From: Amycolatopsis sp. FDAARGOS 1241
Lineage (GTDB): Bacteria; Actinomycetota; Actinomycetes; Mycobacteriales; Pseudonocardiaceae
NCBI RefSeq assembly: GCF_016889705.1
Contig: NZ_CP069526.1
Span: 3,224,001-3,288,000 of the forward strand
DNA: 64,000 nt
Direction of reading: 5' to 3'
The translations under genes and the position numbers were made by a program. Positions 1-64,000 of this stretch are shown here, piece by piece (the stretch's first letter is position 1; every line of letters begins with the position of its first letter). A model generated the notes under the pieces. That model was not told where the DNA came from and made no database searches. It saw only the letters and a program-made list of their open reading frames with translations.

Positions 1-2109
1 AACGCCGACGGCGGCCGCATCGACCTCGACACGGACGGCACGGGGGAGGGCCTCGTCGGCCCGGTCACCGTGGGCGCCGACGTGGTCGGCGCGCCCGCCA
101 ACGCGTCCTACGCGCTGGAGGTCAACGGCCACGAGTTCACCTCGAACGTGCCGGCGGTGCGGCTGAACCCGCGCGAAATCCTGGCCGCCGCGGGACTTCC
201 GGTGGTGTCCACGCAGGACCGTTCGGTGCCGGTCACGTTCGAGGTGCGCTCGGGCCCCCGGGTGGTGGCGTCGGCTTCGCGGACGCTGACCTTGGGCCCC
301 AGCGACGGCACCTACGTCGAAGCGCTCGCCCCGGTCGCGCCGGCGTCCGTGCCGGTCGGGCGCGAGGTGGCGGTGCACTACGACCTGACCGGCGTGCGCA
401 ACCTGTCGAACCCACAGCTGGTCGTGTCGACGCTCGGGCACTGGAACCCCGTCAGCGCACCGCTGTTCGGCACCGGGTTCGTGGCGCCGCTGACCGCCAC
501 GTCGGGTGACGTGGTCGTGCCGGCGTCCGCGTTCGCGGGCGGCGCGGGCGTGTACGGGATCGGGCTCGTGCAGCGGTCGGTCACCGGCAGCGCCGGCGAC
601 CCGACGTACGGCGAGTTCACCGCGATCCGCGTCGGCGGTCCCGCGCAGCGCCCCGACGCCCCGACGCTCACGGCGGGCGGCACGTCCGGGCACTTCGCCT
701 CGATCACCCGGGCGGCACCGGGCTTCTCGCTCGGCTACGACGTGCGCGGCGTACCCGGCGCGACCGGTGCGGCGGTGGAGGTTTCGGCGCCCGCGCCGAC
801 GCTCTACAACGCGCTCAACACGGTGACCAACGCCAACGGCGATCGCCGTGATCAAGGTGGACCGAGCGCGGGATCCGTGGCGTACCAGCAGCTTCCGGCC
901 CGCAACGGCGTCGCGAAGCTCGACGCGGTCCAGCTCGGACTCGGTGGTTCGCTCGACTACAACGTGCGGGTGTTCGCGACCGACCGGCACGGGAAGGTGG
1001 TGGGCCAGGCGTCGCCGACATCGTTCCTCGTGCTCGACGACGGGTATGCGCCGGGCGACAGCGTGGTGACGAGCTTCGCCGCCGCGTCGAAGGGATCGTC
1101 CTACGTCGCGCTGCGCGCGCCCGACGGCGGTGAGTCGGTGCGCGAGTACGACGCCGCTCACGGCACTTACGGCCGCGTGCTGGCGAACGACGCCTCGGGC
1201 AGCGACGCCTACCAGGTGCTCGGCGCGGACGCCGATCGGCTTGCGCTGCTGCACGTGACCCCCGCAGGGTGGACCGTCGAGACGTACGACACCGGGTCAC
1301 TGCAGCGCGTCGCCGCGGTGACCGCCGAGGGCTACTCGGTGTCGGGCGGCCGCGTCGACGCGACCCGGCACCGCGCGGCGCTGCTGGCCAAGCGGACGTC
1401 GGACAACACCGACTTCGTACTGCCGCTGGCGCTGGCCGACGGTGCGCTCGGCACACCGCTGCCCGCGGATCCGCCGGGTGCGGTCACCGGCGGGTTCAAG
1501 ATGATCGCGCTGGACCAGGCCAGCGGGCTGGTCTACCTGGCGCGCGCCGGCAGCGGCCTGATCTGCTTCGGCGCGGGCGCGGCCTCGGTGGCGGCGGTGG
1601 ACCTCGACTCGGGCACGACCCGGCTGTCCGACGGGGGCAGCGTGTGCGCGAACGGGCTGGCGTTCGACGACGGCGCGAACAAGCTGTACGAGACGGTGTA
1701 CCGCTCGGTGAGCCTCAACATCGTCGGCACCACCTCGCTGGGCTCGGTCGCCGGCGACACGCTCACGGCGGGTGGCTCGGTGACGGTGCGCCAGCAGCAG
1801 TCTTCGTTCCTGGCCGTCGACGGGGTGCACCACCTGGGGCTGGTCGCTTTCCGCACGCCGCCGGTGATCTCGCAGTTCGGCAAGGTCGGTGGGGTGATCA
1901 CCGACAGCAACGCCACGAGCCAGTTCGCGGTGCTCGACCTGACGACCGGTAAACAGGTGTCGGTGGTGTCCGGGCTGAACATCGTGGCGGGCCCCTTCGG
2001 CGGCGAGGTCAACAGCCAGACGGAACGCTCGGCCCAGCTCGACCCCGCCACCCGCACCGGCTGGGTGCCCTCGGCCGACGGTAGGCAGCTGCAGCAGTTC
2101 CGGTACTGA
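1..2109 (+). CDS. C-terminal part of a large secreted protein (5' end outside window)
   Basis: The reading frame is open from base 1 and stops at 2109, so at least 702 residues are present and the start lies upstream. The GTG at 70 is internal and not the true start. The sequence is rich in Gly, Ala, Val, Ser and Thr and reads as repeated extracellular beta-sandwich-like domains over the first 330 residues. A region rich in paired Gly/Asp follows (about 350-680) and may be a beta-propeller. No catalytic motif is visible. Proteins with this tail in actinomycetes are often secreted subtilisin-type peptidases, but the catalytic part would be off the window, so that is only a guess. Two hairpins follow the stop. 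Confidence 0.7.
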   Translation, partial: NADGGRIDLDTDGTGEGLVGPVTVGADVVGAPANASYALEVNGHEFTSNVPAVRLNPREILAAAGLPVVSTQDRSVPVTFEVRSGPRVVASASRTLTLGPSDGTYVEALAPVAPASVPVGREVAVHYDLTGVRNLSNPQLVVSTLGHWNPVSAPLFGTGFVAPLTATSGDVVVPASAFAGGAGVYGIGLVQRSVTGSAGDPTYGEFTAIRVGGPAQRPDAPTLTAGGTSGHFASITRAAPGFSLGYDVRGVPGATGAAVEVSAPAPTLYNALNTVTNANGDRRDQGGPSAGSVAYQQLPARNGVAKLDAVQLGLGGSLDYNVRVFATDRHGKVVGQASPTSFLVLDDGYAPGDSVVTSFAAASKGSSYVALRAPDGGESVREYDAAHGTYGRVLANDASGSDAYQVLGADADRLALLHVTPAGWTVETYDTGSLQRVAAVTAEGYSVSGGRVDATRHRAALLAKRTSDNTDFVLPLALADGALGTPLPADPPGAVTGGFKMIALDQASGLVYLARAGSGLICFGAGAASVAAVDLDSGTTRLSDGGSVCANGLAFDDGANKLYETVYRSVSLNIVGTTSLGSVAGDTLTAGGSVTVRQQQSSFLAVDGVHHLGLVAFRTPPVISQFGKVGGVITDSNATSQFAVLDLTTGKQVSVVSGLNIVAGPFGGEVNSQTERSAQLDPATRTGWVPSADGRQLQQFRY

Positions 2110-2114
2110 CGAGT

Positions 2115-2140
2115 CCCTCCCGGCGGCGCGGCCGGGAGGG
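2115..2140 (+). terminator. GC hairpin after the secreted-protein gene
   Basis: Ten-base perfect arms CCCTCCCGGC and GCCGGGAGGG with a six-base loop begin 5 bases after the stop codon. There is no T run directly after it. It forms a tandem with the stronger hairpin at 2148-2188. Confidence 0.55.
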
Positions 2141-2147
2141 CCGGGTG

Positions 2148-2188
2148 ATGGCGGGATCGGTCCGATGTGGACCGGTCCCGCCATTTTT
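2148..2188 (+). terminator. Rho-independent terminator with T run
   Basis: Sixteen-base arms (ATGGCGGGATCGGTCC and GGACCGGTCCCGCCAT, one G-T wobble) enclose a five-base loop and are followed by TTTTT at 2184-2188. This is the most canonical intrinsic terminator in the window and closes the secreted-protein gene. Confidence 0.85.
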
Positions 2189-2236
2189 GCGGGTTTCGAT
2201 CGCCGAAACCCGGGGCGGCAGGGCAAGATCGACAGC

Positions 2237-3091
2237 GTGGACCGACCGCTGGCTGGCAGGATCGCCGTCGTCACCGGCGCGAGCCGGGGCGTGGGCAAGG
2301 GCATCGCGCTGGAGTTGGGTGCCGCCGGCGCGACGGTGTACGTCACGGGCCGCAGCGTCGGCGCCGGCCCGTTGCCCGGCACGATCGCCCAGACAGCCGC
2401 CGAGGTGACGGCGCTCGGCGGTACCGGCGTCGCCTTGCGCTGCGACCACCACGACGACGCGCAGGTGGCGGCGGTGTTCAAGCGCATCTCCATCGAAGCG
2501 GCCGGCTCGATGTACTGGTGAACAACATCTTCTCCGCGCCTGACCTCGCGGGGTGGCTCGACAAGCCGTTCTGGGAGCTGCCGATCAAGGCGTGGGACGA
2601 GGTGCTCGGCATCGGCGCCCGCTCGCACTACGTGGCCAGCGTCCACGCCGCTGCGCTGCTGTTCGCCGCGGGCGGGGGCCTGATCGCGAACATCTCGTCC
2701 TCGGGCGCGGCCGCGTACACAGCAGGACACCGTCTACGGCGTCGGCAAGGCCGACGTGGACAAGATGACCGCCGACACGGCGCTCGAGCTGCGGCCCCGC
2801 AACGTCGCGGTCGTGTCCCTGTGGCCCGGTCTCGTGCGCGCCGAACTGCTGGCCTTCGCCGCCCGCCGGACGCGCGAGGGCCGCACGGTCCTCGACATCC
2901 CCGGCGCCGGCGCCTTCGACCTCGCCGCGGCCGAGTCCCCGCGCTTCGTCGGCCGCGGTGTCGTGGCGCCGGCGGCGGACCCGGACGTGCTCAACCGAGC
3001 GGGCACCGTCGAAACCACCACGGACCTCGCGGCGGCCTACGGCTTCACCGACGTGGACGGCACCCTGCCGGGCGAGATCGCGGCGTCCTGA
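2237..3091 (+). pseudogene. SDR-family oxidoreductase with two frameshifts
   Basis: Starting at GTG 2237 the protein shows the Rossmann motif GASRGVGKG and TGRS, typical of NAD(P)-binding short-chain dehydrogenases. The frame breaks near 2500-2515 (the DVLVNN segment continues in the next frame) and again near 2720. The active-site YGVGK and the C-terminal half to the stop at 3091 then return to the first frame. The organisation (long insert after the NN motif) resembles DHRS1-like SDRs of about 285 residues. All core motifs survive, including Y-x3-K. Two small indels could therefore be sequence errors or recent decay. As given it cannot make a full-length enzyme. Confidence 0.75.
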
Positions 3092-3175
3092 GCGTCACCA
3101 CCGGTGCCACCTAGGCGGATTCGCCCGGCACATTCCCGACATGGCTCGGCAAGCTCGCGTCCCCGGCCGCCCGGC

Positions 3176-3901
3176 CTAGCGGGCCGCGCCGGCCGGTCCG
3201 GAGCCCAGGTCGAGCAGCTCCTCGAAGAACCCGCCGATCCGGCGTTCGCGGTCGACGAGGTGGACCTCGAGGATCCAGTGCGACACCTGACCTTTGCGGT
3301 CCGGCCGGCGCATCGGCCGGTCGCTGCCCGGTGCGATGTACGACTCGATGCGCTCGCCGTCGATCGTTTCATGCGGGAACTGGCCCACGAGGTGCCCCGC
3401 GTGCGCGCCGCCGAACTCCCAGCCGGCGTCGGCGGCGAACTTCGTGACGTGCGCGTACAGCTCGGCGCCGCTCACGTCCGGGTGCGCCTCGAAGTACGCG
3501 CGCCCCGCGGCCCACACCACCGGCAGGCTGTCGCGCAGCCGCTGCTTCACCGGGTCGTCGCCCAGCACGAACGTCCGCCCGAAGTCGGCCTCGAACTCCT
3601 CGAAGATCGGGCCGAAGTCCACGAACACGATGTCGTCTTCGGCGATCACGCGGTCCGGTGGGTTCTCCCGGTACGGCTGCAGCGTGTTTTCGCCTGCGCG
3701 CACGATCCGCTTGTGCCAGTAGCGGTCCACGCCGAACAGATCGGCCGCGAGGTCGCGCACGGCGTCGCTCGCCTCCGTCTCGCGCACGCCCGGCGCGAGC
3801 AGCCCGCGCCGCTGCACCTGATCGAACAGCTCGACGGCCTTGGCCTGCGCCTCCAGCAGCCGCCGGGCGCGCAGCGCCTCGTCCTCGATCAACTCAGCCA
3901 T
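3176..3901 (-). CDS. M24-family metallopeptidase / Xaa-Pro aminopeptidase-like
   Basis: The 241-residue protein has the pita-bread (methionine aminopeptidase / creatinase) fold signature. It shows metal-ligand Asp residues in VDFGPIFEEFEADFGR, a His in GAHAGHLVGQFPHE, and a late Glu in the ILEVHL segment. It is short and consists only of the catalytic domain, as in cytosolic M24 proteins related to aminopeptidase P. The substrate cannot be told. It stands alone and is transcribed toward the SDR pseudogene. The ATG at 3901 is the first in-frame start and gives the natural N terminus MAELIEDEAL. Confidence 0.8.
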   Translation of the reverse strand: MAELIEDEALRARRLLEAQAKAVELFDQVQRRGLLAPGVRETEASDAVRDLAADLFGVDRYWHKRIVRAGENTLQPYRENPPDRVIAEDDIVFVDFGPIFEEFEADFGRTFVLGDDPVKQRLRDSLPVVWAAGRAYFEAHPDVSGAELYAHVTKFAADAGWEFGGAHAGHLVGQFPHETIDGERIESYIAPGSDRPMRRPDRKGQVSHWILEVHLVDRERRIGGFFEELLDLGSGPAGAAR

Positions 3902-4101
3902 GCCGCGACCGTAACCGGCTGGCGCCCGCGCTCACCAGGGGCGCCCGATTCGGGCGCGTACGGGGAGGAATGTCCGGTCTTCAGGGGAACCGGGGAAAAC
4001 TCCACAGGTTGCGCACGGAGCGTGGCAAGGAAACTCTCAGGTACGGGGTGTGTCCTGGTCGAGGCGGCAAGCCAGGAGCGGGACGAGGCTGGAGCGGGAA
4101 A

Positions 4102-5658
4102 ATGAGCGAACAGGAACCGGGTTCGACGGGCGGACAGGCCGGCGGCTGGCCGTACGGCGACCAGACCCAGCCGGGCCACTACGGGCAGTACGGGCAGCAG
4201 GCGCACCAGAGCCGGCAGGGGCAGCACGGCCAGCAGGGCCAGCAGGGCCGGTACGGACAGCAGAACCCGTACGGCTATCAGCAGGGCTGGGCGCAGCAGG
4301 GTGCCTGGGGCACGCAGCAGTATCCGCAGACGCCGTACCACAAGCCCAAGCCCAAGCCGCCCAGGCCGGTGCGCAGCGCGGCGATCGCGGTCGGCACCAT
4401 CGGGCTGTCGGTGGTCCTCGGGCTCGGGATCGGCCACTTCGTGTGGACGCCCGGCTCCGGCTCCGCGAGCGGCAACCAGAACTTCGGGTCCGTCGCCCCG
4501 CCCGGGGGCACGTCGAGCACGTCGATCGACGCCAACGGGATCGCGCAGAAGGTCGACCCGGCGCTGGCCGACGTCAACACCGACCTCGGTTACCAGGGCG
4601 CGGAAGCCGCGGGCACCGGCATCGTGCTCACCTCCGACGGCGAGATCCTCACGAACAACCACGTCGTCGAAGGCGCCACCAGCATCAAGGTGACCGACCT
4701 CGGTGATGGCAAGACCTACACCGCTTCCGTTCTCGGTTACGACCGCAGCCACGACATCGCGGTCATCAAGCTCAACGGCGCGTCCGGGCTCAAGACCGCG
4801 ACGCTCGGCAACTCGTCCTCGGTCCAGACCGGCGACGCCGTGGTCGGCATCGGCAACGCCGGAGGTGCCGGTGGCACCCCGGCCGTGGCCGCGGGCAAGG
4901 TGACGGCGCTGAACCAGTCGATCACCGCGTCGGACGAGTCGAGCAGCTCGTCGGAGCAGCTGTCCGGCCTGATCCAGGTCGACGCCGACATCCAATCCGG
5001 CGATTCGGGCGGCCCGCTGGTCAACGCGAGCGGTCAGGTGGTCGGTGTCGACACCGCCGCGTCGCAGAGCTTCCAGTTCAACGGCGGCCAGGGCCGTGGC
5101 TTCGGCGGCGGGCTCGGGCGCGGGCAGGGCGGCTTCGGCCAGGGGCAAGGCGGCCTGGGCCAGGGCGACGGCCAGCAGGGCGGCTCCACCGGGAACCAGG
5201 GCTTCGCGGTCCCGATCAACCAGGCGATCGACCTGGCGCACCAGATCATCGGCGGCAAGTCGTCCGAAACCGTCCACATCGGACAGAGTGCCTTCCTCGG
5301 TGTGTCCGTGAGCGACGCCGGGCAGCAGGCCCAGGGCGGCTTCGGCCAGGGTCAGCGCGGGCTCGGCCAGGGTGGCCTGGGGCAGGGCGGCTTGGGTCAG
5401 GGTCAAGGGCAGGGCCAGGGCAGCTCGTCCGGCGCGCTGATCCAGCAGGTGGTCCAGGGTGGCCCGGCGGCGGCGGCCGGCCTGACCGGCGGCGACGTGA
5501 TCACCGCGGTGGACGGCAAGGCCGTCGACTCGGCGACCACGCTCACCACCCTCATGGACACCCACCACCCGGGCGACAAGCTCACCGTGACCGTCGTCGA
5601 CCAGACGGGCCAGCAGCACGACGTCTCGATCACCCCGGCCAACGGGCCGGTCGGCTGA
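4102..5658 (+). CDS. Membrane-anchored HtrA/DegP-like serine protease with PDZ domain
   Basis: The 518-residue protein has a cytoplasmic N-terminal tail (1-90) made almost entirely of Gln, Gly and Tyr. One membrane segment follows at about 94-115, then a trypsin-like domain with the triad His187 (NNHVVEG), Asp218 (HDIAVI) and Ser302 (GDSGGPL), and a C-terminal PDZ domain. Two Gly-Gln-rich low-complexity stretches are inserted, at about 328-360 inside the protease domain and at about 411-444 near the start of the PDZ domain. ATG 4102 follows a purine-rich GGAGCGGGAAA. An in-frame ATG at 3970 would add 44 unrelated residues and is poorly spaced. It probably acts in envelope protein quality control or regulated proteolysis. 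Confidence 0.9.
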   Translation: MSEQEPGSTGGQAGGWPYGDQTQPGHYGQYGQQAHQSRQGQHGQQGQQGRYGQQNPYGYQQGWAQQGAWGTQQYPQTPYHKPKPKPPRPVRSAAIAVGTIGLSVVLGLGIGHFVWTPGSGSASGNQNFGSVAPPGGTSSTSIDANGIAQKVDPALADVNTDLGYQGAEAAGTGIVLTSDGEILTNNHVVEGATSIKVTDLGDGKTYTASVLGYDRSHDIAVIKLNGASGLKTATLGNSSSVQTGDAVVGIGNAGGAGGTPAVAAGKVTALNQSITASDESSSSSEQLSGLIQVDADIQSGDSGGPLVNASGQVVGVDTAASQSFQFNGGQGRGFGGGLGRGQGGFGQGQGGLGQGDGQQGGSTGNQGFAVPINQAIDLAHQIIGGKSSETVHIGQSAFLGVSVSDAGQQAQGGFGQGQRGLGQGGLGQGGLGQGQGQGQGSSSGALIQQVVQGGPAAAAGLTGGDVITAVDGKAVDSATTLTTLMDTHHPGDKLTVTVVDQTGQQHDVSITPANGPVG

Positions 5659-5671
5659 GCGCGACCACCAA

Positions 5672-5702
5672 GGGGTCCCGGTCCACTTCGGACCGGGGCC
5701 CC
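5672..5702 (+). terminator. Hairpin terminator after the HtrA gene
   Basis: Thirteen-base arms (GGGGTCCCGGTCC and GGACCGGGGCCCC, one U-G wobble) with a five-base loop lie 14 bases after the stop. There is no T run, as is common in high-GC actinomycetes. The remaining sequence to 5959 shows nothing recognisable except the ribosome binding site of the next gene. Confidence 0.6.
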
Positions 5703-5959
5703 GCGCTCGCGGGCCGGCCCCTCCTCGCGGCGAGGCAGGGGGTTTCCGCCGGCCCTGCCGACGGAGCCGGCCGGGTGCGGCACGAGCGAACCGGCGGCCC
5801 GCCGTGCCCGGGCACTGCGGGGTCGCCGCCGTCGCGCAGCTCGTCTCGGACGCGCCCGGACCGCCGCCTGAGTCGCTGGTGGCTCACATTCCCCGCCTCT
5901 GAGGCCGATCGCGGCTTATCGTGTGGCAGGCACCGTCGCCGAAGCCGGGAGAGGATTCC

Positions 5960-7525
5960 GTGGACGCAACCAGCACCTGGTCGTACGAGCCGCTCACCCC
6001 CACCGCCTACCTCGATCGCGCCGCGGCCGCTCACGGCGACCGCATCGCCGTGGTCGACGGTGAGGACCGCTGGACCTACTCCGAGCTGCACGAACGGTGC
6101 CGCCGGCTCGCCGGCGCACTCGCCCCGCTCGCCGCCGGGCGGCCGGTGGCCGTGCTGGCGCCCAACACCCACGTGCTGCTGGAGGCGAATTTCGGCGTGC
6201 CGTGGGCGGGTGTGCCGCTCGTCGCCGTGAACACGCGGCTCGCGGCTCGCGAGATCGCCTACCTGCTCGAGCATTCCGACGCCGCGGTGCTGGTGCACGA
6301 CCCCGGGTTCGACGAATTGGTGGCCGACGCCGTGGCGCTGCTGCCCGGCGAACCGCCCCGCCGGATCCGCGCGGGGGAGGAGTACGAGCGGCTGCTGGCC
6401 GCAGCCGAACCGCTCGCGCTCACGCCCGGCGACGAGCGGTCGGTGCTCTCGATCAACTACACGTCCGGCACGACCGGCCGGCCGAAGGGCGTGCTGTACA
6501 GCCACCGCGGCGCCTACCTGCAGGCGCTGGCGATGGTCGGGCACACGGGCTTGTCTCCGTCGGCGGTGCACCTGTGGACGCTGCCGATGTTCCACTGCAA
6601 CGGCTGGTGCTTCCCGTGGGCGGTGACGGCCGCGGCCGCCACGCACGTGTGCCTGCCGAAGGTCGAGCCCGCCCGCGTGTGGCAGCTGATCCGGGAGCAG
6701 GGCGTCACCCACCTCAACGGCGCGCCGACGGTGCTGTCGATGCTCGCGTACGCCCCGGAAGCGGCGCCGGTGGAGAAGCCGGTGCGCGTGGCGACGGGCG
6801 GGGCGCCGCCGTCGCCCGCGATCCTGCGGCGGATGCGCGAGCTCGGCTTCGACGTCACGCACCTCTACGGCCTCACCGAGACCTACGGCCCGGCGATGAT
6901 CTGCGACTGGCGCCCGGAGTGGAACGCGCTCGGCGAACAGGAGCAGGCGCGGCTCAAGGCGCGCCAGGGCGTGGGCAACATGATCTCCTGCACCGCACGC
7001 GTGATCGGCGACGACGGCGCGGACGTGCCCGCCGACGGTGCCACGATCGGCCAGATCGCCCTGCGCGGCAACAACGTGATGCTCGGCTACCTCAACGACC
7101 CGGCGGCGACGCGCGCCGCGGTGCCCGACGGCTGGTTCCGCACCGGCGACCTGGGCGTCGTGCACCCCGACGGGTACGTGGAACTGCGCGACCGCAGCAA
7201 GGACGTGATCATCTCCGGCGGTGAGAACATCGCGTCGGTGGAGGTGGAGCAGGCGATCGCCGAGCACCCGGCCGTGCTCGAAGTCGCGGTCGTCGCCGTG
7301 CCGGACGACCGCTGGGGCGAGGTGCCGGCCGCCTACGTGACGCTGCGCGACGGCGAAACCGCGACGGAGGCCGAGATCGTCGAGTTCGTGCGCGAGCGGC
7401 TGGCGCGGTTCAAGGCGCCGAAGAGCGTGACCTTCGGAGACCTGCCGAAGACGTCGACGGGGAAGATCCAGAAGTACGTGCTGCGCGAGAAGGCGTGGGC
7501 GGGGGTCGAGCGGCGGATCCAGTGA
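5960..7525 (+). CDS. AMP-forming acyl-CoA synthetase (fatty-acid/aryl-CoA ligase family)
   Basis: The 521-residue adenylate-forming enzyme activates a carboxylic acid with ATP and transfers it to CoA. Visible signatures are the P-loop TSGTTGRPKG (about 167-177), LPMFHCNGWC, the YGLTETYGP motif, the hinge GWFRTGDLG and the C-terminal catalytic Lys in PKTSTGKIQK (about 502). The FHCNGW signature is common in medium/long-chain and cinnamate/benzoate-type ligases, so the substrate stays open. There is no carrier-protein domain beside it, which argues against an NRPS role. GTG 5960 has GGAGAGG upstream. It is convergent with the methyltransferase gene, only 6 bases away. Confidence 0.88.
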   Translation: MDATSTWSYEPLTPTAYLDRAAAAHGDRIAVVDGEDRWTYSELHERCRRLAGALAPLAAGRPVAVLAPNTHVLLEANFGVPWAGVPLVAVNTRLAAREIAYLLEHSDAAVLVHDPGFDELVADAVALLPGEPPRRIRAGEEYERLLAAAEPLALTPGDERSVLSINYTSGTTGRPKGVLYSHRGAYLQALAMVGHTGLSPSAVHLWTLPMFHCNGWCFPWAVTAAAATHVCLPKVEPARVWQLIREQGVTHLNGAPTVLSMLAYAPEAAPVEKPVRVATGGAPPSPAILRRMRELGFDVTHLYGLTETYGPAMICDWRPEWNALGEQEQARLKARQGVGNMISCTARVIGDDGADVPADGATIGQIALRGNNVMLGYLNDPAATRAAVPDGWFRTGDLGVVHPDGYVELRDRSKDVIISGGENIASVEVEQAIAEHPAVLEVAVVAVPDDRWGEVPAAYVTLRDGETATEAEIVEFVRERLARFKAPKSVTFGDLPKTSTGKIQKYVLREKAWAGVERRIQ

Positions 7526-7531
7526 CGAAGC

Positions 7532-8647
7532 TCAGCCGAGCCGGTAGAAGCGCCACGTGTCGTGCTCGATCGGCAGCACCGCGATGCGGTCGAACCCGGC
7601 TTCGTGCGCGTAAGCCTCGACGGTCGAGCGGCGGATCGCGGTGCCGGTGGCGGCCGAGTGGGGGCTGCTCATGCTGTCGGGCAGGCAGATCGCCACGCTG
7701 AAGCCGTACATCAGCCGCTCGACGGAGTCGCCGGGCGCGGTGAAACTGTCCGCGACCTTCATGTCGGCCACGAGCACCGTCGTGCCGAGACGGTGCATCG
7801 CCTCGAGCGCGCGCACGGGATAGGGCAGGTCGTGGAGGCACTCGAAAGCCATCACGAGGTCGTACGGTCCGGCGCCGGCCGTGCCGATGTCCTGCCGGTG
7901 CACGGTGATGCGGTCTTCGAGGCCGGCTTCGGCGACGTTGCGCCGGGCGAGCTCGACGGTGGCGCGGTCGAGGTCGTAGGCGTCGACGCTCGCGTGCGGG
8001 AACGCGCGCGCGAGCGCGATCGCGGCCCAGCCGCCGCCGCAGCCGACGTCGGCGATGCGCGTGGGGCCGTCGGTGAGCTTGGCGAGCACGTCGGGCATCG
8101 CGGGCAGCCACTCGCTGGCCAGCAGGTGCAGGAACCCGGGGCGGTTGAGCGCGGCCTGGGACTCGCGCATGTCGGCGCCGTGGCCGGACCACGGGAAGCC
8201 GTGGCCGGTGCGGAACGCTTCGGCGACCTGGGGCACGTGCCCCGCGGCGCTCACCAGCTGGCGTGCGAGCGGGCTGAGGTAGGCGAGTGCGTCGTGGTCG
8301 GCCAGCACCGTCTCCGCGCCGGGGGCGAAGCGGTAGCGCCGGTCGCCCTCGGTGCCGGTCACGTCGAGGAAGCCCGAAACCGCTTGCTGTTCGAGCCACT
8401 CGCGGGCGCAGCGCTCGTCGGTCCCGGTCGCCTCGGCCAGCTCGCCGGGGGAGCAGTGGCCACCGGCGAGAGCCCGGTAGTAACCGAGGCGATCGCCCAG
8501 CGCGATCGCGATGACGTCGGACGTCGCGACGGCGGCGTCGAACACGCGCGCGGCCACGGTTTCCGCGGGATCTTCGGGCATCACCCAGTATTTCCAGCGC
8601 CGGACGAGCCGGACAACGGCCGACTTTTCATCGCGGGCCTGGTTCAT
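7532..8647 (-). CDS. Class I SAM-dependent methyltransferase with N-terminal winged helix
   Basis: The 371-residue protein has an N-terminal helical/winged-helix region (about 30-110) of the type found in small-molecule O/C-methyltransferases and in Rv2258c-like proteins. It is followed by a Rossmann methyltransferase domain with the SAM-binding motif IADVGCGGGWAAIAL and the acidic loop AYDLD. FECLHDLPYP probably lines the active site. ATG 8647 gives MNQARDEK; longer in-frame extensions upstream read through non-coding composition. The substrate is unknown. Confidence 0.85.
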   Translation of the reverse strand: MNQARDEKSAVVRLVRRWKYWVMPEDPAETVAARVFDAAVATSDVIAIALGDRLGYYRALAGGHCSPGELAEATGTDERCAREWLEQQAVSGFLDVTGTEGDRRYRFAPGAETVLADHDALAYLSPLARQLVSAAGHVPQVAEAFRTGHGFPWSGHGADMRESQAALNRPGFLHLLASEWLPAMPDVLAKLTDGPTRIADVGCGGGWAAIALARAFPHASVDAYDLDRATVELARRNVAEAGLEDRITVHRQDIGTAGAGPYDLVMAFECLHDLPYPVRALEAMHRLGTTVLVADMKVADSFTAPGDSVERLMYGFSVAICLPDSMSSPHSAATGTAIRRSTVEAYAHEAGFDRIAVLPIEHDTWRFYRLG

Positions 8648-8961
8648 CCTGGTGCTTCCGGGGTGCGCTTTCCGCGGCTCGCCGTGGTGCCGCCGGGCAG
8701 TTCCCGGGCGAATGCTGCCGCAGAGGCGCTGCTCCTTCGCGCCTCCGGCTTTGCTCGTCGCTGAGAGTGGCGCAGGTCCACCACAACGAACAACCGTTCG
8801 CGGAGTTCGCCACGGCGCCGGAGACGGCTCGGCACGATCGTTTTCCGCCGGAGTGGGCCGCACGGCCGGCCAACAGGCCCAGACCATGGGGCGAAATGGT
8901 TGTCTCCGGGCACCTGGCCCGGTTCCGGTGCCGCCGAGCCGGTCGCGGCGGCACCGGCGGC
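8648..8961. other. Intergenic region without a recognisable gene
   Basis: About 314 bases lie between the methyltransferase start and the end of the small gene at 8962. The overlapping open frames here have no recognisable motif and biased composition. It probably holds the promoter of the methyltransferase on the minus strand. I could not place convincing -35/-10 boxes. Confidence 0.5.
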
Positions 8962-9276
8962 TCAGGCCGGCCTGACCTCGCACGACCACGCGCCCCCGGC
9001 ACCGCGGGTGCACGTGATCTGCTGGTCGTCCCCGTCGTCGGGCCGGCGCCACGGCATCACGGCGTCCCCGGCGAGGAGGGCGTCGAGCGTCTGGAGCTCG
9101 GGGTCGCGGGGCTCGGGGTGGTGCTCGTAGCCGGCGCGGCCCAGTGCCAGCGCGATGGCCATGCCGAGCAGGTTGACGTCGTTCGCGCCGGTCGGCAGGT
9201 CGCCGCCGCCGTCCGGCCGCAGCCGCACCCCGGCCTCGGGTGTGTAGACGATCGCTGCGGTGTAGCTGTCGGACAT
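8962..9276 (-). CDS. Hypothetical 104-residue protein
   Basis: A small soluble protein (start MSDSYTAAIVYTPEAG) with an acidic, Pro/Asp-rich centre and two cysteines near the C terminus (ITCTRG and WSCEV). I do not recognise a family. It has normal third-position GC bias and sits alone between the methyltransferase and the PadR pair, so it is probably real. Confidence 0.6.
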   Translation of the reverse strand: MSDSYTAAIVYTPEAGVRLRPDGGGDLPTGANDVNLLGMAIALALGRAGYEHHPEPRDPELQTLDALLAGDAVMPWRRPDDGDDQQITCTRGAGGAWSCEVRPA

Positions 9277-9363
9277 CGCCGGGCACTCTCCGTTCCTGAA
9301 CCCACTGACGGGCCCAGCCTATTTCCCCGCCCACCCCTGACCACCAGCGACCCGCCGCGGGCC

Positions 9364-9981
9364 TCAGCCCAGTGCCCGACGCAGCCGCGGTGCGCGCACG
9401 AGCACGCGGCACGCGTACCGCACCTGGGCCCAGCGGCCACTCCGGCTGCTCGCGAGCTCGTGGAGCTCGGACAGGAACAGCTCGGCGTATTCGGCTCGGT
9501 TGCCGGCCGGCAGCAGCGCCACCGCGCACGTCGCGGCCAGGCGGGAGAACGCGATCACCTCGGCTCGATTCGCCGCCGGACCGGCCCAGCCACGCCAGCG
9601 CGGGCCGCGCGGGCCGAAGCCGTGGTCGCCGAGGACGGCGAGCACGTCCGTGCGCGCCAGATCGAGCTGATCGACCAGTTCGGTCACGCAGCGCCGCGCG
9701 AGATCGTGGTCGGCGCGGTCGGTGCCCTCGCTCATCAGCGACAGCGCGCGCCCGGCGTAGGCGCGGGCGGTGTCGAGCGCCGGGCCCAGCTCCGCGGGAC
9801 CCGCGAGGTCCGCCGTCACGTCGAGTTCGCGGCACAGCTGCCGCAACCGCGCGGCGACGAGCGGCCGGTCGACCACCCGGCGGGAAATGCCCAAGTGCGG
9901 CAACACCGACTCCGCGACGTCGTCGTGCGTCCGGGCGAGCATCCGGTCCAGGCCGAACAGCAGGTCCAGCGGCACGCTCAC
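9364..9981 (-). CDS. Hypothetical protein co-transcribed with a PadR regulator
   Basis: The GTG start at 9981 overlaps the stop of the PadR gene by 4 bases (GTGA), so the pair is almost certainly an operon. The 205-residue protein is predicted to be mainly helical and rich in Arg, Ala and Leu. It has one moderately hydrophobic stretch (about 140-155, SRLAATCAVALLP) and a basic C terminus. PadR genes commonly precede a membrane protein or transporter that they control, but this protein has no clear transmembrane helix. Function unknown. Confidence 0.7.
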   Translation of the reverse strand: MSVPLDLLFGLDRMLARTHDDVAESVLPHLGISRRVVDRPLVAARLRQLCRELDVTADLAGPAELGPALDTARAYAGRALSLMSEGTDRADHDLARRCVTELVDQLDLARTDVLAVLGDHGFGPRGPRWRGWAGPAANRAEVIAFSRLAATCAVALLPAGNRAEYAELFLSELHELASSRSGRWAQVRYACRVLVRAPRLRRALG

Positions 9982-10310
9982 CGGGCACCTCCCGAAAGGC
10001 GCGGCCGCAGCCGGGCCGCCGCGGGCGCCGACTTTTCCGCGCGGAGCAAGGCTTCGCGCACCGCCTCGATGCCGTCGGGGTCCAGCCGGTAGTAGCGCCG
10101 TCGCGGTCGGCCCGCCTCGGCCGGATCGGTTTCCTCCCAGCGCGAGCGCAGCCACCCGGCTCTCTCGAGCCGCGCGAGGATCGGGTGGATGGTGCCGCTG
10201 GGCAGCCCGGCGGCAGCGCAGATCTCGAGCCCGTAGCGCTCCTGGGCGGGCTCCCGCAGCAAGGCGTGCAGCACCAGCTGAGTCGGGAGGGTCATCCGCG
10301 GAGCGGTCAT
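9978..10310 (-). CDS. PadR-family transcriptional regulator
   Basis: The 110-residue protein is a single PadR winged-helix domain. It begins MTLPTQLVLHALLREP and contains the conserved ERYGLEI segment, a recognition helix in GLPSGTIHPILARLERAGWL, and the wing RRRYYRLDPDG. It lacks the long C-terminal dimerisation helix of larger PadR proteins, as in the short PadR subfamily 2. Members repress efflux or detoxification genes and respond to small aromatics or drugs. It is the first gene of a two-gene operon and is divergent from the chitinase. Confidence 0.88.
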   Translation of the reverse strand: MTAPRMTLPTQLVLHALLREPAQERYGLEICAAAGLPSGTIHPILARLERAGWLRSRWEETDPAEAGRPRRRYYRLDPDGIEAVREALLRAEKSAPAAARLRPRLSGGAR

Positions 10311-10380
10311 GGTTGAACCTACCTAGCCCGGGCCGTCCGGAGAAGCCCCCGATTCCGGCGTGCGGGTGACCTGTGCCGAA

Positions 10381-10392
10381 TGGTCTGGACAT
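10381..10392 (+). promoter_or_regulatory. Candidate DasR (dre) operator upstream of the chitinase
   Basis: TGGTCTGGACAT lies about 53 bases before the chitinase start and matches 9 of 12 positions of the Streptomyces dre consensus TGGTCTAGACCA. DasR is the GlcNAc-responsive repressor of chitinolytic genes in actinomycetes. The position fits, but no DasR gene is in the window. Confidence 0.45.
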
Positions 10393-10444
10393 GCTTCGAT
10401 TGGGCCAGATAATAAGCCTCTGCCCGCCAAGCCGAAGGTGCGCG

Positions 10445-12197
10445 ATGAGGCGGTTCCGACTGTCCCTGTTCGCTGCGGTGGTGCTGGCCGCCGTGCTGCC
10501 CGGGGTGGCCCGAGCGGACAACCTGTTGGTCAACGCCGGGTTCGAGAACGGTGTGAGCGGGTGGACGTGCGCGGCCGGTGCGGTGGCCACGCAGCAGCCC
10601 GTGCGCGCGGGCACCGGCGCGCCGGCCGGTCCGGCGTCGGCGGGGGACACGGGCCAGTGCAGCCAGACGGTGCGAGTGCGGCCGAACACCGCGTACACCG
10701 TCCAGGCGTGGGTGCGGGGCAATCCGGTGTACCTGGGGGTCGCCGGAGGGCCGTCGACGTGGACTGCCGCGGCCGAGTACACGCGGTTTCAGCTGCAGTT
10801 CACCACGGGGGCGAGCCAGACGTCGGCGCAGGTGTACCTGCACGGGTGGTACGGCGCGGGCACCTACTACGCCGACGATGTCAGCCACGACGGGCCGGGC
10901 GGCGGGACCCCGGGCACGCCCGCGGCACCGGGCACCCCGGCGGCGACCCAGGTCACCAGCACGTCCGTCGCGCTGAGCTGGGCCGCCGCGGCGGGCAGTC
11001 CGGCCGGGTACCGCGTGTACGAGGACAACACGCTCAAAGCCACGGTCTCCGGCACGTCGGCCACCCTCGCGGGCCTGCAGCCGTGCACCACGCACACCTA
11101 CGCGGTGGCCGTGTACAAAGCCGCCGGGGAGTCGCCGAGGACCACGCCGGTCTCCGCGACCACCGGCGGTTGCACCAGTGCCGGCCTGCCGGAGCACGCC
11201 CTCATCGGCTACCTGTACGCGAGCTTCGCGAACGGGTCCGGTTACGTCCGCATGGCCGATGTGCCCGACGTGTGGGACATCGTCGCCCTCGCGTTCGGCG
11301 AGCCGACCTCGCCGACGTCCGGCGACATCGGCTTCACGCGCTGCCCGGCGAGCGAGTGCCGGCGTCGAGAGCGCCGCGGACTCCACCGCCGCGATCCGGG
11401 CCAGGCAAGCGCAGGGCAAGAAGGTGCTCATCTCCATCGGCGGGGAAAAGGGCCAGGTGCAGCTCACCACCACGGCCGCGCGCGACGCGTTCGTCAGCTC
11501 CGTCTCGGCGATCATCGGCAAGTACGGCTTTGACGGTCTGGACGTCGACTTCGAAGGCCACTCGCTGTCCCTCAACCCCGGCGACAGCGACTTTCGCAGC
11601 CCCACCACACCCGCCGTGGTCAACCTGATCTCGGCGCTCAAGACGCTGAAAGCGCGCTACGGTGCCAGGTTCGTCCTCACGACGGCGCCCGAGACGTTCT
11701 TCGTGCAGGTCGGTCACCAGTTCCACGGCGGCTCGTCGGGCGGCGACCCGCGCACCGGCGCCTAGCCGGAGAAGTGGTCCCAGTTCACCGACCACGTCAT
11801 GATGCCCCGCAAGCCCGGCTGGGTGCCGCCGCGCAGCGAGTAGCCGCCGCACCCGGTGCCCTTGACGAGGCAGGTGAGAGTCGCCTGCACGTCGGCGGGT
11901 GCGGTGTAACCGTTGCCGGCGTTGACCGTGGCCGGCACCGACGGCGATCTGCTCGTCGCGCAGACCCGGGAAGAACGCGCCACCGGCGACGGTGAACCCA
12001 GCCTTCAGCATGTCCGTCATCGCGACGTGGAAGTCGGCGCCACCCATGGTGTGGTACTGGTTGTCGAGCCCCATGACCGGGCCGGAGTTGTAGTCCTGGA
12101 CGTGCAGCACCGTCAGGGAGTCGCGCAGCTCGTGGATCACCGGCAGGTCTGGGCGTTCCAGAACGCACACGCCTCGTTCCTCGACGCCCTGCCGTGA
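10445..12197 (+). pseudogene. GH18 chitinase gene, frameshifted and with an internal inverted segment
   Basis: The protein starts with a signal peptide (MRRFRLSLFAAVVLAAVLPG). A family-16/4-like carbohydrate-binding domain (about 10517-10905), a fibronectin type III domain (about 10915-11170) and a GH18 domain follow. The GH18 active site DGLDVDFE lies at 11532-11555. A 2-base loss near 11355 shifts the frame. The plus-strand frame then reaches PETFFVQVG...DPRTGA and stops at 11763. The next expected part (LPVIHELRD... to ...WSVNWDHFSG) is encoded on the minus strand between 12147 and 11765. The final residues WAFQNAHASFLDALP and a stop (12150-12197) return to the plus strand in the original frame. 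A further frameshift lies near 11935. No full enzyme can be made from this arrangement. Confidence 0.88.
11765..12147 (-). other. Inverted segment of the chitinase gene (about 383 bp)
   Basis: The minus strand encodes the GH18 C-terminal region LPVIHELRDSLTVLHVQDYN, MGGADFHVAMTDM and GIMTWSVNWDHFSG. Flipping 11765-12147 restores GAYLPVIH at the left junction and FSGWAFQN at the right junction, apart from two extra bases (TC, 12148-12149). The only shared sequence at the ends is a 5-base inverted GCCGG. No recombinase gene or long inverted repeat is nearby. Confidence 0.85.
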
Positions 12198-12268
12198 CCC
12201 ACCCGACCTGGCGGTGCGTGATCGTTCTCGGGCAAGCTGGGACGTACCCGAGATCGTGAGGACCACCG

Positions 12269-13018
12269 ATGGACTTGAACCTGGTCGGCAAGCGGGCGCT
12301 GGTGACCGGCGCGTCGAAGGGGATCGGCGCCGCCATCGCGGAGGTGCTGGCCGGCGAGGGCTGCCACCTGCACCTGGCCGCGCGCAGTGAAGACGCGCTG
12401 CAGGACCTGGCGAAGAAGCTTCGCGACGCGCACGGTGTCGAGGTGACCGTGCACGCCGTGGACCTGCGCGTACCCGAAGACCTGGAGCGCCTCGCCGCGG
12501 CGACCGCCGACGCGGGCATCCTGGTGAACAACGCCGGGGACATCCCGGCGGGCACGCTGCACCAGGTGGACCGCGACCGGTGGCGGCACGCGTGGGACCT
12601 CAAGGTCTACGCCTACGTCGACCTCTCCCGCCTGTTCTTCGCGCGCCTGGGCGAACGAGGCAGCGGCGTGATCGTCAACGTCATCGGCGCGGCCGGCGAA
12701 CGGCCCACGGCCGGCTACATCGCGGGTGGCGCGGGCAACGCCGCGCTCATGGCGTTCACCAAGGCCCTCGGCGGCGACGGCCCGCGCCGCGGGGTGCGGG
12801 TCGTCGGCGTGAACCCCGGTCCGGTCGCCACGGAACGGATCACGGCCATGCGCGCCGCCAACGCCGACGTCGACGCGAGCTTCGCCGCGCTGCCCTCCGG
12901 CCGCGTCGCCGAGGCCCGCGAGGTCGCCGACCTGGTGGCGTTCCTGGCCTCGCCCCGGGCCGCCTACATCAGCGGCACCATCGTGACCATCGACGGCGGC
13001 ATCTCCGCTGCGGGCTGA
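12269..13018 (+). CDS. SDR-fold protein lacking the canonical catalytic Tyr and Lys
   Basis: The 249-residue protein has the NAD(P)-binding motif TGASKGIG, LAARSEDAL, the NNAG motif and the C-terminal GTIVTIDGG of classical short-chain dehydrogenases. Where the YxxxK motif should be, the sequence reads GYIAGGAGNAALMAFTKAL. Aligned by the following helix, the Tyr position is Gly and the Lys position is Asn. The usual Ser region reads NVIGAAG. It may use a shifted Tyr, or act as a non-canonical reductase or a binding protein. The start codon ATG 12269 lies 71 bases after the chitinase remnant. It is convergent with the GbsR-like pseudogene. Confidence 0.85.
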   Translation: MDLNLVGKRALVTGASKGIGAAIAEVLAGEGCHLHLAARSEDALQDLAKKLRDAHGVEVTVHAVDLRVPEDLERLAAATADAGILVNNAGDIPAGTLHQVDRDRWRHAWDLKVYAYVDLSRLFFARLGERGSGVIVNVIGAAGERPTAGYIAGGAGNAALMAFTKALGGDGPRRGVRVVGVNPGPVATERITAMRAANADVDASFAALPSGRVAEAREVADLVAFLASPRAAYISGTIVTIDGGISAAG

Positions 13019-13723
13019 TCATCGCGCGCCGAAGACGTGGCGCCACCGCTCGGCCGAGGTCGCCAGGTCGCGGCCGACGTGGTCGAAGTAGTCGCCCATC
13101 GCGGCCAGGCGCGCGGCCGCGGGGGAGCCCGCCGGCAGTGCGGCTCCCGACCGGGCCGAATCGGCCCAGGCGGCGCACACGTCGGCCTCGCGCCGGCACG
13201 AGCGGTACCACGCGTCGTCGTCGACGCGGTAGCGGTCACGGGTGCCACGGGTGCCACGGATGCGCCGGACGAGTTCGAGCTGTTCCGGACAGGCGACCGC
13301 TTTGGACACCGACGCCGGGCTCCACGCGCGCCACGAGATCGGCCGCCGACAGCTCAGCCTCGCCACCGGTGAGGAGCGCGGCGAGGACGCGTGCGGCCAT
13401 CCGCGGGAGTCCGGTGTGGACCATCATCGTGGTGAACCGTTCCTCGAACCCGGTGAGGACGGGCCCGTCCGCGGGCATCCGCCGGGCGCGCGCGAGAGCG
13501 TGGCCTCCTGGGCGTGGTCGGCGTGGTCGGCGCGGTAGCCGCCGTTGCGCCGGATCTCCCGGCTCACCGTCGACGTCGGCCTGCCCAGGCGCCGGGCGAT
13601 CTCGGCGTAGGGCAGCCCGCCCGAGAGCCCCTCGGCGACGGCGCGGCGGTCTTCGTGCGTGAGTCGGCTTCCCGGTATGGGGCCGGCGTAGCGCTCATTG
13701 CAACGGCAAAACCCGAGTTGCAC
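13019..13723 (-). pseudogene. GbsR/MarR-like regulator with N-terminal HTH, two frameshifts
   Basis: Three consecutive minus-strand frames add up to one regulator. An N-terminal HTH reads PYAEIARRLGRPTSTVSREI (13724 to about 13490). A winged-helix region reads MPADGPVLTGFEERF...AARVLAALL...SAADL (13478 to about 13310). A C-terminal part reads PASVSKAV...YFDHVGRDLATS (to 13019). The first shift is explained by an extra CG in a CGCGCG run, the second by loss of bases just before the recognition helix. Homologues in actinomycetes begin MPGGRLT; here the matching codon at 13678 is ATA, so the start is unclear (GTG 13723 is the nearest upstream option). The gene is divergent from a methyltransferase it probably controlled. 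Confidence 0.7.
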
Positions 13724-13742
13724 TCGCGACAGTCATTGCAAC
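13698..13742. promoter_or_regulatory. Repeated TGCAAC operator-like motifs in a divergent promoter
   Basis: CATTGCAAC occurs twice and GTTGCA once in between, giving direct and inverted copies of TTGCAAC in an otherwise GC-rich region. The position between the GbsR-like regulator and the methyltransferase suggests operators for that regulator. Confidence 0.5.
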
Positions 13743-13814
13743 ACAAGAAAAACTCGAGTCGACGAGCCTCGGTGGACAGTCGTAGTTTCCGGATCGGGAA
13801 ACAAGGGGCTCACC

Positions 13815-14630
13815 ATGGACACGACGGCGTTCACCGCGGTGGAGAACAGTCTGTACCTCACGCTTGACGGCCGGGCGCTCGACAGCCGCGCACCGCGCCC
13901 GGTGCCGGGCGATCCGACCGCCGCCGGCGTCGCCGAGGCGCTCGGGCACGACCGTGGCAAGGCGCCGCTGGTGAAGAGCCAGGTCTTCGACATCGCGGTG
14001 CGCTCGCGGATCCTCGACGACGTGGTGCGCTCGTTCGTCGCCCGGCACCCCGACGCCGTGGTGCTGGAGCTCGGTGCCGGGCTCGACGGCCGGATCGAGC
14101 GCGTCCAGCCACCCTCCACAGTGGACTGGTACGACCTCGACCTGCCGGCCGTCGTCTCCGCGCGCGAACGCCCGCTTCCGGCGCACCCGAACGTCCACCC
14201 GATCGCCGCCGACCTCACCGAGCCGGGCCGGCTCGACCGGCTGCCGGAGGGCAGGCCCGCGGTCGCGGTCGCCGCCGGACTGGTCGCGTTCCTGCCGCAG
14301 GAAGCGTTCGTCGCGCTGCTGAGCGGGCTCGCGCACCACTTCCCCGCGGGCGAGATCGCGTTCAACAGCTACACGCGCTTCCATCTGTGGGCGATCAAGG
14401 ACCACCGCGGCACCGGCTCCATCGCCGGCGTCGTGGCCAACCCCGCGTTCGACGACCCGCGCGACCCGCAGCGCTGGGTGCCGCAGCTGCAGCCGGCCGG
14501 CGAGCTGTTCGCCACGCGGGCACCGGAGGTCACGCTGCAGCCGCTCGCGATGCGCTGGTTCACGCGGCTGGCGGCTCGCAGCGCGGCACTGTCGCGGCGC
14601 GGCACGTGCGTGCTGCGCTACCGGTTCTGA
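13815..14630 (+). CDS. Class I SAM methyltransferase, leucine carboxyl methyltransferase (LCM/PPM) family
   Basis: The 271-residue protein shows the LCM-type core. It has KSQVFDIAVRSRILDD near the N terminus, the SAM site VVLELGAGLDGRIER, DWYDLDLP with the ribose-binding acid, and VAAGLVAFLP. Such actinomycete enzymes methylate polyketides or other small molecules; the substrate here is unknown. It is divergent from the GbsR-like regulator. ATG 13815 follows AAGGGG at a suitable distance. Confidence 0.87.
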   Translation: MDTTAFTAVENSLYLTLDGRALDSRAPRPVPGDPTAAGVAEALGHDRGKAPLVKSQVFDIAVRSRILDDVVRSFVARHPDAVVLELGAGLDGRIERVQPPSTVDWYDLDLPAVVSARERPLPAHPNVHPIAADLTEPGRLDRLPEGRPAVAVAAGLVAFLPQEAFVALLSGLAHHFPAGEIAFNSYTRFHLWAIKDHRGTGSIAGVVANPAFDDPRDPQRWVPQLQPAGELFATRAPEVTLQPLAMRWFTRLAARSAALSRRGTCVLRYRF

Positions 14631-14631
14631 C

Positions 14632-15456
14632 TCACGCGTCCGGGTAACGGGTGTCGACGGCGTAGGCCTCCCACGCGGCGAGGTCGGCCAGCTGCTTCTC
14701 GAGCTTGGCCCGGATCCGCGTGACGGCCTCGGGCCCGAGTGGCAGCCGCAGCGGCGCGTCCGGTGTCTCGACGAGCTTGATGATCGCCGCGGCCGCGCGT
14801 GCCGGGTCGTTGGGCTGGCGGCCGTCCTGCGCGGAGAACTGCTCGCGCAGCCGCCCCGCGGGGGTGTCGCCGTAGTCCGCGATGGGGTCGGCGAAGGCCA
14901 TGGACCGGCCCGCGAACTCCGTGCGGAACGGTCCCGGCTCGACGATGCTCACACGGATCCCCAGCGGCGCGACCTCACCGGCGAGTGCCTCGGACATGCC
15001 CTCCAGCGCGAACTTCGACGTCGCGTAGATCGCGTGCCCCGGGTTGCCGACCACGCCGCCGACCGACGACAGCTGCACGACGTGCCCGCTGCGCCGCTCG
15101 CGCAGGTGTGGCAGCACGGCGCGGGTCACGGCGAGCACGCCGAACACGTTGGTCTCCATGACCTTGCGCGTCTGCTCGTCGGTGAGCTCCTCGAGCGCGC
15201 CGATGAGGCCGTGGCCCGCGTTGTTGACCAGCACGTCGATCTGGCCGTACTCCGCCAGGGCCGCGTCGACGGCCGAGCGGATCGACGCGGGATCGGTCAC
15301 GTCCAGTCGCGCGACGAGCGCGCGGTCGGCGAAGTCCTTGATGCTGTCGATGTCGCGGGCGGTCGCGACCACCCGGTCGCCGTGGGCGAGCACGGCCTCG
15401 GTGAGCACCCGGCCGAATCCCGCGCTCGTGCCGGTGATGAACCACACCCGGCTCAT
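14632..15456 (-). CDS. SDR-family oxidoreductase
   Basis: The 274-residue classical short-chain dehydrogenase has FITGTSAGFGR, LDVTD, NNAGHG, the catalytic Ser in QLSSVGG and YATSK (Y-x3-K). The last 70 residues form a substrate-lid extension typical of retinol-dehydrogenase-like SDRs of actinomycetes. ATG 15456 is preceded by GAAGGAG; the in-frame upstream codons lie in the operator region. It is divergent from a MarR regulator with two palindromes between, so it is the likely regulated target. Confidence 0.9.
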   Translation of the reverse strand: MSRVWFITGTSAGFGRVLTEAVLAHGDRVVATARDIDSIKDFADRALVARLDVTDPASIRSAVDAALAEYGQIDVLVNNAGHGLIGALEELTDEQTRKVMETNVFGVLAVTRAVLPHLRERRSGHVVQLSSVGGVVGNPGHAIYATSKFALEGMSEALAGEVAPLGIRVSIVEPGPFRTEFAGRSMAFADPIADYGDTPAGRLREQFSAQDGRQPNDPARAAAAIIKLVETPDAPLRLPLGPEAVTRIRAKLEKQLADLAAWEAYAVDTRYPDA

Positions 15457-15480
15457 GGACCACTCCTTCACAACCGATAC

Positions 15481-15515
15481 TTTGAGTCTCAAACCAAACT
15501 ACCTTGAGACTCAAG
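15481..15515. promoter_or_regulatory. Twin palindromic MarR operators
   Basis: TTTGAGTCTCAAA (15481-15493) and CTTGAGACTCAAG (15503-15515) are each perfect 6+1+6 inverted repeats with the shared core TTGAG-N-CTCAA. Their centres are 22 bases apart, about two helical turns. They sit between the SDR and the MarR gene. Confidence 0.85.
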
Positions 15516-15544
15516 GGAGTGTCCAGGCGGGGAGTGTGGTCGTG

Positions 15545-16078
15545 GTGCAGGATTCGGTCGGTGCCGGGCTCGGCGCGTGGCTGCGCGTGATGCCCGCCGG
15601 GGTGGACCCGGACGTGGAGGCCGCGCGGCAGCGCATCGGGCGGCTGTCACGGCAGTTCGAGCAGGTGCTGGAGCGCGCGGCCGCCGCCCACGACCTCACG
15701 CCGGGCGACTGGCAGGCGCTCTCGGCGCTGCACCGCTCCGGCGAGCCGCCCGTGCTCACGCCCAAGGAACTCGGTGACCTGCTGGGCGTCACATCGGGCA
15801 CGGTGAGCGTGCGCATCGACCGCCTCGCCCGGGCGGGCCTGGTCGAACGGGTCGCCGCAGCCGACGGCCGCAGCCGCCCCGTGCGGCTCACGCGCAAGGG
15901 CCGCGACCGTTGGGCCGCCGCGACGCAGCAGCGCACCGACGACGAACACGACCTCTTCGCCGGTGCGCTCGACCCCGTGCGGCTGGCCGCCCTCAACGCC
16001 CTGCTCGGTGACCTCCTGGCCCGGTTCGAGACCGAGTTCGGTGCCGCATCCACAATGGACACGATCCGGGGCGGGTGA
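15545..16078 (+). CDS. MarR-family transcriptional regulator
   Basis: A protein of about 177 residues with the MarR winged helix: LTPGDWQALSALHRSG, LTPKELGDLLGVTSGTVSVRIDRLARAGLVER, and the wing ADGRSRPVRLTRKG. Several adjacent GTG codons are possible starts; GTG 15545 lies a normal distance after GCGGGGA. It probably represses itself and the divergent SDR through the twin palindromes at 15481-15515 and responds to a small hydrophobic ligand. Confidence 0.85.
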   Translation: MQDSVGAGLGAWLRVMPAGVDPDVEAARQRIGRLSRQFEQVLERAAAAHDLTPGDWQALSALHRSGEPPVLTPKELGDLLGVTSGTVSVRIDRLARAGLVERVAAADGRSRPVRLTRKGRDRWAAATQQRTDDEHDLFAGALDPVRLAALNALLGDLLARFETEFGAASTMDTIRGG

Positions 16079-16090
16079 AGCCCCGCCGGC

Positions 16091-16124
16091 CGGGGTGGCG
16101 CCACGTCCCGGAAGCGCCACCCCG
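16091..16124. terminator. Bidirectional hairpin between convergent genes
   Basis: Eleven-base perfect arms CGGGGTGGCGC and GCGCCACCCCG with a 12-base loop lie between the MarR stop (16078) and the formaldehyde dehydrogenase stop (16138). It can serve both strands. Confidence 0.65.
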
Positions 16125-16137
16125 CCGGTCGCGGAAC

Positions 16138-17352
16138 TCAGACCAGCATCCCGTGCGGGTCCAGGACGTACTTGCGCGCCGCACCCTCGTCGAACTCGTG
16201 GTAGCCGCGCGGGGCGTCCCCGAGCGAGATGGGAGTGGCGTTCACGGCCTTCGCGATCTGGACCCGGTCGTTCAGGATCGCCATCATCAGCCGCCGGTGG
16301 TACTTCATCACCGGGCACTGACCGGTCGTGAACGAGTGCGACTTCGCCCAGCCCAGTCCGATGCGGATGGACAGCGACCCGTGACGGGCGGCTTCGTCGC
16401 CGGCGCCCGGGTCACCCGTCACGTACAGCCCGGGGATGCCGAGGGCGCCGCCGGCGGCGGTGATGTCCATCAGCGAGTTGAGCACCTCCGCGGGGTGCTC
16501 GGTCGCGGCCTCCTTGCCGTGTCCGCGCGCCTCGAACCCGACGGCGTCGACGCCGCAGTCGACCTCGGGCATGCCCAGGATCTGCTCGATCTGGTCCTTC
16601 GGGTCGCCCTTGGACACGTCGACGGTCTCGCAGCCGAAGCTGCGCGCCTGCGCCAGCCGGTCGGCGTTCAGGTCGCCCACGAGCACCGCGGCGGCGCCCA
16701 GCAGCTGCGCCGAGGCGGCCGCCGCCAGGCCCACCGGCCCGGCGCCCGCGATGTACACCGTCGAACCGACCGTGACGCCCGCGCTCACGCAGCCGTGGAA
16801 ACCGGTCGGGAAGATGTCCGACAGCATGGTCAGGTCGAGGATCTTCTCCATCGCCTGATCGCGGTCGGGGAACTTCAGGAGGTTCCAGTCCGCGTAGGGC
16901 ACCATCACGTACTCCGCCTGGCCGCCGACCCAGCCGCCCATGTCGACGTACCCGTACGCCGAACCGGGCCGGTCGGGATTCACGTTCAGGCAGATCCCGG
17001 TCTTGCCTTCCTTGCAGTTGCGGCACCGGCCGCACGCGATGTTGAAGGGCACCGAAACCAGGTCGCCCACCTTGATGAACTCGACGTCGCGGCCGGTCTC
17101 GACCACTTCGCCGGTGATTTCGTGACCCAGCACCAGGCCCTGCGGTGCCGTCGTGCGCCCCCGGACCATGTGCTGGTCGGAACCGCAGATGTTCGTCGCC
17201 ACGTTCTTCAGGATCACGCCGTGGGGCGTTTGGCGACCCACGTTCGCCGGGTTCACACCCGGACCGTCCTTGAGCACGAATCCCGGGTACTCGATCGTGT
17301 CGACCTCGACCTTGCCCGGACCCATGTACGTGACCGCTTTGTTGCCTGCCAT
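16138..17352 (-). CDS. fdhA: Glutathione-independent formaldehyde dehydrogenase (zinc alcohol dehydrogenase family)
   Basis: The 404-residue protein matches the NAD-dependent, glutathione-independent formaldehyde dehydrogenase type throughout. It starts MAGNKAVTYMGPGKVEV and has catalytic-zinc ligands in TNICGSDQHM and LGHEITGEV. The structural zinc site is CGRCRNCKEGKTGIC, and the cofactor site is YIAGAGPVGLAAAA. The SHSFTTGQCPVMKYHRRLM segment is diagnostic of this subgroup. It oxidises formaldehyde or other small aldehydes to acids with bound NAD. It is next to a formamidase-family gene on the other strand, which hints at one-carbon handling. Confidence 0.92.
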   Translation of the reverse strand: MAGNKAVTYMGPGKVEVDTIEYPGFVLKDGPGVNPANVGRQTPHGVILKNVATNICGSDQHMVRGRTTAPQGLVLGHEITGEVVETGRDVEFIKVGDLVSVPFNIACGRCRNCKEGKTGICLNVNPDRPGSAYGYVDMGGWVGGQAEYVMVPYADWNLLKFPDRDQAMEKILDLTMLSDIFPTGFHGCVSAGVTVGSTVYIAGAGPVGLAAAASAQLLGAAAVLVGDLNADRLAQARSFGCETVDVSKGDPKDQIEQILGMPEVDCGVDAVGFEARGHGKEAATEHPAEVLNSLMDITAAGGALGIPGLYVTGDPGAGDEAARHGSLSIRIGLGWAKSHSFTTGQCPVMKYHRRLMMAILNDRVQIAKAVNATPISLGDAPRGYHEFDEGAARKYVLDPHGMLV

Positions 17353-17553
17353 GAGTTTCTTGCCGCCTTTCCTCGTTCGCCGGTGAACAGGTGGCGCGGC
17401 GCGGGGGGTTTCCTCCCGTCACGTCAGGCAATCCATGCTAGAAAAGTGAACGCGCTGCGTGAAGGGCCTGCGTGCTGACTTGCCCGCGAACGCCCGGGTG
17501 GGCAAGATCGATCGCGGCGGGGGACCGGGAAGCCACTGTCTGGAGGAGCCGCG

Positions 17554-18552
17554 GTGGAGATCGTCGAGTTCACCCCCGAACGCGAGCAGTACGCGTGGAC
17601 TTTCGGTGGGGTGGAACCCATTCGCCGGGTCGCACCCGGCACGCTGATGAGGCTCTGGACCGAGGACGCGTTCAGCGGCCGGCTGCAGAGCGCGGCGGAC
17701 AAACCGAGTGAAAAGCTCGACATGCGAGAGGTGAATCCCCAGACCGGTCCGTTCTACGTGGAGGGTGCCGAACCGGGCGACACACTCGCGCTGCACTTCG
17801 TGGATCTGGACCCGGCGCGCGACTGGGCGGCGTCGGCGACGATTCCGTTCTTCGGTGGTCTGACCGCCACCGATCGCACGGCGATGCTGCACGAGCCGCT
17901 GCCCGAGCTGACCTGGATCTACCAGCTCGACCGCGACCGCCAGGTCGTGGTGTTCGAGGCGCTGCGCGGCGAATTCCGCCTCGACCTGCCGGTGGAACCG
18001 ATGCTCGGTACGGTCGGCGTGGCGCCCGCGGGCCGTGAGGTCCGCACCTCATTGGTCCCCGACATGTTCGGCGGCAACATGGACACGCCCGAGATGAAGG
18101 CCGGCAGCACCTGCTACCTCGGGGTGAACGTGCCGGGCGCGCTGTTCTCGGTCGGCGACGGCCACTACCGGCAGGGTGAGGGCGAGGCGTGCGGCACCGC
18201 GGTCGAAGGCGCCATGAACGTGACGCTGATCGTGGAGCTGATCAAGGGCGGCGCACCGGTGTGGCCGCGGATCGAGCAGGACGACCACTACGTGGTGGTC
18301 GCGTCGTCGCGCCCGCTGGAGGACGCGTGGCGCTCGAGCCAGCACGGCATGATCGGCTGGCTCGGCGAGCTGTACGGGCTCGATCCCCTCGACGCCTACC
18401 AGTTGCTCACCCAGATCAGCCAGGCCCCGCTGGCCAACGTCGTCGACGCGAACTACAGCGCCGTCACCAAGATCCCGAAGCGCCTGCTGCCCACGGGCGA
18501 GGCCTACGGCGGAATGCACCGCTACCTGCGCGAGCAGGCCGCGAAGCTCTAG
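17554..18552 (+). CDS. Acetamidase/formamidase family protein
   Basis: The 332-residue protein belongs to the FmdA_AmdA family, which hydrolyses formamide or acetamide to ammonia and the acid. Characteristic segments are GPFYVEGAEPGDTLALHF, PDMFGGNMDTPEMKAGSTCY and LGVNVPGALFSVGDGHYRQGEGE, with conserved His and Glu at the active site, and the C-terminal YQLLTQ. GTG 17554 follows a strong GGAGGAG. It is followed after 11 bases by an SDR gene with its own AGGAGGAG, so the two form an operon. Confidence 0.9.
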   Translation: MEIVEFTPEREQYAWTFGGVEPIRRVAPGTLMRLWTEDAFSGRLQSAADKPSEKLDMREVNPQTGPFYVEGAEPGDTLALHFVDLDPARDWAASATIPFFGGLTATDRTAMLHEPLPELTWIYQLDRDRQVVVFEALRGEFRLDLPVEPMLGTVGVAPAGREVRTSLVPDMFGGNMDTPEMKAGSTCYLGVNVPGALFSVGDGHYRQGEGEACGTAVEGAMNVTLIVELIKGGAPVWPRIEQDDHYVVVASSRPLEDAWRSSQHGMIGWLGELYGLDPLDAYQLLTQISQAPLANVVDANYSAVTKIPKRLLPTGEAYGGMHRYLREQAAKL

Positions 18553-18563
18553 GAGGAGACCAC

Positions 18564-19325
18564 ATGGATCTGCGGCTGGCCGGGCGCAAGGCCCTGGTGA
18601 CCGGTGGGACGAAGGGGATCGGGCGCGCGATCGTCGCCTCGCTCGCGGGCGAAGGCGCGGAGGTGGCGTTCTGCGCGCGCACCGAATCCGAGGTGCGTGC
18701 CACGGAGAAGGACTTCCGCGATGCGGGCGCGACCGTGTCCGGTGAGGCGGTGGACGTCGCCGACGGCACCGCATTGACGGCGTGGGTCGAGCGGGCCGCG
18801 GCCGATCTGGACGGTCTCGACATTGTCGTGGCGAACGTCAGCGCCCTGTCCATCGGCCCGACCGAGGAGAACTGGAGCTCGAGCTTCGAGGTCGACCTGA
18901 TGCACACGGTCCGCGTCGCCGAATCCGCGCTGCCCCACCTCGAACGCAGCGACGCGGGCTCGATCATCGCCATCTCGAGCGTCTCGGGCCGCGAGATCGA
19001 CTTCGCCGCGCCGGCCTACGGCACGATGAAGGCCGCGGTGATCCACTACATCCAGGGCCTGGCCTTCCAGCTGGCGCCCAAGGGCATCCGCGCGAACACC
19101 GTGTCGCCCGGCAACATCTACTTCGAGGGCGGCATCTGGCACAGCACGGAGACCGGCAACCCCGACCTGTACAACCAGGCACTGGGGCTGAACCCGACGG
19201 GCCGCATGGGCACGCCGGAGGAGATCGCCTATGCGGTGACGATGCTGGCCAGTCCGCTCGCGTCGTTCATCACGGGGACGAACCTCGTGGCCGACGGGGC
19301 GCTGTCGCGCGGCGTGCAGCTGTAG
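18564..19325 (+). CDS. SDR-family oxidoreductase
   Basis: The 253-residue classical SDR has VTGGTKGIGRAI, CARTESEV, VANVS in place of NNAG, the catalytic Ser in AISSVSG, YGTMK and the C-terminal FITGTNLVADG. It is co-transcribed with the formamidase (11-base gap, AGGAGGAG ribosome site). The enzyme may process a hydroxy- or keto-acid made from the amide. The substrate is not predictable from the sequence. Confidence 0.9.
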   Translation: MDLRLAGRKALVTGGTKGIGRAIVASLAGEGAEVAFCARTESEVRATEKDFRDAGATVSGEAVDVADGTALTAWVERAAADLDGLDIVVANVSALSIGPTEENWSSSFEVDLMHTVRVAESALPHLERSDAGSIIAISSVSGREIDFAAPAYGTMKAAVIHYIQGLAFQLAPKGIRANTVSPGNIYFEGGIWHSTETGNPDLYNQALGLNPTGRMGTPEEIAYAVTMLASPLASFITGTNLVADGALSRGVQL

Positions 19326-19328
19326 CAC

Positions 19329-20252
19329 TCAGTTCCGTTCGGCGCTCCCGGCTCGCGGTCCCGGAGCGCCGAACTGCGTGCGCAGGAAGTCGATCTCCGC
19401 GGTGATCATCGCTTCACGAGTGCGCAGTCCGTAGACGTGGCCGACGTCGTCGAGCCACCGGAAGTCCGCGTCGGCGCCGGCGTGCCAGTAGGTGGTGACC
19501 AGGGTTTCGCTCTGGATGATGGGGACGGCGTCGTCGGCGGTGCCGTGGACGGCGAGCAGGGGCGCGGCCGACGCGGTCACGTGCGAGAGCGGGCTCGCGG
19601 CCGCGGCGAGGGCCGGGTGCGGGGCGGGCACGCCGCCCAGCAGCCAGGCGTGCGGGTCTTCGCCGGTGGCGCGGAACGGTGAGCTCGGTGGGGCTTCGGC
19701 AGCCGCGTGAAGTCCGAGGGCGCGCTCCACGCCATGACAGCCTGCACGCCGCTGTCCGGCCCGAGGACGCCGATCTCACCTTCGAGGTCTTCGCGGCCGC
19801 CGGTCACGGCGAGCATCACCGCCAGGTGCCCGCCCGCGGCGTGGCCCCACGCGGCGAAGCGGTCCGGGTCGAGCAAGAGCGCCGGGTGGGGGTGGCGCAG
19901 CCAGCGCACGGCCGCCTTCACGTCGTGCGGCTGTGCCGGGTACACCGCCTCACGGCTGTGTCTGAAGTGGACCTCGGCGACGGCGAACCCCGCGGCCGGC
20001 AGGCGGTCGCCCGAGGTAACGGCCGAGTGGCGCGTGCTTGGGCGAGCCGACGGCGAAGGCGCCGCTGTGCACGAACACGACCACCGGCCGGCCCGTCGCG
20101 GGTGGCGGGCCGGCCGGCACGACCAGGTCGAGCAGCAGCGGCCGGTAGCCGAGCAGGGGCGCGACCACTGCGTCGCGGTAGAGCAGACAGCCCTGGCCCG
20201 GCTCGGGTTCCGGCGGGGCGGTCTGCGGGAGAGCGGGCAGCACGTGGGTCAC
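19329..20252 (-). pseudogene. Alpha/beta hydrolase remnant, two frameshifts and no catalytic Ser
   Basis: Read across three frames from GTG 20252 the protein is an esterase/lipase of the HSL/kynurenine-formamidase-like fold. It has VVVFVHSGAF (variant of the HGGG oxyanion loop), then a one-base shift near 20015, FRHSREAVYPAQPHDVKAAVRWL and the nucleophile elbow GHAAGGHLAV. A second one-base shift occurs near 19690, followed by the Asp in GTADDAVP and the His in DDVGHVYG. In the elbow the usual G-x-S-x-G is G-H-A-A-G, so the nucleophile is Ala. Loss of the Ser together with two frameshifts argues for a true pseudogene. It is convergent with the SDR, 3 bases away. Confidence 0.75.
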
Positions 20253-20332
20253 GGCGCCGACTATCACCCACCGCGAGCCGGAACCGGTAGCCGTACCAGA
20301 AAGCGGGAGAGCCGACGGATTTCGTACAGCCG

Positions 20333-20608
20333 TCACAGGGCGAACGCGATCGACCGCACGACGATCGCGGCGACGAAGACCACCGTGAACGCCAGGTCGA
20401 TCGACAGCCCGCCCGCGCGGACGGGCCGCAGGACCCGGCGCACGGGCGCGATCACGGGCTCGGTCGCGCGGTGGCTGTAGTAGCGCGCTTTCCCGAGCCA
20501 GGGCGGCCCGGTGGTCGCCACGCGCGTCCAGTCCAGGATCATCCGCGCGATCAGCACGAGGATGAACAGGGTCAGCAGGTACCCGACCAGAGTTCCGATC
20601 AGGCTCAT
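20333..20608 (-). CDS. YggT-family membrane protein
   Basis: A 91-residue protein with two hydrophobic segments (about 3-25 and 65-88) and the family motif RVLRPVRAGGLSIDLAFTVVFV. YggT proteins occur near cell-division genes and have been linked to osmotic tolerance, though the exact role is unclear. Here it is isolated. ATG 20608 has GAGGAG upstream, and the in-frame ATG 13 codons earlier lacks such a site. Confidence 0.88.
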   Translation of the reverse strand: MSLIGTLVGYLLTLFILVLIARMILDWTRVATTGPPWLGKARYYSHRATEPVIAPVRRVLRPVRAGGLSIDLAFTVVFVAAIVVRSIAFAL

Positions 20609-20698
20609 CACACACTCCTCGGATGGCAGTCGTTGCACCCTGCTCAACGCCGGAAGAGCCCGGGGAGTGTCCCGTTTGCCGGAGTTCTCAGCGACTTA

Positions 20699-23011
20699 TC
20701 AGCCGGGCACCACCGTGACCTGCGGCTGGAGCACGCGGTCGAAGCCCACGAATCTTCGCGCGCCCGCCATCGGCACCGCCAGCACGGTGTGCGCGACCGC
20801 GCTGGAGGGGCCGATGTGCAGCTCCACCGGACCGGTGTCGACGAGGCGGTCGCCGGCCCGGCCGGTGAACGACGTGAGGTCCGCGTGCAGGTCCAGGTGC
20901 ACCACCCGGGTCGCCCCGGGTGGGAGCGCCACGCGCGGCGCGGCGATCAGCTGGCGCAGCGGGCGCGCGACCTCGGCGACCGGGTCGTGGAGGTAGACCT
21001 GGACGACCTCCGACGTCTCCGTGTCATGGGGGTTGCGCAGGGTGACGCTCACCCGGCATGTGCCGTCCGTCGGCCACGTGGCTGCGCCGGTGACCGAGAC
21101 CCACGTCGCCGGGTGGTAGGCGAGGCCGTGGCCGAACGGGAACACAGGCGTGGGGTCGATCGAGCTGACGTCGCTGCGCGCGGCCAGTGCCGCGCCGAGG
21201 TAGGTCGAGGGCTGGGTCGTCCCGGCGGCGGGGAAGCTCACCGGCAGGCGGCCCGACGGCTCGACCCGGCCGGTCAGCACTCCGGCGAGCGCCGCCGCGC
21301 CTTCTTCGCCCGGGTAGAACCCGCACACGACGGCCGCCAGGCGGCCGACCTGGCGCGACAGCTCGTAGGGCCGTCCGGACAGCAGCACCAGCACGACCGG
21401 TGTGCCCGTCGCCAGCACCGCTTCGAGCAGCTCCTCCTGCCGGCCCGGCAGCCGCAGATCGGCAGCGTCGCAGCCTTCGCCGGACGTCCCGCCGCCGAAC
21501 AGGCCCGCGCGGTCGCCGAGCACGGCGACGCAGACGTCCGCCGCCGCGGCCGCCTCGACGGCGGCGGCGAGCTCCTCATCCGTCCCGTCGGTGACGCCGC
21601 AGCCGCGGGCGAAGGTGACGTCGAACGACTCGCTCAGCGCCTCGGCGACCGTCGGCACGTCGAGCCCGATCGGCACGCCCGGGTGGTGCACGCCGACGTG
21701 CATCGGGAACGAATAGCAGCCGAGCATCGCGCCCGGCTCGTCCGCGCGCGGGCCCACGACCGCCAGCCGGACACCGGAACGCAGCGGCAGCGCTCCGGTG
21801 TTCGACAGCAGCACCACCGACCGCTCCGCGAGCTCCCGCGCGAGCGCGCGGGACTCCGCGTCGTCCAGCGCCGTCACGGCCGGATGTGGTGACCACTCGG
21901 GATCCAGCAGGCCCAGCTCGAACTTCTGCGTCAGCACGCGGTGCAGCGCGCGGTCCACGAGGGACTCCTCGACGCTGCCGTCCGCCAGCGCGGCCACGAG
22001 CGGCGCACCGTAGCAGTCCACTGTGGGCAATTCCACGTCGACGCCCGCGGTGAGCGCCTGGCGCGCCGCGTCCGCCGGTCCGGTCGCGACGTGGTGCAGG
22101 GTGTGCAGGAACGCCACGGAGAAGTAGTCGGCCACCACGGTGCCGGTGAACCCGTAGCGCTCGCGCAGCAGGGTGGTCAGCAGTCCGGGGTCCGCCGCGG
22201 CGGGCAGCCCGTCGAGGTCGGTGTAGGAGTTCATCACCGAGCGCGCCCCGGCGCGCAGCGCGTGCTCGAACGGGGGCAGCAGCACGTCGGCGAACTCGCG
22301 CGGCCCGATCGCCACCGGCGCGAGATTGCGCCCGGCTTTCGACGCCGAGTAGCCCGCGAAGTGCTTGAGCGTCGCGACGATCCCGGCGGACTCGAGCCCG
22401 GCGACGTAGGCCGCGCCGATGGTGCCCACGAGGTAGGGGTCCTCGCCGATGGTCTCCTCGACGCGGCCCCAGCGCAGATCCCGCGCCACGTCGAGCACCG
22501 GCGCCAGGCCCTGGTGCACGCCGAGCGCCCGCATGGTCCGCCCGATGCGGGAAGCCATGCGCCGCACCAGGTCCGGGTCGAAGCTCGCGCCCCAGCACAG
22601 CGGGGCCGGGTACACCGTCGCCTGCCACGCCGCCAGACCGGTGAGGCATTCCTCGTGCACCACGGCGGGGATGCCGAAGCGCCCGCGCGCCACGATCTCC
22701 TCCTGCGTCCGCGCGAGCCCGCGCGCGCCGATCTCCGGGTCGACCGGCCGCGTGCCGAACGCGCGGGTCAGCTGCCCGACGCCGTGCGGCACGAGCGCGT
22801 CCCAGTCGGGCGGATCCTGCGCGAAGTCGTGCTGGTGCGGCGCGACTTCACCACCGGAGTCCATGCCGACCCAGATCCCGGACAGCTGAGCCACCTTCTC
22901 CCGCACGGACAGGCGCGCCACGAGGTCGCGCACCCGCTCGGCGACGGGCAGCCGCGGGTCGCGCCACGGTTCCCCCGCGGCCTCGGCGGGCTGGGTGGTC
23001 TCGGTGGTCAC
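20699..23011 (-). CDS. Glycoside hydrolase family 3 (beta-glucosidase/beta-xylosidase-like)
   Basis: The 770-residue protein has the GH3 (beta/alpha)8 domain with LRWGRVEETIGEDPYL, LKHFAGYS and the probable nucleophile Asp295 in VVADYFSV. The C-terminal alpha/beta sandwich (CVAVLGDRAGLFGGGTSGEG) and a final fibronectin-like domain (EVVQVYLHDPVAEVARPLRQL) follow. There is no signal peptide, so it probably acts inside the cell on imported oligosaccharides. The GTG start overlaps the stop of the LacI gene by 4 bases, so the two are one operon. The nearby pentonate-type dehydratase favours a xylo- or arabino-oligosaccharide substrate. Confidence 0.92.
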   Translation of the reverse strand: MTTETTQPAEAAGEPWRDPRLPVAERVRDLVARLSVREKVAQLSGIWVGMDSGGEVAPHQHDFAQDPPDWDALVPHGVGQLTRAFGTRPVDPEIGARGLARTQEEIVARGRFGIPAVVHEECLTGLAAWQATVYPAPLCWGASFDPDLVRRMASRIGRTMRALGVHQGLAPVLDVARDLRWGRVEETIGEDPYLVGTIGAAYVAGLESAGIVATLKHFAGYSASKAGRNLAPVAIGPREFADVLLPPFEHALRAGARSVMNSYTDLDGLPAAADPGLLTTLLRERYGFTGTVVADYFSVAFLHTLHHVATGPADAARQALTAGVDVELPTVDCYGAPLVAALADGSVEESLVDRALHRVLTQKFELGLLDPEWSPHPAVTALDDAESRALARELAERSVVLLSNTGALPLRSGVRLAVVGPRADEPGAMLGCYSFPMHVGVHHPGVPIGLDVPTVAEALSESFDVTFARGCGVTDGTDEELAAAVEAAAAADVCVAVLGDRAGLFGGGTSGEGCDAADLRLPGRQEELLEAVLATGTPVVLVLLSGRPYELSRQVGRLAAVVCGFYPGEEGAAALAGVLTGRVEPSGRLPVSFPAAGTTQPSTYLGAALAARSDVSSIDPTPVFPFGHGLAYHPATWVSVTGAATWPTDGTCRVSVTLRNPHDTETSEVVQVYLHDPVAEVARPLRQLIAAPRVALPPGATRVVHLDLHADLTSFTGRAGDRLVDTGPVELHIGPSSAVAHTVLAVPMAGARRFVGFDRVLQPQVTVVPG

Positions 23012-24027
23012 GAGCGGGCTCGCGGCGCGGCGCTCGACGAGCGCACCACCAGTTTCGTGTCGAGCACCACGGGCTCACGCTCCTCGGGTCCGCCGTTCAT
23101 GAGTCCGATGAGGACGGTGATCGCGCGGTGGCCCATCTCGCGGATGGGCTGCTCCACCGTGGTGAGCGGGGGAGTGCACAGCGCCGATTCGGGGATGTTG
23201 TCGAAGCCGACCACGGACACGTCGTCCGGCACGCGCAGGCCCAGTGCCGAAGCGGCTTCCAGTGTGGCAATGGCGGAGGTGTCGTTGGCGGCGAACACCG
23301 CCGTCGGCCGGTCGGGGCGCGTCAGCAGTTCGCGTGCCGACGCCGCGGCGAGCTCCCCGTCGTAATCCCCGGCCACGACCAGGGTCTCGTCCACCTCCAC
23401 GCCGGCCGCGGCCAGGGCGTGCCGGTAGCCGGTCTCGCGCAGCTGCGCCGACTGCAGGTCCGGCCGGCCCGCGAGCAGCGCGATCCGCCTGTGCCCGAGC
23501 CCGAGCAGGTGTTCGGTCGCCAGCTGCGCGCCGCGCAGGTTGTCGGAGACGATCGCCGGCAACGGCGAGCGCCCGGTGTGCGGATCCACGGCGACGACGG
23601 GAGTTCCGGGCAGGCCTTCGAGTTCGGCCGCGGGGGTCACGAGCACCGCGCCGTCGACGAGCGTGCCGCTCAGCCGGGACAGGTACCGGCGTTCCCAGCC
23701 CTCCGGGTCGCCGGTGCGCCCGCCGGCGGAGTACACGACGAGCTCGAACCCGGTGCCGCGGATCGCGTCCGCCGCGCCCTTGAGCAGCTCGGTGCTGAAC
23801 GGTTCGAGGTCGGCCACGAGGATGCCGATCACGTTGGTCTTGTGGTTGCGCAGGCTCTGCGCCACGAGGCTTGCCTCGTACCCCAGCTCGTCGATCACGG
23901 CGCGGACCCGCGCGAACGTGTCGGCGGCGACACCGTAGCGCTGGTTGATCACCTTGGACACCGTCGCGACGGACACTCCGGCGTGGGCGGCGACGTCACG
24001 GATCGTGACACGGGAACGAGGCTGCAC
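23008..24027 (-). CDS. LacI-family transcriptional repressor
   Basis: The 339-residue protein has the LacI headpiece VTIRDVAAHAGVSVATVSKVINQ, a hinge SLRNHKTNVIGILV and a periplasmic-binding-protein-like sensor domain ending DDVSVVGFDNIPES and the TTVEQPIREMG segment. It is the first gene of an operon with the GH3 enzyme and divergent from the sugar ABC transporter. The operator-like CGTTATCGACAACG lies between. It most likely derepresses both units when a sugar binds. Confidence 0.92.
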   Translation of the reverse strand: MQPRSRVTIRDVAAHAGVSVATVSKVINQRYGVAADTFARVRAVIDELGYEASLVAQSLRNHKTNVIGILVADLEPFSTELLKGAADAIRGTGFELVVYSAGGRTGDPEGWERRYLSRLSGTLVDGAVLVTPAAELEGLPGTPVVAVDPHTGRSPLPAIVSDNLRGAQLATEHLLGLGHRRIALLAGRPDLQSAQLRETGYRHALAAAGVEVDETLVVAGDYDGELAAASARELLTRPDRPTAVFAANDTSAIATLEAASALGLRVPDDVSVVGFDNIPESALCTPPLTTVEQPIREMGHRAITVLIGLMNGGPEEREPVVLDTKLVVRSSSAAPRARS

Positions 24028-24046
24028 CGGGCCAGCCTAGCGATGT

Positions 24047-24067
24047 AAAACGTTATCGACAACGATT
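24047..24067. promoter_or_regulatory. LacI-type operator in the divergent promoter
   Basis: AAAACGTTATCGACAACGATT contains the inverted repeat CGTT-ATCGAC-AACG, centred on the CG step typical of LacI/GalR sites. It is an AT-rich island 20 bases upstream of the LacI start and about 95 bases from the binding-protein gene. Confidence 0.75.
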
Positions 24068-24160
24068 GACACGGGAATTTCGGGCGCGCAGACTCTTCGC
24101 CATCCCGGGCGCCGTCACGCCCCGTCCAACTCGGCCGAAGTCGTCAGGAGTGGATCCGCC

Positions 24161-25453
24161 ATGCGTCCCAGCCGGAAATCCCCCGTCGCCGCCCTCGTCG
24201 TGGCAGCCGCGCTCGTGCTCTCCGCGTGCGGGGGAGGTGGCGACGGCGGGCCGGCCGCCGCGTCGGGACCGGTCACGCTGACCTGGTGGCACAACGGCAC
24301 GGCGGAGCCTGTGCGGTCCTTGTGGCAGCAGGTCGCCGACGCCTACCACAAGGCGCATCCCGACGTGTCGTTCACGGTGCAGCCGATCCAGAACGAAGAG
24401 TTCACCACCAAGGTGCCGCTGGCGCTGCAGTCGAGCACGCCGCCGGATCTCTACCAGCAGTGGGGCGGCGGGGACGAGGCTTCACAGGTCGATTCGGGCC
24501 GTGTGGCCGATCTGACGTCGTCGGTACAGAGCTGGATCGGCAACCTCGGCCAGACCACGCAGGGCTGGCAGGTCGGCGGGAAGCAGTACGGCGTGCCGTA
24601 CGTCCAGCACGTCGTCGGGTTCTGGTACCGGAAGGACCTTTTCGCGCAGGCCGGGATCACGGCCCCGCCGACGACCATGGCGGACTTCACCGCGGCCGTC
24701 GGCAAGCTGAAGGCCGCCGGGGTCGCGCCCATCGCGCTCGGGGGCAAGGACCGCTGGCCCGATGCCTTCTACTACGACTACTTCGCCGTGCGCGCGTGCT
24801 CCACGCAGGTGCTCAAGGACGAGATCTCCGCCGGCAAGCTGCAGAACCCGTGCTGGGTCAAGGCGGGCCGGGACCTGCAGGGCTTCCTCGCCACCCAGCC
24901 GTTCCAGACCGGGTTCAACGGCACGCCGGCGCAGCAGGGCGCGGGCAGCTCGGCCGGCCTCGTCGCCAACGGCAAGGCCGCGATGGAGCTGCAGGGCGAC
25001 TGGGAACCGAGCACGATGTCCTCGCTCACCGACGACAAGGAGCTGGACGGCAAGCTCGGCTGGTTCCCGTTCCCGTCGGTGCCCGGCGGCGCGGGCGACC
25101 CCGCGGCGCTGCTCGGCGGCGGTGACGGGTTCTCGTGCACGACTCGCGCGGTGGCCGCGTGCGCCGGGTTCCTGCAGTACCTCACGAGCACGCCGGTGCA
25201 GAAGAAGATCGCCGAAGCCGGCTCGGGCCTGCCGGTGAACGCCGAGGCCGTGGCGTCGTTGAAGAGCGAGTCGCTCAAGGCCGTGGCCGAGCAGACGCGC
25301 AAGGCGTCGTACGTGCAGATGTACTTCGACCGCGCGTTCCCCACGGCTGTCGGGCAGGCGCTCAACGACGCCGTCGCGAACCTGTTCGCGGGGCAGGGCA
25401 ACCCGGAAACGGTGGTGCAGGCCGTGAACCAGGCCGCCACCGGGAACAAGTGA
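24161..25453 (+). CDS. Sugar ABC transporter substrate-binding lipoprotein
   Basis: The 430-residue extracellular binding protein of the carbohydrate uptake (CUT1) class has a lipoprotein signal with lipobox LSAC and acylated Cys23. A family-1 binding fold follows, with VTLTWWHNGTAEP, QSSTPPDLYQQWGGG and the AMELQGDWEPS segment. Its stop overlaps the ATG of the first permease (TGATG at 25451-25455). It captures the oligosaccharide that the GH3 enzyme is expected to cleave after import. No ATPase gene is present, so a shared MsiK-type ATPase elsewhere is likely. Confidence 0.93.
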   Translation: MRPSRKSPVAALVVAAALVLSACGGGGDGGPAAASGPVTLTWWHNGTAEPVRSLWQQVADAYHKAHPDVSFTVQPIQNEEFTTKVPLALQSSTPPDLYQQWGGGDEASQVDSGRVADLTSSVQSWIGNLGQTTQGWQVGGKQYGVPYVQHVVGFWYRKDLFAQAGITAPPTTMADFTAAVGKLKAAGVAPIALGGKDRWPDAFYYDYFAVRACSTQVLKDEISAGKLQNPCWVKAGRDLQGFLATQPFQTGFNGTPAQQGAGSSAGLVANGKAAMELQGDWEPSTMSSLTDDKELDGKLGWFPFPSVPGGAGDPAALLGGGDGFSCTTRAVAACAGFLQYLTSTPVQKKIAEAGSGLPVNAEAVASLKSESLKAVAEQTRKASYVQMYFDRAFPTAVGQALNDAVANLFAGQGNPETVVQAVNQAATGNK

Positions 25454-26418
25454 TGGCGGCTCCGGCGCCGCCCCGGCCGCGCTCGCGGACCGTCCACAGT
25501 GCCCCCCGGCGCCCCGCGCGGCGCCGGGGCCGCACCCGGCTCGAGCTCGTGCTGCTGCTCGGCCCGGCGCTGACGCTGTTCACGGGGTTCGTGCTGGTGC
25601 CCATCGGCATTGCGCTCTACTACAGCTTCTACTCCTGGAACGGGTTCGGCCCGCTCACGGACTTCGTGGGGTTCCAGAACTACGCCGACGTGTTCGGTGG
25701 CGCGGTCTTCCGCGGCGCGATCGGCCACAACGTGATCCTGGCCGTGCTCTCGATCGTGGTCCAGCTGCCGCTGAGCATCGGCATCGCGCTGCTGCTGGAC
25801 CGCAAGCTCAAGGGCCGCACGTTCCTGCGGATGGTCGTGTTCGCGCCGTACGTGCTGTCGGAGGCGATCACGGCCGTCATCTGGGTGCTCATGCTGCAGC
25901 CAGGAGGATTCGTCGACGAGATCCTGCGCGGCGCCGGGCTCGGTGGGCTCGTGCACCAGTGGCTCGCCGATCCGCGGATCGTGCTGTACACGCTGTTCGT
26001 GGTGATGACGTGGAAGTACCTCGGCTTCGGCGTCATCCTGCTGCTCGCGGGTCTGCAGGGGGTGCCGCCGGAGCTGCGCGAAGCCGCCGCGCTCGACGGC
26101 GCGACCGCGTGGCAGACCACGCGCCACGTGGTGCTGCCGCTGCTCGGCCCCACGATCCGGATCTGGGTGTTCCTGAGCGTCATCGGTTCGCTGCAGCTGT
26201 TCGACCTCGTGTGGATCATGACGCTCGGCGGCCCGGCCAACGCGTCGGCCACGATGGCCAGCTACCTGGTGGACCACGGGTTCAAACGCTACGAGTTCGG
26301 CTTCGGCAGCGCGGTCGCCGTGGTGCTGTTCGCCATCTGCTTCGTGTTCGCCTTGCTGTACCAAAGGTTCGCGCTTCGGCGCGACACCGCCGGTGCCCTG
26401 ACCCGGGCGGTGAGCTGA
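25453..26418 (+). CDS. Sugar ABC transporter permease (first)
   Basis: The 321-residue inner-membrane protein has a basic Arg/Pro-rich N-terminal tail, six predicted helices and the EAA loop ELREAAALDGATAWQTTRHVVLPLL that docks the ATPase. It is translationally coupled to the binding protein and followed immediately by the second permease. It corresponds to the MalF/UgpA-type subunit. Confidence 0.93.
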   Translation: MAAPAPPRPRSRTVHSAPRRPARRRGRTRLELVLLLGPALTLFTGFVLVPIGIALYYSFYSWNGFGPLTDFVGFQNYADVFGGAVFRGAIGHNVILAVLSIVVQLPLSIGIALLLDRKLKGRTFLRMVVFAPYVLSEAITAVIWVLMLQPGGFVDEILRGAGLGGLVHQWLADPRIVLYTLFVVMTWKYLGFGVILLLAGLQGVPPELREAAALDGATAWQTTRHVVLPLLGPTIRIWVFLSVIGSLQLFDLVWIMTLGGPANASATMASYLVDHGFKRYEFGFGSAVAVVLFAICFVFALLYQRFALRRDTAGALTRAVS

Positions 26419-26419
26419 C

Positions 26420-27244
26420 GTGGCGGGCCGGCGCTGGGGCCTGGTCGCCGGTTACACGGCCGGGGTCGTCGTCGTGGTCGTCACGGTGGTGCCGCTGCTG
26501 TTCGTGGTGCTCGGCGGCTTCCGCACCAACGGGCAGCTCAACCGCGATCCGGCGGGCCTGCCGGGGCCGTGGGTGTGGGACAACTACCGCAGCGTGCTCA
26601 CCTCGTCCGGCTTCTGGCGTTTCCTCGGCAACAGCGCGCTGATCGCGGTGGTGGCGACGGCGCTGGCCGTGGGGCTGGGTTCGATGGCTGCGTTCGCTTT
26701 GTCCCGCTACGCCTTCAAGGGCCGCGAAGCCGCGTATGTCCTGTTCACCCTCGGGCTACTGTTCCCGCTGGGGGTGGCGACGCTGCCGCTGTACTTGTGG
26801 TTGCGCCAGCTCGGACTGCTGGAGAACCCGCTGGGCGTCGCGATCCCGGAGGCCGCGTTCTCCCTGCCGGTCACGATCGTGATCCTGCGGCCGTTCATGC
26901 ACGCCGTGCCCGGGGAACTCGAGGACGCCGCGGTGCTCGACGGTGCGAGCCGGCTCGGGTTCTTCTGGCGGATCATGCTGCCGCTCTCGGCGCCCGCGCT
27001 CACCACCGTCGCGGTGCTCGCGTTCGTGACGAGCTGGAACGCCTACCTGCTGCCGCTGCTGGTGTTCAACGACAGCACGCACTTCACGCTGCCGCTGGGC
27101 GTGGCGACGTTCCAGTCGCAGTATTCGCAGGACACGGCGCGAGTGCTCGCGTTCACGGCGCTGTCGATGGTGCCGGCGCTCGGGTTCTTCGTGGTGGCGC
27201 AACGGCGGATCGTGGGTGGGCTGACCGGGTCGGTCAAGGGCTGA
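26420..27244 (+). CDS. Sugar ABC transporter permease (second)
   Basis: The 274-residue MalG/UgpE-type subunit has six predicted membrane segments and the EAA loop ELEDAAVLDGASRLGFFWRIMLPL. GTG 26420 begins one base after the stop of the first permease. Together the two form the membrane channel of a CUT1 importer. Confidence 0.93.
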   Translation: MAGRRWGLVAGYTAGVVVVVVTVVPLLFVVLGGFRTNGQLNRDPAGLPGPWVWDNYRSVLTSSGFWRFLGNSALIAVVATALAVGLGSMAAFALSRYAFKGREAAYVLFTLGLLFPLGVATLPLYLWLRQLGLLENPLGVAIPEAAFSLPVTIVILRPFMHAVPGELEDAAVLDGASRLGFFWRIMLPLSAPALTTVAVLAFVTSWNAYLLPLLVFNDSTHFTLPLGVATFQSQYSQDTARVLAFTALSMVPALGFFVVAQRRIVGGLTGSVKG

Positions 27245-27314
27245 TCGCTTGCCCCGCCGCACCGGGTGCGGTGGAGTGGGGGAAAGACCATCGGCTCCGG
27301 GAGGCGTGGTTCAC

Positions 27315-29048
27315 GTGGGCGAAGGGCAGGGTGGCCGGCGCAGCGCGGCGTGGTTCGGTGCGTCGGGGCGGGCGGGGATGATCCACCGCTCGTGGATGCG
27401 GTCGCAGGGGTTCGGCCCGGACGTGTTCGACGGGCGGCCGGTGATCGGCATCGCGACGAGCGCGTCGGAGCTCGCACCGTGCAACGTCCACCTCACCCGG
27501 GTGGCCGAGGCGGTGAAGCGCGGCGTCTGGCAGGCCGGCGGGTTCCCGTTGATGTTCCCGACCATGGCCACGGGCGAAACGCTCATGCGGCCCACCGCGA
27601 TGCTCTACCGCAACCTCATGGCGATGGAGGTCGAGGAGCTCATCCGCGCCAACCCGCTCGACGGTGTGGTGCTGCTGTCCGGCTGTGACAAGACGACGCC
27701 CGCGATGCTGATGGGCGCGGCGAGTGTCGACCTGCCCGCGGTGATGGTGACCGGCGGCCCGATGCTCAACGGCAAGTTCCGAGGTGAGGACGTCGGGTCC
27801 GGCACGCACGTGTGGAAGTTCGAGGAAGAGCTCAAGGCCGGGCGCATGAGCCAGGAGGAGTGCTTCTTCGCCGAAGGTTGCATGGCGCGCTCGAACGGGC
27901 ACTGCATGACCATGGGCACGGCGTCGACCATGGCGTGCCTCGCCGAGGCGCTCGGCATGCAACTGCCCGGCTCGGCGACCTGGCCGGCCGTCGACGCGCG
28001 CCGGTTCGAGACTGCGCAGGCGGCAGGGCAGCGGATCGTGGCGATGGTGGAGGAGCAGCTGCGGCCGTCGGCGATCCTCACGCGCGAGGCGTTCGAGAAC
28101 GCGATCCGCGTGAACGCGGCCATCGGCGGCTCGACCAACGCGATCATCCACCTGCTCGCGCTCGCGGGCCGCGTCGGCGTGCCGCTGGCGATGGCGGACT
28201 TCGACGCGCTTGGCCGCGAGGTGCCGACGCTCGTGAACCTCATGCCGTCGGGGAAGTTCCTGATGGAGGACTTCTGCTACGCGGGCGGCCTGCCCGTGGT
28301 CGTGCGGCGGCTGGCCGCAGCCGGGCTGTTGCAGCAGAACACGGTCACCGTGACGGGGAAGTCGCTGGCGGACAACGTGTCCGACGCCGAGTGCTGGAAC
28401 GACGAGGTGATCACCGAGGTCGCCGATCCGTTCCAGCCGGCGGGGACCGGAACCGCCGTGCTCACCGGGAACCTCGCGCCGGACGGGGCGGTGCTCAAGC
28501 AGTCGGCCGCGTCGCCGGAGCTGCTCACGCACACCGGTCCGGCGCTCGTGTTCGACACCGCCGAGGACTACCACCGCGTCGCGGACGACCCGGACCTCGA
28601 CGTCACCGCCGACACCGTGCTGGTGATCCGCGGCGCCGGGCCGAAGGGCTACCCGGGCATGCCGGAGGTGGCCAACGTGCCGCTGCCGGCGAAGCTGCTC
28701 AAGGACGGCGTCTCCGACCTCGTCCGCATCTGCGACGGCCGCATGTCCGGCACCGGCTACGGCACGGTCGTGCTGCACGTGAGCCCGGAGTCCGCCGCGG
28801 GCGGCCCGCTCGCGCTGGTGCGGACCGGCGACCGGATCACACTCGACACGCCCGCCCGTTCGTTGACGCTCCACGTCTCGGACGAGGAGCTGGCCGCGCG
28901 CCGGGCCGCGTGGCAGCCGCCGGAATCGCCGTACGTCAGCGGGTACACGTGGCTCTACACGCACCACGTGACGCAGGCCCACCAGGGCGCGGATTTCGAT
29001 TTCCTGCACGGTTCCCGCGGCCCGGGTGTGCCGCGCGATTCGCACTGA
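27315..29048 (+). CDS. IlvD/Edd-family dehydratase, sugar-acid (pentonate) type
   Basis: The 577-residue iron-sulfur dehydratase has the cluster Cys motif LLSGCDKTTPAML, a Cys in NGHCMTMGTASTMACL, EALGMQLPGSA, and RVNAAIGGSTNAIIHLLALA. The C-terminal CDGRMSGTGYGTVVLHVSPE is the hallmark of the family. The opening SAAWFGASG...MIHRSWMRSQGF matches L-arabonate/D-xylonate/galactonate dehydratases rather than the valine-pathway IlvD. It would convert an aldonic acid to a 2-keto-3-deoxy acid. GTG 27315 is chosen because homologues start just before RSxAWFG. It is followed by the FAH-family gene after 9 bases. Confidence 0.9.
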   Translation: MGEGQGGRRSAAWFGASGRAGMIHRSWMRSQGFGPDVFDGRPVIGIATSASELAPCNVHLTRVAEAVKRGVWQAGGFPLMFPTMATGETLMRPTAMLYRNLMAMEVEELIRANPLDGVVLLSGCDKTTPAMLMGAASVDLPAVMVTGGPMLNGKFRGEDVGSGTHVWKFEEELKAGRMSQEECFFAEGCMARSNGHCMTMGTASTMACLAEALGMQLPGSATWPAVDARRFETAQAAGQRIVAMVEEQLRPSAILTREAFENAIRVNAAIGGSTNAIIHLLALAGRVGVPLAMADFDALGREVPTLVNLMPSGKFLMEDFCYAGGLPVVVRRLAAAGLLQQNTVTVTGKSLADNVSDAECWNDEVITEVADPFQPAGTGTAVLTGNLAPDGAVLKQSAASPELLTHTGPALVFDTAEDYHRVADDPDLDVTADTVLVIRGAGPKGYPGMPEVANVPLPAKLLKDGVSDLVRICDGRMSGTGYGTVVLHVSPESAAGGPLALVRTGDRITLDTPARSLTLHVSDEELAARRAAWQPPESPYVSGYTWLYTHHVTQAHQGADFDFLHGSRGPGVPRDSH

Positions 29049-29057
29049 GGGGCCGGG

Positions 29058-29894
29058 ATGACTTCGCTGGTCAAGACGGCGGCGGGCTGGGGCGTGGCCG
29101 GGGTGTCGGGCACCGGGCTCCTGCCGCCGGGCACAACGTTGGGCTCGTTGCTCGAATTGCCGGCGGTGGAGCTGACGGCGCGGGTGGCCGCCGTTCCGCT
29201 GGGGTCCGCTTCGCCGGGGGCACCACTCGCGCCGGTCGACGACGACACCGAGGTGTGGGCGGCGGGCGTGACGTACGAGGTGTCGCGCGAGGCCCGCATG
29301 GAAGAGAGCGGCGACGCGGCGATCTACGCCCGCGTGTACGACGCCGAGCGGCCGGAACTGTTCTTCAAGAGCATCGGCCGGCGGGTGCGCGGGCCGGGTG
29401 AGGTGATCGGCGTCCGGGAGGACTCGACGTGGGACGTGCCCGAGCCAGAACTGGCGGTGGTGGCCAACGCGCTGGGCGAGATCGTCGGGTACACCGTGGT
29501 GAACGACGTCAGCTCCCGCAGCATCGAAGGCGAGAACCCGCTGTACCTCCCGCAGGCCAAGATGTACCGCGGTTCGTGCGCGGCAGGCCCGTCGATCGTG
29601 CTCGCCTCCGCCGTGCCCGATCCGTACGCACTGGCGATCTCGGTCCGCATCGACCGCGGCGGCGCCCCGCTGTGGTCCGGCCAGACCACCACCGCGCGCC
29701 TGCACCGCAAACTGCCGGACCTGGTCGCCTCCCTCTACCGCGGCGACCGCTACCCGCGCGGCGTCGTGCTCGCCACCGGCACGTCCGCCGTCCCGGGCCC
29801 CGACGTGACCCTGCAGGACGGCGACGAGGTCACCATCACCATCGACGGCATCGGCACCCTCCACAACCCCGTTCGGAGGGGGTTGTTCCCCTAG
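29058..29894 (+). CDS. Fumarylacetoacetate hydrolase-family protein, likely 2-keto-3-deoxy-pentonate dehydratase
   Basis: The 278-residue protein has the FAH metal-site motif EPELAVV and the segments [32 protein letters not shown] and GTLHNPV. This pattern matches the 2-keto-3-deoxy-D-arabinonate/xylonate dehydratase branch of the family, with [16 protein letters not shown] between. Next to an aldonate dehydratase it would give 2-oxoglutarate semialdehyde in the Weimberg-type route. A semialdehyde dehydrogenase to finish the route is not adjacent. The ATG is preceded by GAGGGGCCGGG. Confidence 0.85.
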
Positions 29895-29980
29895 CCGCTG
29901 GGGCTGGTGCCGTCGCAAAGCCGTCGAGCAACCCCGGGAGGAACGCCGGCTCGAGGCTGCCCCGCCGGCCATCACCCTCC

Positions 29981-29997
29981 GCCGGACGGCGTCCGGC
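29981..29997. terminator. Short hairpin between convergent genes
   Basis: GCCGGAC-GGC-GTCCGGC is a perfect seven-base stem in the 205-base gap between the FAH-family gene and the methyltransferase. It is short and lacks a T run. Confidence 0.35.
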
Positions 29998-30099
29998 GCC
30001 CCGCGCCCGGTCCGCGGCCGCCGAAGACGACACAGTGCGGATGAGGGCCGAATCCGTGGCCGAACCCGCGGGCCGAGCCGGTCGTCGGGCGGAGTGGCG

Positions 30100-31020
30100 C
30101 TACTCCCCGATGTTGGTGAGGGTGCCAATGACGTAGCGCATGTCGCCCATGCGCATGCCGTCGTCCTCGAGGGGTGGAAGGTGGTTGGCGGCGAGGAGGT
30201 CCCGGATGCTGGTTCCGGTCAGCGTCCAGCCGAGGTCGGTGAGGTAGGGAGCCGCTTCGTTGCGCGCGCCGAAATAGCGCAGCCGCGTCATGTCGGTGTC
30301 GAAGTTCTGCGCACGCCAGTGTTCGGAGATCCGGTCCAGGCTTTCCTTTGTCGTGTCTTCGTCGCCCGGTCGCGGATTGGGCCTGTTTTCCGTGGCCACC
30401 CGGCTGCCCGGCGCGCTGAGTTCGGTGATGGTGTCCAGCAAGCGATCCTGTGCCTCGGGCGGCAGGTAGCCCAGCAGGCCTTCGGCGCTCCACGCGGTCG
30501 GCCGGGCCGGGTCGAAGCCCGCGGTGCGCAACGCGGCGGGCCAGTCGTCGCGCAGGTCGACCGCGGCCACCCGCCGGTCGGCGGTGGGGGTGGCGCCCAG
30601 CTCGGCCAGGGCACGGGTCTTGAATTCGACGACCTGCGGCTGGTCGAGCTCGTACACCACGGTCCCGGCCGGCCAGGGCAGCCGGTACGCGCGGGAATCC
30701 AGTCCCGAGGCCAGGATCACGGCCTGCGTGAGGCCCGCGTTGGTCGCGTCGAGGAAGAACTCGTCGTAGAACTTGGTCCGGACCTTGGCCAGGTCGATCC
30801 ACACGTGCCCGACCAAATCGCCGGGGGCCTCTTCGCCCGTCGCCAGCCGGGTGAGCAGGTCGACGCCGACCGCCCGCACGAGCGGTTCGGCGAACGGGTC
30901 GTCGATGAGCGAACGATCCTCGCGGGTCGCGATCGCCCGGGCCGCCGCGGCCATGGTGGCGGTCGCGCCGACGCTGGACGCCAGGTCCCAGGTGTCTCCG
31001 TCGCGCCTGGTGGATTCCAC
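30100..31020 (-). CDS. SAM-dependent methyltransferase, TIGR00027/Rv-type (LCM-like)
   Basis: The 306-residue protein carries the hallmarks of the mycobacterial-type putative methyltransferases: the N-terminal [43 protein letters not shown], the SAM-site [22 protein letters not shown] and the [11 protein letters not shown] motif. The substrate is unknown. GTG 31020 is preceded by AGAGGGG and gives the conserved start; an in-frame ATG 16 codons earlier adds non-conserved residues. Confidence 0.9.
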
Positions 31021-31143
31021 GTGCTGCCCCTCTTTCCGTGAACCTCGGTCGTGTTCGGGAAAGGGCATACCACCCGGACGATGCGGTCACCCCACGGGCC
31101 TGGCACCGTCAGCGGTCACGCCGTGGTGCCCGGCCGGCCTCGG

Positions 31144-33309
31144 TCACCCGTCGGCGGTGGTGCGGGTGAACCACGCGGCCAGCGCGGACCGGGGGCGGAC
31201 GCCGAGTTTGGCGCGGATGCGTTCGAGGTGGGTGGCGACCGTGCGCGGGGCGATGCCGAGGCGGCGCGCGATCTGCTGGTTGGTCAGGCCGTCGGTGACG
31301 AGGGCGGCGACGGTCTGCTCCTGGGGTGTCAGCCGGTCGTGGCCGGTGGCGTGGAAGTGCTCACTCGCGTCGAGGGAATGGGCGACGGCGGCGGCGAGGG
31401 AGACGCGCGTGCCGGCGCGGGTGGCGGCGCGGGCGCGGCGGGGGTCGAGAGCAGTGGCCGCGGTGGCGGCGGCCGAGCGGACGCGGTGGCGCCACGCGGG
31501 TTCCGCCACGGCGTCCAGGCCGCGGCGGACGGCGTCGGCGCAGGCGAACAGGCCCAGCGCGCGCTCGTGGTCGCCGCGGGTGGTCAGGACGATGGCGACG
31601 CCCTCGGTGAAGTAGGGCACCTTGAGGCCGTCGGTGGGGGCGGTGACGAGGAGGGCCTCCACGAACCGGGCTTCGGCCGTCGCGTGGTCGCCGGCGGCGA
31701 GGGCGGCGGTGCCGGCGGTGTGCAGCACGCTCGCGAGCCGACCGGGGGTCGCGTGCGCACGTGCGAGCGGGAGGCCTTCGCCGAGCAGTTCCTGCGCCTC
31801 GGTGAGGTCGCCTGATTCCACGGCGGCCCACGCGAGGTCGTTGAGCAGCACCGAGAGCACGGCCGGGTCACCGAGCTCGCGGGCGAGCGACAGCGCAGCG
31901 CGGTAGTGCCCGTCCGCCTGCGCCGGCGAGCCGGAAGCGCGGTGCCCGGCCGCGAGGAGGTCGTGGAGCGATGCGATGCGTGCCGGACGGTCCAGTGTGG
32001 ACTCCAGCGCCAGTGCGTCCGCACCGATGCGCAATTGCTCGCCGAAGCGGCCGGCGCGGTGCAAAGCTTTGCACAGCGCCGCTTGCAGCGACGCGGTGAG
32101 GTCCGGCCGATCGGCGACGTGCGGGAGCGCGGCGCGCACGAGCCGTTCGCTCTCTTCGAGGTGGCGCCCGAGCGCCAGCCACGCCCGGGCGAGCCCGCAG
32201 GCCGGCACGGCGAGCCGCGCGTCGCCACGCGCGGTGAGCCAGCCGATCGCCGCCAGCACGTGGTCGGCCCGCGCGACGAGCCGCCGGCACAGGCCCTCAG
32301 GCAGGAGGAACGCCGGCAGGTGCGGTTCGACCTGCGCCACGAGGTGGGCCGCGAGCGCCTCGAACGCGGCGTCCGTGTTCCCTTCGGCGTCGAGCTGCTC
32401 GCGCGCGAACGCACGGCCCCCCGCCCACAGTCGCAGGTAGGTCGTGCCGTCGGCGGCGGGCTCAGGCACGAGCAGCGACTCCGTCACCAGCCGGTCCAGC
32501 ACACCGGGACCGGCGCCGAGGACGGCCGCCAGCTCGGCGTCGAACGGCCCGGGCAGCACCGCCAGCCGGTGCCACGCCGCGCGTTCGGACGGGGCGAGCC
32601 GCCGCTGGTCGCGTTCGAGATCCGCGCGCACGGACCGCTCGCCGGGCGCGAGGTCGAGCGCCGTCGTGAGGCCTTCGGACGCGCCGGCCGGACCGAGCAG
32701 GCGCACGCGCGGCGCGGCCAGCTCGAGCGCGGCGGGGACGCCTTCGAGGACGCGGCACAAGTCCGTGACGTCGGCGGGACCGACGGCGAAGAACGGGTTG
32801 AGCAGGCGGATCCGGTCCAGAAGCAGCCGCGCTGCGTCGGCAGAAGCGAGGCCACGCAGCGGAAGCACCTGCTCGCCCTCGACGCCGAGCAGGCTGCGGC
32901 TCGTGGCCACGATCCGCACCTCCGGTCTTTCGCCCAGCAGCCGCCTGACCAGCTCTGACGTGGCACCGGGCCGGTGGTCGCAACCGTCCAGAACGACGAG
33001 GTCGGCGTCCGGCGGCACTGGCGGATCCACAATGGACACATCGAGCACGGGTGCGGTGAGCTCGGCCGCGAGCCGGGTCTTGCCGATGCCACCCGGGCCG
33101 GTGATCGTGACGAGCCGGTGGCGGGTGAGCAGCCGGCGAAGCGTCGCGAGCTCTACGCGCCGCCCGATGCAGCCCGGGCCGGGCCGCGTGGTCCGGACCC
33201 GGCGCCGGTACGCGCGCTGCCGGCACGCGCCGGAGCAGTACCGCGGGCGCCGCCCGCCCTGTTTTCCCGGCCCAGGGGACAGTGGGGCACCGCAGCTGAG
33301 GCACAACAC
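31144..33309 (-). CDS. Large LuxR-family regulator with zinc-finger-like head, ATPase and TPR domains
   Basis: The 721-residue protein begins with a Cys-rich module (CLSCG at 3-7 and YCSGACRQRAYRRR around 24-37), a putative zinc ribbon. An AAA/NB-ARC-type ATPase follows with Walker A GPGGIGKTRLA and a Walker B-like LVVLDGCD, then helical TPR-like repeats (about 330-600) and a C-terminal LuxR helix-turn-helix (LTPQEQTVAALVTDGLTNQQIARRLGIAPRTVATHLERIRAKLG). It resembles LAL/AfsR-like activators. The alginate-lyase-fold gene is divergent from it and is the nearest candidate target. Confidence 0.88.
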   Translation of the reverse strand: MLCLSCGAPLSPGPGKQGGRRPRYCSGACRQRAYRRRVRTTRPGPGCIGRRVELATLRRLLTRHRLVTITGPGGIGKTRLAAELTAPVLDVSIVDPPVPPDADLVVLDGCDHRPGATSELVRRLLGERPEVRIVATSRSLLGVEGEQVLPLRGLASADAARLLLDRIRLLNPFFAVGPADVTDLCRVLEGVPAALELAAPRVRLLGPAGASEGLTTALDLAPGERSVRADLERDQRRLAPSERAAWHRLAVLPGPFDAELAAVLGAGPGVLDRLVTESLLVPEPAADGTTYLRLWAGGRAFAREQLDAEGNTDAAFEALAAHLVAQVEPHLPAFLLPEGLCRRLVARADHVLAAIGWLTARGDARLAVPACGLARAWLALGRHLEESERLVRAALPHVADRPDLTASLQAALCKALHRAGRFGEQLRIGADALALESTLDRPARIASLHDLLAAGHRASGSPAQADGHYRAALSLARELGDPAVLSVLLNDLAWAAVESGDLTEAQELLGEGLPLARAHATPGRLASVLHTAGTAALAAGDHATAEARFVEALLVTAPTDGLKVPYFTEGVAIVLTTRGDHERALGLFACADAVRRGLDAVAEPAWRHRVRSAAATAATALDPRRARAATRAGTRVSLAAAVAHSLDASEHFHATGHDRLTPQEQTVAALVTDGLTNQQIARRLGIAPRTVATHLERIRAKLGVRPRSALAAWFTRTTADG

Positions 33310-33426
33310 GCCGGCAGCCTAGAGCGAGACGTAACGTCGGCTGATCGCGCTGCAACTGCGGTTTCGTAACGCCCGGCCGTGCTGCCGACTGGGCCAGGGC
33401 CGTTCGCCTGCCTAAGTTGGTTTCAC

Positions 33427-33441
33427 ATATCTGCCAGATAT
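33427..33441. promoter_or_regulatory. Perfect palindrome upstream of the alginate-lyase-fold gene
   Basis: ATATCTG-C-CAGATAT is a perfect 7+1+7 inverted repeat, followed by a further half-site CAGATA at 33444-33449, in an AT-rich patch. It lies 24-38 bases before the GTG at 33465 and overlaps where the promoter -10 region would be, so it is probably a repressor operator. Confidence 0.7.
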
Positions 33442-33464
33442 TCAGATACATGAACGGAGTTGCG

Positions 33465-34805
33465 GTGCTGCCTCCTTCACGGTCCCGTTCCCGGCTGGGC
33501 CGGTTCTCCCTCGTCCTCGCCACCGTCACCGGCCTGCTCGCGACCACCGCGGGCGCGGCCGGCGCCTCGCCTGCGCCGCAGCAGCCGGTGTCGGTGTGCT
33601 CGCTGCCGATCGTGTCCCTCGCGTGCCAACCCGGCACCGTCGTCCTCGACGGCGCCCGGCTCACGAAGAACCGCGTCGGGCTGCTGCTCGGTGACGCAAC
33701 ACTGCGCACGTCCCTCGGCGACCTGCTCGATCAGGCCGACGCAGCCCTGGCCAAGGGCCCGTGGACGGTCGTCGACAAGGATCGCGTGCCCCCGAGCGGC
33801 GACAAACACGACTACCTGAGCCTCGCGCCGTACTGGTGGCCGAGCCAGCCGGCGACCGCCGACAACCCGCAGGGCTGCCCGTACGTGCAGCGCGACGGCG
33901 TGCTCAACCCCGAGACCACCGCCGTGCCCGACAAAGCCGAGCGGCTCACGGCGTTCAGCTCGATCTACCAGCTCTCCCTCGCCTGGTTCTACACGCGCAA
34001 GCCGGAGTACGCGCAGCGCGCCGCGCGCGACCTGCGCACGTGGTTCCTCGACACGGCCACGAAGATGAACCCGAACCTGAACTTCGCGCAGGGCATCCCG
34101 TGCAAGAACGACGGCCGCGGGATCGGCATCATCGAGTTCGCCTACACCTTCACGCAGGTGCTCGACGCCGCGCAGATCCTGAGCACGGGCGCGCCCGGCT
34201 GGTCGAAGAGCGACGCGAAGGGGATGCAGGGCTGGTCGGCCGACTTCCTGGCCTGGCTGCGCACGAGCCAGAACGGCAAGGACGAAGCCGCCGAGACCAA
34301 CAACCACGGCTCGTTCTACGACATGCTCACCGCCGGCATCGCGCTCTACACCGGCGACAAGGCGCTGGCCAAGCAGATCGTGCTGACCGCCGAGAAGACG
34401 CGCCTGGACCACCAGATCGCCGCCGACGGCAGCCAGCCCGAGGAGTCGACGCGCACGCGCAGCTTCCACTACCACACGTTCAACCTCGTCGCGCTCACCC
34501 GGCTCGCGCAGATCGGCCGCCACGTCGGCGTCGACCTGTGGAGCTACCACACCCCGGAGGGTGGCAGCCTCTTCAAGGCCGTCGACCACCTCCTGCCCGC
34601 CGCGACGGGCGGTGCGTCGCAATGGCCGCTGCCGGACCTGAACTTCCTGCAATACGCGGCCCTCGACAGCGTCCACGCCGCCGCCGACGCCGGTGACGCC
34701 CAGGCGCGCGCAGCCCTGCCCCACATCCCGGCCCCGCCGGGCGGCGACCTGTACCCGGTTCGCCCGGCCGCCGAACAGCTCGACGACATCTCGGTCACCG
34801 GCTGA
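33465..34805 (+). CDS. Secreted alginate lyase-family protein (PL5-like fold)
   Basis: A protein of about 446 residues with a signal peptide (RLGRFSLVLATVTGLLATTAGAAGA) and an (alpha/alpha) toroid typical of the alginate_lyase family. It has YLSLAPYWWPSQP, a Cys pair, AETNNHGSFYD with the catalytic Asn-His, and TRTRSFHYHTFNL with the catalytic Arg/Tyr. It should depolymerise a uronate-containing polysaccharide outside the cell. GTG 33465 has GGAG seven bases upstream; ATG 33450 is an alternative without a ribosome site. Convergence or operon partners are absent. Confidence 0.85.
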   Translation: MLPPSRSRSRLGRFSLVLATVTGLLATTAGAAGASPAPQQPVSVCSLPIVSLACQPGTVVLDGARLTKNRVGLLLGDATLRTSLGDLLDQADAALAKGPWTVVDKDRVPPSGDKHDYLSLAPYWWPSQPATADNPQGCPYVQRDGVLNPETTAVPDKAERLTAFSSIYQLSLAWFYTRKPEYAQRAARDLRTWFLDTATKMNPNLNFAQGIPCKNDGRGIGIIEFAYTFTQVLDAAQILSTGAPGWSKSDAKGMQGWSADFLAWLRTSQNGKDEAAETNNHGSFYDMLTAGIALYTGDKALAKQIVLTAEKTRLDHQIAADGSQPEESTRTRSFHYHTFNLVALTRLAQIGRHVGVDLWSYHTPEGGSLFKAVDHLLPAATGGASQWPLPDLNFLQYAALDSVHAAADAGDAQARAALPHIPAPPGGDLYPVRPAAEQLDDISVTG

Positions 34806-35005
34806 CCGGGCGCTCGACGGTCCGATCGTGCTCGGGCCATGGAGCGGGCGCGGGTGCCGGTGGTGCCGGGACCGTCCGACGTGCGTCGGCCGGTGGGGGA
34901 CGTGGCCTCGGGCCGCGTCCCCGTCTTGTCGCGCCGAGTCGGTCTTGCTATCGGACTCTGCTCGTGGGAACTCGAGTGGGAAAGTCCTGCTGACGGAGGC
35001 TTTCC

Positions 35006-36032
35006 GTGACCGAGCTACCGCGCAAATTCGCCGCCCACCCGTCGGTGCGGGCTGTGCTGGAGCGGGGCGTCCCCCAGCGGCCCGGGGCGATCGACGCGGC
35101 GTGGCTGCGGGAGCTGGCGCTGGCGGCGGGGGGCCGACGACGTCGCGGCGGTGTCGCTCGACCACGCCGACCTGGCGGGGGAGCGCCCGCACGTGCTCTC
35201 GGCCCTGCCCGGCACGCGCAGTCTCGTCTCGCTGGTCGTGCGCATGAACCGCGACAACCTGCGCACGCCCGCGCGCAGCGTCGCGAACCAGGAGTTCCAC
35301 CGCAGCGGCGAGATCATCAACGAAGCGGCCCGCACGATCACCCGCGCGCTGCAGGACGCCGGCCACCGCGCGCTCAACCCGGCGGCCACGTTCCCGATGG
35401 AGAAGGACCGCTTCCCCGGCCGGATCTGGGTCGGGGCGCACAAGACCGTCGCGGCGGCGGCCGGGCTCGGGGTGATGGGCTTGCACCGCAACGTGATCCA
35501 CCCGAAGTTCGGCAACTTCGTCCTGCTCGCGACGCTGCTGGTCGACGCCGAGGTGACCGAATACGGCGAAGCCCTGGACTACAATCCCTGCGTGGAGTGC
35601 AAGCTGTGCGTGGCCGCGTGCCCCGTCGGCGCGACCGCCAAGACCGGCGAGTTCGACTGGGCCGCGTGCTCCACGCACAACTACCGCGAGTTCATGGGCG
35701 GATTCACCGGGTGGGTCGAGACCGTGGCCGACAGCGGTGACGGCGCCGAGTTCCGGTCGCGCGTCACGGATTCCGAGAACGCGTCGATGTGGCAGAGCCT
35801 GTCCTTCAAGGCCAACTACAAGGCGGCCTACTGCATGGCGGTGTGCCCGGCGGGGGAGGAAGTGCTCGGACCGTACCTGCAGGACCGCCGGGAATTCATG
35901 CGCACGCTGCTGCGGCCGTTGCAGGACAAGGAGGAGACGGTGTACGTCACCAGTGGCTCGGCCGCCCAGTCCCATGTGGAGCGCCGGTTCCCGCACAAGA
36001 CAGTGAAGGAGGTCCGCGGCCGCAAACCCTGA
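35006..36032 (+). pseudogene. 4Fe-4S double-cluster protein (QueG-like fold), one frameshift
   Basis: GTG 35006 after ACGGAGG opens MTELPRKFAAHPSVRAVLERG. A six-G run near 35130 has one base too many, and the frame continues as ADDVAAVSLDHADLAG to the stop at 36032. Removing one G restores about 340 residues. The protein has an HKTVAAAAGLGVMGLH segment like epoxyqueuosine reductase and reductive-dehalogenase relatives. The first cluster site is CVECKLCVAACPVGA, and a second cysteine pair lies in AYCMAVCPAGEE. No corrinoid-binding domain is visible. It is probably an electron-transfer reductase of unknown substrate. The defect is a single base in a homopolymer, so it may be an error. Confidence 0.7.
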
Positions 36033-36127
36033 GTTCGCCCGGACGCGCGGGCGGTTCACGGCCCGGCGCGTGCGAAGGCGTGGAACGATTTTCGGCGGAA
36101 CCGTCGGAATGTGAAGGGAAACCGCGC

Positions 36128-36405
36128 GTGGGCGAGACCAGCCGGGTCGGCGAGGCGAGCCGGAAGGTGACGTTCGTCCTGCCGCCGGACGCCCCACCGG
36201 GCCGGTCAGCGTCATCGGCGTCATCGGCGTCATCGGCGACTGGCAACCGGGACGGCACGAACCGCGCAAGCGCTCCAACGGCACCCGTTCCCCGCCGTCG
36301 AAGTCCGCTCCGGCGCCGGGCTCCGCTTCCGCTACCTCGCCGACGGTAGCCGTTGACTCGACCTGCGCCCGCGACGGTCGCAGCCGCGTGTTCGTCGCCG
36401 ACTGA
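36128..36405 (+). pseudogene. Remnant of a small isoamylase-N/CBM48 domain protein
   Basis: From GTG 36128 the reading SRKVTFVLPPDAPPG, then in the next frame GPVSVIG and GDWQPGRHEPRKRSNGTR, then in a third frame FPAVEVRSGAGLRFRYLADGSR, matches the short stand-alone CBM48-type proteins of actinomycetes (about 90-100 residues, glycogen-binding early-set fold). At least two frameshifts are needed, plus a TGA at the position of a usual Trp. The nine-base unit GTCATCGGC is repeated three times (VIGVIGVIG). Clearly damaged. Confidence 0.6.
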
Positions 36406-36431
36406 CCGGCGCGTCCCGAGTTTTCGAACGT

Positions 36432-36461
36432 GTGCTCCACAACACCGTTGTTGTGGAGCAC
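36432..36461. promoter_or_regulatory. TetR operator, perfect 13-base inverted repeat
   Basis: GTGCTCCACAACA and TGTTGTGGAGCAC flank CCGT, giving a perfect 30-base palindrome that ends 21 bases before the TetR start codon. No T run follows and no gene ends just upstream, so an operator is more likely than a terminator. Confidence 0.85.
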
Positions 36462-36482
36462 GTTCCGTTATTCTCGCCTTTC

Positions 36483-37121
36483 GTGCCCAGACCCCGGATC
36501 CACGATCCAGAACGGCTGCTCGACGTCGCCGAGCGGCTCGTGGCCGAGCGCGGCCCTGAGGAGGTCACCGTGCGCGCGCTCGCACTCGAGGCGGGGGTGC
36601 CGAACAGCACGATCTACCACAGCTTCGGCTCGCTGCCCGCGCTCGTCGGGCGCGCCTGGCTGCGCGGCGCCACCCACTTCCTCGACGTGCAGGAGAACCT
36701 GGTCGACGAGGCGCTGGCCGGCGATGGGCCGATCGCGGCCGTCGTCGCCGCGGCCGATGCGCCCGCCGTGGTCGCGGGGCTGCGGCCCGACGCGGCGCGC
36801 CTGATGATCACCGTCTCACCCGACCGCGTGCTCGGCCCGCAGCTGCCCGCCGAGGTGGTCGAAGCCCTGCACGCGCTGGACAAACGAATGGTGCGCCTGC
36901 TCGTCCGCCTCGCCCGTGAGCTGTGGCAGCGCGGTGACGGCGCGGCCGTCGAGGTCATCACCGCGTGTGTCGTGGACCTGCCGACCGCGCTGTTGCGCCG
37001 CGAGCTGGTCGAAGGGCGCGTCGGCGAGGGCAGCCGCCGCCGGCTCGCTGCCGCGGTGCGCGCCGTCCTCGCACTCCCGCCGCCGAAACGGCGTCCGTCC
37101 CGTACCGGAAGAAGCACCTGA
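36483..37121 (+). CDS. TetR-family transcriptional regulator
   Basis: The 212-residue protein has an N-terminal TetR HTH (PERLLDVAERLVAERGPEEVTVRALALEAGVPNSTIYHSFGS) and a helical ligand domain. GTG 36483 is used because the in-frame ATG at 36432 falls inside the palindromic operator. It is followed after 24 bases by an enoyl-CoA hydratase/isomerase-like gene and probably controls itself and that gene in response to an acyl-CoA or fatty acid. Confidence 0.9.
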   Translation: MPRPRIHDPERLLDVAERLVAERGPEEVTVRALALEAGVPNSTIYHSFGSLPALVGRAWLRGATHFLDVQENLVDEALAGDGPIAAVVAAADAPAVVAGLRPDAARLMITVSPDRVLGPQLPAEVVEALHALDKRMVRLLVRLARELWQRGDGAAVEVITACVVDLPTALLRRELVEGRVGEGSRRRLAAAVRAVLALPPPKRRPSRTGRST

Positions 37122-37145
37122 ACCGCCCACGACAAGGACTTCGCG

Positions 37146-37801
37146 ATGCCGACCCTCACGCGCCACGACGCCGTTTCGGTTCTCGACTTCGGTGCCGACG
37201 AGAACCGCTTCTCGCCCAGGTGGCTGGAGGAGGTGAACACGCACCTCGACACCGTCGTCGCCGGCACGGCGCCGGCCGCGCTGGTGACGACCGGCGGTGG
37301 CAAGTTCTACTCCGACGGCCTCGACCTCGAGTGGCTCACGGACCACGGCGGCGACGAGGCCGCCAAGTACGTGACTTCGGTTCACGAGCTGCTCGCTCGA
37401 GTGCTCGCGCTGCCGGTGCCCACGGTCGCCGCCGTGAACGGGCACGCCTTCGGCGCCGGCGCGATGCCGGCGATGGCCCACGACTTCCGCGTGATGCGCA
37501 CCGATCGCGGCTTCTTCTGCTTCCCCGAAGCCGACCTCAACTTCCCGTTCACGCCCGGCATGGCCGCGCTCATCCAGGCCAAGCTCACGCCGGCCGCCGC
37601 GGTCGCGTCGATGACCACCGCACGCCGCTTCGGCGGCCCGCAGGCCCGGGACCTGGGCCTGGTCGACGCGACGGCCGACGAAGCCGCGCTGCGGTCCACC
37701 GCGGTCGAGGTCGTCGGCCGCTCGCCGGCAAGGACCGCGCGACGCTCGGCGCGATCTAGTCGACCATGTTCGCGCCGGCGCTGACGGCCCTTCGGAGCTG
37801 A
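37146..37801 (+). pseudogene. Enoyl-CoA hydratase/isomerase-family protein, damaged C terminus
   Basis: The crotonase fold is intact for about 190 residues: LVTTGGGKFYSDGLDLEWL, the oxyanion motif VAAVNGHAFGAGAMPAMAHDF, and DLNFPFTPGMAALI. Then one C is missing near 37720, so the main frame ends at 37784 with unrelated residues. The original frame continues as PLAGKDRATLGAI, a TAG in place of an expected Lys codon (37757-37759), then STMFAPALTALRS and TGA at 37801. Either lesion alone would alter the C-terminal helix that completes the trimer interface. The catalytic part may still fold. Likely an enoyl-CoA delta-isomerase relative, in an operon with the TetR. Confidence 0.7.
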
Positions 37802-37850
37802 TCCGGTACCCTGGTGCCCGGGTGCGGTGGTGGGGCTCGCCGCCCGGGAC

Positions 37851-37906
37851 GCCGGACCACGGGGTTCCCGGACAACCGCAGTTACCACTGCCAACAGTCC
37901 CTACTC
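37851..37906 (+). ncRNA. Probable fluoride riboswitch (crcB motif)
   Basis: The leader of two crcB genes contains ACGGGGTTC, AACCGC, a stem-loop (GCAGTTACCACTGC) and GTCCCTAC in the order and spacing of the crcB RNA motif (GATGGnGTTC ... AACCGC ... GCTGATGAnnCCTAC). GGGG and TCCC can form the pseudoknot. A short hairpin GCACCGCTGTGC and the ribosome site GGAG follow, fitting translational control. Sequence deviates from the consensus at a few positions. Confidence 0.6.
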
Positions 37907-37948
37907 GAGCCGAGGGCACCGCTGTGCTCACCCTGGAGTAGGAGACTT

Positions 37949-38428
37949 GTGCCCGAATCACCTGACCCGCGGGCGGTTTCCGGCCGTCGTCGGCCACCCG
38001 CACGCTGGATCGCACTGCGTGAACACGCGCCGGTGCTCGCCGTGATCGCCCTCGGCGGCGCCCTCGGTGCCGTCGCCCGCTACGGCCTCGCCGTACTGCT
38101 GCCAACCCAGCCAGGGCACTTTCCGCTGGCAACCTTCCTGACCAACGTGTCCGGCTGCTTCCTCATCGGCATCCTCATGGTCGCCGTCACCGAAGCGTGG
38201 ACCGCGCACCGGCTGGTGCGGCCGTTCCTCGGCATCGGGATCCTCGGGGGCTACACCACGTTCTCGACCTACACCGTCGAAATCCGGGGGCTCCTGGACG
38301 CGGGTGAGGCCGACGTCGCGCTCGGCTACCTCGCGGCCACGCTCGTGGCGGCGTTGCCCGCCGTGGCACTGGGGATGGCGCTCGCGCGGTTGGCTTTCGT
38401 CCGGCGCGAGCGGGCGGTCCGGCCGTGA
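37949..38428 (+). CDS. crcB: Fluoride efflux channel CrcB/Fluc (first subunit)
   Basis: The 159-residue membrane protein has four predicted helices and the Fluc motifs GGALGAVARYGL, PLATFLTNVSGCFLIGIL and GGYTTFSTYTVE. It forms a dual-topology or heterodimeric fluoride channel with the next gene. GTG 37949 follows GTAGGAG. The N-terminal 30 residues are a basic tail longer than usual. The probable fluoride riboswitch upstream supports the assignment. Confidence 0.93.
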   Translation: MPESPDPRAVSGRRRPPARWIALREHAPVLAVIALGGALGAVARYGLAVLLPTQPGHFPLATFLTNVSGCFLIGILMVAVTEAWTAHRLVRPFLGIGILGGYTTFSTYTVEIRGLLDAGEADVALGYLAATLVAALPAVALGMALARLAFVRRERAVRP

Positions 38429-38793
38429 CGGTCCTGCTCGTGATCGCCGGCGCGATCGTCGGCGCGCCGCTGCGCTACCTCACCGACCGGTTCGTGCAGG
38501 CGCGCCACGGCAGCCCCTTCCCGTGGGGCACCTTCGTCGTCAACCTCACGGGGTGCCTGATCCTCGGCGGGCTCGCCGGCGCCGGCTCCGCGTTGCCCAC
38601 GGCCGTGTCGCTGCTCGCCGGCACCGGTTTCTGCGGGGCGCTCACGACGTACAGCACGTTCGGCTACGAGACCGTGCGCTTGCTCGAACGGCGCGCGTAC
38701 TGGCCCGCGGTGGGCAACATCGCGCTGAGCGTCGTGGCGGGCGTGGGGGCCGCGGCGCTCGGGTACGCAGTGGTCCACGCCCTCGTCGGCTGA
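38425..38793 (+). CDS. crcB: Fluoride efflux channel CrcB/Fluc (second subunit)
   Basis: The 122-residue protein has four predicted helices with GAIVGAPLRYLTDR, FPWGTFVVNLTGCLILGGL and GFCGALTTYSTFGYE. It overlaps the first crcB by 4 bases (GTGA), so the pair is translationally coupled. Paired crcB genes usually make a heterodimer with opposite membrane orientation. It is convergent with the sortase gene. Confidence 0.93.
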   Translation: MTVLLVIAGAIVGAPLRYLTDRFVQARHGSPFPWGTFVVNLTGCLILGGLAGAGSALPTAVSLLAGTGFCGALTTYSTFGYETVRLLERRAYWPAVGNIALSVVAGVGAAALGYAVVHALVG

Positions 38794-38799
38794 AGCGCG

Positions 38800-39399
38800 T
38801 CAGGACGCCAGGTCGGCGTACACGACGATGTTGTCCACGTAGCTGTGCTCGGCGTGGTCGAACACGCCGCCGCAGGTGATCAGCCGCAGCTCCGGTTTGG
38901 TGCTGTTGCCGTAGACCGCGTCCTCGGGGAACTGGTCCTTCGGCACCTGCGTGACACGCGCGACGGTGAACTTCAGCTTCTTGCCGTCGCTGCGGTCGAT
39001 GTCCACTTCGTCACCGGGGACGAGGTCCTTCAGCCGGTAGAAGATGCCCGGCTTCTTGTCCCCGTCCACGTGACCCAGCACCACGGCCGGCCCGACCTCG
39101 CCGGGCACCGGGGACAGGCGGTACCACGCGGCCTGCATCGGCGTCTTCACCGACGGCACGGAGATCTTGCCCTGCAGGTTCACCGCGACCGAGACGAGGC
39201 TCGACTGCGCGCCGATCTTCGGGATCGACACCTCCGTCGGGCGCAGGCCCTTGAACGGTTTGGTGACCGGCACGCTCGCGGGCACCGGTTTCGGCGCCGC
39301 GGCCGGGGCCGGGTCGCCCGACGAGCCGCAGCCGGCCACCACGACCGCCAGCGCGAGCGTGGCGGCGGCCGTGGCGGCGCGGCGAAACTTGGTCGTCAT
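38800..39399 (-). CDS. Class F sortase, with a lipoprotein-like signal
   Basis: The 199-residue protein has the class F sortase core: PTEVSIPKIGAQSSLV, the catalytic His in VVLGHVDG, GDEVDIDRSDGKKLKFTV, and Cys176 in RLITCGGVFD. The N terminus (AVVVAGCGSSG, Cys24) looks like a lipobox rather than the usual membrane anchor. Class F sortases are common in actinomycetes, and their substrates are mostly unknown. The only close neighbour is the secreted Thr/Pro-rich protein 4 bases upstream in the same operon. Confidence 0.88.
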   Translation of the reverse strand: MTTKFRRAATAAATLALAVVVAGCGSSGDPAPAAAPKPVPASVPVTKPFKGLRPTEVSIPKIGAQSSLVSVAVNLQGKISVPSVKTPMQAAWYRLSPVPGEVGPAVVLGHVDGDKKPGIFYRLKDLVPGDEVDIDRSDGKKLKFTVARVTQVPKDQFPEDAVYGNSTKPELRLITCGGVFDHAEHSYVDNIVVYADLAS

Positions 39400-39403
39400 C
39401 GGC

Positions 39404-40312
39404 TCAGGACCAGAACCGGGCCGTGCCGCCGAACCCGGTCTCGACGCCACCCTGCGGTGCGTACCGGACCTGGACCGTCGGTCGCGTGGTGCTCCGCGCC
39501 GAACCGCTGGTGGTGGAGGCGGTGCTGCCGGGCGCGGTCGCCGATGTCGCGGGGCTGTCCGGGGAAACCGGCGAGCCGGTGTCCTCGGGCGAGCTGGTGC
39601 CGGTCGGCGTGTCGCTCGGGGTGGGAGCGTCCGAAGTGGGCGGTTGCTCCTGCTCGAAGGTCACGTCACCGTGGCCTTCCTCGGTCCCGCAGGTCCAGCT
39701 GAAGGGGGCCGTGGTGCCGGTGTAGCCGTCGGTCACGCGCACGTCGTAGTTCCAGTAGCGGCCGTCGGCGCCGTCCTGGTCCGGACCGGCGGTGACGGTC
39801 AGCCCGAGCGTGGCGAGGTTGCCGGGCGCACCCTGCGCGCACGCGATCACCAGCACGCCTTCGCCGCCGAGGCCGACGAACCCGTGGCCGACGTTGTCCG
39901 TGTACCCGTCGCCGGGTTCCGCGCTGCCGGACGTCTCGTCGGCGTCCTGCTGGTCCTCATCGGACGTTCCGGCGTCACTCTCGTTCTGCGCGAGCCCGTT
40001 CCGCGCGGCCGGGGCGTGCTGGGCGTCGGTGGTCTGCACCTGTGGGTCGCGAGGCGACGTCCCGGCGGGCGCGCTCGACGATTCGCTCGGCGGCGCGCCG
40101 GGCGCCGGGGTGCCCGAGTCGGTGGTGGGCGGGTCCGACGGGCTCGTCTCCGACGTGGTGGGCGTCGCCGGGTCCGTCGTGGTCTCCGACGTCACCGTGG
40201 TCTCGGCCGGTGCGGATGGGTCGTCCTGCGCGAAAGCAGCCGGCGCGGACGCGATCGTGAGGGCGGCACCGGCGAGCACGGCGCCCGCGATTCGGCCCAG
40301 CGGTTTCTTCAC
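39404..40312 (-). CDS. Secreted Ser/Thr/Pro-rich protein, probable partner of the class F sortase
   Basis: The 302-residue protein has a signal peptide (VKKPLGRIAGAVLAGAALTIASAPAAFA), a Thr/Ser/Pro-rich linker and a central globular part with two Cys residues (VGLGGEGVLVIACAQG to FSWTCGTEEG). A second Pro/Thr/Ser linker follows, then a short tail VQVRYAPQGGVETGFGGTARFWS. There is no LPxTG motif or membrane anchor. The Gly-rich VxxxPxGGVxTGxGG tail is a candidate signal of proteins encoded beside class F sortases. GTG 40312 follows GGGAG. The sortase gene begins 4 bases after its stop, so they share an operon. Confidence 0.8.
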   Translation of the reverse strand: MKKPLGRIAGAVLAGAALTIASAPAAFAQDDPSAPAETTVTSETTTDPATPTTSETSPSDPPTTDSGTPAPGAPPSESSSAPAGTSPRDPQVQTTDAQHAPAARNGLAQNESDAGTSDEDQQDADETSGSAEPGDGYTDNVGHGFVGLGGEGVLVIACAQGAPGNLATLGLTVTAGPDQDGADGRYWNYDVRVTDGYTGTTAPFSWTCGTEEGHGDVTFEQEQPPTSDAPTPSDTPTGTSSPEDTGSPVSPDSPATSATAPGSTASTTSGSARSTTRPTVQVRYAPQGGVETGFGGTARFWS

Positions 40313-40515
40313 GGAGAACTCCCCACTCGAACTGTGCCCGGCGTTGGGCAATGGCGGGATTCTGCCGCAACCACCGAGAAAAGGGAAATTGTCCGAGGGT
40401 GGGAAAAACCACGCCTGAATCCGGTAACGGCCCGGTTTTACGGAGCGATGGAATTGCTCGGTTGCCGCGCCGGGAAACGACCTGATAACGAAGTGGTTCA
40501 CGTGATAACAAAACC

Positions 40516-40530
40516 GATCGTAACACGATC
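40516..40530. promoter_or_regulatory. Inverted repeat in the AT-rich leader of the sortase operon
   Basis: GATCGT-AAC-ACGATC is a perfect 6+3+6 repeat in an unusually AT-rich 190-base stretch upstream of the secreted protein gene. Several GATAAC motifs lie nearby (40474-40507). It may be an operator for the sortase operon, or a weak terminator of the upstream hydrolase gene. The rest of the 259-base gap shows no gene. Confidence 0.4.
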
Positions 40531-40571
40531 ACCAATTCCGCGCGGCATCCGGCACTTCTTTTCCGGTCGCC

Positions 40572-41804
40572 TCAGGCGGCCCCGCGGGCGAGGTCGATCA
40601 GCCGCCCGAGCACGTGCTCCCCGGCCGCGCGCAGCCCGTTGTGCTCGTATTCGTTAGTCACCCACGGCAGCATCGAGGGAATCAGCCGCGCGGTCTCCTC
40701 GGAGAACCGGCGGTCGACGTAGGCGTCTTCGGTGTAGATCGCCGCCGCGCACGGCACGTCACAGCGGCGCAGCGCGTCCTCGTCGTACAGCCGCGGCCAT
40801 TCGCGCTCGGCGAGCAGCTCGGCCGCCTCTCGCAGCGGCGCCAATCCGGGCAGGTCGGTGAACACCGACGGGAACACGTGCTCACCCGTGAAGAGCGTGA
40901 CGTCCTCGTCATAGAGGGCCGGGCGCACGCGCTCGGCCGACCAGCGCGTGGCGTGGCCGTCGGCGTAACACGCCTCGTGGATCACGGCGTAGAGCGGGTT
41001 GCGCGCGGAAAACGGAAGCATGGCGGCGACGTCGTGGGCGAAGGCCGGCGACTCCGGGTCGCGTTCGAGCAGGTAGTGCAACGTCTCGGCGCCCTCGCTG
41101 GAACCGAGCACGTTGCCGAGCTGCCGGAACAGCCGCGGGTTGAGGGAGGTGCCGTCGGGGAGCGAGATCTCGCCGGCCGCCAGGCGCGGGTGCAGCGCGC
41201 GCACGCGTTCACGGTCGGCGGGGTAGCGCTCGTAGTAGCGGCGGTTGCGCTCCAGGAGCGTCTCGAACGTCGCGGTGTAGACCTCGTCGGGGTGCCGCTT
41301 CACCGGCGGGAGGCCACCGGTGAAGAACGCTTCGCGCAGGCCCTGGGGCGTGTGCGAGAGGTAGGTCAGCGCGCAGAACCCGCCGAACGACTGGCCCAGC
41401 ACGCTCCACCGGTCCACCCCCAGTCGCGCGCGGATCAGCTCGGCGTCGCGCACGATCGAGTCGGCGCGGAAGTGCGCCAAGTACTCGGCTTGTTCGGCGG
41501 GCGTGCGGCCGGGCAGTACGCCGACGGGCGCCGAGCGGCCGGTGCCGCGCTGGTCCAGCATCAGCACGCGGTAGTCCCGCAGCGCCCGCGGCAGCCAGCC
41601 GGGTGCGCCCTTCACCGGCCGCGGCGCCTCCTGGCCCGGCCCGCCCTGCAGGAACACCAGGAACGGCCGGTCCTGCCCGTCGGGTGCGGCGACCTCCCGC
41701 GCGAAGACGGTGAGCTGCTCACCGTCGGGCCGGCTGTGGTCGAGCGGGACGGAGAACTCGTGTTCGGTCAGGACCAGACCGGGAACGCGCACGGAGGTAG
41801 CCAT
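40572..41804 (-). CDS. Alpha/beta hydrolase, prolyl aminopeptidase (proline iminopeptidase) family
   Basis: The 410-residue S33-type hydrolase has the oxyanion loop LQGGPGQEAPRP, DQRGTGRSAP, the nucleophile elbow VLGQSFGGFCAL, a long helical cap typical of tripeptidyl/prolyl aminopeptidases, the acid in YTEDAYVD and the His in EYEHNGLRAAGE. It removes N-terminal residues, classically proline, from peptides. ATG 41804 is preceded by GGAG-poor sequence, but the upstream in-frame extension (85 codons) is low-complexity Arg-rich and unlikely to be coding. Confidence 0.9.
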   Translation of the reverse strand: MATSVRVPGLVLTEHEFSVPLDHSRPDGEQLTVFAREVAAPDGQDRPFLVFLQGGPGQEAPRPVKGAPGWLPRALRDYRVLMLDQRGTGRSAPVGVLPGRTPAEQAEYLAHFRADSIVRDAELIRARLGVDRWSVLGQSFGGFCALTYLSHTPQGLREAFFTGGLPPVKRHPDEVYTATFETLLERNRRYYERYPADRERVRALHPRLAAGEISLPDGTSLNPRLFRQLGNVLGSSEGAETLHYLLERDPESPAFAHDVAAMLPFSARNPLYAVIHEACYADGHATRWSAERVRPALYDEDVTLFTGEHVFPSVFTDLPGLAPLREAAELLAEREWPRLYDEDALRRCDVPCAAAIYTEDAYVDRRFSEETARLIPSMLPWVTNEYEHNGLRAAGEHVLGRLIDLARGAA

Positions 41805-42074
41805 GCCGGTGATCCAAGCACGCGCCGGCGGCCGGCGGGACCGATCGCGCCCCGCGGTGTGCGATCGGGAACCGCGCCCGCGGCGGCGGTTGCGGTGCTC
41901 GTGGCGTTCATCAGCGCGACGGCTGCGGGCACACCGGCCGCCCGGCGCGCGAGCGCCTCCCGCAGCCGGCGGTGCTCCGGCACGCGGCGGCGTTCGTGTC
42001 GCACGCCGCACGAACCCGATCGCCGACGTGGTGCCGGGCCGGTCCTCCTCGCCGTCCACAAGGGACGGTGGGGT

Positions 42075-42383
42075 TCACTCCTTGCGCATCGCGCGCCGGA
42101 TTTCGGCGAGCTTGTCCTTCGCCTTCTGGTCCCGCTCCTCGATTTTCTTGTCGAGCGACTCGAGGGTCTCCGGGCCGCCGATGCCCGCGAGCTCCTGCGC
42201 GCCCACCGACGTGTTGTAGCGGTTCTCGATGCGGTCGCGCACGTAGTCGAACGACGGCACGCCGCGCTCGCTGTAGTCGGGCTCGGGCACCTCGGGTGCG
42301 CCGCCCGGGGCGAGCGGGGCGGCCGGGTTCTCGACGATCTCGGCGTCCAGGGGTTCCTGGCCGCCGGGCTGGTTCGTGGTCAT
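42075..42383 (-). CDS. Hypothetical 102-residue soluble protein
   Basis: The start MTTNQPGGQEP is followed by an acidic Pro-rich linker, then FDYVRDRIENRYNTSVGAQELAGI and a C-terminal charged helix (LDKKIEERDQKAKDKLAEIRRAMRKE) that should form a coiled coil. I recognise no named family. A strong GGAGGAG precedes the ATG, supporting that it is expressed. The 270 bases on its downstream side (41805-42074) show no gene. Confidence 0.75.
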   Translation of the reverse strand: MTTNQPGGQEPLDAEIVENPAAPLAPGGAPEVPEPDYSERGVPSFDYVRDRIENRYNTSVGAQELAGIGGPETLESLDKKIEERDQKAKDKLAEIRRAMRKE

Positions 42384-42609
42384 GGGCTTGCTCCTCCATC
42401 GCGGTCCCCGCTTCCGACCCTAGCCGTTCCCGCAAGGTGTCGCCTTTGCGCGGTAACACCGTGGGCGACGGGTTCGCAACTTTCGGCTGTCCCGGTCATC
42501 GGGGCCGCCTTGACACCGGTGAGCCCGGCTCGGAAATGTCGGTGTCCCTTGGATTCCTCGGCCGCACACGCCGCCACGTGTCGTGTCGTGTCGAAAGGAA
42601 GGTCCCCCG

Positions 42610-44427
<1,818 letters not shown>

Positions 44428-44437
44428 CGGGGAAGCC

Positions 44438-44472
44438 GCGCCTCGACCGTCCACTCACGACGGTCGAGGCGC
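44438..44472. terminator. Bidirectional hairpin between convergent genes
   Basis: Thirteen-base perfect arms GCGCCTCGACCGT and ACGGTCGAGGCGC with a nine-base loop lie between the beta-helix gene (stop 44427) and the RraA gene (stop 44479). Confidence 0.75.
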
Positions 44473-44478
44473 GGCGGG

Positions 44479-45099
44479 TCAGCCCGCGAAACCCAGGTCC
44501 TGCAGGATCCCGTCGATCTTGGCCGCGTGCTCGGCCTCCCACTCGCCGAGCGACTGCTCGGCCTCCTTGGCGAGGCGGGCCTGCGCGGCGAGCAGGATCC
44601 GCTCGGCGTCGGCGGCGGGGGTCACGACGATGCCCTCCTCGTCGGCGGTCACGACGTCGCCGGCGTGCACCGTGACGCCACCGCAGCGCACCGGCTCGCC
44701 CAGCGGTGCCACGGCCCCCTTGGTGCCCGGGATCGGGACGACCCCGCGAGCGAACACGGGGAAGCCCAGTTCGCGCACTTCTTCGACGTCGCGGATCACG
44801 CCATCGAGCACGAACGCGGCGATGCCGCGGCGCTGGGCCACGGCGCAGACGTTGCCACCCGCCAGCGCGTAGTCCAGGTCGCCGGACTCCACGACGACGA
44901 CCGAGCCCGGCTCGGCGCGGTGGATGGCCGCGTGGAGCATCAGGTTGTCCCCGGCCGGGCACCGCACGGTGTAGGCCGGTCCGGCCACCCGCGGTACCGG
45001 CGGTCCCCACAGCGGGCGGATGCCCAGGTCCAGCACCTGGCCGCGGTTCAACAGATCGGCGAGCGTGGTGGTCGGGATGTCGCGGAAACCGTCGGACAT
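44479..45099 (-). CDS. RraA-like / 4-hydroxy-4-methyl-2-oxoglutarate aldolase-family protein
   Basis: The 206-residue protein has the RraA fold signatures TTTLADLLNRG, VAGPAYTVRCPAGDNLMLHAAI, DGVIRDVEEVRELGFPVFARG (with the Arg-Asp aldolase site) and DVVTADEEGIVVTP. Family members are divalent-metal aldolases of C6 oxo-acids; the E. coli RraA branch has lost this activity. With the G-x20-R-D motif retained, an aldolase/decarboxylase is more likely. It is upstream of the acetate-transporter homologue on the same strand but separated from it by a terminator. Confidence 0.85.
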   Translation of the reverse strand: MSDGFRDIPTTTLADLLNRGQVLDLGIRPLWGPPVPRVAGPAYTVRCPAGDNLMLHAAIHRAEPGSVVVVESGDLDYALAGGNVCAVAQRRGIAAFVLDGVIRDVEEVRELGFPVFARGVVPIPGTKGAVAPLGEPVRCGGVTVHAGDVVTADEEGIVVTPAADAERILLAAQARLAKEAEQSLGEWEAEHAAKIDGILQDLGFAG

Positions 45100-45164
45100 G
45101 GTCCTCCTGTCGTGACTGCGTGTCTCGTGGCCGGGACCGCGATCGTCGCACGCCACACGCGTGG

Positions 45165-45197
45165 AAGTGCCCCGGAGTCGCGGACTCCGGGGCACTT
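45165..45197 (-). terminator. Perfect 15-base hairpin after the acetate-transporter homologue
   Basis: AAGTGCCCCGGAGTC-GCG-GACTCCGGGGCACTT is a perfect 15-base stem with a three-base loop, starting 15 bases downstream of the transporter stop on the minus strand and upstream of the RraA gene. It should insulate the two genes. Confidence 0.75.
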
Positions 45198-45211
45198 GTG
45201 ACGCACTTCGC

Positions 45212-45865
45212 TCAGTGGATCAGCGGCGGCCCGAGCGGGAGTGCTTTCCCTCCGGTGGCCGTCGAGGCCGAGCTGAAGAACAGGTACACCCCGACGGCGG
45301 CGAACACGAGCACGACGATGCCGCCGGCCATGAGGAGGTCGGCCGACCCGTTGAGGGTGCCGGCCAGCACGAGCGCGAGCGCGACCTCGATCAGCGCGAA
45401 CAGCGCTGTGTACGCGACGGGCAGCCGCAGCGTCGCGAGCGTCAGCATGCCGACGATGACCAGCCACGAGATCAGGAAGACCCCTTGGGTGTGGATGGCG
45501 GCTTCGACGGCGATGGCGAACCACACGTGGGTGAGGCCGAGCACGAGCAGGGCGTAGCTCAGCCAGAACCCGGCGAAGATGGCGAACACGCCTGCCACCG
45601 CGCTCTGGCCCAGTGAGGCGGCCCAGATGGTCGCGACGAGCAGACCGAGGCCGGTCGCCGCGATGATGATGGCGAGTGAGGCGCCGACCGCGGCGGCGGG
45701 CACGTACCCGATGAGCACGAGTCCGAGCGCGACGGATCCGACGACGAAACTGGGCAGTCCGACCATCATCGGGTCGGCCGCCGGGGCCGCTTCGGGCGCG
45801 GCCTCCGCGGTGTGCTGAGCGGGTACTCGAGGAACACTTTCGGCACTGGCATCGAGGGTGGTCAT
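45212..45865 (-). CDS. Acetate uptake transporter family (GPR1/FUN34/YaaH) membrane protein
   Basis: The 217-residue protein has an Ala/Pro-rich cytosolic tail and six predicted helices. Segments PMMVGLPSFVVGSVALGLVLIGYV and FAGFWLSYALLVLGL correspond to the AceTr family, although the usual N-P-x-P near the first helix reads DPMMVG here. It may import acetate or succinate, or export ammonium-related species. The long divergent region to the two-component genes holds two palindromes. Confidence 0.8.
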   Translation of the reverse strand: MTTLDASAESVPRVPAQHTAEAAPEAAPAADPMMVGLPSFVVGSVALGLVLIGYVPAAAVGASLAIIIAATGLGLLVATIWAASLGQSAVAGVFAIFAGFWLSYALLVLGLTHVWFAIAVEAAIHTQGVFLISWLVIVGMLTLATLRLPVAYTALFALIEVALALVLAGTLNGSADLLMAGGIVVLVFAAVGVYLFFSSASTATGGKALPLGPPLIH

Positions 45866-46248
45866 GTGCGGGCTCCCTGGCTGGGCATCCGGACTGTGCC
45901 TGGTCGTCGCGGTGGCACATCGCTCGGTATACCGCTGTCCCCGGAAACGCGGAGTCTCATTTAGAGACGTTCACGACCAGGCCGAAACCGGGGCAGACCG
46001 CCCACTTCCGGCCGTTACGCTGGGCAATCACCGCCGCGAATGGTCTGGCGAACGGTCCGCGCAGGGCCTCGAACCGGCGCAACGACTGGGCCACGAAACG
46101 GCGTAGTTCCCGCTACGCCGACCGGATCCCTCGCTGAGCGCACGGTCCGCTGCGCCCGGTGAGCGCCGGGGGAGGGGCGCCACTGGACCTTCGGACGTGC
46201 CCGGTGAGGCAGGGCCGAACGGGACGTCCCGGCCGATACCGTGCTCCC
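45866..46248. other. 383-base divergent intergenic region with palindromes
   Basis: No gene is supported. It contains CGGTATACCG (45925-45934, perfect), GTCTC-ATTTA-GAGAC (45954-45968) and GGCGTAG-TTCCCG-CTACGCC (46100-46119). The first two lie 60-100 bases from the transporter start and are candidate operators, perhaps for the NarL-type regulator. The third is nearer the kinase gene. Confidence 0.5.
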
Positions 46249-47553
46249 ATGGCGCCGGTGCGGAGCACGTCCACGGCCGGGTTGCTGGCCCGGTTCACCA
46301 TCGCCGGAGTGGTGGTGCTGACGGCGCTCGCGGGGCTCATCGCTTACCTCGCGAGGGAAGCCGGCGCGGTCCAGGCCACGCAGTCGGCGGTACAGACCAC
46401 GTCCGTCGCGGCCCGCGGGGTGGTCGAACCGCGCCTCGACGCGGCCGTGGTGGACCGCGACCCGGCGGCGCTGACCGCGTTCGACGCCGCGCTCCGCCGC
46501 TACGTGCTGCAGGGCTCGCTGGTGCGCGTGAAGGTCTGGGCCGCCGACGGCACGATCCTCTACTCCGACGCTTCCGCGCTCATCGGCGAGCGTTACCCGC
46601 TCGGCCCCGAGGAGATCGAAGCGCTGCGGGCGCAGGCGGGCGTGTCCGAGATCAGTGACCTGACCCGGCCCGAGAACCGGCTCGAGAGGTCGTTCGGGAA
46701 GCTGCTGGAGGTCCACGTCGGCATCCGCGCGGTCGACGGGACGCCGCTGCTGTTCGAGGCCTACTACCGCTACGACGCCGTGACGGAGGCCGGGCAGGCC
46801 GCGTGGGCGCGGTTCGCGCCACCCTCCTTGGGCGCGCTCGCGGTGCTGGAGGTGGTGCAGATCCCGTTCGCGTGGTCACTCGCGCGGCGCGTGCGCCGGC
46901 AGCAGCGCGAGCGGGAACGCCTGCTGCAGCACGCCGTCGAAGCGTCCGACGCCGAGCGCCGCCGCATCGCGCGCGATCTGCACGACGGCATCGTGCAGGA
47001 CCTCTCGGGCCTCACGTTCGGCCTGGACGCCGCGCGGCTCGGCACCCCGGGCGACGGGCAGCGCGCCGAGGTGATCGCCGACGCCGCGACCCGGCTGCGC
47101 TCGAGCGTCGGGCAGCTGCGGTCGCTGCTGGTGGACATCTACCCGCCGAACCTCGCCGAGGAGGGGCTCTTGCCCGCGCTCGCCGAACTGGCGGCGGGCC
47201 TCGAACGCGCCGGGGTGGCCGTGCACCTGGACGCGGACGAGGCCGACACTCTGCCGCCTGCGTCGTCGGCGCTGTTGTTCCGCACTGCGCAGGAGGTGCT
47301 GTGCAACGTCGTCACCCACAGCCGGGCGCGGACGGTGCTCGTGCGCGTGACACGCGAAGGTCCTTCGGCCACGCTGGTGATCGACGACGACGGCCGGGGG
47401 TTCGACGGTGACCGGCTGAGCGAGCAGGTACGGGACGGGCACTTCGGGCTGCGCGCCGTCGGCGACCTGGTGGCCGAGGCGGGTGGCAGGCTGTCGGTGC
47501 GGGCCGCGCCGGGACGCGGCACGCGGGTGGAGGCGGAGGTACCCCTGACATGA
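46249..47553 (+). CDS. Two-component sensor histidine kinase, NarL type
   Basis: The 434-residue protein has a membrane helix at about 10-36, an extracellular sensor domain (about 37-200), a second hydrophobic segment (about 205-225) and a cytosolic HisKA_3 domain with phospho-acceptor His245 in ERRRIARDLHDGIVQDL. The HATPase domain shows LLFRTAQEVLCNVVTHSRA, DDDGRGFDG and GHFGLRAVGD. The start ATG 46249 lacks a clear ribosome site. Its end overlaps the response-regulator start by 4 bases. The signal is unknown. Confidence 0.92.
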   Translation: MAPVRSTSTAGLLARFTIAGVVVLTALAGLIAYLAREAGAVQATQSAVQTTSVAARGVVEPRLDAAVVDRDPAALTAFDAALRRYVLQGSLVRVKVWAADGTILYSDASALIGERYPLGPEEIEALRAQAGVSEISDLTRPENRLERSFGKLLEVHVGIRAVDGTPLLFEAYYRYDAVTEAGQAAWARFAPPSLGALAVLEVVQIPFAWSLARRVRRQQRERERLLQHAVEASDAERRRIARDLHDGIVQDLSGLTFGLDAARLGTPGDGQRAEVIADAATRLRSSVGQLRSLLVDIYPPNLAEEGLLPALAELAAGLERAGVAVHLDADEADTLPPASSALLFRTAQEVLCNVVTHSRARTVLVRVTREGPSATLVIDDDGRGFDGDRLSEQVRDGHFGLRAVGDLVAEAGGRLSVRAAPGRGTRVEAEVPLT

Positions 47554-48203
47554 TCCGCGTGCTGATCGCCGACGACCACGCCATCGTGCGGACTGGCCTC
47601 GCGCAGCTGCTGATCACGGCCGGCGACCTGGAGCTCGTCGGCTCCGCCGGTGACGGCGAGGAGGCCGTGGCGCTCGCGGCGCAGCTCAGCCCCGACGTCG
47701 TGCTGATGGACCTGTCGATGCCCGGCACCGACGGGGCCGCGGCCACCGCGCGGATCGTCGCGGCGAACCCCGCGGCGCACGTGCTGGTGCTGACCTCGTT
47801 TTCCGACCGGACACGGATCCTCGACGCGCTGCGCGCCGGCGCCGAAGGCTACCTGCTCAAGCACAGTGAGCCGGAGGTGATCCTGGCCGGCATCCGCGAG
47901 GTCGTGGCCGGTGGCTCGCCCCTGGACCCGAAGGCGGCGCGTGTCCTGCTCAGCGACCGGCGGGCCGCCCGGCCCGCCGCGCAGCTCACCGCCCGCGAAC
48001 GCGAGGTCCTGCGCATGGTCGGTGACGGGCTGCCGAACAAATCCATCGCGCGCCGGCTCGGCATCAGCGAGCGGACGGTGAAGGCGCACCTGACGAACGT
48101 ATACCAGCGCCTCGGCGTCACCGACCGCACGCAGGCGGCCCTCTGGGCACAACGGCACGGTGATCAATTTCACGACAGCGATCAATTCCGGGAGGGGTGC
48201 TAG
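47550..48203 (+). CDS. Response regulator, NarL/FixJ family
   Basis: The 217-residue protein has a receiver domain with IADDHAIVRTGL, phospho-acceptor Asp54 in VLMDLSMPG, a Thr in VLTSFSD and the Lys in GYLLKHSE. The C-terminal LuxR HTH reads LTAREREVLRMVGDGLPNKSIARRLGISERTVKAHLTNVYQRLG. It is translationally coupled to the kinase through ATGA. The targets may include the divergent transporter. Confidence 0.93.
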   Translation: MIRVLIADDHAIVRTGLAQLLITAGDLELVGSAGDGEEAVALAAQLSPDVVLMDLSMPGTDGAAATARIVAANPAAHVLVLTSFSDRTRILDALRAGAEGYLLKHSEPEVILAGIREVVAGGSPLDPKAARVLLSDRRAARPAAQLTAREREVLRMVGDGLPNKSIARRLGISERTVKAHLTNVYQRLGVTDRTQAALWAQRHGDQFHDSDQFREGC

Positions 48204-48251
48204 GACTTCCGGACAGTGGCGCCCGGCGGCTGCGGCCGCGACGATGACGGC

Positions 48252-48650
48252 ATGACCGACGTCCCCGACCCGCGGCCCGTGGTCTTCGAGACCAGCGCCG
48301 ACGCCGGCCCGCGAGGCCCTCGCCGCGGCCGCCAGGTCGTGGGTGCCCTCGCCGGCGCGATCGTGGCCGCCGGAGCCGCGGCCGGGATCGTCTGGGGTGG
48401 CAGCGCGGTGTGGTCCCTCGTCGAGCCGGGCGGCACGGCCGGCGCACCGGCCCCGCTCTGGATCCCGCCGCCGTCCCCGGTCACCGCGGTCGCCACCGCC
48501 CCGTCGGACGACACCCCGCACACCTCCGCGGCCACCCGCGCTCCGGAACCCGGCGGCGATGACGGCGGCGACCACGGCTCCGGCGACAGCAGCGGGCGTG
48601 GTCCGGACGACGGCGGCAGTGGGCGTGGCCGCGGTGGTCCTGGGCGCTGA
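48252..48650 (+). CDS. Small single-pass membrane protein with Pro/Gly/Asp-rich tail
   Basis: The 132-residue protein has a cytosolic start MTDVPDPRPVVFETSADAG, a basic stop-transfer RRGRQ, one helix (VVGALAGAIVAAGAAAGIVWGG), then an extracytoplasmic linker rich in Pro, Thr, Gly and Asp. No family recognised. It follows the two-component genes by 49 bases and may be co-transcribed, perhaps as an accessory envelope protein. Confidence 0.6.
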   Translation: MTDVPDPRPVVFETSADAGPRGPRRGRQVVGALAGAIVAAGAAAGIVWGGSAVWSLVEPGGTAGAPAPLWIPPPSPVTAVATAPSDDTPHTSAATRAPEPGGDDGGDHGSGDSSGRGPDDGGSGRGRGGPGR

Positions 48651-48658
48651 ATTCGCGG

Positions 48659-49166
48659 TCAGGAAAGGAAGAACCCGACGCCCACCGCGAGCAGTACGCC
48701 CACCAGTGACGGCACCCGCGTGCGCAGGAGTCCGGTGCCCGCCGCGACGAGGGCGCCGGTGACCCAGCCGGTGGTCGCGTGGACCGCGAGGGAGCCGCTG
48801 GACACGGTGGGCAGGGCGATGACCATGAGGCTCAGCGAGTGCAGCACGGCGTGGAACCGTCTGTTGTGGACCAGCCGGGACCGCACGCGTGCCAGCACGA
48901 GCACGAGCATCGGCGGCAGCAGCACGGCCGTGAACGCCGCCCAGGGCGCCCAGCGGGCCGTGGAGGAAGTAGCCGATCACCACGAGGTAGAGCCCGTTGG
49001 GGCCGGGGCTGATGTTGCCGACGGCGAGCGAATGCAGGATCAGCGCGTCGGGGGAGACGCCGGCGGCGGTGAGCCGGCCGCGCAGCACCGGCAGCGAGCC
49101 GAGGCCGCCGAAGCCGAGCAGGCTCGGGTTCGGCGGGACCGCGACGAAGAGCTGGTCAATCCGCAT
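48659..49166 (-). pseudogene. Chromate transporter (CHR family) C-terminal half, frameshifted
   Basis: From ATG 49166: MRIDQLFVAVPPNPSLLGFGGLGSLPVLRG and NISPGPNGLYLVVIGYFLHGPLGA, the CHR signatures FGG..GSLPxL and SPGPNGLYLV. One extra C near 48950 breaks the frame. The continuation WAAFTAV-LLPPMLVLVLARV to VGVGFFLS ends at 48659. It overlaps the preceding ChrA fragment by 11 bases, as in two-gene chr systems. Even if the shift is an error, the partner is truncated. Confidence 0.75.
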
Positions 49167-49455
49167 CGCCGGGTGCACCCTCCCCGTCCTCGGACTGTCC
49201 ACTGTGGCCGGTGTTGAAGATGTGCGGCGCCACGAGCGCGGCCACCACCGCGATCCCCATCAGCACCAGCGGGTTGTCGATCAGCAGGGCGAGCACCAGG
49301 AACGCGCCGTAACACAGGAGACCGCGCGGCACCCGGCCGCGGCGCAGGACGTCGCGGACCATTTGCAGCGCCAGTGCGATCGCGAACCCGGCCGCGACCG
49401 CCGCCACCGCAGCTAGCGGACCGGCCGCGCCGGGCAGGTCTGCCACGCGCGTGTA
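49156..49455 (-). pseudogene. 5'-truncated chromate transporter N-terminal-half gene
   Basis: About 100 residues (RVADLPGAAGPLAAVAAVAA to VVALVAPHIFNTGHSG) match the last membrane segments of a CHR half-protein. The usual N-terminal F-G-G-x4-P motifs are absent. At about 49455-49460 the sequence changes abruptly into a lysR remnant on the other strand. The start of the gene is lost. Confidence 0.7.
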
Positions 49456-49459
49456 ACCC

Positions 49460-49803
49460 CACGCGGGCCCGATGGTACGGCTGGCGCGGTTCTCGGCCGC
49501 ACCGTGGCTGGTGTCGTCGAAGGAGGCCTCGTGCCACGAGATGAGCCAGCGCGCGTGCGGCGCGGCCGGTTTCGTGCCCGACGTGGTCGCCGAGGCCACC
49601 GATTTCTCCGTGCTGATCGCACTCGTGGCTGCGGGGCGGGTGTCGCGCTGATTCCGCGCCTGGCGCTGCCGGAGGCCCCCGCCCCGGTGGGCCTGCACCC
49701 TCTGGCGAATCCCATGTCCCGCAAGGTGTACGCGGTGACGCGCCTGGGCACCGGCCGCCGCCCCGACGTCCGGGCGGTGCTCAGCGGCCTCGGATCGGCG
49801 TGA
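49460..49803 (+). pseudogene. 5'-truncated LysR-type regulator remnant
   Basis: The plus strand encodes VRLARFSAAPWLVSSKEASC, HEMSQRACGAAGFVPDVVAE and ATDFSVLIALVAAG. After one missing G near 49630 it continues AGVALIPRLALPEAP to VLSGLGSA and a stop. This is the effector-binding half of a LysR regulator. The DNA-binding domain and the first half of the sensor domain are missing. It is head-to-head with the truncated chrA. Confidence 0.75.
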
Positions 49804-49839
49804 CCTCGCCGCGTCCACAAAGGACCACGGAGGCGCCGG

Positions 49840-51084
49840 TCAGCCGGTGCTCTCGTCGACCGTCAGCGTGTGCCCGAGCCGCTGCTGTTTCGTCCGGAGG
49901 TAGCGCAGGTTGTGCGGTGTCGCCGCGGCCGGGAGGCTGACGCGGCCGGTGATCTCCAGGCCGTAGCCGTCGAGGCCGCCGTACTTGGCGGGGTTGTTGG
50001 TGATCAGGCGCAGGCGCGTGATGCCGAGGTCGGCGAGGATCTGGGCGCCGACTCCGTACGAGCGGGAGTCGACGGGCAGGCCCTGGGCGGTGTTGGCGTC
50101 GACGGTGTCGAGGCCGGTCTCCTGCAGGGCGTAGGCGCGGATCTTGTGCGCCAGCCCGATTCCGCGGCCCTCGTGGCCGCGCAGGTAGACCACGGCCCCC
50201 GCGCCCTCCGCCGTGATCGCGCGCAGTGCCTGCTCCAGCTGGGCCCCGCAGTCGCAGCGCAGCGACCCCACGATGTCGCCCGTGAGGCACTCGCTGTGCA
50301 CGCGGACGAGGGCTCCCCGTGTGCTGCGGCTCGCGGCGGCCGCGTCGCCGTGCACGAGGGCGAGGTGGTCGATGCCGTCGATGGTGGAGCGGTAGGCGAC
50401 GGCGCGGAACTCGCCGAAGACGGTCGGCATCGCGGACGTCGCGACGTGCTCCACGAACCGCTCGGTGGCGCGCCGGTAGCGCACGAGGTCCGCGATCGCG
50501 AGCACGGGCAGGTCGTGCTCGGCGGCGAACGCCGCCAGGCGCTCGCCGCGGCACATCGACCCGTCGGGGGAGACGAGTTCGCCGATCACGCCCACGGGTT
50601 CCCGCCCCGCCAGGCGCAGCAGGTCCACGGCGGCCTCGGTGTGGCCGGCGCGCACGAGCACCCCGCCGTCCCGCGCGCGCAGCGGGAACACGTGCCCCGG
50701 CCGCCGCAGTTCACCGGGCCGGGTGCCGGGAGCGGCGAGCGCGCGCAACGTGGTGGCGCGGTCCGCGGCCGACACCCCGGTGCCGCTCGCCACGTGGTCG
50801 ACGGTGACGGTGAACGCGGTGCCGTGGGCGTCGGTGTTGTCCTCGACCATCGGGGGCAGCCGCAAGGCGTCCGCGCGTTCGCCGGTCATCGGCGCGCACA
50901 CGATGCCGGTGGTGTGCCGCACCACGAAGGCGATGTCGTCCGCATCCGCCGCGGCTGCGGGCAGGACCAGGTCGCCCTCGTTCTCGCGGTCGGCCGCATC
51001 GGTCACCACGACCATGCGTCCCGCCGCGAGCGCCGCGACGGCCCGCTGCACCGCGAGGGTCGACGGAAGCCCGGGTCGGGTCAT
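49840..51084 (-). CDS. ribBA: Bifunctional 3,4-dihydroxy-2-butanone-4-phosphate synthase / GTP cyclohydrolase II
   Basis: The 414-residue protein joins RibB (1-200: DAADRENEGDLVLPA, HTTGIVCAPM, RPGHVFPLRA, GHTEAAVDL, SPDGSM) and RibA (about 205-400: VHSECLTGDIVGSLRCDCGAQL with zinc Cys residues, RGHEGRGIGL, DSRSYGVGAQIL, TNNPAKYGGLDGYGL). It makes both precursors of riboflavin. It is apart from other rib genes and has no recognisable FMN riboswitch in its 172-base leader. It is divergent from a flavin reductase and lies in a flavin-dependent oxidation cluster, so it is probably a second, pathway-dedicated copy. Confidence 0.93.
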   Translation of the reverse strand: MTRPGLPSTLAVQRAVAALAAGRMVVVTDAADRENEGDLVLPAAAADADDIAFVVRHTTGIVCAPMTGERADALRLPPMVEDNTDAHGTAFTVTVDHVASGTGVSAADRATTLRALAAPGTRPGELRRPGHVFPLRARDGGVLVRAGHTEAAVDLLRLAGREPVGVIGELVSPDGSMCRGERLAAFAAEHDLPVLAIADLVRYRRATERFVEHVATSAMPTVFGEFRAVAYRSTIDGIDHLALVHGDAAAASRSTRGALVRVHSECLTGDIVGSLRCDCGAQLEQALRAITAEGAGAVVYLRGHEGRGIGLAHKIRAYALQETGLDTVDANTAQGLPVDSRSYGVGAQILADLGITRLRLITNNPAKYGGLDGYGLEITGRVSLPAAATPHNLRYLRTKQQRLGHTLTVDESTG

Positions 51085-51180
51085 CGCTGGCTCCTCGGAT
51101 CGGGATCGGTTCGCCGTGACGGTACGAGTGCGGCCACGGTGGAGATATCCGCTGCCCGCACGCGAATGTCCGTTGTGCGA

Positions 51181-51192
51181 CGCGCTTCGCGC
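51181..51192. promoter_or_regulatory. Shared motif, copy 1 (ribBA/flavin reductase divergent promoter)
   Basis: CGCGCTTCGCGC occurs here and again at 52912-52923 in the other divergent promoter of the same cluster, both preceded by GTGCG and followed within 8 bases by CGGCT. It is a candidate binding site for the cluster's AraC regulator. Confidence 0.4.
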
Positions 51193-51256
51193 GGCGGCTA
51201 TTCGGCCGCGGTGCGCGGCTGTCGCCGCCGGCCCGGCGTGCTTACCGTTGCGGCGC

Positions 51257-51760
51257 ATGGACAACTGGACACCCACCGAGCCGCAGCAGGTCGAGCCCAG
51301 GCGCATGCGGGAGGTCCTCGGACACTTCGCCTCCGGCGTCGTGGTCGTCACCGCCGCCGCGAACACCGGGCCCGCCGGCTTCACCTGCCAGTCGTTCAGC
51401 TCGCTCTCGCTCGACCCGCCGCTGGTGTCGTTCGCGCCGGCGCGCTCGTCCACGAGCTGGCCGAAGATCCGCGCGGCGGGCCGGTTCTGCGTCAACGTCC
51501 TCGCCGGCGACCACGCCGGGCTCAGCACCGCGTTCGCCCGCTCGGGCACGGACAAGTACGCGGGCGTCCAGTGGCGTCCGGCTCCGTCGGGCGCGCCGAT
51601 CCTCGACGGCGTCACGGCGTGGCTCGACTGCACGCTGGAGCACGAGTACGCCGGCGGCGACCACACGATCGTCGCCGCCCGCGTGCACGCGCTCGGCGCC
51701 GACGCGTCGCGGGCGCCGCTGCTGTTCCACCGCGGTGCCTACGGCAGCACGGCGGGCTGA
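51257..51760 (+). CDS. Flavin reductase (HpaC/NtaB-like, FMN-binding split-barrel)
   Basis: The 167-residue protein has MREVLGHFASGVVVVTA, GFTCQSFSSLSLDPPLVSFAPARSSTSW, RFCVNVL and GDHTIVAARVHAL, the core of the short-chain flavin reductases. These supply reduced FMN to two-component monooxygenases. It is divergent from ribBA, convergent with the AraC gene, and 2.8 kb from an LLM monooxygenase, its likely partner. ATG 51257 is used. Confidence 0.92.
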   Translation: MDNWTPTEPQQVEPRRMREVLGHFASGVVVVTAAANTGPAGFTCQSFSSLSLDPPLVSFAPARSSTSWPKIRAAGRFCVNVLAGDHAGLSTAFARSGTDKYAGVQWRPAPSGAPILDGVTAWLDCTLEHEYAGGDHTIVAARVHALGADASRAPLLFHRGAYGSTAG

Positions 51761-52774
51761 TCAGGCCGACACCGCCCGCAGCGTCTCGCGCGGCAGCTCG
51801 CCGAACCGTTCCCGGTACTGCTGCGCGAACCGGCTCTGGTGGAAGAACCCCCACCGCAGCGCGACGTCGGTGACGCGCGTCTGCGCCGGGTCGCCGCGCA
51901 GGAGCTCGGCCCGCACGTGGTCGAGCCGGATGCGGCGCAGGTGGTTCATCGGCGACTCGCCGAGCACCTGCTGGAACGTGGCGTGCAGCGTGCGCACGCT
52001 CATGCACCCGACCCGCGCCAGCTCCTGCGGTGTGAGCGGCTCGTCGGCGTGGCACTCCATGTATTCGATGACCGGCCCGAGGCGGCTCTGGCGCACGGGA
52101 TCGCCGGGCGCGGTGAGGTCGTCGCTGAACTGGTGGCGTCCGGCGTGCAGCAGCTGCGTCATCACGAACGCCTCGAGCTGCTCGCGCGCGATCGGCATCT
52201 CCGCGAGGCCGCCGGGCCGGTCGAGTTCGCGGGCGAAGAACTCCACCGAGGCCAGCAGGGTGCTGCCGGCCGGGGTGGTCAGATCGACGCCGAAGCCGAA
52301 CTCCAGCACCTCGGCCACGGGCCGGTTGAGGTGCTCGGCCAGGTGGGTCTCGAGGCTGCGGCGCGGGATCTTGAGGATGAGCTGCTCCGCGTCGGGTGAC
52401 CAGCGCACGGTGTTGCGCTGGTCGGGCAGCAGCACGACGCCGCTGGTCCGTGCACGGGTCGTGGCGCGGCCGCCGTCGCTGCGGTCGGCGTCGGTGCGCC
52501 CGCCCAGCGTCAGGTTCACGTGGTAGCAGTCCTCCGTCGGCGGCATCACCAGCTTCGCGCACGCGGCGTAGCTGAGGTAACCGATCGTGAACATCCGGTC
52601 GGCGGTCGCGTTGAGCGTCATGTCGAGCCGGTCGCCGGGCACCGTGAGGTCGTGGTCGAGGTAGATCCGCGTGACCGCGTCCCGCGCCTCTTCCAGGTCA
52701 CGGGTGCCCAGCACGGGGAACCGCGAGAGGCGGGCCTGGGCCTCGGGCGGGACGTCCTCGGGACGGGCGGCCAT
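51761..52774 (-). CDS. AraC-family transcriptional regulator
   Basis: The 337-residue protein has an AraC_binding_2-type N-terminal domain (about 30-200, with MPPTEDCYHVNLTLGG and VVLLPDQRNTVRWSPDAEQ). The C-terminal double HTH reads EPLTPQELARVGCMSVRTLHATFQQVLGESPMNHLRRIRLDHVRAELL and VTDVALRWGFFHQSRFAQQYRERFGELP. ATG 52774 follows GGAGGTG; the 37 codons upstream are not conserved-looking. It is divergent from the aldehyde dehydrogenase and is probably the activator of the cluster. Confidence 0.92.
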   Translation of the reverse strand: MAARPEDVPPEAQARLSRFPVLGTRDLEEARDAVTRIYLDHDLTVPGDRLDMTLNATADRMFTIGYLSYAACAKLVMPPTEDCYHVNLTLGGRTDADRSDGGRATTRARTSGVVLLPDQRNTVRWSPDAEQLILKIPRRSLETHLAEHLNRPVAEVLEFGFGVDLTTPAGSTLLASVEFFARELDRPGGLAEMPIAREQLEAFVMTQLLHAGRHQFSDDLTAPGDPVRQSRLGPVIEYMECHADEPLTPQELARVGCMSVRTLHATFQQVLGESPMNHLRRIRLDHVRAELLRGDPAQTRVTDVALRWGFFHQSRFAQQYRERFGELPRETLRAVSA

Positions 52775-52911
52775 CCGACACCTCCTCGTGTCGACAGTCG
52801 TCGGCCGGGCCTCGCGGGGGAGGCCGTGAGCCACGCGGCTCGACCCTAGGCGGCCGCGGCAGCCCTTACTAGCCCGACAGCGCACCGCGCCATCCGCTGA
52901 GTGCGGCGGTG

Positions 52912-52923
52912 CGCGCTTCGCGC
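52912..52923. promoter_or_regulatory. Shared motif, copy 2 (AraC/aldehyde dehydrogenase divergent promoter)
   Basis: Second copy of CGCGCTTCGCGC, about 94 bases upstream of the aldehyde dehydrogenase start and in a gap of 242 bases that otherwise holds only the two promoters and the ribosome site GAAGGAGAGG at about 53004. Confidence 0.4.
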
Positions 52924-53016
52924 TGAGCGGCTCCCGCGCTGCCGCCCACGGATATCGGCGGCCCTGGTCCCGTCCCTAGCGTCTGCCGACATCCCGCACC
53001 GACGAAGGAGAGGTCG

Positions 53017-54507
53017 ATGACGACCACCTCAGCGCCTCAGCTCGAGGACCTGAAGCTGTTCATCCACGGCGAGTCCGTCGACGCTCGCTCAGGGCGGACC
53101 TTCGAGTCGCAGAACCCCTACACCGGGCAGCCGTGGGCCCGCCTCGCCGACGGGTCCGCCGAGGACGTCGACGTGGCCGTCGCGTCCGCCCGCGCCGCGT
53201 TCGACGGCGAGTGGGGCGGCCTGACCGGCTTCCAGCGCGCCGCGATCATGCGCCGCTGCGGTGACGCGATCGCCGCCAACGCCGAGCGCCTGGCGCGCCT
53301 CGAGGTCAACGACTCGGGCAAGTTGCTGCGCGAGATGCTGGGCCAGCTGAACAGCCTGCCGCAGTGGTACTACTACTTCTCCGGCCTGGCCGACAAGCTC
53401 GAGGGCCGCACGGTCCCGCCGGTCAACCCGAACTACTTCGGGTACACCCGCCGCGAACCGGTGGGGGTCGTCGGCGCCATCACGCCGTGGAATTCGCCGC
53501 TGCTGCTGCTGACGTTCAAGCTGGCGCCGGCGCTCGCCGCCGGCTGCACGATGGTCGTCAAGCCGTCGGAGCACGCGCCGGCCTCCACCGTGGCGTTCGC
53601 GCAGGTGCTGCACGAAGCCGGGCTGCCGGCCGGCGTGCTCAACGTCGTCACCGGCTGGGACCGCAGCACCGGCGAGGCGCTCGCGAAGCACCCGGGGCTC
53701 GACAAGGTCGCGTTCACCGGCTCCTCCGCCACCGGGGCGAAGGTCGCGCAGGCCGCCGTCACGAACTTCAACCGCGTGACGCTCGAGCTCGGCGGGAAGT
53801 CGCCGCAAGTCGTCTTCGCCGACGCCGACCTCGACGCCGCCGCCAACGGCCTGGTCGCGGGCGTGTTCGCGGCGACCGGGCAGACGTGCATGGCCGGCTC
53901 GCGCCTGATCGTGCACGCCGATGTCCACGACGCGCTCGTCGAGAAGATCGTCGCGCGCGCCGATGCCATCAAGCTCGGTGACCCGACGGCGACCGCCACC
54001 GAGATGGGCCCGGTCGCCAACCGGCCGCAGTACGAGAAGGTGCTCGGTTACCTGCGCGGCGCGGCCGCGGAGGGCGCGACGTTCGCGTGCGGCGGCGAGC
54101 CCGACGCCGAACGCGGCGGCCTGTTCGTGAAACCGACCGTGGTCACCGGCGTGACCGCCGAGCACACGATCGTCCGCGAAGAGGTGTTCGGCCCCGTGCT
54201 GGCGGTCTACCCGTTCCGCGACGAGGACGAGGCCGTGAAGCTTGCCAACGACACCCCCTACGGCCTGGCCGGCGCGGTCTGGACGAAGGACGTGCACCGC
54301 GCCCACCGCGTCGCCGCGAAGCTTCGCGCGGGCACCGTGTGGATCAACGCCTACCGCGTGATCGCGCCGAACATGCCCTTCGGCGGCTTCGGCGCCAGTG
54401 GCATCGGCCGTGAGAACGGCATCGACGCCGTGCACGAGTACACGGAGAACAAGTCCGTGTTCGTCGAGCTCACCGGCGGCACCCGAGACCCGTTCCAGCT
54501 CGGCTGA
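53017..54507 (+). CDS. NAD(P)-dependent aldehyde dehydrogenase
   Basis: The 496-residue class-I type aldehyde dehydrogenase has TPWNSPLLLLTFKLAPALAAG, KPSE, the cofactor turn FTGSSATG, the general base Glu257 in LELGGKSP, catalytic Cys291 in GQTCMAGS, and the C-terminal EEVFGPVLAV and GIGRENG. It oxidises an aldehyde to the acid. It starts after GAAGGAGAGG and is followed after 30 bases by the LLM monooxygenase, with which it forms an operon. Confidence 0.94.
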   Translation: MTTTSAPQLEDLKLFIHGESVDARSGRTFESQNPYTGQPWARLADGSAEDVDVAVASARAAFDGEWGGLTGFQRAAIMRRCGDAIAANAERLARLEVNDSGKLLREMLGQLNSLPQWYYYFSGLADKLEGRTVPPVNPNYFGYTRREPVGVVGAITPWNSPLLLLTFKLAPALAAGCTMVVKPSEHAPASTVAFAQVLHEAGLPAGVLNVVTGWDRSTGEALAKHPGLDKVAFTGSSATGAKVAQAAVTNFNRVTLELGGKSPQVVFADADLDAAANGLVAGVFAATGQTCMAGSRLIVHADVHDALVEKIVARADAIKLGDPTATATEMGPVANRPQYEKVLGYLRGAAAEGATFACGGEPDAERGGLFVKPTVVTGVTAEHTIVREEVFGPVLAVYPFRDEDEAVKLANDTPYGLAGAVWTKDVHRAHRVAAKLRAGTVWINAYRVIAPNMPFGGFGASGIGRENGIDAVHEYTENKSVFVELTGGTRDPFQLG

Positions 54508-54537
54508 GCACCCCACACCCCGCGAAGGAGACACCCC

Positions 54538-55716
54538 GTGACGATGACCGCGAACGAGCGCCTCGGCCTCGCCCCGACCGACCCGCGTCCCGCCGACGAG
54601 ACGCGGCCGCTGGCCGACCGCACGCTGACCAACCCGCTGTTCGGCGACCAGAAGATGAAGCTCGGCCTGTTCGGCACCAACTGCTCCTACGGGCTGATCA
54701 TGAGCCACGCCCCCAGCTCCTACAAGATCACCTGGGAGCACACGCGCGAGATCGCGCAGCGCGCCGATGCGCTCGGCTTCGACGTACTGGTGCCCGTGGC
54801 CCGCTGGAAGGGCTTCGGCGGTTCGACCAACTTCAACGGCAACTGCTTCGAGACCTACGCGTGGGCCGCCGGGCTCGCCGAGGCGACGGAGCGGATCGCC
54901 ATCGCGTCGACGTCGCACCTGCCGACGGTGCACCCGATCGTTGCGGCGAAGGCCGCCACCACGATCGACCACATCTCCGGCGGCCGTTTCGCGCTCAACC
55001 TCGTGATGGGCTGGGTGCCGCCGGAGATGGAGATGTTCGGTGGCGAGCAGCGCGAACACGACGAGCGCTACGCGTTCGGCCAGGAGTGGCTCGACTACGC
55101 GATCCGGCTGTGGACCGAACCCGGCTCGTTCGACGTCGCCTCGAAGTACTTCCAGGGACACGACGTCGAGGCCTACCCCAAGCCGCACCAGGGGCCGCGC
55201 CCGGCACTGCTCAACGCGGGCAACTCGCCCGCGGGGATCGAATTCTCCGCGCGCAACGTGGACATCAACTTCGCCTCGCTCGACACGCTCGAGAACATCA
55301 AGGCCTACACGGACAAGGTCAAGGCGAAGGCCCGCGACGACTACCGGCGCGACATCAAGGTGATGACGTATGGCCTCGTCGTGTGCCGCGACACCGAAGC
55401 CGAGGCCAAGCGGGCGTTCCAGCAGGTCGTCGACGAGGGCGACTGGGGTGCCGCGGGCAACGTCATCAAGATCGCCGGTTCCGGCGCGAGCCAGTCGTTC
55501 GACCACGCCGTCAAGAAGATGCAGGAGCGCTTCATCGCCGGCTGGGGCGGTTACCCGATCGTCGGTACGCCCGAGCAGGTCACCGAAGAACTCGGCCGGC
55601 TCAACGACGCGGGCATGGAGGGCATGATCTTCGGCCTGGTCGACTACAACGAGGAGCTCAAGTACTTCGGCGACGAAGTCATGCCGCTGCTCAAGCAGGC
55701 GGGCCTGCGGCACTGA
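54538..55716 (+). CDS. LLM-class flavin-dependent monooxygenase (RutA/SfnG-like)
   Basis: The 392-residue protein is a bacterial-luciferase-like TIM barrel: KLGLFGTNCSYGLIMSHAPS, ADALGFDVLVPVARWKGFGGSTNFNG, STSHLPTVHPIVAAKAATTIDHISGGRFALNLVMGW and GNSPAGIEFSARNVDINF. These segments resemble the pyrimidine (RutA) and dimethylsulfone (SfnG) monooxygenases, which use FMNH2 from a separate reductase. The flavin reductase at 51257 is the obvious partner. The starting codon is GTG 54538 after GAAGGAG; ATG 54544 is a possible alternative. The substrate may be a ring amide or a sulfone. Confidence 0.88.
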   Translation: MTMTANERLGLAPTDPRPADETRPLADRTLTNPLFGDQKMKLGLFGTNCSYGLIMSHAPSSYKITWEHTREIAQRADALGFDVLVPVARWKGFGGSTNFNGNCFETYAWAAGLAEATERIAIASTSHLPTVHPIVAAKAATTIDHISGGRFALNLVMGWVPPEMEMFGGEQREHDERYAFGQEWLDYAIRLWTEPGSFDVASKYFQGHDVEAYPKPHQGPRPALLNAGNSPAGIEFSARNVDINFASLDTLENIKAYTDKVKAKARDDYRRDIKVMTYGLVVCRDTEAEAKRAFQQVVDEGDWGAAGNVIKIAGSGASQSFDHAVKKMQERFIAGWGGYPIVGTPEQVTEELGRLNDAGMEGMIFGLVDYNEELKYFGDEVMPLLKQAGLRH

Positions 55717-55750
55717 GCTTGTGAACAACTGAGCTTGTGAACCACTGAGC
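55713..55750 (+). repeat. 16-base tandem duplication at the monooxygenase stop codon
   Basis: CTGAGCTTGTGAACAA (55713-55728) is repeated as CTGAGCTTGTGAACCA (55729-55744), followed by CTGAGC. The unit includes the last base of the His codon and the TGA stop, so the stop is duplicated out of frame. Confidence 0.8.
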
Positions 55751-55755
55751 CGCGC

Positions 55756-55785
55756 GCGGGCTCCGGGTACGCACCCGGAGCCCGC
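55756..55785 (+). terminator. Hairpin terminator of the aldehyde dehydrogenase-monooxygenase operon
   Basis: Perfect 13-base arms GCGGGCTCCGGGT and ACCCGGAGCCCGC with loop ACGC lie 40 bases after the monooxygenase stop. Confidence 0.7.
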
Positions 55786-55854
55786 CGTTGGGATGACACA
55801 AGTTTGAGAAAAGAGGCGGTACCGCGCGGCCGGTGGTTTGCGACACTGGGTGCC

Positions 55855-56697
55855 GTGAACCGCCCGGACGAGCTCGCGAAGACGTTGCGGGGATGGCGGG
55901 AACGGCTGGTACCCGGCCGGGCCGGCTTGCCGGTGCACGGGCAGCGGCGGGCGAGGGGCCTGCGGCGCGAGGAGTTGGCGGTGCTCGCCGGGCTCGCGGC
56001 CGATCACGTCGTGCGGCTGGAGCAGGGCAGGGCGGCCGCGCCGGGCGTCCAGGTGTGCGTGGCGCTCGCGCGGGCGCTGCGGTTGTCGGACGCTGAGCAG
56101 GAACGGCTGTTCCGGCTCGCCGGCCACGAGCTCGGCGGCGGCCGGGTGCCGCGCCTGGTGCCGGAGAGCACGCGGCGCCTGCTCGAACGGCTCGACGACC
56201 ACCCGATCGCCGTGCACGACGCGATGTGGACGCTCATCGCGTGGAACCGGCCGTGGGCCGCGCTCATGGGCGAGCCCGCGGCGCGCGACGAAGACCGCAA
56301 CGCGGTGTGGCGGCACTTCGCCGCTCGCCCGACCCGCACCCGCCTGACCCCGGACGAGCGCGCCGAGTTCGAACACGCGCTCGTCGCCGATCTGCGGCTG
56401 GCGCAGGAGCGTTACCCGCGCGAACCCGACCTGACCGCGCTGCTGGGCCGGCTCGCCTCGGTCAGCACCGGCTTCCGCGCGCTGTGGGACTCGCACCCCG
56501 CCGACGGGCAGCAGCCCGCGGGCCTCACCGTCGACCACCCGGACGTCGGCCGCCTCGACCTCGACCGTGACGTCCTCGCCAGCCGCCACGGCGACCTGCG
56601 CATCGTGGTCTGCACCGCCCGCCCCGGCACGGAGTCCGCCGCGAAGCTCGCCTTGCTCGGTGCGCTCGGCTTCGAGGCCATGGCCCCACCCGGCTGA
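55855..56697 (+). CDS. XRE-family regulator with MmyB-like ligand domain
   Basis: The 280-residue protein has an N-terminal HTH (RRARGLRREELAVLAGLAADHVVRLEQGRA) and a C-terminal MmyB-type domain with WTLIAWNRPWAALMGEP, ERNAVW-like RDEDRNAVWRHF, LVADLRLAQERYP and the ending GTESAAKLALLG. MmyB domains are PAS-like and bind fatty acids or other small ligands in actinomycete regulators. GTG 55855 gives a normal start; upstream in-frame codons lack a ribosome site. It is convergent with the amidase and may belong to the same catabolic region. Confidence 0.88.
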   Translation: MNRPDELAKTLRGWRERLVPGRAGLPVHGQRRARGLRREELAVLAGLAADHVVRLEQGRAAAPGVQVCVALARALRLSDAEQERLFRLAGHELGGGRVPRLVPESTRRLLERLDDHPIAVHDAMWTLIAWNRPWAALMGEPAARDEDRNAVWRHFAARPTRTRLTPDERAEFEHALVADLRLAQERYPREPDLTALLGRLASVSTGFRALWDSHPADGQQPAGLTVDHPDVGRLDLDRDVLASRHGDLRIVVCTARPGTESAAKLALLGALGFEAMAPPG

Positions 56698-56709
56698 CCC
56701 CGCTGCCGG

Positions 56710-58179
56710 TCAGCGGCCGTCGAGGTCCGGCGCGGTGAAGCCGCCGAGCTCCGCTTCCAGCAGTTCCGCCAGCCGCAGCGTCGTGCGGTCGCCGTACATC
56801 GGGCCGATGAGCTGGACGCCGACGGGCAGGCCGGCGGCGTCGGGACCGGTCGGGATGACCGTGGCCGGCAGACCGGGCAGGGTGGCGAGGCCGGCCCACA
56901 CGAGCTGGTCGCCGTAGGGGTGTCCGGTGCCGTCGATCGTGATGGTGCGCCGGTCCTGGTGCGGCGACTGGTCCTGCGGGAACGCGGGCGTGGGCGAGAC
57001 CGGGCAGACGACGGCGTCGTACTCGGCGAACACCGCGCGCCAGGCGTGCCGGTGGCCTTCGCGGGCCAGGTCGGCGGCGAACCAGTCGCGGTGGCTCAGC
57101 CGGGCGCCGCGCACGCGGGCGGCGACGAGGCTGTCGTCGGCGGGATCGAGGCTCGCGGCGAGGGCGCCGAAACGCTCGTAGATCTCGGCGGGGTAGCTCG
57201 CGCCGAAGATGGAGAACAGCAGGCGCAGGTAGAGCCGCGCGGACTCGCCGAGATCCGGCACGACGGGGCTGCCGTGGTCGACGCGGGCCCCTGCCCCGGT
57301 GAGGGCGTCGGCGACCCGCGTGAGGCCGGCGCGCACGCTCGCCGATGTCGCGATGTCCGGGTGGTCCGCGAGCACGAGCACCCGGAAGTCACCGAGCCGG
57401 TCGTGGCGCGCGGGCGGCAGCCGCAGCTCGTACGCGGCCCCGAGGGTGAGCGGATCGGGTTCGGCCAGCACGTCGAGCAGCACCCCGAGGTCGGCCGCGC
57501 TGCGTGCCATCGGCCCGATCACGCCCAGGTCCACTTCAGCCGTCAGCGGGGGAGCGGGCGGCGGGGTGTGGCCGCGCGCCGGCACCAGCCGGAACGTCGG
57601 TTTGTGCGCGTAGACGCCGCAGAAGTGCGCGGGCGTCCGCAGCGACCCGCCGATGTCCGAACCGATCGACAGCGCCCCGAACCCGGCGGCGAGTGCGGCC
57701 GCCGAACCGCCCGACGAACCGCCCGGCGAGCGGCCGAGGTCCCAGGGGTTGGCAGTGGTGCCGTAAATGTCGTTGTAGCTCTGCAGATCTCCCAGTGCCA
57801 GTGGCACGTTGGTCTTGCCGAGCACCACCGCCCCCGCCGCCTTCAGCCGCGCAACCGCCAGCGCGTCCTCGGCCGGCGTGAAGTCCGCGAACTGCGGGAA
57901 ACCCCACGTGGTCGGCAGGCCGGCGACATTGAACGACTCCTTGACGGTCATCGGCACTCCGAGGAGCAGGCCGTCCTCGCCCCGGGCGCGCGCCGCGTCG
58001 GCCGCCCGTGCGGCGTCGAGCGCGCGGTCGAAATCGCGTACGCAGATCGCGTTGATCTCGCCGTCGTGCTTCGCGATGCGCTCGATGGCCGACTCCGCCA
58101 GCTCGACCGCCGTCACCTCGCCCGCTCGCAAGGCTGCGACGAGCTGCCCGGCCGACAGCAGGTTCCGGTCGGTGCCCAT
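56710..58179 (-). CDS. Amidase (amidase-signature family)
   Basis: The 489-residue amidase-signature enzyme has the catalytic Lys in VPMTVKESFN, cis-Ser in SPGGSSGGSAAALAAG and nucleophile Ser in SIGSDIGGSLRTPAHFCGVY. The C-terminal VCPVSPTPAFPQD and LPATVIPTGPDAAGLPVGVQLIGP segments fit small-molecule amidases (acetamidase-type) rather than GatA. ATG 58179 has GGGGAGGA upstream. It may hydrolyse an amide formed in the monooxygenase pathway, but it is convergent with the HTH regulator and not in its operon. Confidence 0.92.
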   Translation of the reverse strand: MGTDRNLLSAGQLVAALRAGEVTAVELAESAIERIAKHDGEINAICVRDFDRALDAARAADAARARGEDGLLLGVPMTVKESFNVAGLPTTWGFPQFADFTPAEDALAVARLKAAGAVVLGKTNVPLALGDLQSYNDIYGTTANPWDLGRSPGGSSGGSAAALAAGFGALSIGSDIGGSLRTPAHFCGVYAHKPTFRLVPARGHTPPPAPPLTAEVDLGVIGPMARSAADLGVLLDVLAEPDPLTLGAAYELRLPPARHDRLGDFRVLVLADHPDIATSASVRAGLTRVADALTGAGARVDHGSPVVPDLGESARLYLRLLFSIFGASYPAEIYERFGALAASLDPADDSLVAARVRGARLSHRDWFAADLAREGHRHAWRAVFAEYDAVVCPVSPTPAFPQDQSPHQDRRTITIDGTGHPYGDQLVWAGLATLPGLPATVIPTGPDAAGLPVGVQLIGPMYGDRTTLRLAELLEAELGGFTAPDLDGR

Positions 58180-58337
58180 GCGTTCCTCCCCCACCAAGCG
58201 GCCGATGTGGGACCGAGGCTAGCCCGCGCCGTCGCTATCGTGGCCCGTGGTGGGCGAAGTCGTGTTCCGCGCGGACCTCACACTTCGGCGCGCCCGCGCG
58301 TCTACCTGGTGTGACGCGAGGAGAAGGGAACGGGGAC

Positions 58338-58847
58338 ATGGGTGTTCGGCACGCGGTCGCGGGGTCGCCGGTGGGCGATCTGACGCTGGTCGCGGACGGC
58401 ACGGCCCTCGTGGGGCTCTACTTCGACGGCCACAAGCGCGAACCGCGCCTGACGAGCCTGGGACCGCGGGTGGCCGGGACGGACCCGACCTTCGCCGCGG
58501 CGATCAGCCAGCTGACCGAGTACTTCGCCGGCGAGCGGCGGGACTTCGACCTCGAGCTGGCGCCGCGCGGGTCGAACTTCGAACGGAAGGTGTGGGGCCT
58601 GCTCACGAAGATCCCCTACGGTGAGAAGCGCACGTACGGTGAACTCGCCGCGGAACTCGGTGACCCGGGGGCCGCGCAGGCCGTGGGCAACGCGAACGGC
58701 TGGAACCCGATCAGCATCGTCGTGCCGTGCCACCGCGTGGTCGGCGCGAGCGGCGGGCTCACCGGGTACGCGGGCGGCGTCGAGCGCAAGCGGTTCCTGC
58801 TCAGCCTGGAGGAACCGCCCGCCGAGGACGACGGCAGGTTGTTCTGA
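58338..58847 (+). CDS. ogt: Methylated-DNA--protein-cysteine methyltransferase (first)
   Basis: The 169-residue protein repairs O6-alkylguanine by accepting the alkyl group. It has an N-terminal ribonuclease-H-like part and the C-terminal HTH-containing domain with IPYGEKRTYGELA, VGNANGWNPISIVVPCHRVVGA (acceptor Cys131) and GLTGYAGGVERKRFLL. ATG 58338 follows GGGAACGGGGAC; GTG 58311 is an alternative. It is the first gene of a three-gene unit with a sigma factor and a second Ogt-like gene. Confidence 0.92.
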   Translation: MGVRHAVAGSPVGDLTLVADGTALVGLYFDGHKREPRLTSLGPRVAGTDPTFAAAISQLTEYFAGERRDFDLELAPRGSNFERKVWGLLTKIPYGEKRTYGELAAELGDPGAAQAVGNANGWNPISIVVPCHRVVGASGGLTGYAGGVERKRFLLSLEEPPAEDDGRLF

Positions 58848-58858
58848 AAGCGCGCGGC

Positions 58859-59347
58859 GTGCGGCCCTTCGACGAGGTCGTGCTGGAGCACGGCGCGATG
58901 GTGCTGCGGGTCTGCCGCGCAGTGGTGGGCCCGCACGACGCCGAGGACGCGTGGTCGGAGACGTTCCTGTCCGCGCTCAAGGCCTATCCGGACCTGCCCG
59001 CCGACGCGAACGTCGCGGCGTGGCTCGTGACGATCGCGCACCGCAAGGCCGTGGACATCACGCGCACCCGTGCCCGGCACGCGGTCCCGGTGGAGCACCC
59101 GCCGGACGAGCCGAGCCGCACCGGCCGCCCGGAAGACTGGGACGGAGACCTGTGGGACGCGCTCGCCGCGTTGCCGGACAAACAACGCGCGGCCGTCGCC
59201 TACCACTACCTCGGCGGGTTCCCCTACGAGGAGGTCGCCGCCATCACCGGCGGCACCGCCGCCGCCGCGCGCCGGGCGGCCGCCGACGGGGTGAAGGCGC
59301 TGCGGGCGGCGTCCCGCCGCGGCGAGCTGGAAGGAGCAGCGCCATGA
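58859..59347 (+). CDS. Small sigma-70/ECF-like RNA polymerase sigma factor
   Basis: The 162-residue protein has a region 2 (DEVVLEHGAMVLRVCRAVVGPHDAEDAWSETFLSALKAYP and WLVTIAHRKAVDITRTRAR) and a region 4 (LPDKQRAAVAYHYLGGFPYEEVAAITGGTAAAARRAAADGVKAL). The region 4 HTH is less typical than usual. No anti-sigma gene is nearby. GTG 58859 lies 11 bases after the first ogt, and the stop overlaps the second ogt by 4 bases, so it is the middle of an operon. The linkage suggests control of the alkylation-damage response. Confidence 0.85.
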   Translation: MRPFDEVVLEHGAMVLRVCRAVVGPHDAEDAWSETFLSALKAYPDLPADANVAAWLVTIAHRKAVDITRTRARHAVPVEHPPDEPSRTGRPEDWDGDLWDALAALPDKQRAAVAYHYLGGFPYEEVAAITGGTAAAARRAAADGVKALRAASRRGELEGAAP

Positions 59348-59943
59348 CCACCGATCTGTTCGCCGCGCTGCCGGCGACCGACGAAGCCGCGCAGGTGCGC
59401 CTGCGCGCGCGGCTCACGACCGCGGCGGACCGCGCAGGACTGCTCGACGTCGCGTACCGCACCGTCGATTCGCCCGTCGGCCCGCTGCTGCTCGCCGCGA
59501 CCGGTGCCGGCCTGGTGCGCGTCGCGTTCACCGTCGAAGGCCACGACGCGGTGCTCGAGTCGCTCGCCGGTGAGATCAGCCCGCGCATCCTCGCTGCCCC
59601 CGCGCGGCTCGACCGGGTCGCGCGCGAGCTCGACGAATACTTCACCGGTCGCCGGCACGAGTTCGACGTCGACGTGGACTTCCGGCTGGCGAAGGGCTTC
59701 CGGCGCGAAGTGCTGCAGCACCTCGCTGACATCCCCTACGGCGGCACGCGCAGCTACGCGGAAGTCGCGGCCGCAGCGGGCAGTCCGAAGGCCGTGCGGG
59801 CTGTCGGCACTGCGTGCGCGCGCAACCCCGTGCCGCTCGTCGTGCCGTGTCACCGCGTGGTGCGCTCCGACGGCAGTGCCGGTCGCTACCGCGGCGGCGA
59901 GGAGGCGAAGCGGGTTCTGCTCGCCCTGGAATCGGCTGCCTGA
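59344..59943 (+). CDS. Methylated-DNA--protein-cysteine methyltransferase (second)
   Basis: The 199-residue protein has an extra helical N terminus (about 1-35), then the Ogt/Ada-C core with VDSPVGPLLLAATGAGLVRV, IPYGGTRSYAEVAAAAGSPKAVRAVG and VVPCHRVVRSDGS (acceptor Cys169). The extension makes it longer than the first copy and resembles the Ogt partner of sigma factor genes in actinomycetes. It is coupled to the sigma factor gene through ATGA. Confidence 0.92.
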   Translation: MTTDLFAALPATDEAAQVRLRARLTTAADRAGLLDVAYRTVDSPVGPLLLAATGAGLVRVAFTVEGHDAVLESLAGEISPRILAAPARLDRVARELDEYFTGRRHEFDVDVDFRLAKGFRREVLQHLADIPYGGTRSYAEVAAAAGSPKAVRAVGTACARNPVPLVVPCHRVVRSDGSAGRYRGGEEAKRVLLALESAA

Positions 59944-59980
59944 TGCGTACGCTGAGCCGGTGGACGGACCCGGCCCGGGG

Positions 59981-60623
59981 GTGATCAGGGTCTTCCTCGT
60001 CGACGACCACGAACTGGTGCGCCGCGGAGTCGCGGATCTCGTGGAGGACGAGGAAGACCTCACCGTGGCGGGCCAGGCCGCCTCGGCCGCCGAGGCGCTG
60101 GCGCGGATTCCCGACCGGACGTCGCCGTGCTCGACGTGCGCCTGCCCGACGGCGACGGCGTTCGGCTGTGCCGTGACCTGCGGGCTACGCTGCCGGGCCT
60201 GCGGTGGCTGATGCTCACGTCCTACACCGACGAGGAGTCGATGGTCGGCGCCGTGCTCGCGGGCGCCGACGGGTACGTCATCACGGACACAAGGGGCTGC
60301 AGCTCATCGACGCGGTGCGCCGCGTGGCCGCCGGGCGCAACTTGCTCGACGAACGCGCGGTATCCGCGGCGGTGGGGAAGGTGCGCGAGGGCGCGCGCAA
60401 CCCGGGCCCGCTGGCCGCGCTGACCGAGCAGGAACGCGTACTGCTGGATCTCATCGGCGAGGGACTCACCAACCGGCAGATCGCCGAACGGATGTTCCTG
60501 GCGGAGAAAACGGTAAAGAACTACGTGTCGCGGCTGCCGGCGAAGCTCGGCGTGGAACGGCGGACCCAGGCGGTCGTGCTCGTCACCGCCTTCCACGACG
60601 AGCGGCGGTGCACCACCGGTTGA
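59981..60623 (+). pseudogene. DosR/DevR-like response regulator, two frameshifts
   Basis: GTG 59981 gives [20 protein letters not shown]; a shift near 60115 leads to [21 protein letters not shown] (phospho-acceptor Asp in VLDVRLPDG). A second shift near 60290 leads to [24 protein letters not shown]. The C-terminal [39 protein letters not shown] is almost the same as M. tuberculosis DosR. The conserved active-site Lys of the receiver (GYVxK) is Thr here (GYVIT). The DosR family controls dormancy and hypoxia genes. As given the gene cannot make a complete protein. Confidence 0.82.
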
Positions 60624-61451
60624 TCACGGCCGGCCCGGCGAGGGCGGGCGGACCGCGCTCGCCGGGCCGTTTCCAGCGGTGCCCGCTCGGGTACCGGCGC
60701 GGGGGCGCCGTGGCCGAGGCACAGCGGGACCTGCGGCCACAGCCCGCCGCCGAGCAGGCCGCGCAGCTCGCGGCGGCTCGCCGGGGTCAGCACGTCGGTC
60801 CAGTGGGCGGCCGACTGGCCCGCGACCGTCGCGGTGAGCAGCACGCGTTGCACGGCCTGCCCCGCGTGCAGCTGCGCGAGCGGGGTGTCGTGGAGCGAGC
60901 CGACGGCCACGAGCAACCGTTCGGGTGCCAGGTCGAAGCCGCTGGAATCCGTGCGTCGCAGGATTTCGCGCAGCCGGGGAAGGTGCTCGGGGCCGATCGT
61001 GGCGGGCCACGCGCGTTCGAGCTCCGCGGCGCGGCGCAGTTCGCGGTGCACCACCGGCGGCACGACCGCGGTCGTTGAACGGGCTGCGTTGCCGCGGCGG
61101 ATGCGGATGGCTCCCGCGAGCCGGCGCTCGATCGGCGTCACCGGCTCGAGTCCGCGCGGGCGCACCACCGCCAGGAGATCGGGCCGGCTCTGAGCGGGCA
61201 GCACCCACACGTCGGGGTGGCAGCCTGGGCTTTCACCGCGAGCCGAAGGTTGAGCAGGGCCGCGCCGCAGTCGAGCAGCTGCCCGCGCCGGCCGTTGCGC
61301 GACGGCGCGACGTAGAGCTCGATCGACACCGGGGTGCAGCGGAACCGCCACGGGCGCCCCTCGTGCAGGGCGGCGGTGTGGTCGCGGCGACCAGCACCGC
61401 CCGCACCTGGCGGTCGGTGAGCCGTCCGACGGGTATGACTCCGGCCTTCAC
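60624..61451 (-). pseudogene. Acg-family nitroreductase-like gene, two frameshifts
   Basis: From GTG 61451 the frames read KAGVIPVGRLTDRQVRAVLVAATT, then LHEGRPWRFRCTPVSIELYVAPSRNGRRGQLLDCGAALLNLRLAV, then PDLLAVVRPRGLEPV, ERRLAGAIRIRRGN and RLLVAVGSLHDTPLAQLHAGQAVQRVLLTATVAG. This is the Acg (Rv2032-like) FMN-binding oxidoreductase, a DosR-regulon member. Two one- or two-base shifts near 61378 and 61225 break it. The last frame runs past 60624 into the dosR gene and stops at 60521, so the true C terminus is uncertain. Confidence 0.7.
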
Positions 61452-61593
61452 GGTGCGACCTCTCGGGCACGTCGGCCGTCCACGGCGCGCTCTCCCGCCG
61501 ACCCTGGCTAGTGCCGAACGTCCCGCGTGGCGGGTCCAAGGGTCGCCGGTGACGGGTGACCCCGGGCCCGGATTTCCGTGCCAGAGTGGGGGG

Positions 61594-62200
61594 ATGCCGG
61601 ACGTCGACGACCGGAGACCGGGCACAGCCCGGGCCGGGGAACGGGACCGGATGGACGCGCTGCTCGCCACGGTCCCCGGGTTCTCCCCGGGCCTGGAGCT
61701 GGACCGCACGCTGCGCCGGGTCGTCGCCACCACAACGGATCCCGCCGGAGCCGGTTGCGGCGCCCTCGCCGCGGTGGACCAAGACGGGGCCACCACGGGG
61801 TTCGCCGGCGCGCACCGCGAGCGCTTGTCCCTGACGGAGAAGAAGACGGGCGAGTGCTTCACCGACGACGACGACCTGGCGTTGGCCGGTCTCGCGGCTG
61901 CCGATGGGATCGCGTTCCCCGGCACCGAGGACACGCACGGGGGCACCGCGTGGCCGGACCCGGACGCCGGCGCGCTGACCGGCGCACCGGTCACCTCGCT
62001 GGTTGCCGTTCGCGCGTCCGGGCAGGCACGGTTCACCGACCGGCTCGTGATCGACGGGCCGGGCACCAGTGCCGGGCTGCCGGCCGGGAGTCGCGCGCGG
62101 CGGGCTGCCGAACCTCGAACGGCGGTCCGCCGAGTCCGGCGGCACGTTCCAGGGCGAGCCGGCGTTCCCGGGCCGCACACGTCTCGTGTGGACAGTGCGC
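61594..62200 (+). pseudogene. DosS/DevS-like sensor kinase remnant with internal deletions
   Basis: From ATG 61594: RDRMDALLATVPGFSPGLELDRTLRRVVATTTD, a GAF-domain start, then after a missing middle part LTEKKTGECFTDDDDLALAGLAAADGIAF, the end of the GAF domain. The HisKA_3 domain is absent. In another frame (62093-62200) GLPNLERRSAESGGTFQGEP and RTRLVWTVR match the last ATP-binding motifs of DosS-type kinases. The kinase core (His box, N box) is gone, so this is a true remnant. Confidence 0.7.
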
Positions 62201-62300
62201 CGCCCGGTGGCCGGCGCGCGCGGTGCGACCCTCGACGTCCGCTCGTCCGTCCACATCGGACCCGACGGGGCGGGCCGAGTTGCGGCAGGAGGTGAGTGCG

Positions 62301-62903
62301 ATGAGCGGGTCGGCGGAGTGGTTCAGGCGGATGGGCCGCACGCTGTTCGCCCGGCACGGCGGCCTGGCGCGGCCGTCGGACCGGTTCCAGGCGGTGGTGC
62401 TGGCCGTCTTCGTGGTGCTCGCCCTCGTGGCGGTGCCCATCGCCGTGGGGCTCGGCTCGGGCACCACGGCGCAGCGCGGCCGGCAAGCGGCCGAGGAGGC
62501 AGCCGCGCGCCACCAGGTTCCCGCGACGCTGCTCGTCGACGCGTCTCCCGACGACGCCGCGATCGGACCCGACGGCGTCCCGGCCGGACCCAGCCCGCGC
62601 GACGCCCGCTGGCGGCTGCCCGGCGGCGGCTACCGCGTGGCCAAGGTCGACGCCGACTTGCAGCTCCACGCGGGGGAAACGGTCCCGATCTGGGTGGACC
62701 GCGCCGGCAACCTCGTGCCCCCGCCACTCGAGCGTCGCACCGCCGTGGTCGAGGGCGTGCTGACGGGGTTCGGCGTGTGGGCCGGGTCCTGCGCGGCGCT
62801 GGCTCTGCTCTACGGCGGGCTCGTGCTCGGCCTGGACCGGCACCGGCTCAAGCGCTGGCAGCACGAGTGGATCGTCGAGCTCGACCGGAGAACCCCATCG
62901 TGA
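62301..62903 (+). CDS. Rv1733c-family membrane protein
   Basis: The 200-residue protein has two membrane helices (FQAVVLAVFVVLALVAVPIAVGLG, about 32-55, and VVEGVLTGFGVWAGSCAALALLYGGLVLGL, about 150-180) with an external domain of about 90 residues (ATLLVDASPD, VDRAGNLVPPP). This is the layout of Rv1733c, a DosR-controlled dormancy antigen. ATG 62301 follows AGGAGGTGAG. It is the only clearly intact member of the local dormancy gene set. Confidence 0.88.
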   Translation: MSGSAEWFRRMGRTLFARHGGLARPSDRFQAVVLAVFVVLALVAVPIAVGLGSGTTAQRGRQAAEEAAARHQVPATLLVDASPDDAAIGPDGVPAGPSPRDARWRLPGGGYRVAKVDADLQLHAGETVPIWVDRAGNLVPPPLERRTAVVEGVLTGFGVWAGSCAALALLYGGLVLGLDRHRLKRWQHEWIVELDRRTPS

Positions 62904-62942
62904 CCGGCCCCGGCCGGCCCTTCGGAGGAAGGCGGAACACCC

Positions 62943-63236
62943 ATGCTCACCCTGTCCGAATCCGCCACGGAAGCCATCGACCGGCTCACCGTGACCTACC
63001 AGGTCGGACGTCGCGGCGGCTTCCGGCTCAACCTGGCCGGTCCGCCGGAGGCCGGCTGCGCCGTGGATGTCGAAGCCGCGCCCTGTCCGCGCGGGGACGA
63101 CGACGTGGTCGCGTTCGACGAGATCCAGCTCTTCCTGTCGCGCGAAGCCCGGGAGGGTCTCACCGAAAAGATCCTCGACGCCCGAGAGGACTACGAGGGA
63201 CACTTCACGTTCTCGATCGTCAACGCCGGGTGCTGA
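62943..63236 (+). CDS. HesB/IscA-like small protein
   Basis: The 97-residue protein begins MLTLSESATEAIDRLTVTYQ and has the beta-rich HesB-like core with FRLNLAGPPEAGCAVDVEAAPCPRGDDDVVAFDEIQLFLSREAREGLTEKILDAREDYEGHFTFSI. The C-x-n-C-x-C triad of true iron-sulfur scaffolds is not conserved, as in the actinomycete HesB-like proteins of unknown function. ATG follows GGAGGAAGG. It may be in the same unit as the Rv1733c-like gene. Confidence 0.8.
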   Translation: MLTLSESATEAIDRLTVTYQVGRRGGFRLNLAGPPEAGCAVDVEAAPCPRGDDDVVAFDEIQLFLSREAREGLTEKILDAREDYEGHFTFSIVNAGC

Positions 63237-63257
63237 CCCGCCGGCCCGGGAAACCGG

Positions 63258-63476
63258 TTACGAGGGCTCCCGCGGGGCCGGCATCGTTCCCCCGCCCGGG
63301 TGTTCCGTCGGTTCGGCTGTCCGCTGTGGACCGTCGTGGGACGAGAGGCCCCGCAGGCGGTCGATCATGCGGTGGGCTTCGGCTTCGGTGAAACGGCCCT
63401 GGCGGGCATAGCCCAGGATGGCGAACACCGTGCTCATGTGTGGCTCGGCGATGCCGGTAAGATCGACGGAGTCCAT
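63258..63476 (-). CDS. Hypothetical 72-residue protein
   Basis: A short protein, MDSVDLTGIAEPHMSTVFAI followed by LGYARQGRFTEAEAHRMIDRLRGL, forming probably two helices, then a disordered tail. I do not recognise a family. It is convergent with the HesB-like gene. The 185 bases upstream (63477-63661) hold its promoter and nothing else visible. Confidence 0.55.
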   Translation of the reverse strand: MDSVDLTGIAEPHMSTVFAILGYARQGRFTEAEAHRMIDRLRGLSSHDGPQRTAEPTEHPGGGTMPAPREPS

Positions 63477-63661
63477 GGCCCCCCCTCGTCAGACGCGTCC
63501 GCCGGGGGCACGGGCGGCGCACTTCGCACCCTACGCCGGTCTCGGCGCGTCAGGACGAATCGCGGCAAACCTTTCAGCGCAACGATTTCAACGATCGCGG
63601 ACGGTGAGGATGCCGACCGGGCAAGGAAAACTGGTGCCGACGTGGGGCAAACCGAGCTGGA

Positions 63662-64000
63662 TCAAGGATTCTGGGCGGGCGTGACCGCGGTCATCGCGCG
63701 ATCGAGGTAGCCCGCGAACGTGGCCTTCGCACCTCCAGCGAGCCACGCGCGCTGCGCGGCGAGCAGGCACGCGAACGCGGAACCGATCACCGCGCGTGGG
63801 GCCGGGTCGGCGGGCTGGTACGGCGTTCCCCGCTGCTCGGCCCGTTCGCGCAGCACGACCTCGGCGGCGGACTCCATGCGCTGCAGCTTCTCGAGGTAAC
63901 TCGCCAGCAGGGCCGGGGTCGCGAACACGATGCGCTGCATGGGATCGGCGACCTCGTGCTTGCCGGGGGCGTCGACGAAGGGGACCAGCAGGTCGAACGT
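63662..64000 (-). CDS. TetR-family regulator, C-terminal part (5' end outside window)
   Basis: The frame is open to the end of the window; about 112 residues are visible, reading FDLLVPFVDAPGKHEVADPM, QRIVFATPALLASYLEKLQRM, LRERAEQRG and VIGSAFACLLAAQRAWLAGG. This matches the ligand domain of MftR/EthR-like TetR regulators that have W-x-A and a final catalytic-free helix. The HTH lies beyond base 64000. Confidence 0.7.
   Translation of the reverse strand, partial: TFDLLVPFVDAPGKHEVADPMQRIVFATPALLASYLEKLQRMESAAEVVLRERAEQRGTPYQPADPAPRAVIGSAFACLLAAQRAWLAGGAKATFAGYLDRAMTAVTPAQNP

Follow-up and report, generated by a model that had tools for sequence, protein, structure and literature searches.

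In the genome of Amycolatopsis sp. FDAARGOS 1241, the segment at positions 11765-12147 of the window (the whole 64,000-nucleotide stretch of DNA that was analysed) is the reverse complement, over 383 nt, of its normal place within a GH18 chitinase gene, and this chitinase gene is a pseudogene. It is very probable that the segment was turned round by a one-off, recombinase-free inversion in the pseudogene, through end joining or template switching. An earlier sequence-only reading had noticed the reversal and offered three explanations for it; of these, the rare microinversion is supported, while the invertible switch is unsupported and the assembly artefact unlikely. The inversion presumably happened once and is presumably fixed, and its mechanism we infer as set out below. 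We propose no function for it and read it as a scar left in a dying gene.

The inverted segment and its joints

The two nearest relatives, used as references, are labelled G028 and G094 in this analysis. A blastn comparison of 10300-12400 with the G028 orthologue returned three pieces, abutting to within a few bases and running plus/minus/plus: the first ends at 11764 on the plus strand (81% identity), the second covers 11759-12154 on the minus strand (87%, E 2e-137), and the third begins at 12146, again on the plus strand (76%, with gaps). This confirmed that the GH18 C-terminal coding region sits, on the other strand, between the two parts that naturally adjoin it. The further claim, that a flip in place restores the family sequence at both junctions, was borne out when 11765-12147 was reversed in silico, the only remainder being the two extra bases already noted (12148-12149). 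The left flank is 88% and the inverted piece 87% identical to G028, so both are parts of the same origin. The left joint makes the sequence CTAG (11762-11765), which supplies a plus-strand stop in the gene frame and also the end of the minus-strand frame of the inverted piece. The parts of the gene are laid out as follows:

10445..11355, plus strand: first part of the pseudogene, with signal peptide (by eye), CBM_4_9, fn3 and the start of GH18 (alignment to the 590-aa orthologue and its Pfam domains)
11353..11360, plus strand: frame break, the window being 2 nt shorter than the orthologues (alignment)
11361..11764, plus strand: left flank of GH18 with the DGLDVDFEG catalytic motif, in the second frame and in normal orientation (alignment)
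11763..11765, plus strand: TAG stop created by the left joint, within the CTAG that is a minus-strand stop too (ORF ends)
11765..12147, minus strand: inverted GH18 C-terminal coding segment, 383 nt (relatives' alignments, joint reconstruction, locus probe)
11936..11944, minus strand: frame break within the inverted segment, which here lacks 2 nt relative to the orthologue (alignment)
12150..12197, plus strand: 3' end of GH18 (WAFQN...) and stop, in normal orientation (alignment)

Order of the segment in related genomes

Comparison with intact orthologues, which the sequence-only reading had proposed as a check, found every relative examined in the normal order. With a protein probe, this order was seen in 99 of 99 other loci, the window alone being reversed. 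The 99 loci comprise 19 from the same genus, limited to the best matches, and 80 retained out of 144 in genome contigs; the latter are partly Amycolatopsis too, so that the sets overlap in genus and species are possibly counted twice, and records of the own or a very near genome were possibly excluded from the contig scan. A search of 80 Amycolatopsis genomes, the own genome included (query 11500-12147, E 1e-20), matched 71 and left 9 without a match. Both pieces were found in 69 of the 79 other genomes, in 74 copies counted by eye, each in normal order; the remaining matching genome, G034, yielded a single piece only. The inverted state was thus absent from all relatives examined (99 loci; 74 two-piece copies). 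Reversal in place, with the ancestral order in relatives, is what a one-off microinversion would leave.

A strict pattern recovered the intact stretch 81 times among 107 loci scanned, with a length of 385 nt in three rows (G028 twice, G094), 388 nt in 75 and 391 nt in three. The window segment measures 383 nt and not the 385 nt of G028 and G094 because it has lost 2 nt internally. Where the window aligns to G028 and G094, 11765-12147 was the only reversed local piece. A protein search with the first frame returned no near-identical relative, the best match being 70% identical over 80% of the query among the 120 best of 1575 hits (7997 scored candidates). Synteny between the window and G028 ends at about 67 kb. 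Past the window end, a 7.4-kb block of the own contig (G000 C1, 3298875-3306229, or 74875-82229 from the window start) has a counterpart of 91% identity in G094, there oppositely oriented and shifted by about 100 kb; this is a larger, non-local rearrangement.

Decay of the chitinase gene

The intact orthologue is a protein of 590 aa in which Pfam calls CBM_4_9, fn3 and GH18 domains. Before its decay, the window copy was like other GH18 chitinases with CBM_4_9 and fn3 in domain order and sequence; it differs from them in being broken and without a full-length open frame. Its identity as GH18 is evident from DGLDVDFE and from a PF00704 match above cut-off over profile positions 53-154, and PF00704 matches the intact orthologue as well. 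The first reading frame ends at 11533 and lacks the stretch DxxDxDxE, which we take to be the GH18 catalytic motif. Beyond the inversion itself, there are two 2-nt losses relative to the orthologue, near 11356 and near 11940. No open GH18 frame spanning the whole domain was found in the window copy, given its frame breaks and stops. This further breakage (two frame breaks, stops) had gone unmentioned in the sequence-only reading, which held that the flanking plus-strand frame is kept across the segment; that is so in arithmetic only (11763 and 12150 are 387 nt apart), the frame being closed by stops at 11763, 11841 and 11907. Elsewhere the genome has five other GH18 loci, four of them above cut-off.

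Conservation was assessed in 111 of 120 listed proteins (555-605 aa; nine dropped) together with the window. Of 271 columns that are conserved in 97% or more of the other 111 sequences, the window differs at 15, the second-highest value among the 112, where the others average 1.8; of 141 invariant columns it differs at 6 (again second; average 0.35). This measure favours sequences without near kin in the set, the window among them; G028, which has several near kin, scores 0. The gene is considered a pseudogene because of its frame breaks, its stops and this excess of changes at conserved residues.

By codon position (1/2/3), the changes assigned to the window lineage number 14/23/15 and 4/8/8 in the two larger normally oriented parts, and 5/1/13 in the inverted part; on the G028/G094 stem the corresponding counts in the three parts are 3/5/9, 0/1/2 and 0/0/5. 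Third-position changes make up 13 of 19 in the inverted part versus 23 of 72 in the other two (P 0.007), a bias contrary to the prediction of equal decay. The comparison of the flanks with the stem (23 of 72 versus 11 of 20) reached P 0.07 only. Pairwise dN/dS between the window and G028 was 0.47, 0.19 and, in the inverted part, 0.15, compared with 0.19, 0.04 and 0.10 between G028 and G094; the value of 0.15 is not raised relative to other pairs (0.10 to 0.32, or 0.13 to 0.32 when the G028 and G094 pair is set aside). From these substitution patterns, the flanks seem to be under relaxed constraint, unlike the inverted piece. The loss of the gene was probably recent.

Origin of the inversion

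The joints carry the following features:

11759..11764, plus strand: left arm of the imperfect outer inverted repeat (6 nt, five of them matching), exactly outside the inversion (P about 0.014, post hoc)
11765..11769, plus strand: GCCGG, inner 5-nt repeat, at chance level (random-pair comparison)
12140..12144, minus strand: CCGGC, its partner, at chance level (random-pair comparison)
12148..12149, plus strand: right joint, with two additional bases that match a copy of one nucleotide from each breakpoint edge (chance of fit 0.21)
12150..12155, minus strand: right outer arm of the imperfect 6-nt inverted repeat (repeat test)

The 5-base inverted GCCGG to which the sequence-only reading drew attention is indeed present, and it is no more than chance would supply, since about 41% of random pairs with the same 383-nt spacing share a repeat of at least 5 nt. 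The outer repeat, tested after it had been sighted, matches at five of six positions at the exact breakpoints. At most 1 nt is shared at the joint, and the two extra nucleotides are consistent with a fill-in of 1 nt per side. Such scant homology, together with a small insertion, is what illegitimate joining or template switching would produce. The genome also has the genes for NHEJ, with two Ku loci and ten LigD-polymerase matches, six of these above cut-off. The occurrence of ten LigD-polymerase-like matches and two Ku loci within one genome (all on the own contig, G000 C1) is recorded here as an observation in its own right.

We tentatively favour an inversion in place through Ku/LigD joining of two staggered breaks that left a 1-nt fill-in trace at both, a specific route to which we give somewhat less than an even chance. 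Two closely spaced staggered breaks would have released the middle fragment (385 nt in G028 and G094), which would then have been rejoined in reverse by end joining of the Ku/LigD type, a 1-nt fill-in at each break giving rise to the two extra bases. End-joining scars have been described after deliberate cuts in Streptomyces ambofaciens; in the available part of that report, half of the repair scars had microhomologies of 1-6 nt and 40% had either 1-4 nt filled in or one nucleotide added (PMC5869714). The two cases have in common an actinomycete host, Ku and LigD-type genes, at most 1 nt shared and bases that resemble fill-in. They differ in that the S. ambofaciens breaks were deliberate, and the word inversion is absent from the main text of that report, so far as it was available (PMC5869714). 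Against end joining, two breaks within about 385 nt are needed, and the fit of the extra bases to fill-in has a chance of 0.21. In the accessible portion of a study of human-chimpanzee microinversions, the authors judge two breaks about 20 nt apart highly unlikely (PMC8755829); in our view, breaks about 385 nt apart are less far-fetched than that.

A further point against end joining is the imperfect outer repeat, which sits exactly at the breakpoints (P about 0.014, post hoc) and favours template switching. On the replicative alternative, the segment was turned round at this outer repeat, either by template switching or by microhomology-mediated break-induced replication. This route belongs to the same class of explanation as the one we prefer and is set apart from it by mechanism only. 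The human-chimpanzee microinversions are its nearest parallel. According to the same portion of that study, they are 17-33 nt long and all have flanking inverted repeats of 3-75 nt near their boundaries, and the authors propose microhomology-mediated break-induced replication while finding template switching hard for very short or imperfect repeats (PMC8755829). Those primate cases and the present one share reversal in place, a short and near-perfect outer inverted repeat and the lack of a recombinase; here, by comparison, the inversion is of about 385 nt, more than ten times as long, is bacterial, lies in a pseudogene and has two extra bases at one joint (PMC8755829, as above). The match of the outer arms at five of six positions exactly at the breakpoints speaks for the replicative route. 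Its difficulties are the length of the segment, the shortness and imperfection of the repeat, at which the primate authors would find template switching hard, and the two extra bases, which demand an additional step. Overall, we place end joining, with about an even chance, ahead of a replicative template switch at the outer 6-nt repeat, which is a plausible though less probable origin.

Assembly quality and broken genes nearby

If the true order were normal, the piece would have to have been flipped by the assembler or in the consensus. The gene does have small indels, as in noisy assemblies, and the inversion is judged from the assembled sequence. In an unfiltered count around rpoB, used as a core region, 15 of 110 frames were broken, versus 9 of 119 in G028 and 4 of 120 in G094. 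Inspection by eye of six of the flagged core frames showed them to be shadow frames or non-coding extensions upstream of genes, for example over ribosomal genes. With a coding filter (GC3 and start codon), the broken genes around rpoB fell to 2 of 143, versus 2 of 138 in G028 and 0 of 138 in G094, and the noisy-assembly reading was dropped; these counts are mechanical and uncurated. As the genes around rpoB are mostly intact, an artefact is unlikely. Further against it, the same gene has amino-acid changes at conserved sites, which indel noise does not produce; neither the aligned part of the window nor some 174 kb of aligned core showed another local inversion; and the genome (9.8 Mb) is in two contigs and listed as 100% complete. 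We consider an artefact improbable, at a small fraction of the weight given to either route to a genuine inversion. Minus-strand hits in the core were considered as candidate inversions and rejected, being two related genes in opposite orientations and a repeat of 125 nt that sits within a continuous plus-strand alignment to G094. Lists of indels in the window lineage, in which intergenic gaps and paired alignment gaps also figure, did not serve as frameshift counts.

Broken genes are more frequent near the chitinase gene. In the window plus 20 kb, 8 of 51 genes are broken, one of them the chitinase, compared with 2 of 143 in the core of the same genome (Fisher P 0.0004). The same region has 3 of 48 in G028, from which the difference is not significant (P 0.20), and 0 of 47 in G094 (P 0.006). 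The seven genes other than the chitinase are intact in G028 and G094 and split over several frames here by mechanical count:

13022-13732: split gene in the window
19332-20687: split gene in the window
34994-36029: split gene in the window
59348-60620: split gene in the window
60524-63257: split gene in the window
64313-65203: split gene past the window end, in the same numbering
65806-66853: split gene past the window end, in the same numbering

The orthologues of six of the seven are, by Pfam, a MarR-like regulator, an alpha/beta hydrolase, a protein with 4Fe-4S domains, a response regulator and two short-chain dehydrogenases. We read these broken genes as gene decay in an accessory region and not as noise, and they are presumably dispensable.

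Comparison with invertible elements

Intragenic invertons, in which an inversion inside a bacterial coding sequence flips back and forth, have reportedly been described by Chanin et al. in 2024, a study cited in PMC11868660. The present segment resembles them in being an inversion inside a bacterial coding sequence; theirs have inverted repeats, and none such was found here beyond the imperfect outer 6-nt repeat and the 5-nt one at chance level. Invertons are located through their inverted repeats, according to the available part of PMC11892184. A switch of this kind would have a site-specific recombinase toggling the chitinase on and off, and the precise boundaries within a single gene would suit it, as would the tyrosine and serine recombinases encoded in the genome (16 and 9 matches). 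Within 10 nt of the ends, however, no perfect inverted repeat exceeds 5 nt, a length at chance level, and none of the 25 longest of 28 inverted pairs joins both ends. Searches with PF00589 and PF00239 gave no match in the window, the nearest lying about 79 and 84 kb away. Since GCCGG is at chance level and the window is devoid of matches to tyrosine or serine recombinases, the switch is unsupported. The gene would, moreover, be frameshifted in either orientation, and the inverted state is absent among the relatives examined. Such a switch is very unlikely, more so than an assembly artefact. Least probable of all, to the point of being negligible, is that a separate gene holds the minus-strand segment: open minus-strand frames do cover 11765-12147, but long antisense frames are common in this GC-rich window, the segment is a GH18 C-terminus with 87% DNA identity that is absent from its own normal place, and the TAG of the left joint terminates the minus-strand frame too.

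Implications

The inversion, on our best reading, is an ordinary kind of mutation, neatly preserved in a dying gene. A report on bacterial genome rearrangement uses the word microinversion (PMC2483231). Among the papers that our literature searches listed, we recognised no description of repeat-free inversions inside actinomycete genes, and we make no claim that none exists. Short inversions in place, without long repeats, may easily be missed in bacterial genes, as annotation would display only a broken gene. A clear case with aligned relatives offers a guide to finding more of them, and to asking whether end joining or template switching is responsible. For the organism itself, the finding says no more than that one GH18 gene among several is dead. 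If the inversion did arise by end joining, and if the rate of such events is steady, the pseudogenes of actinomycetes would constitute a fossil record of double breaks.
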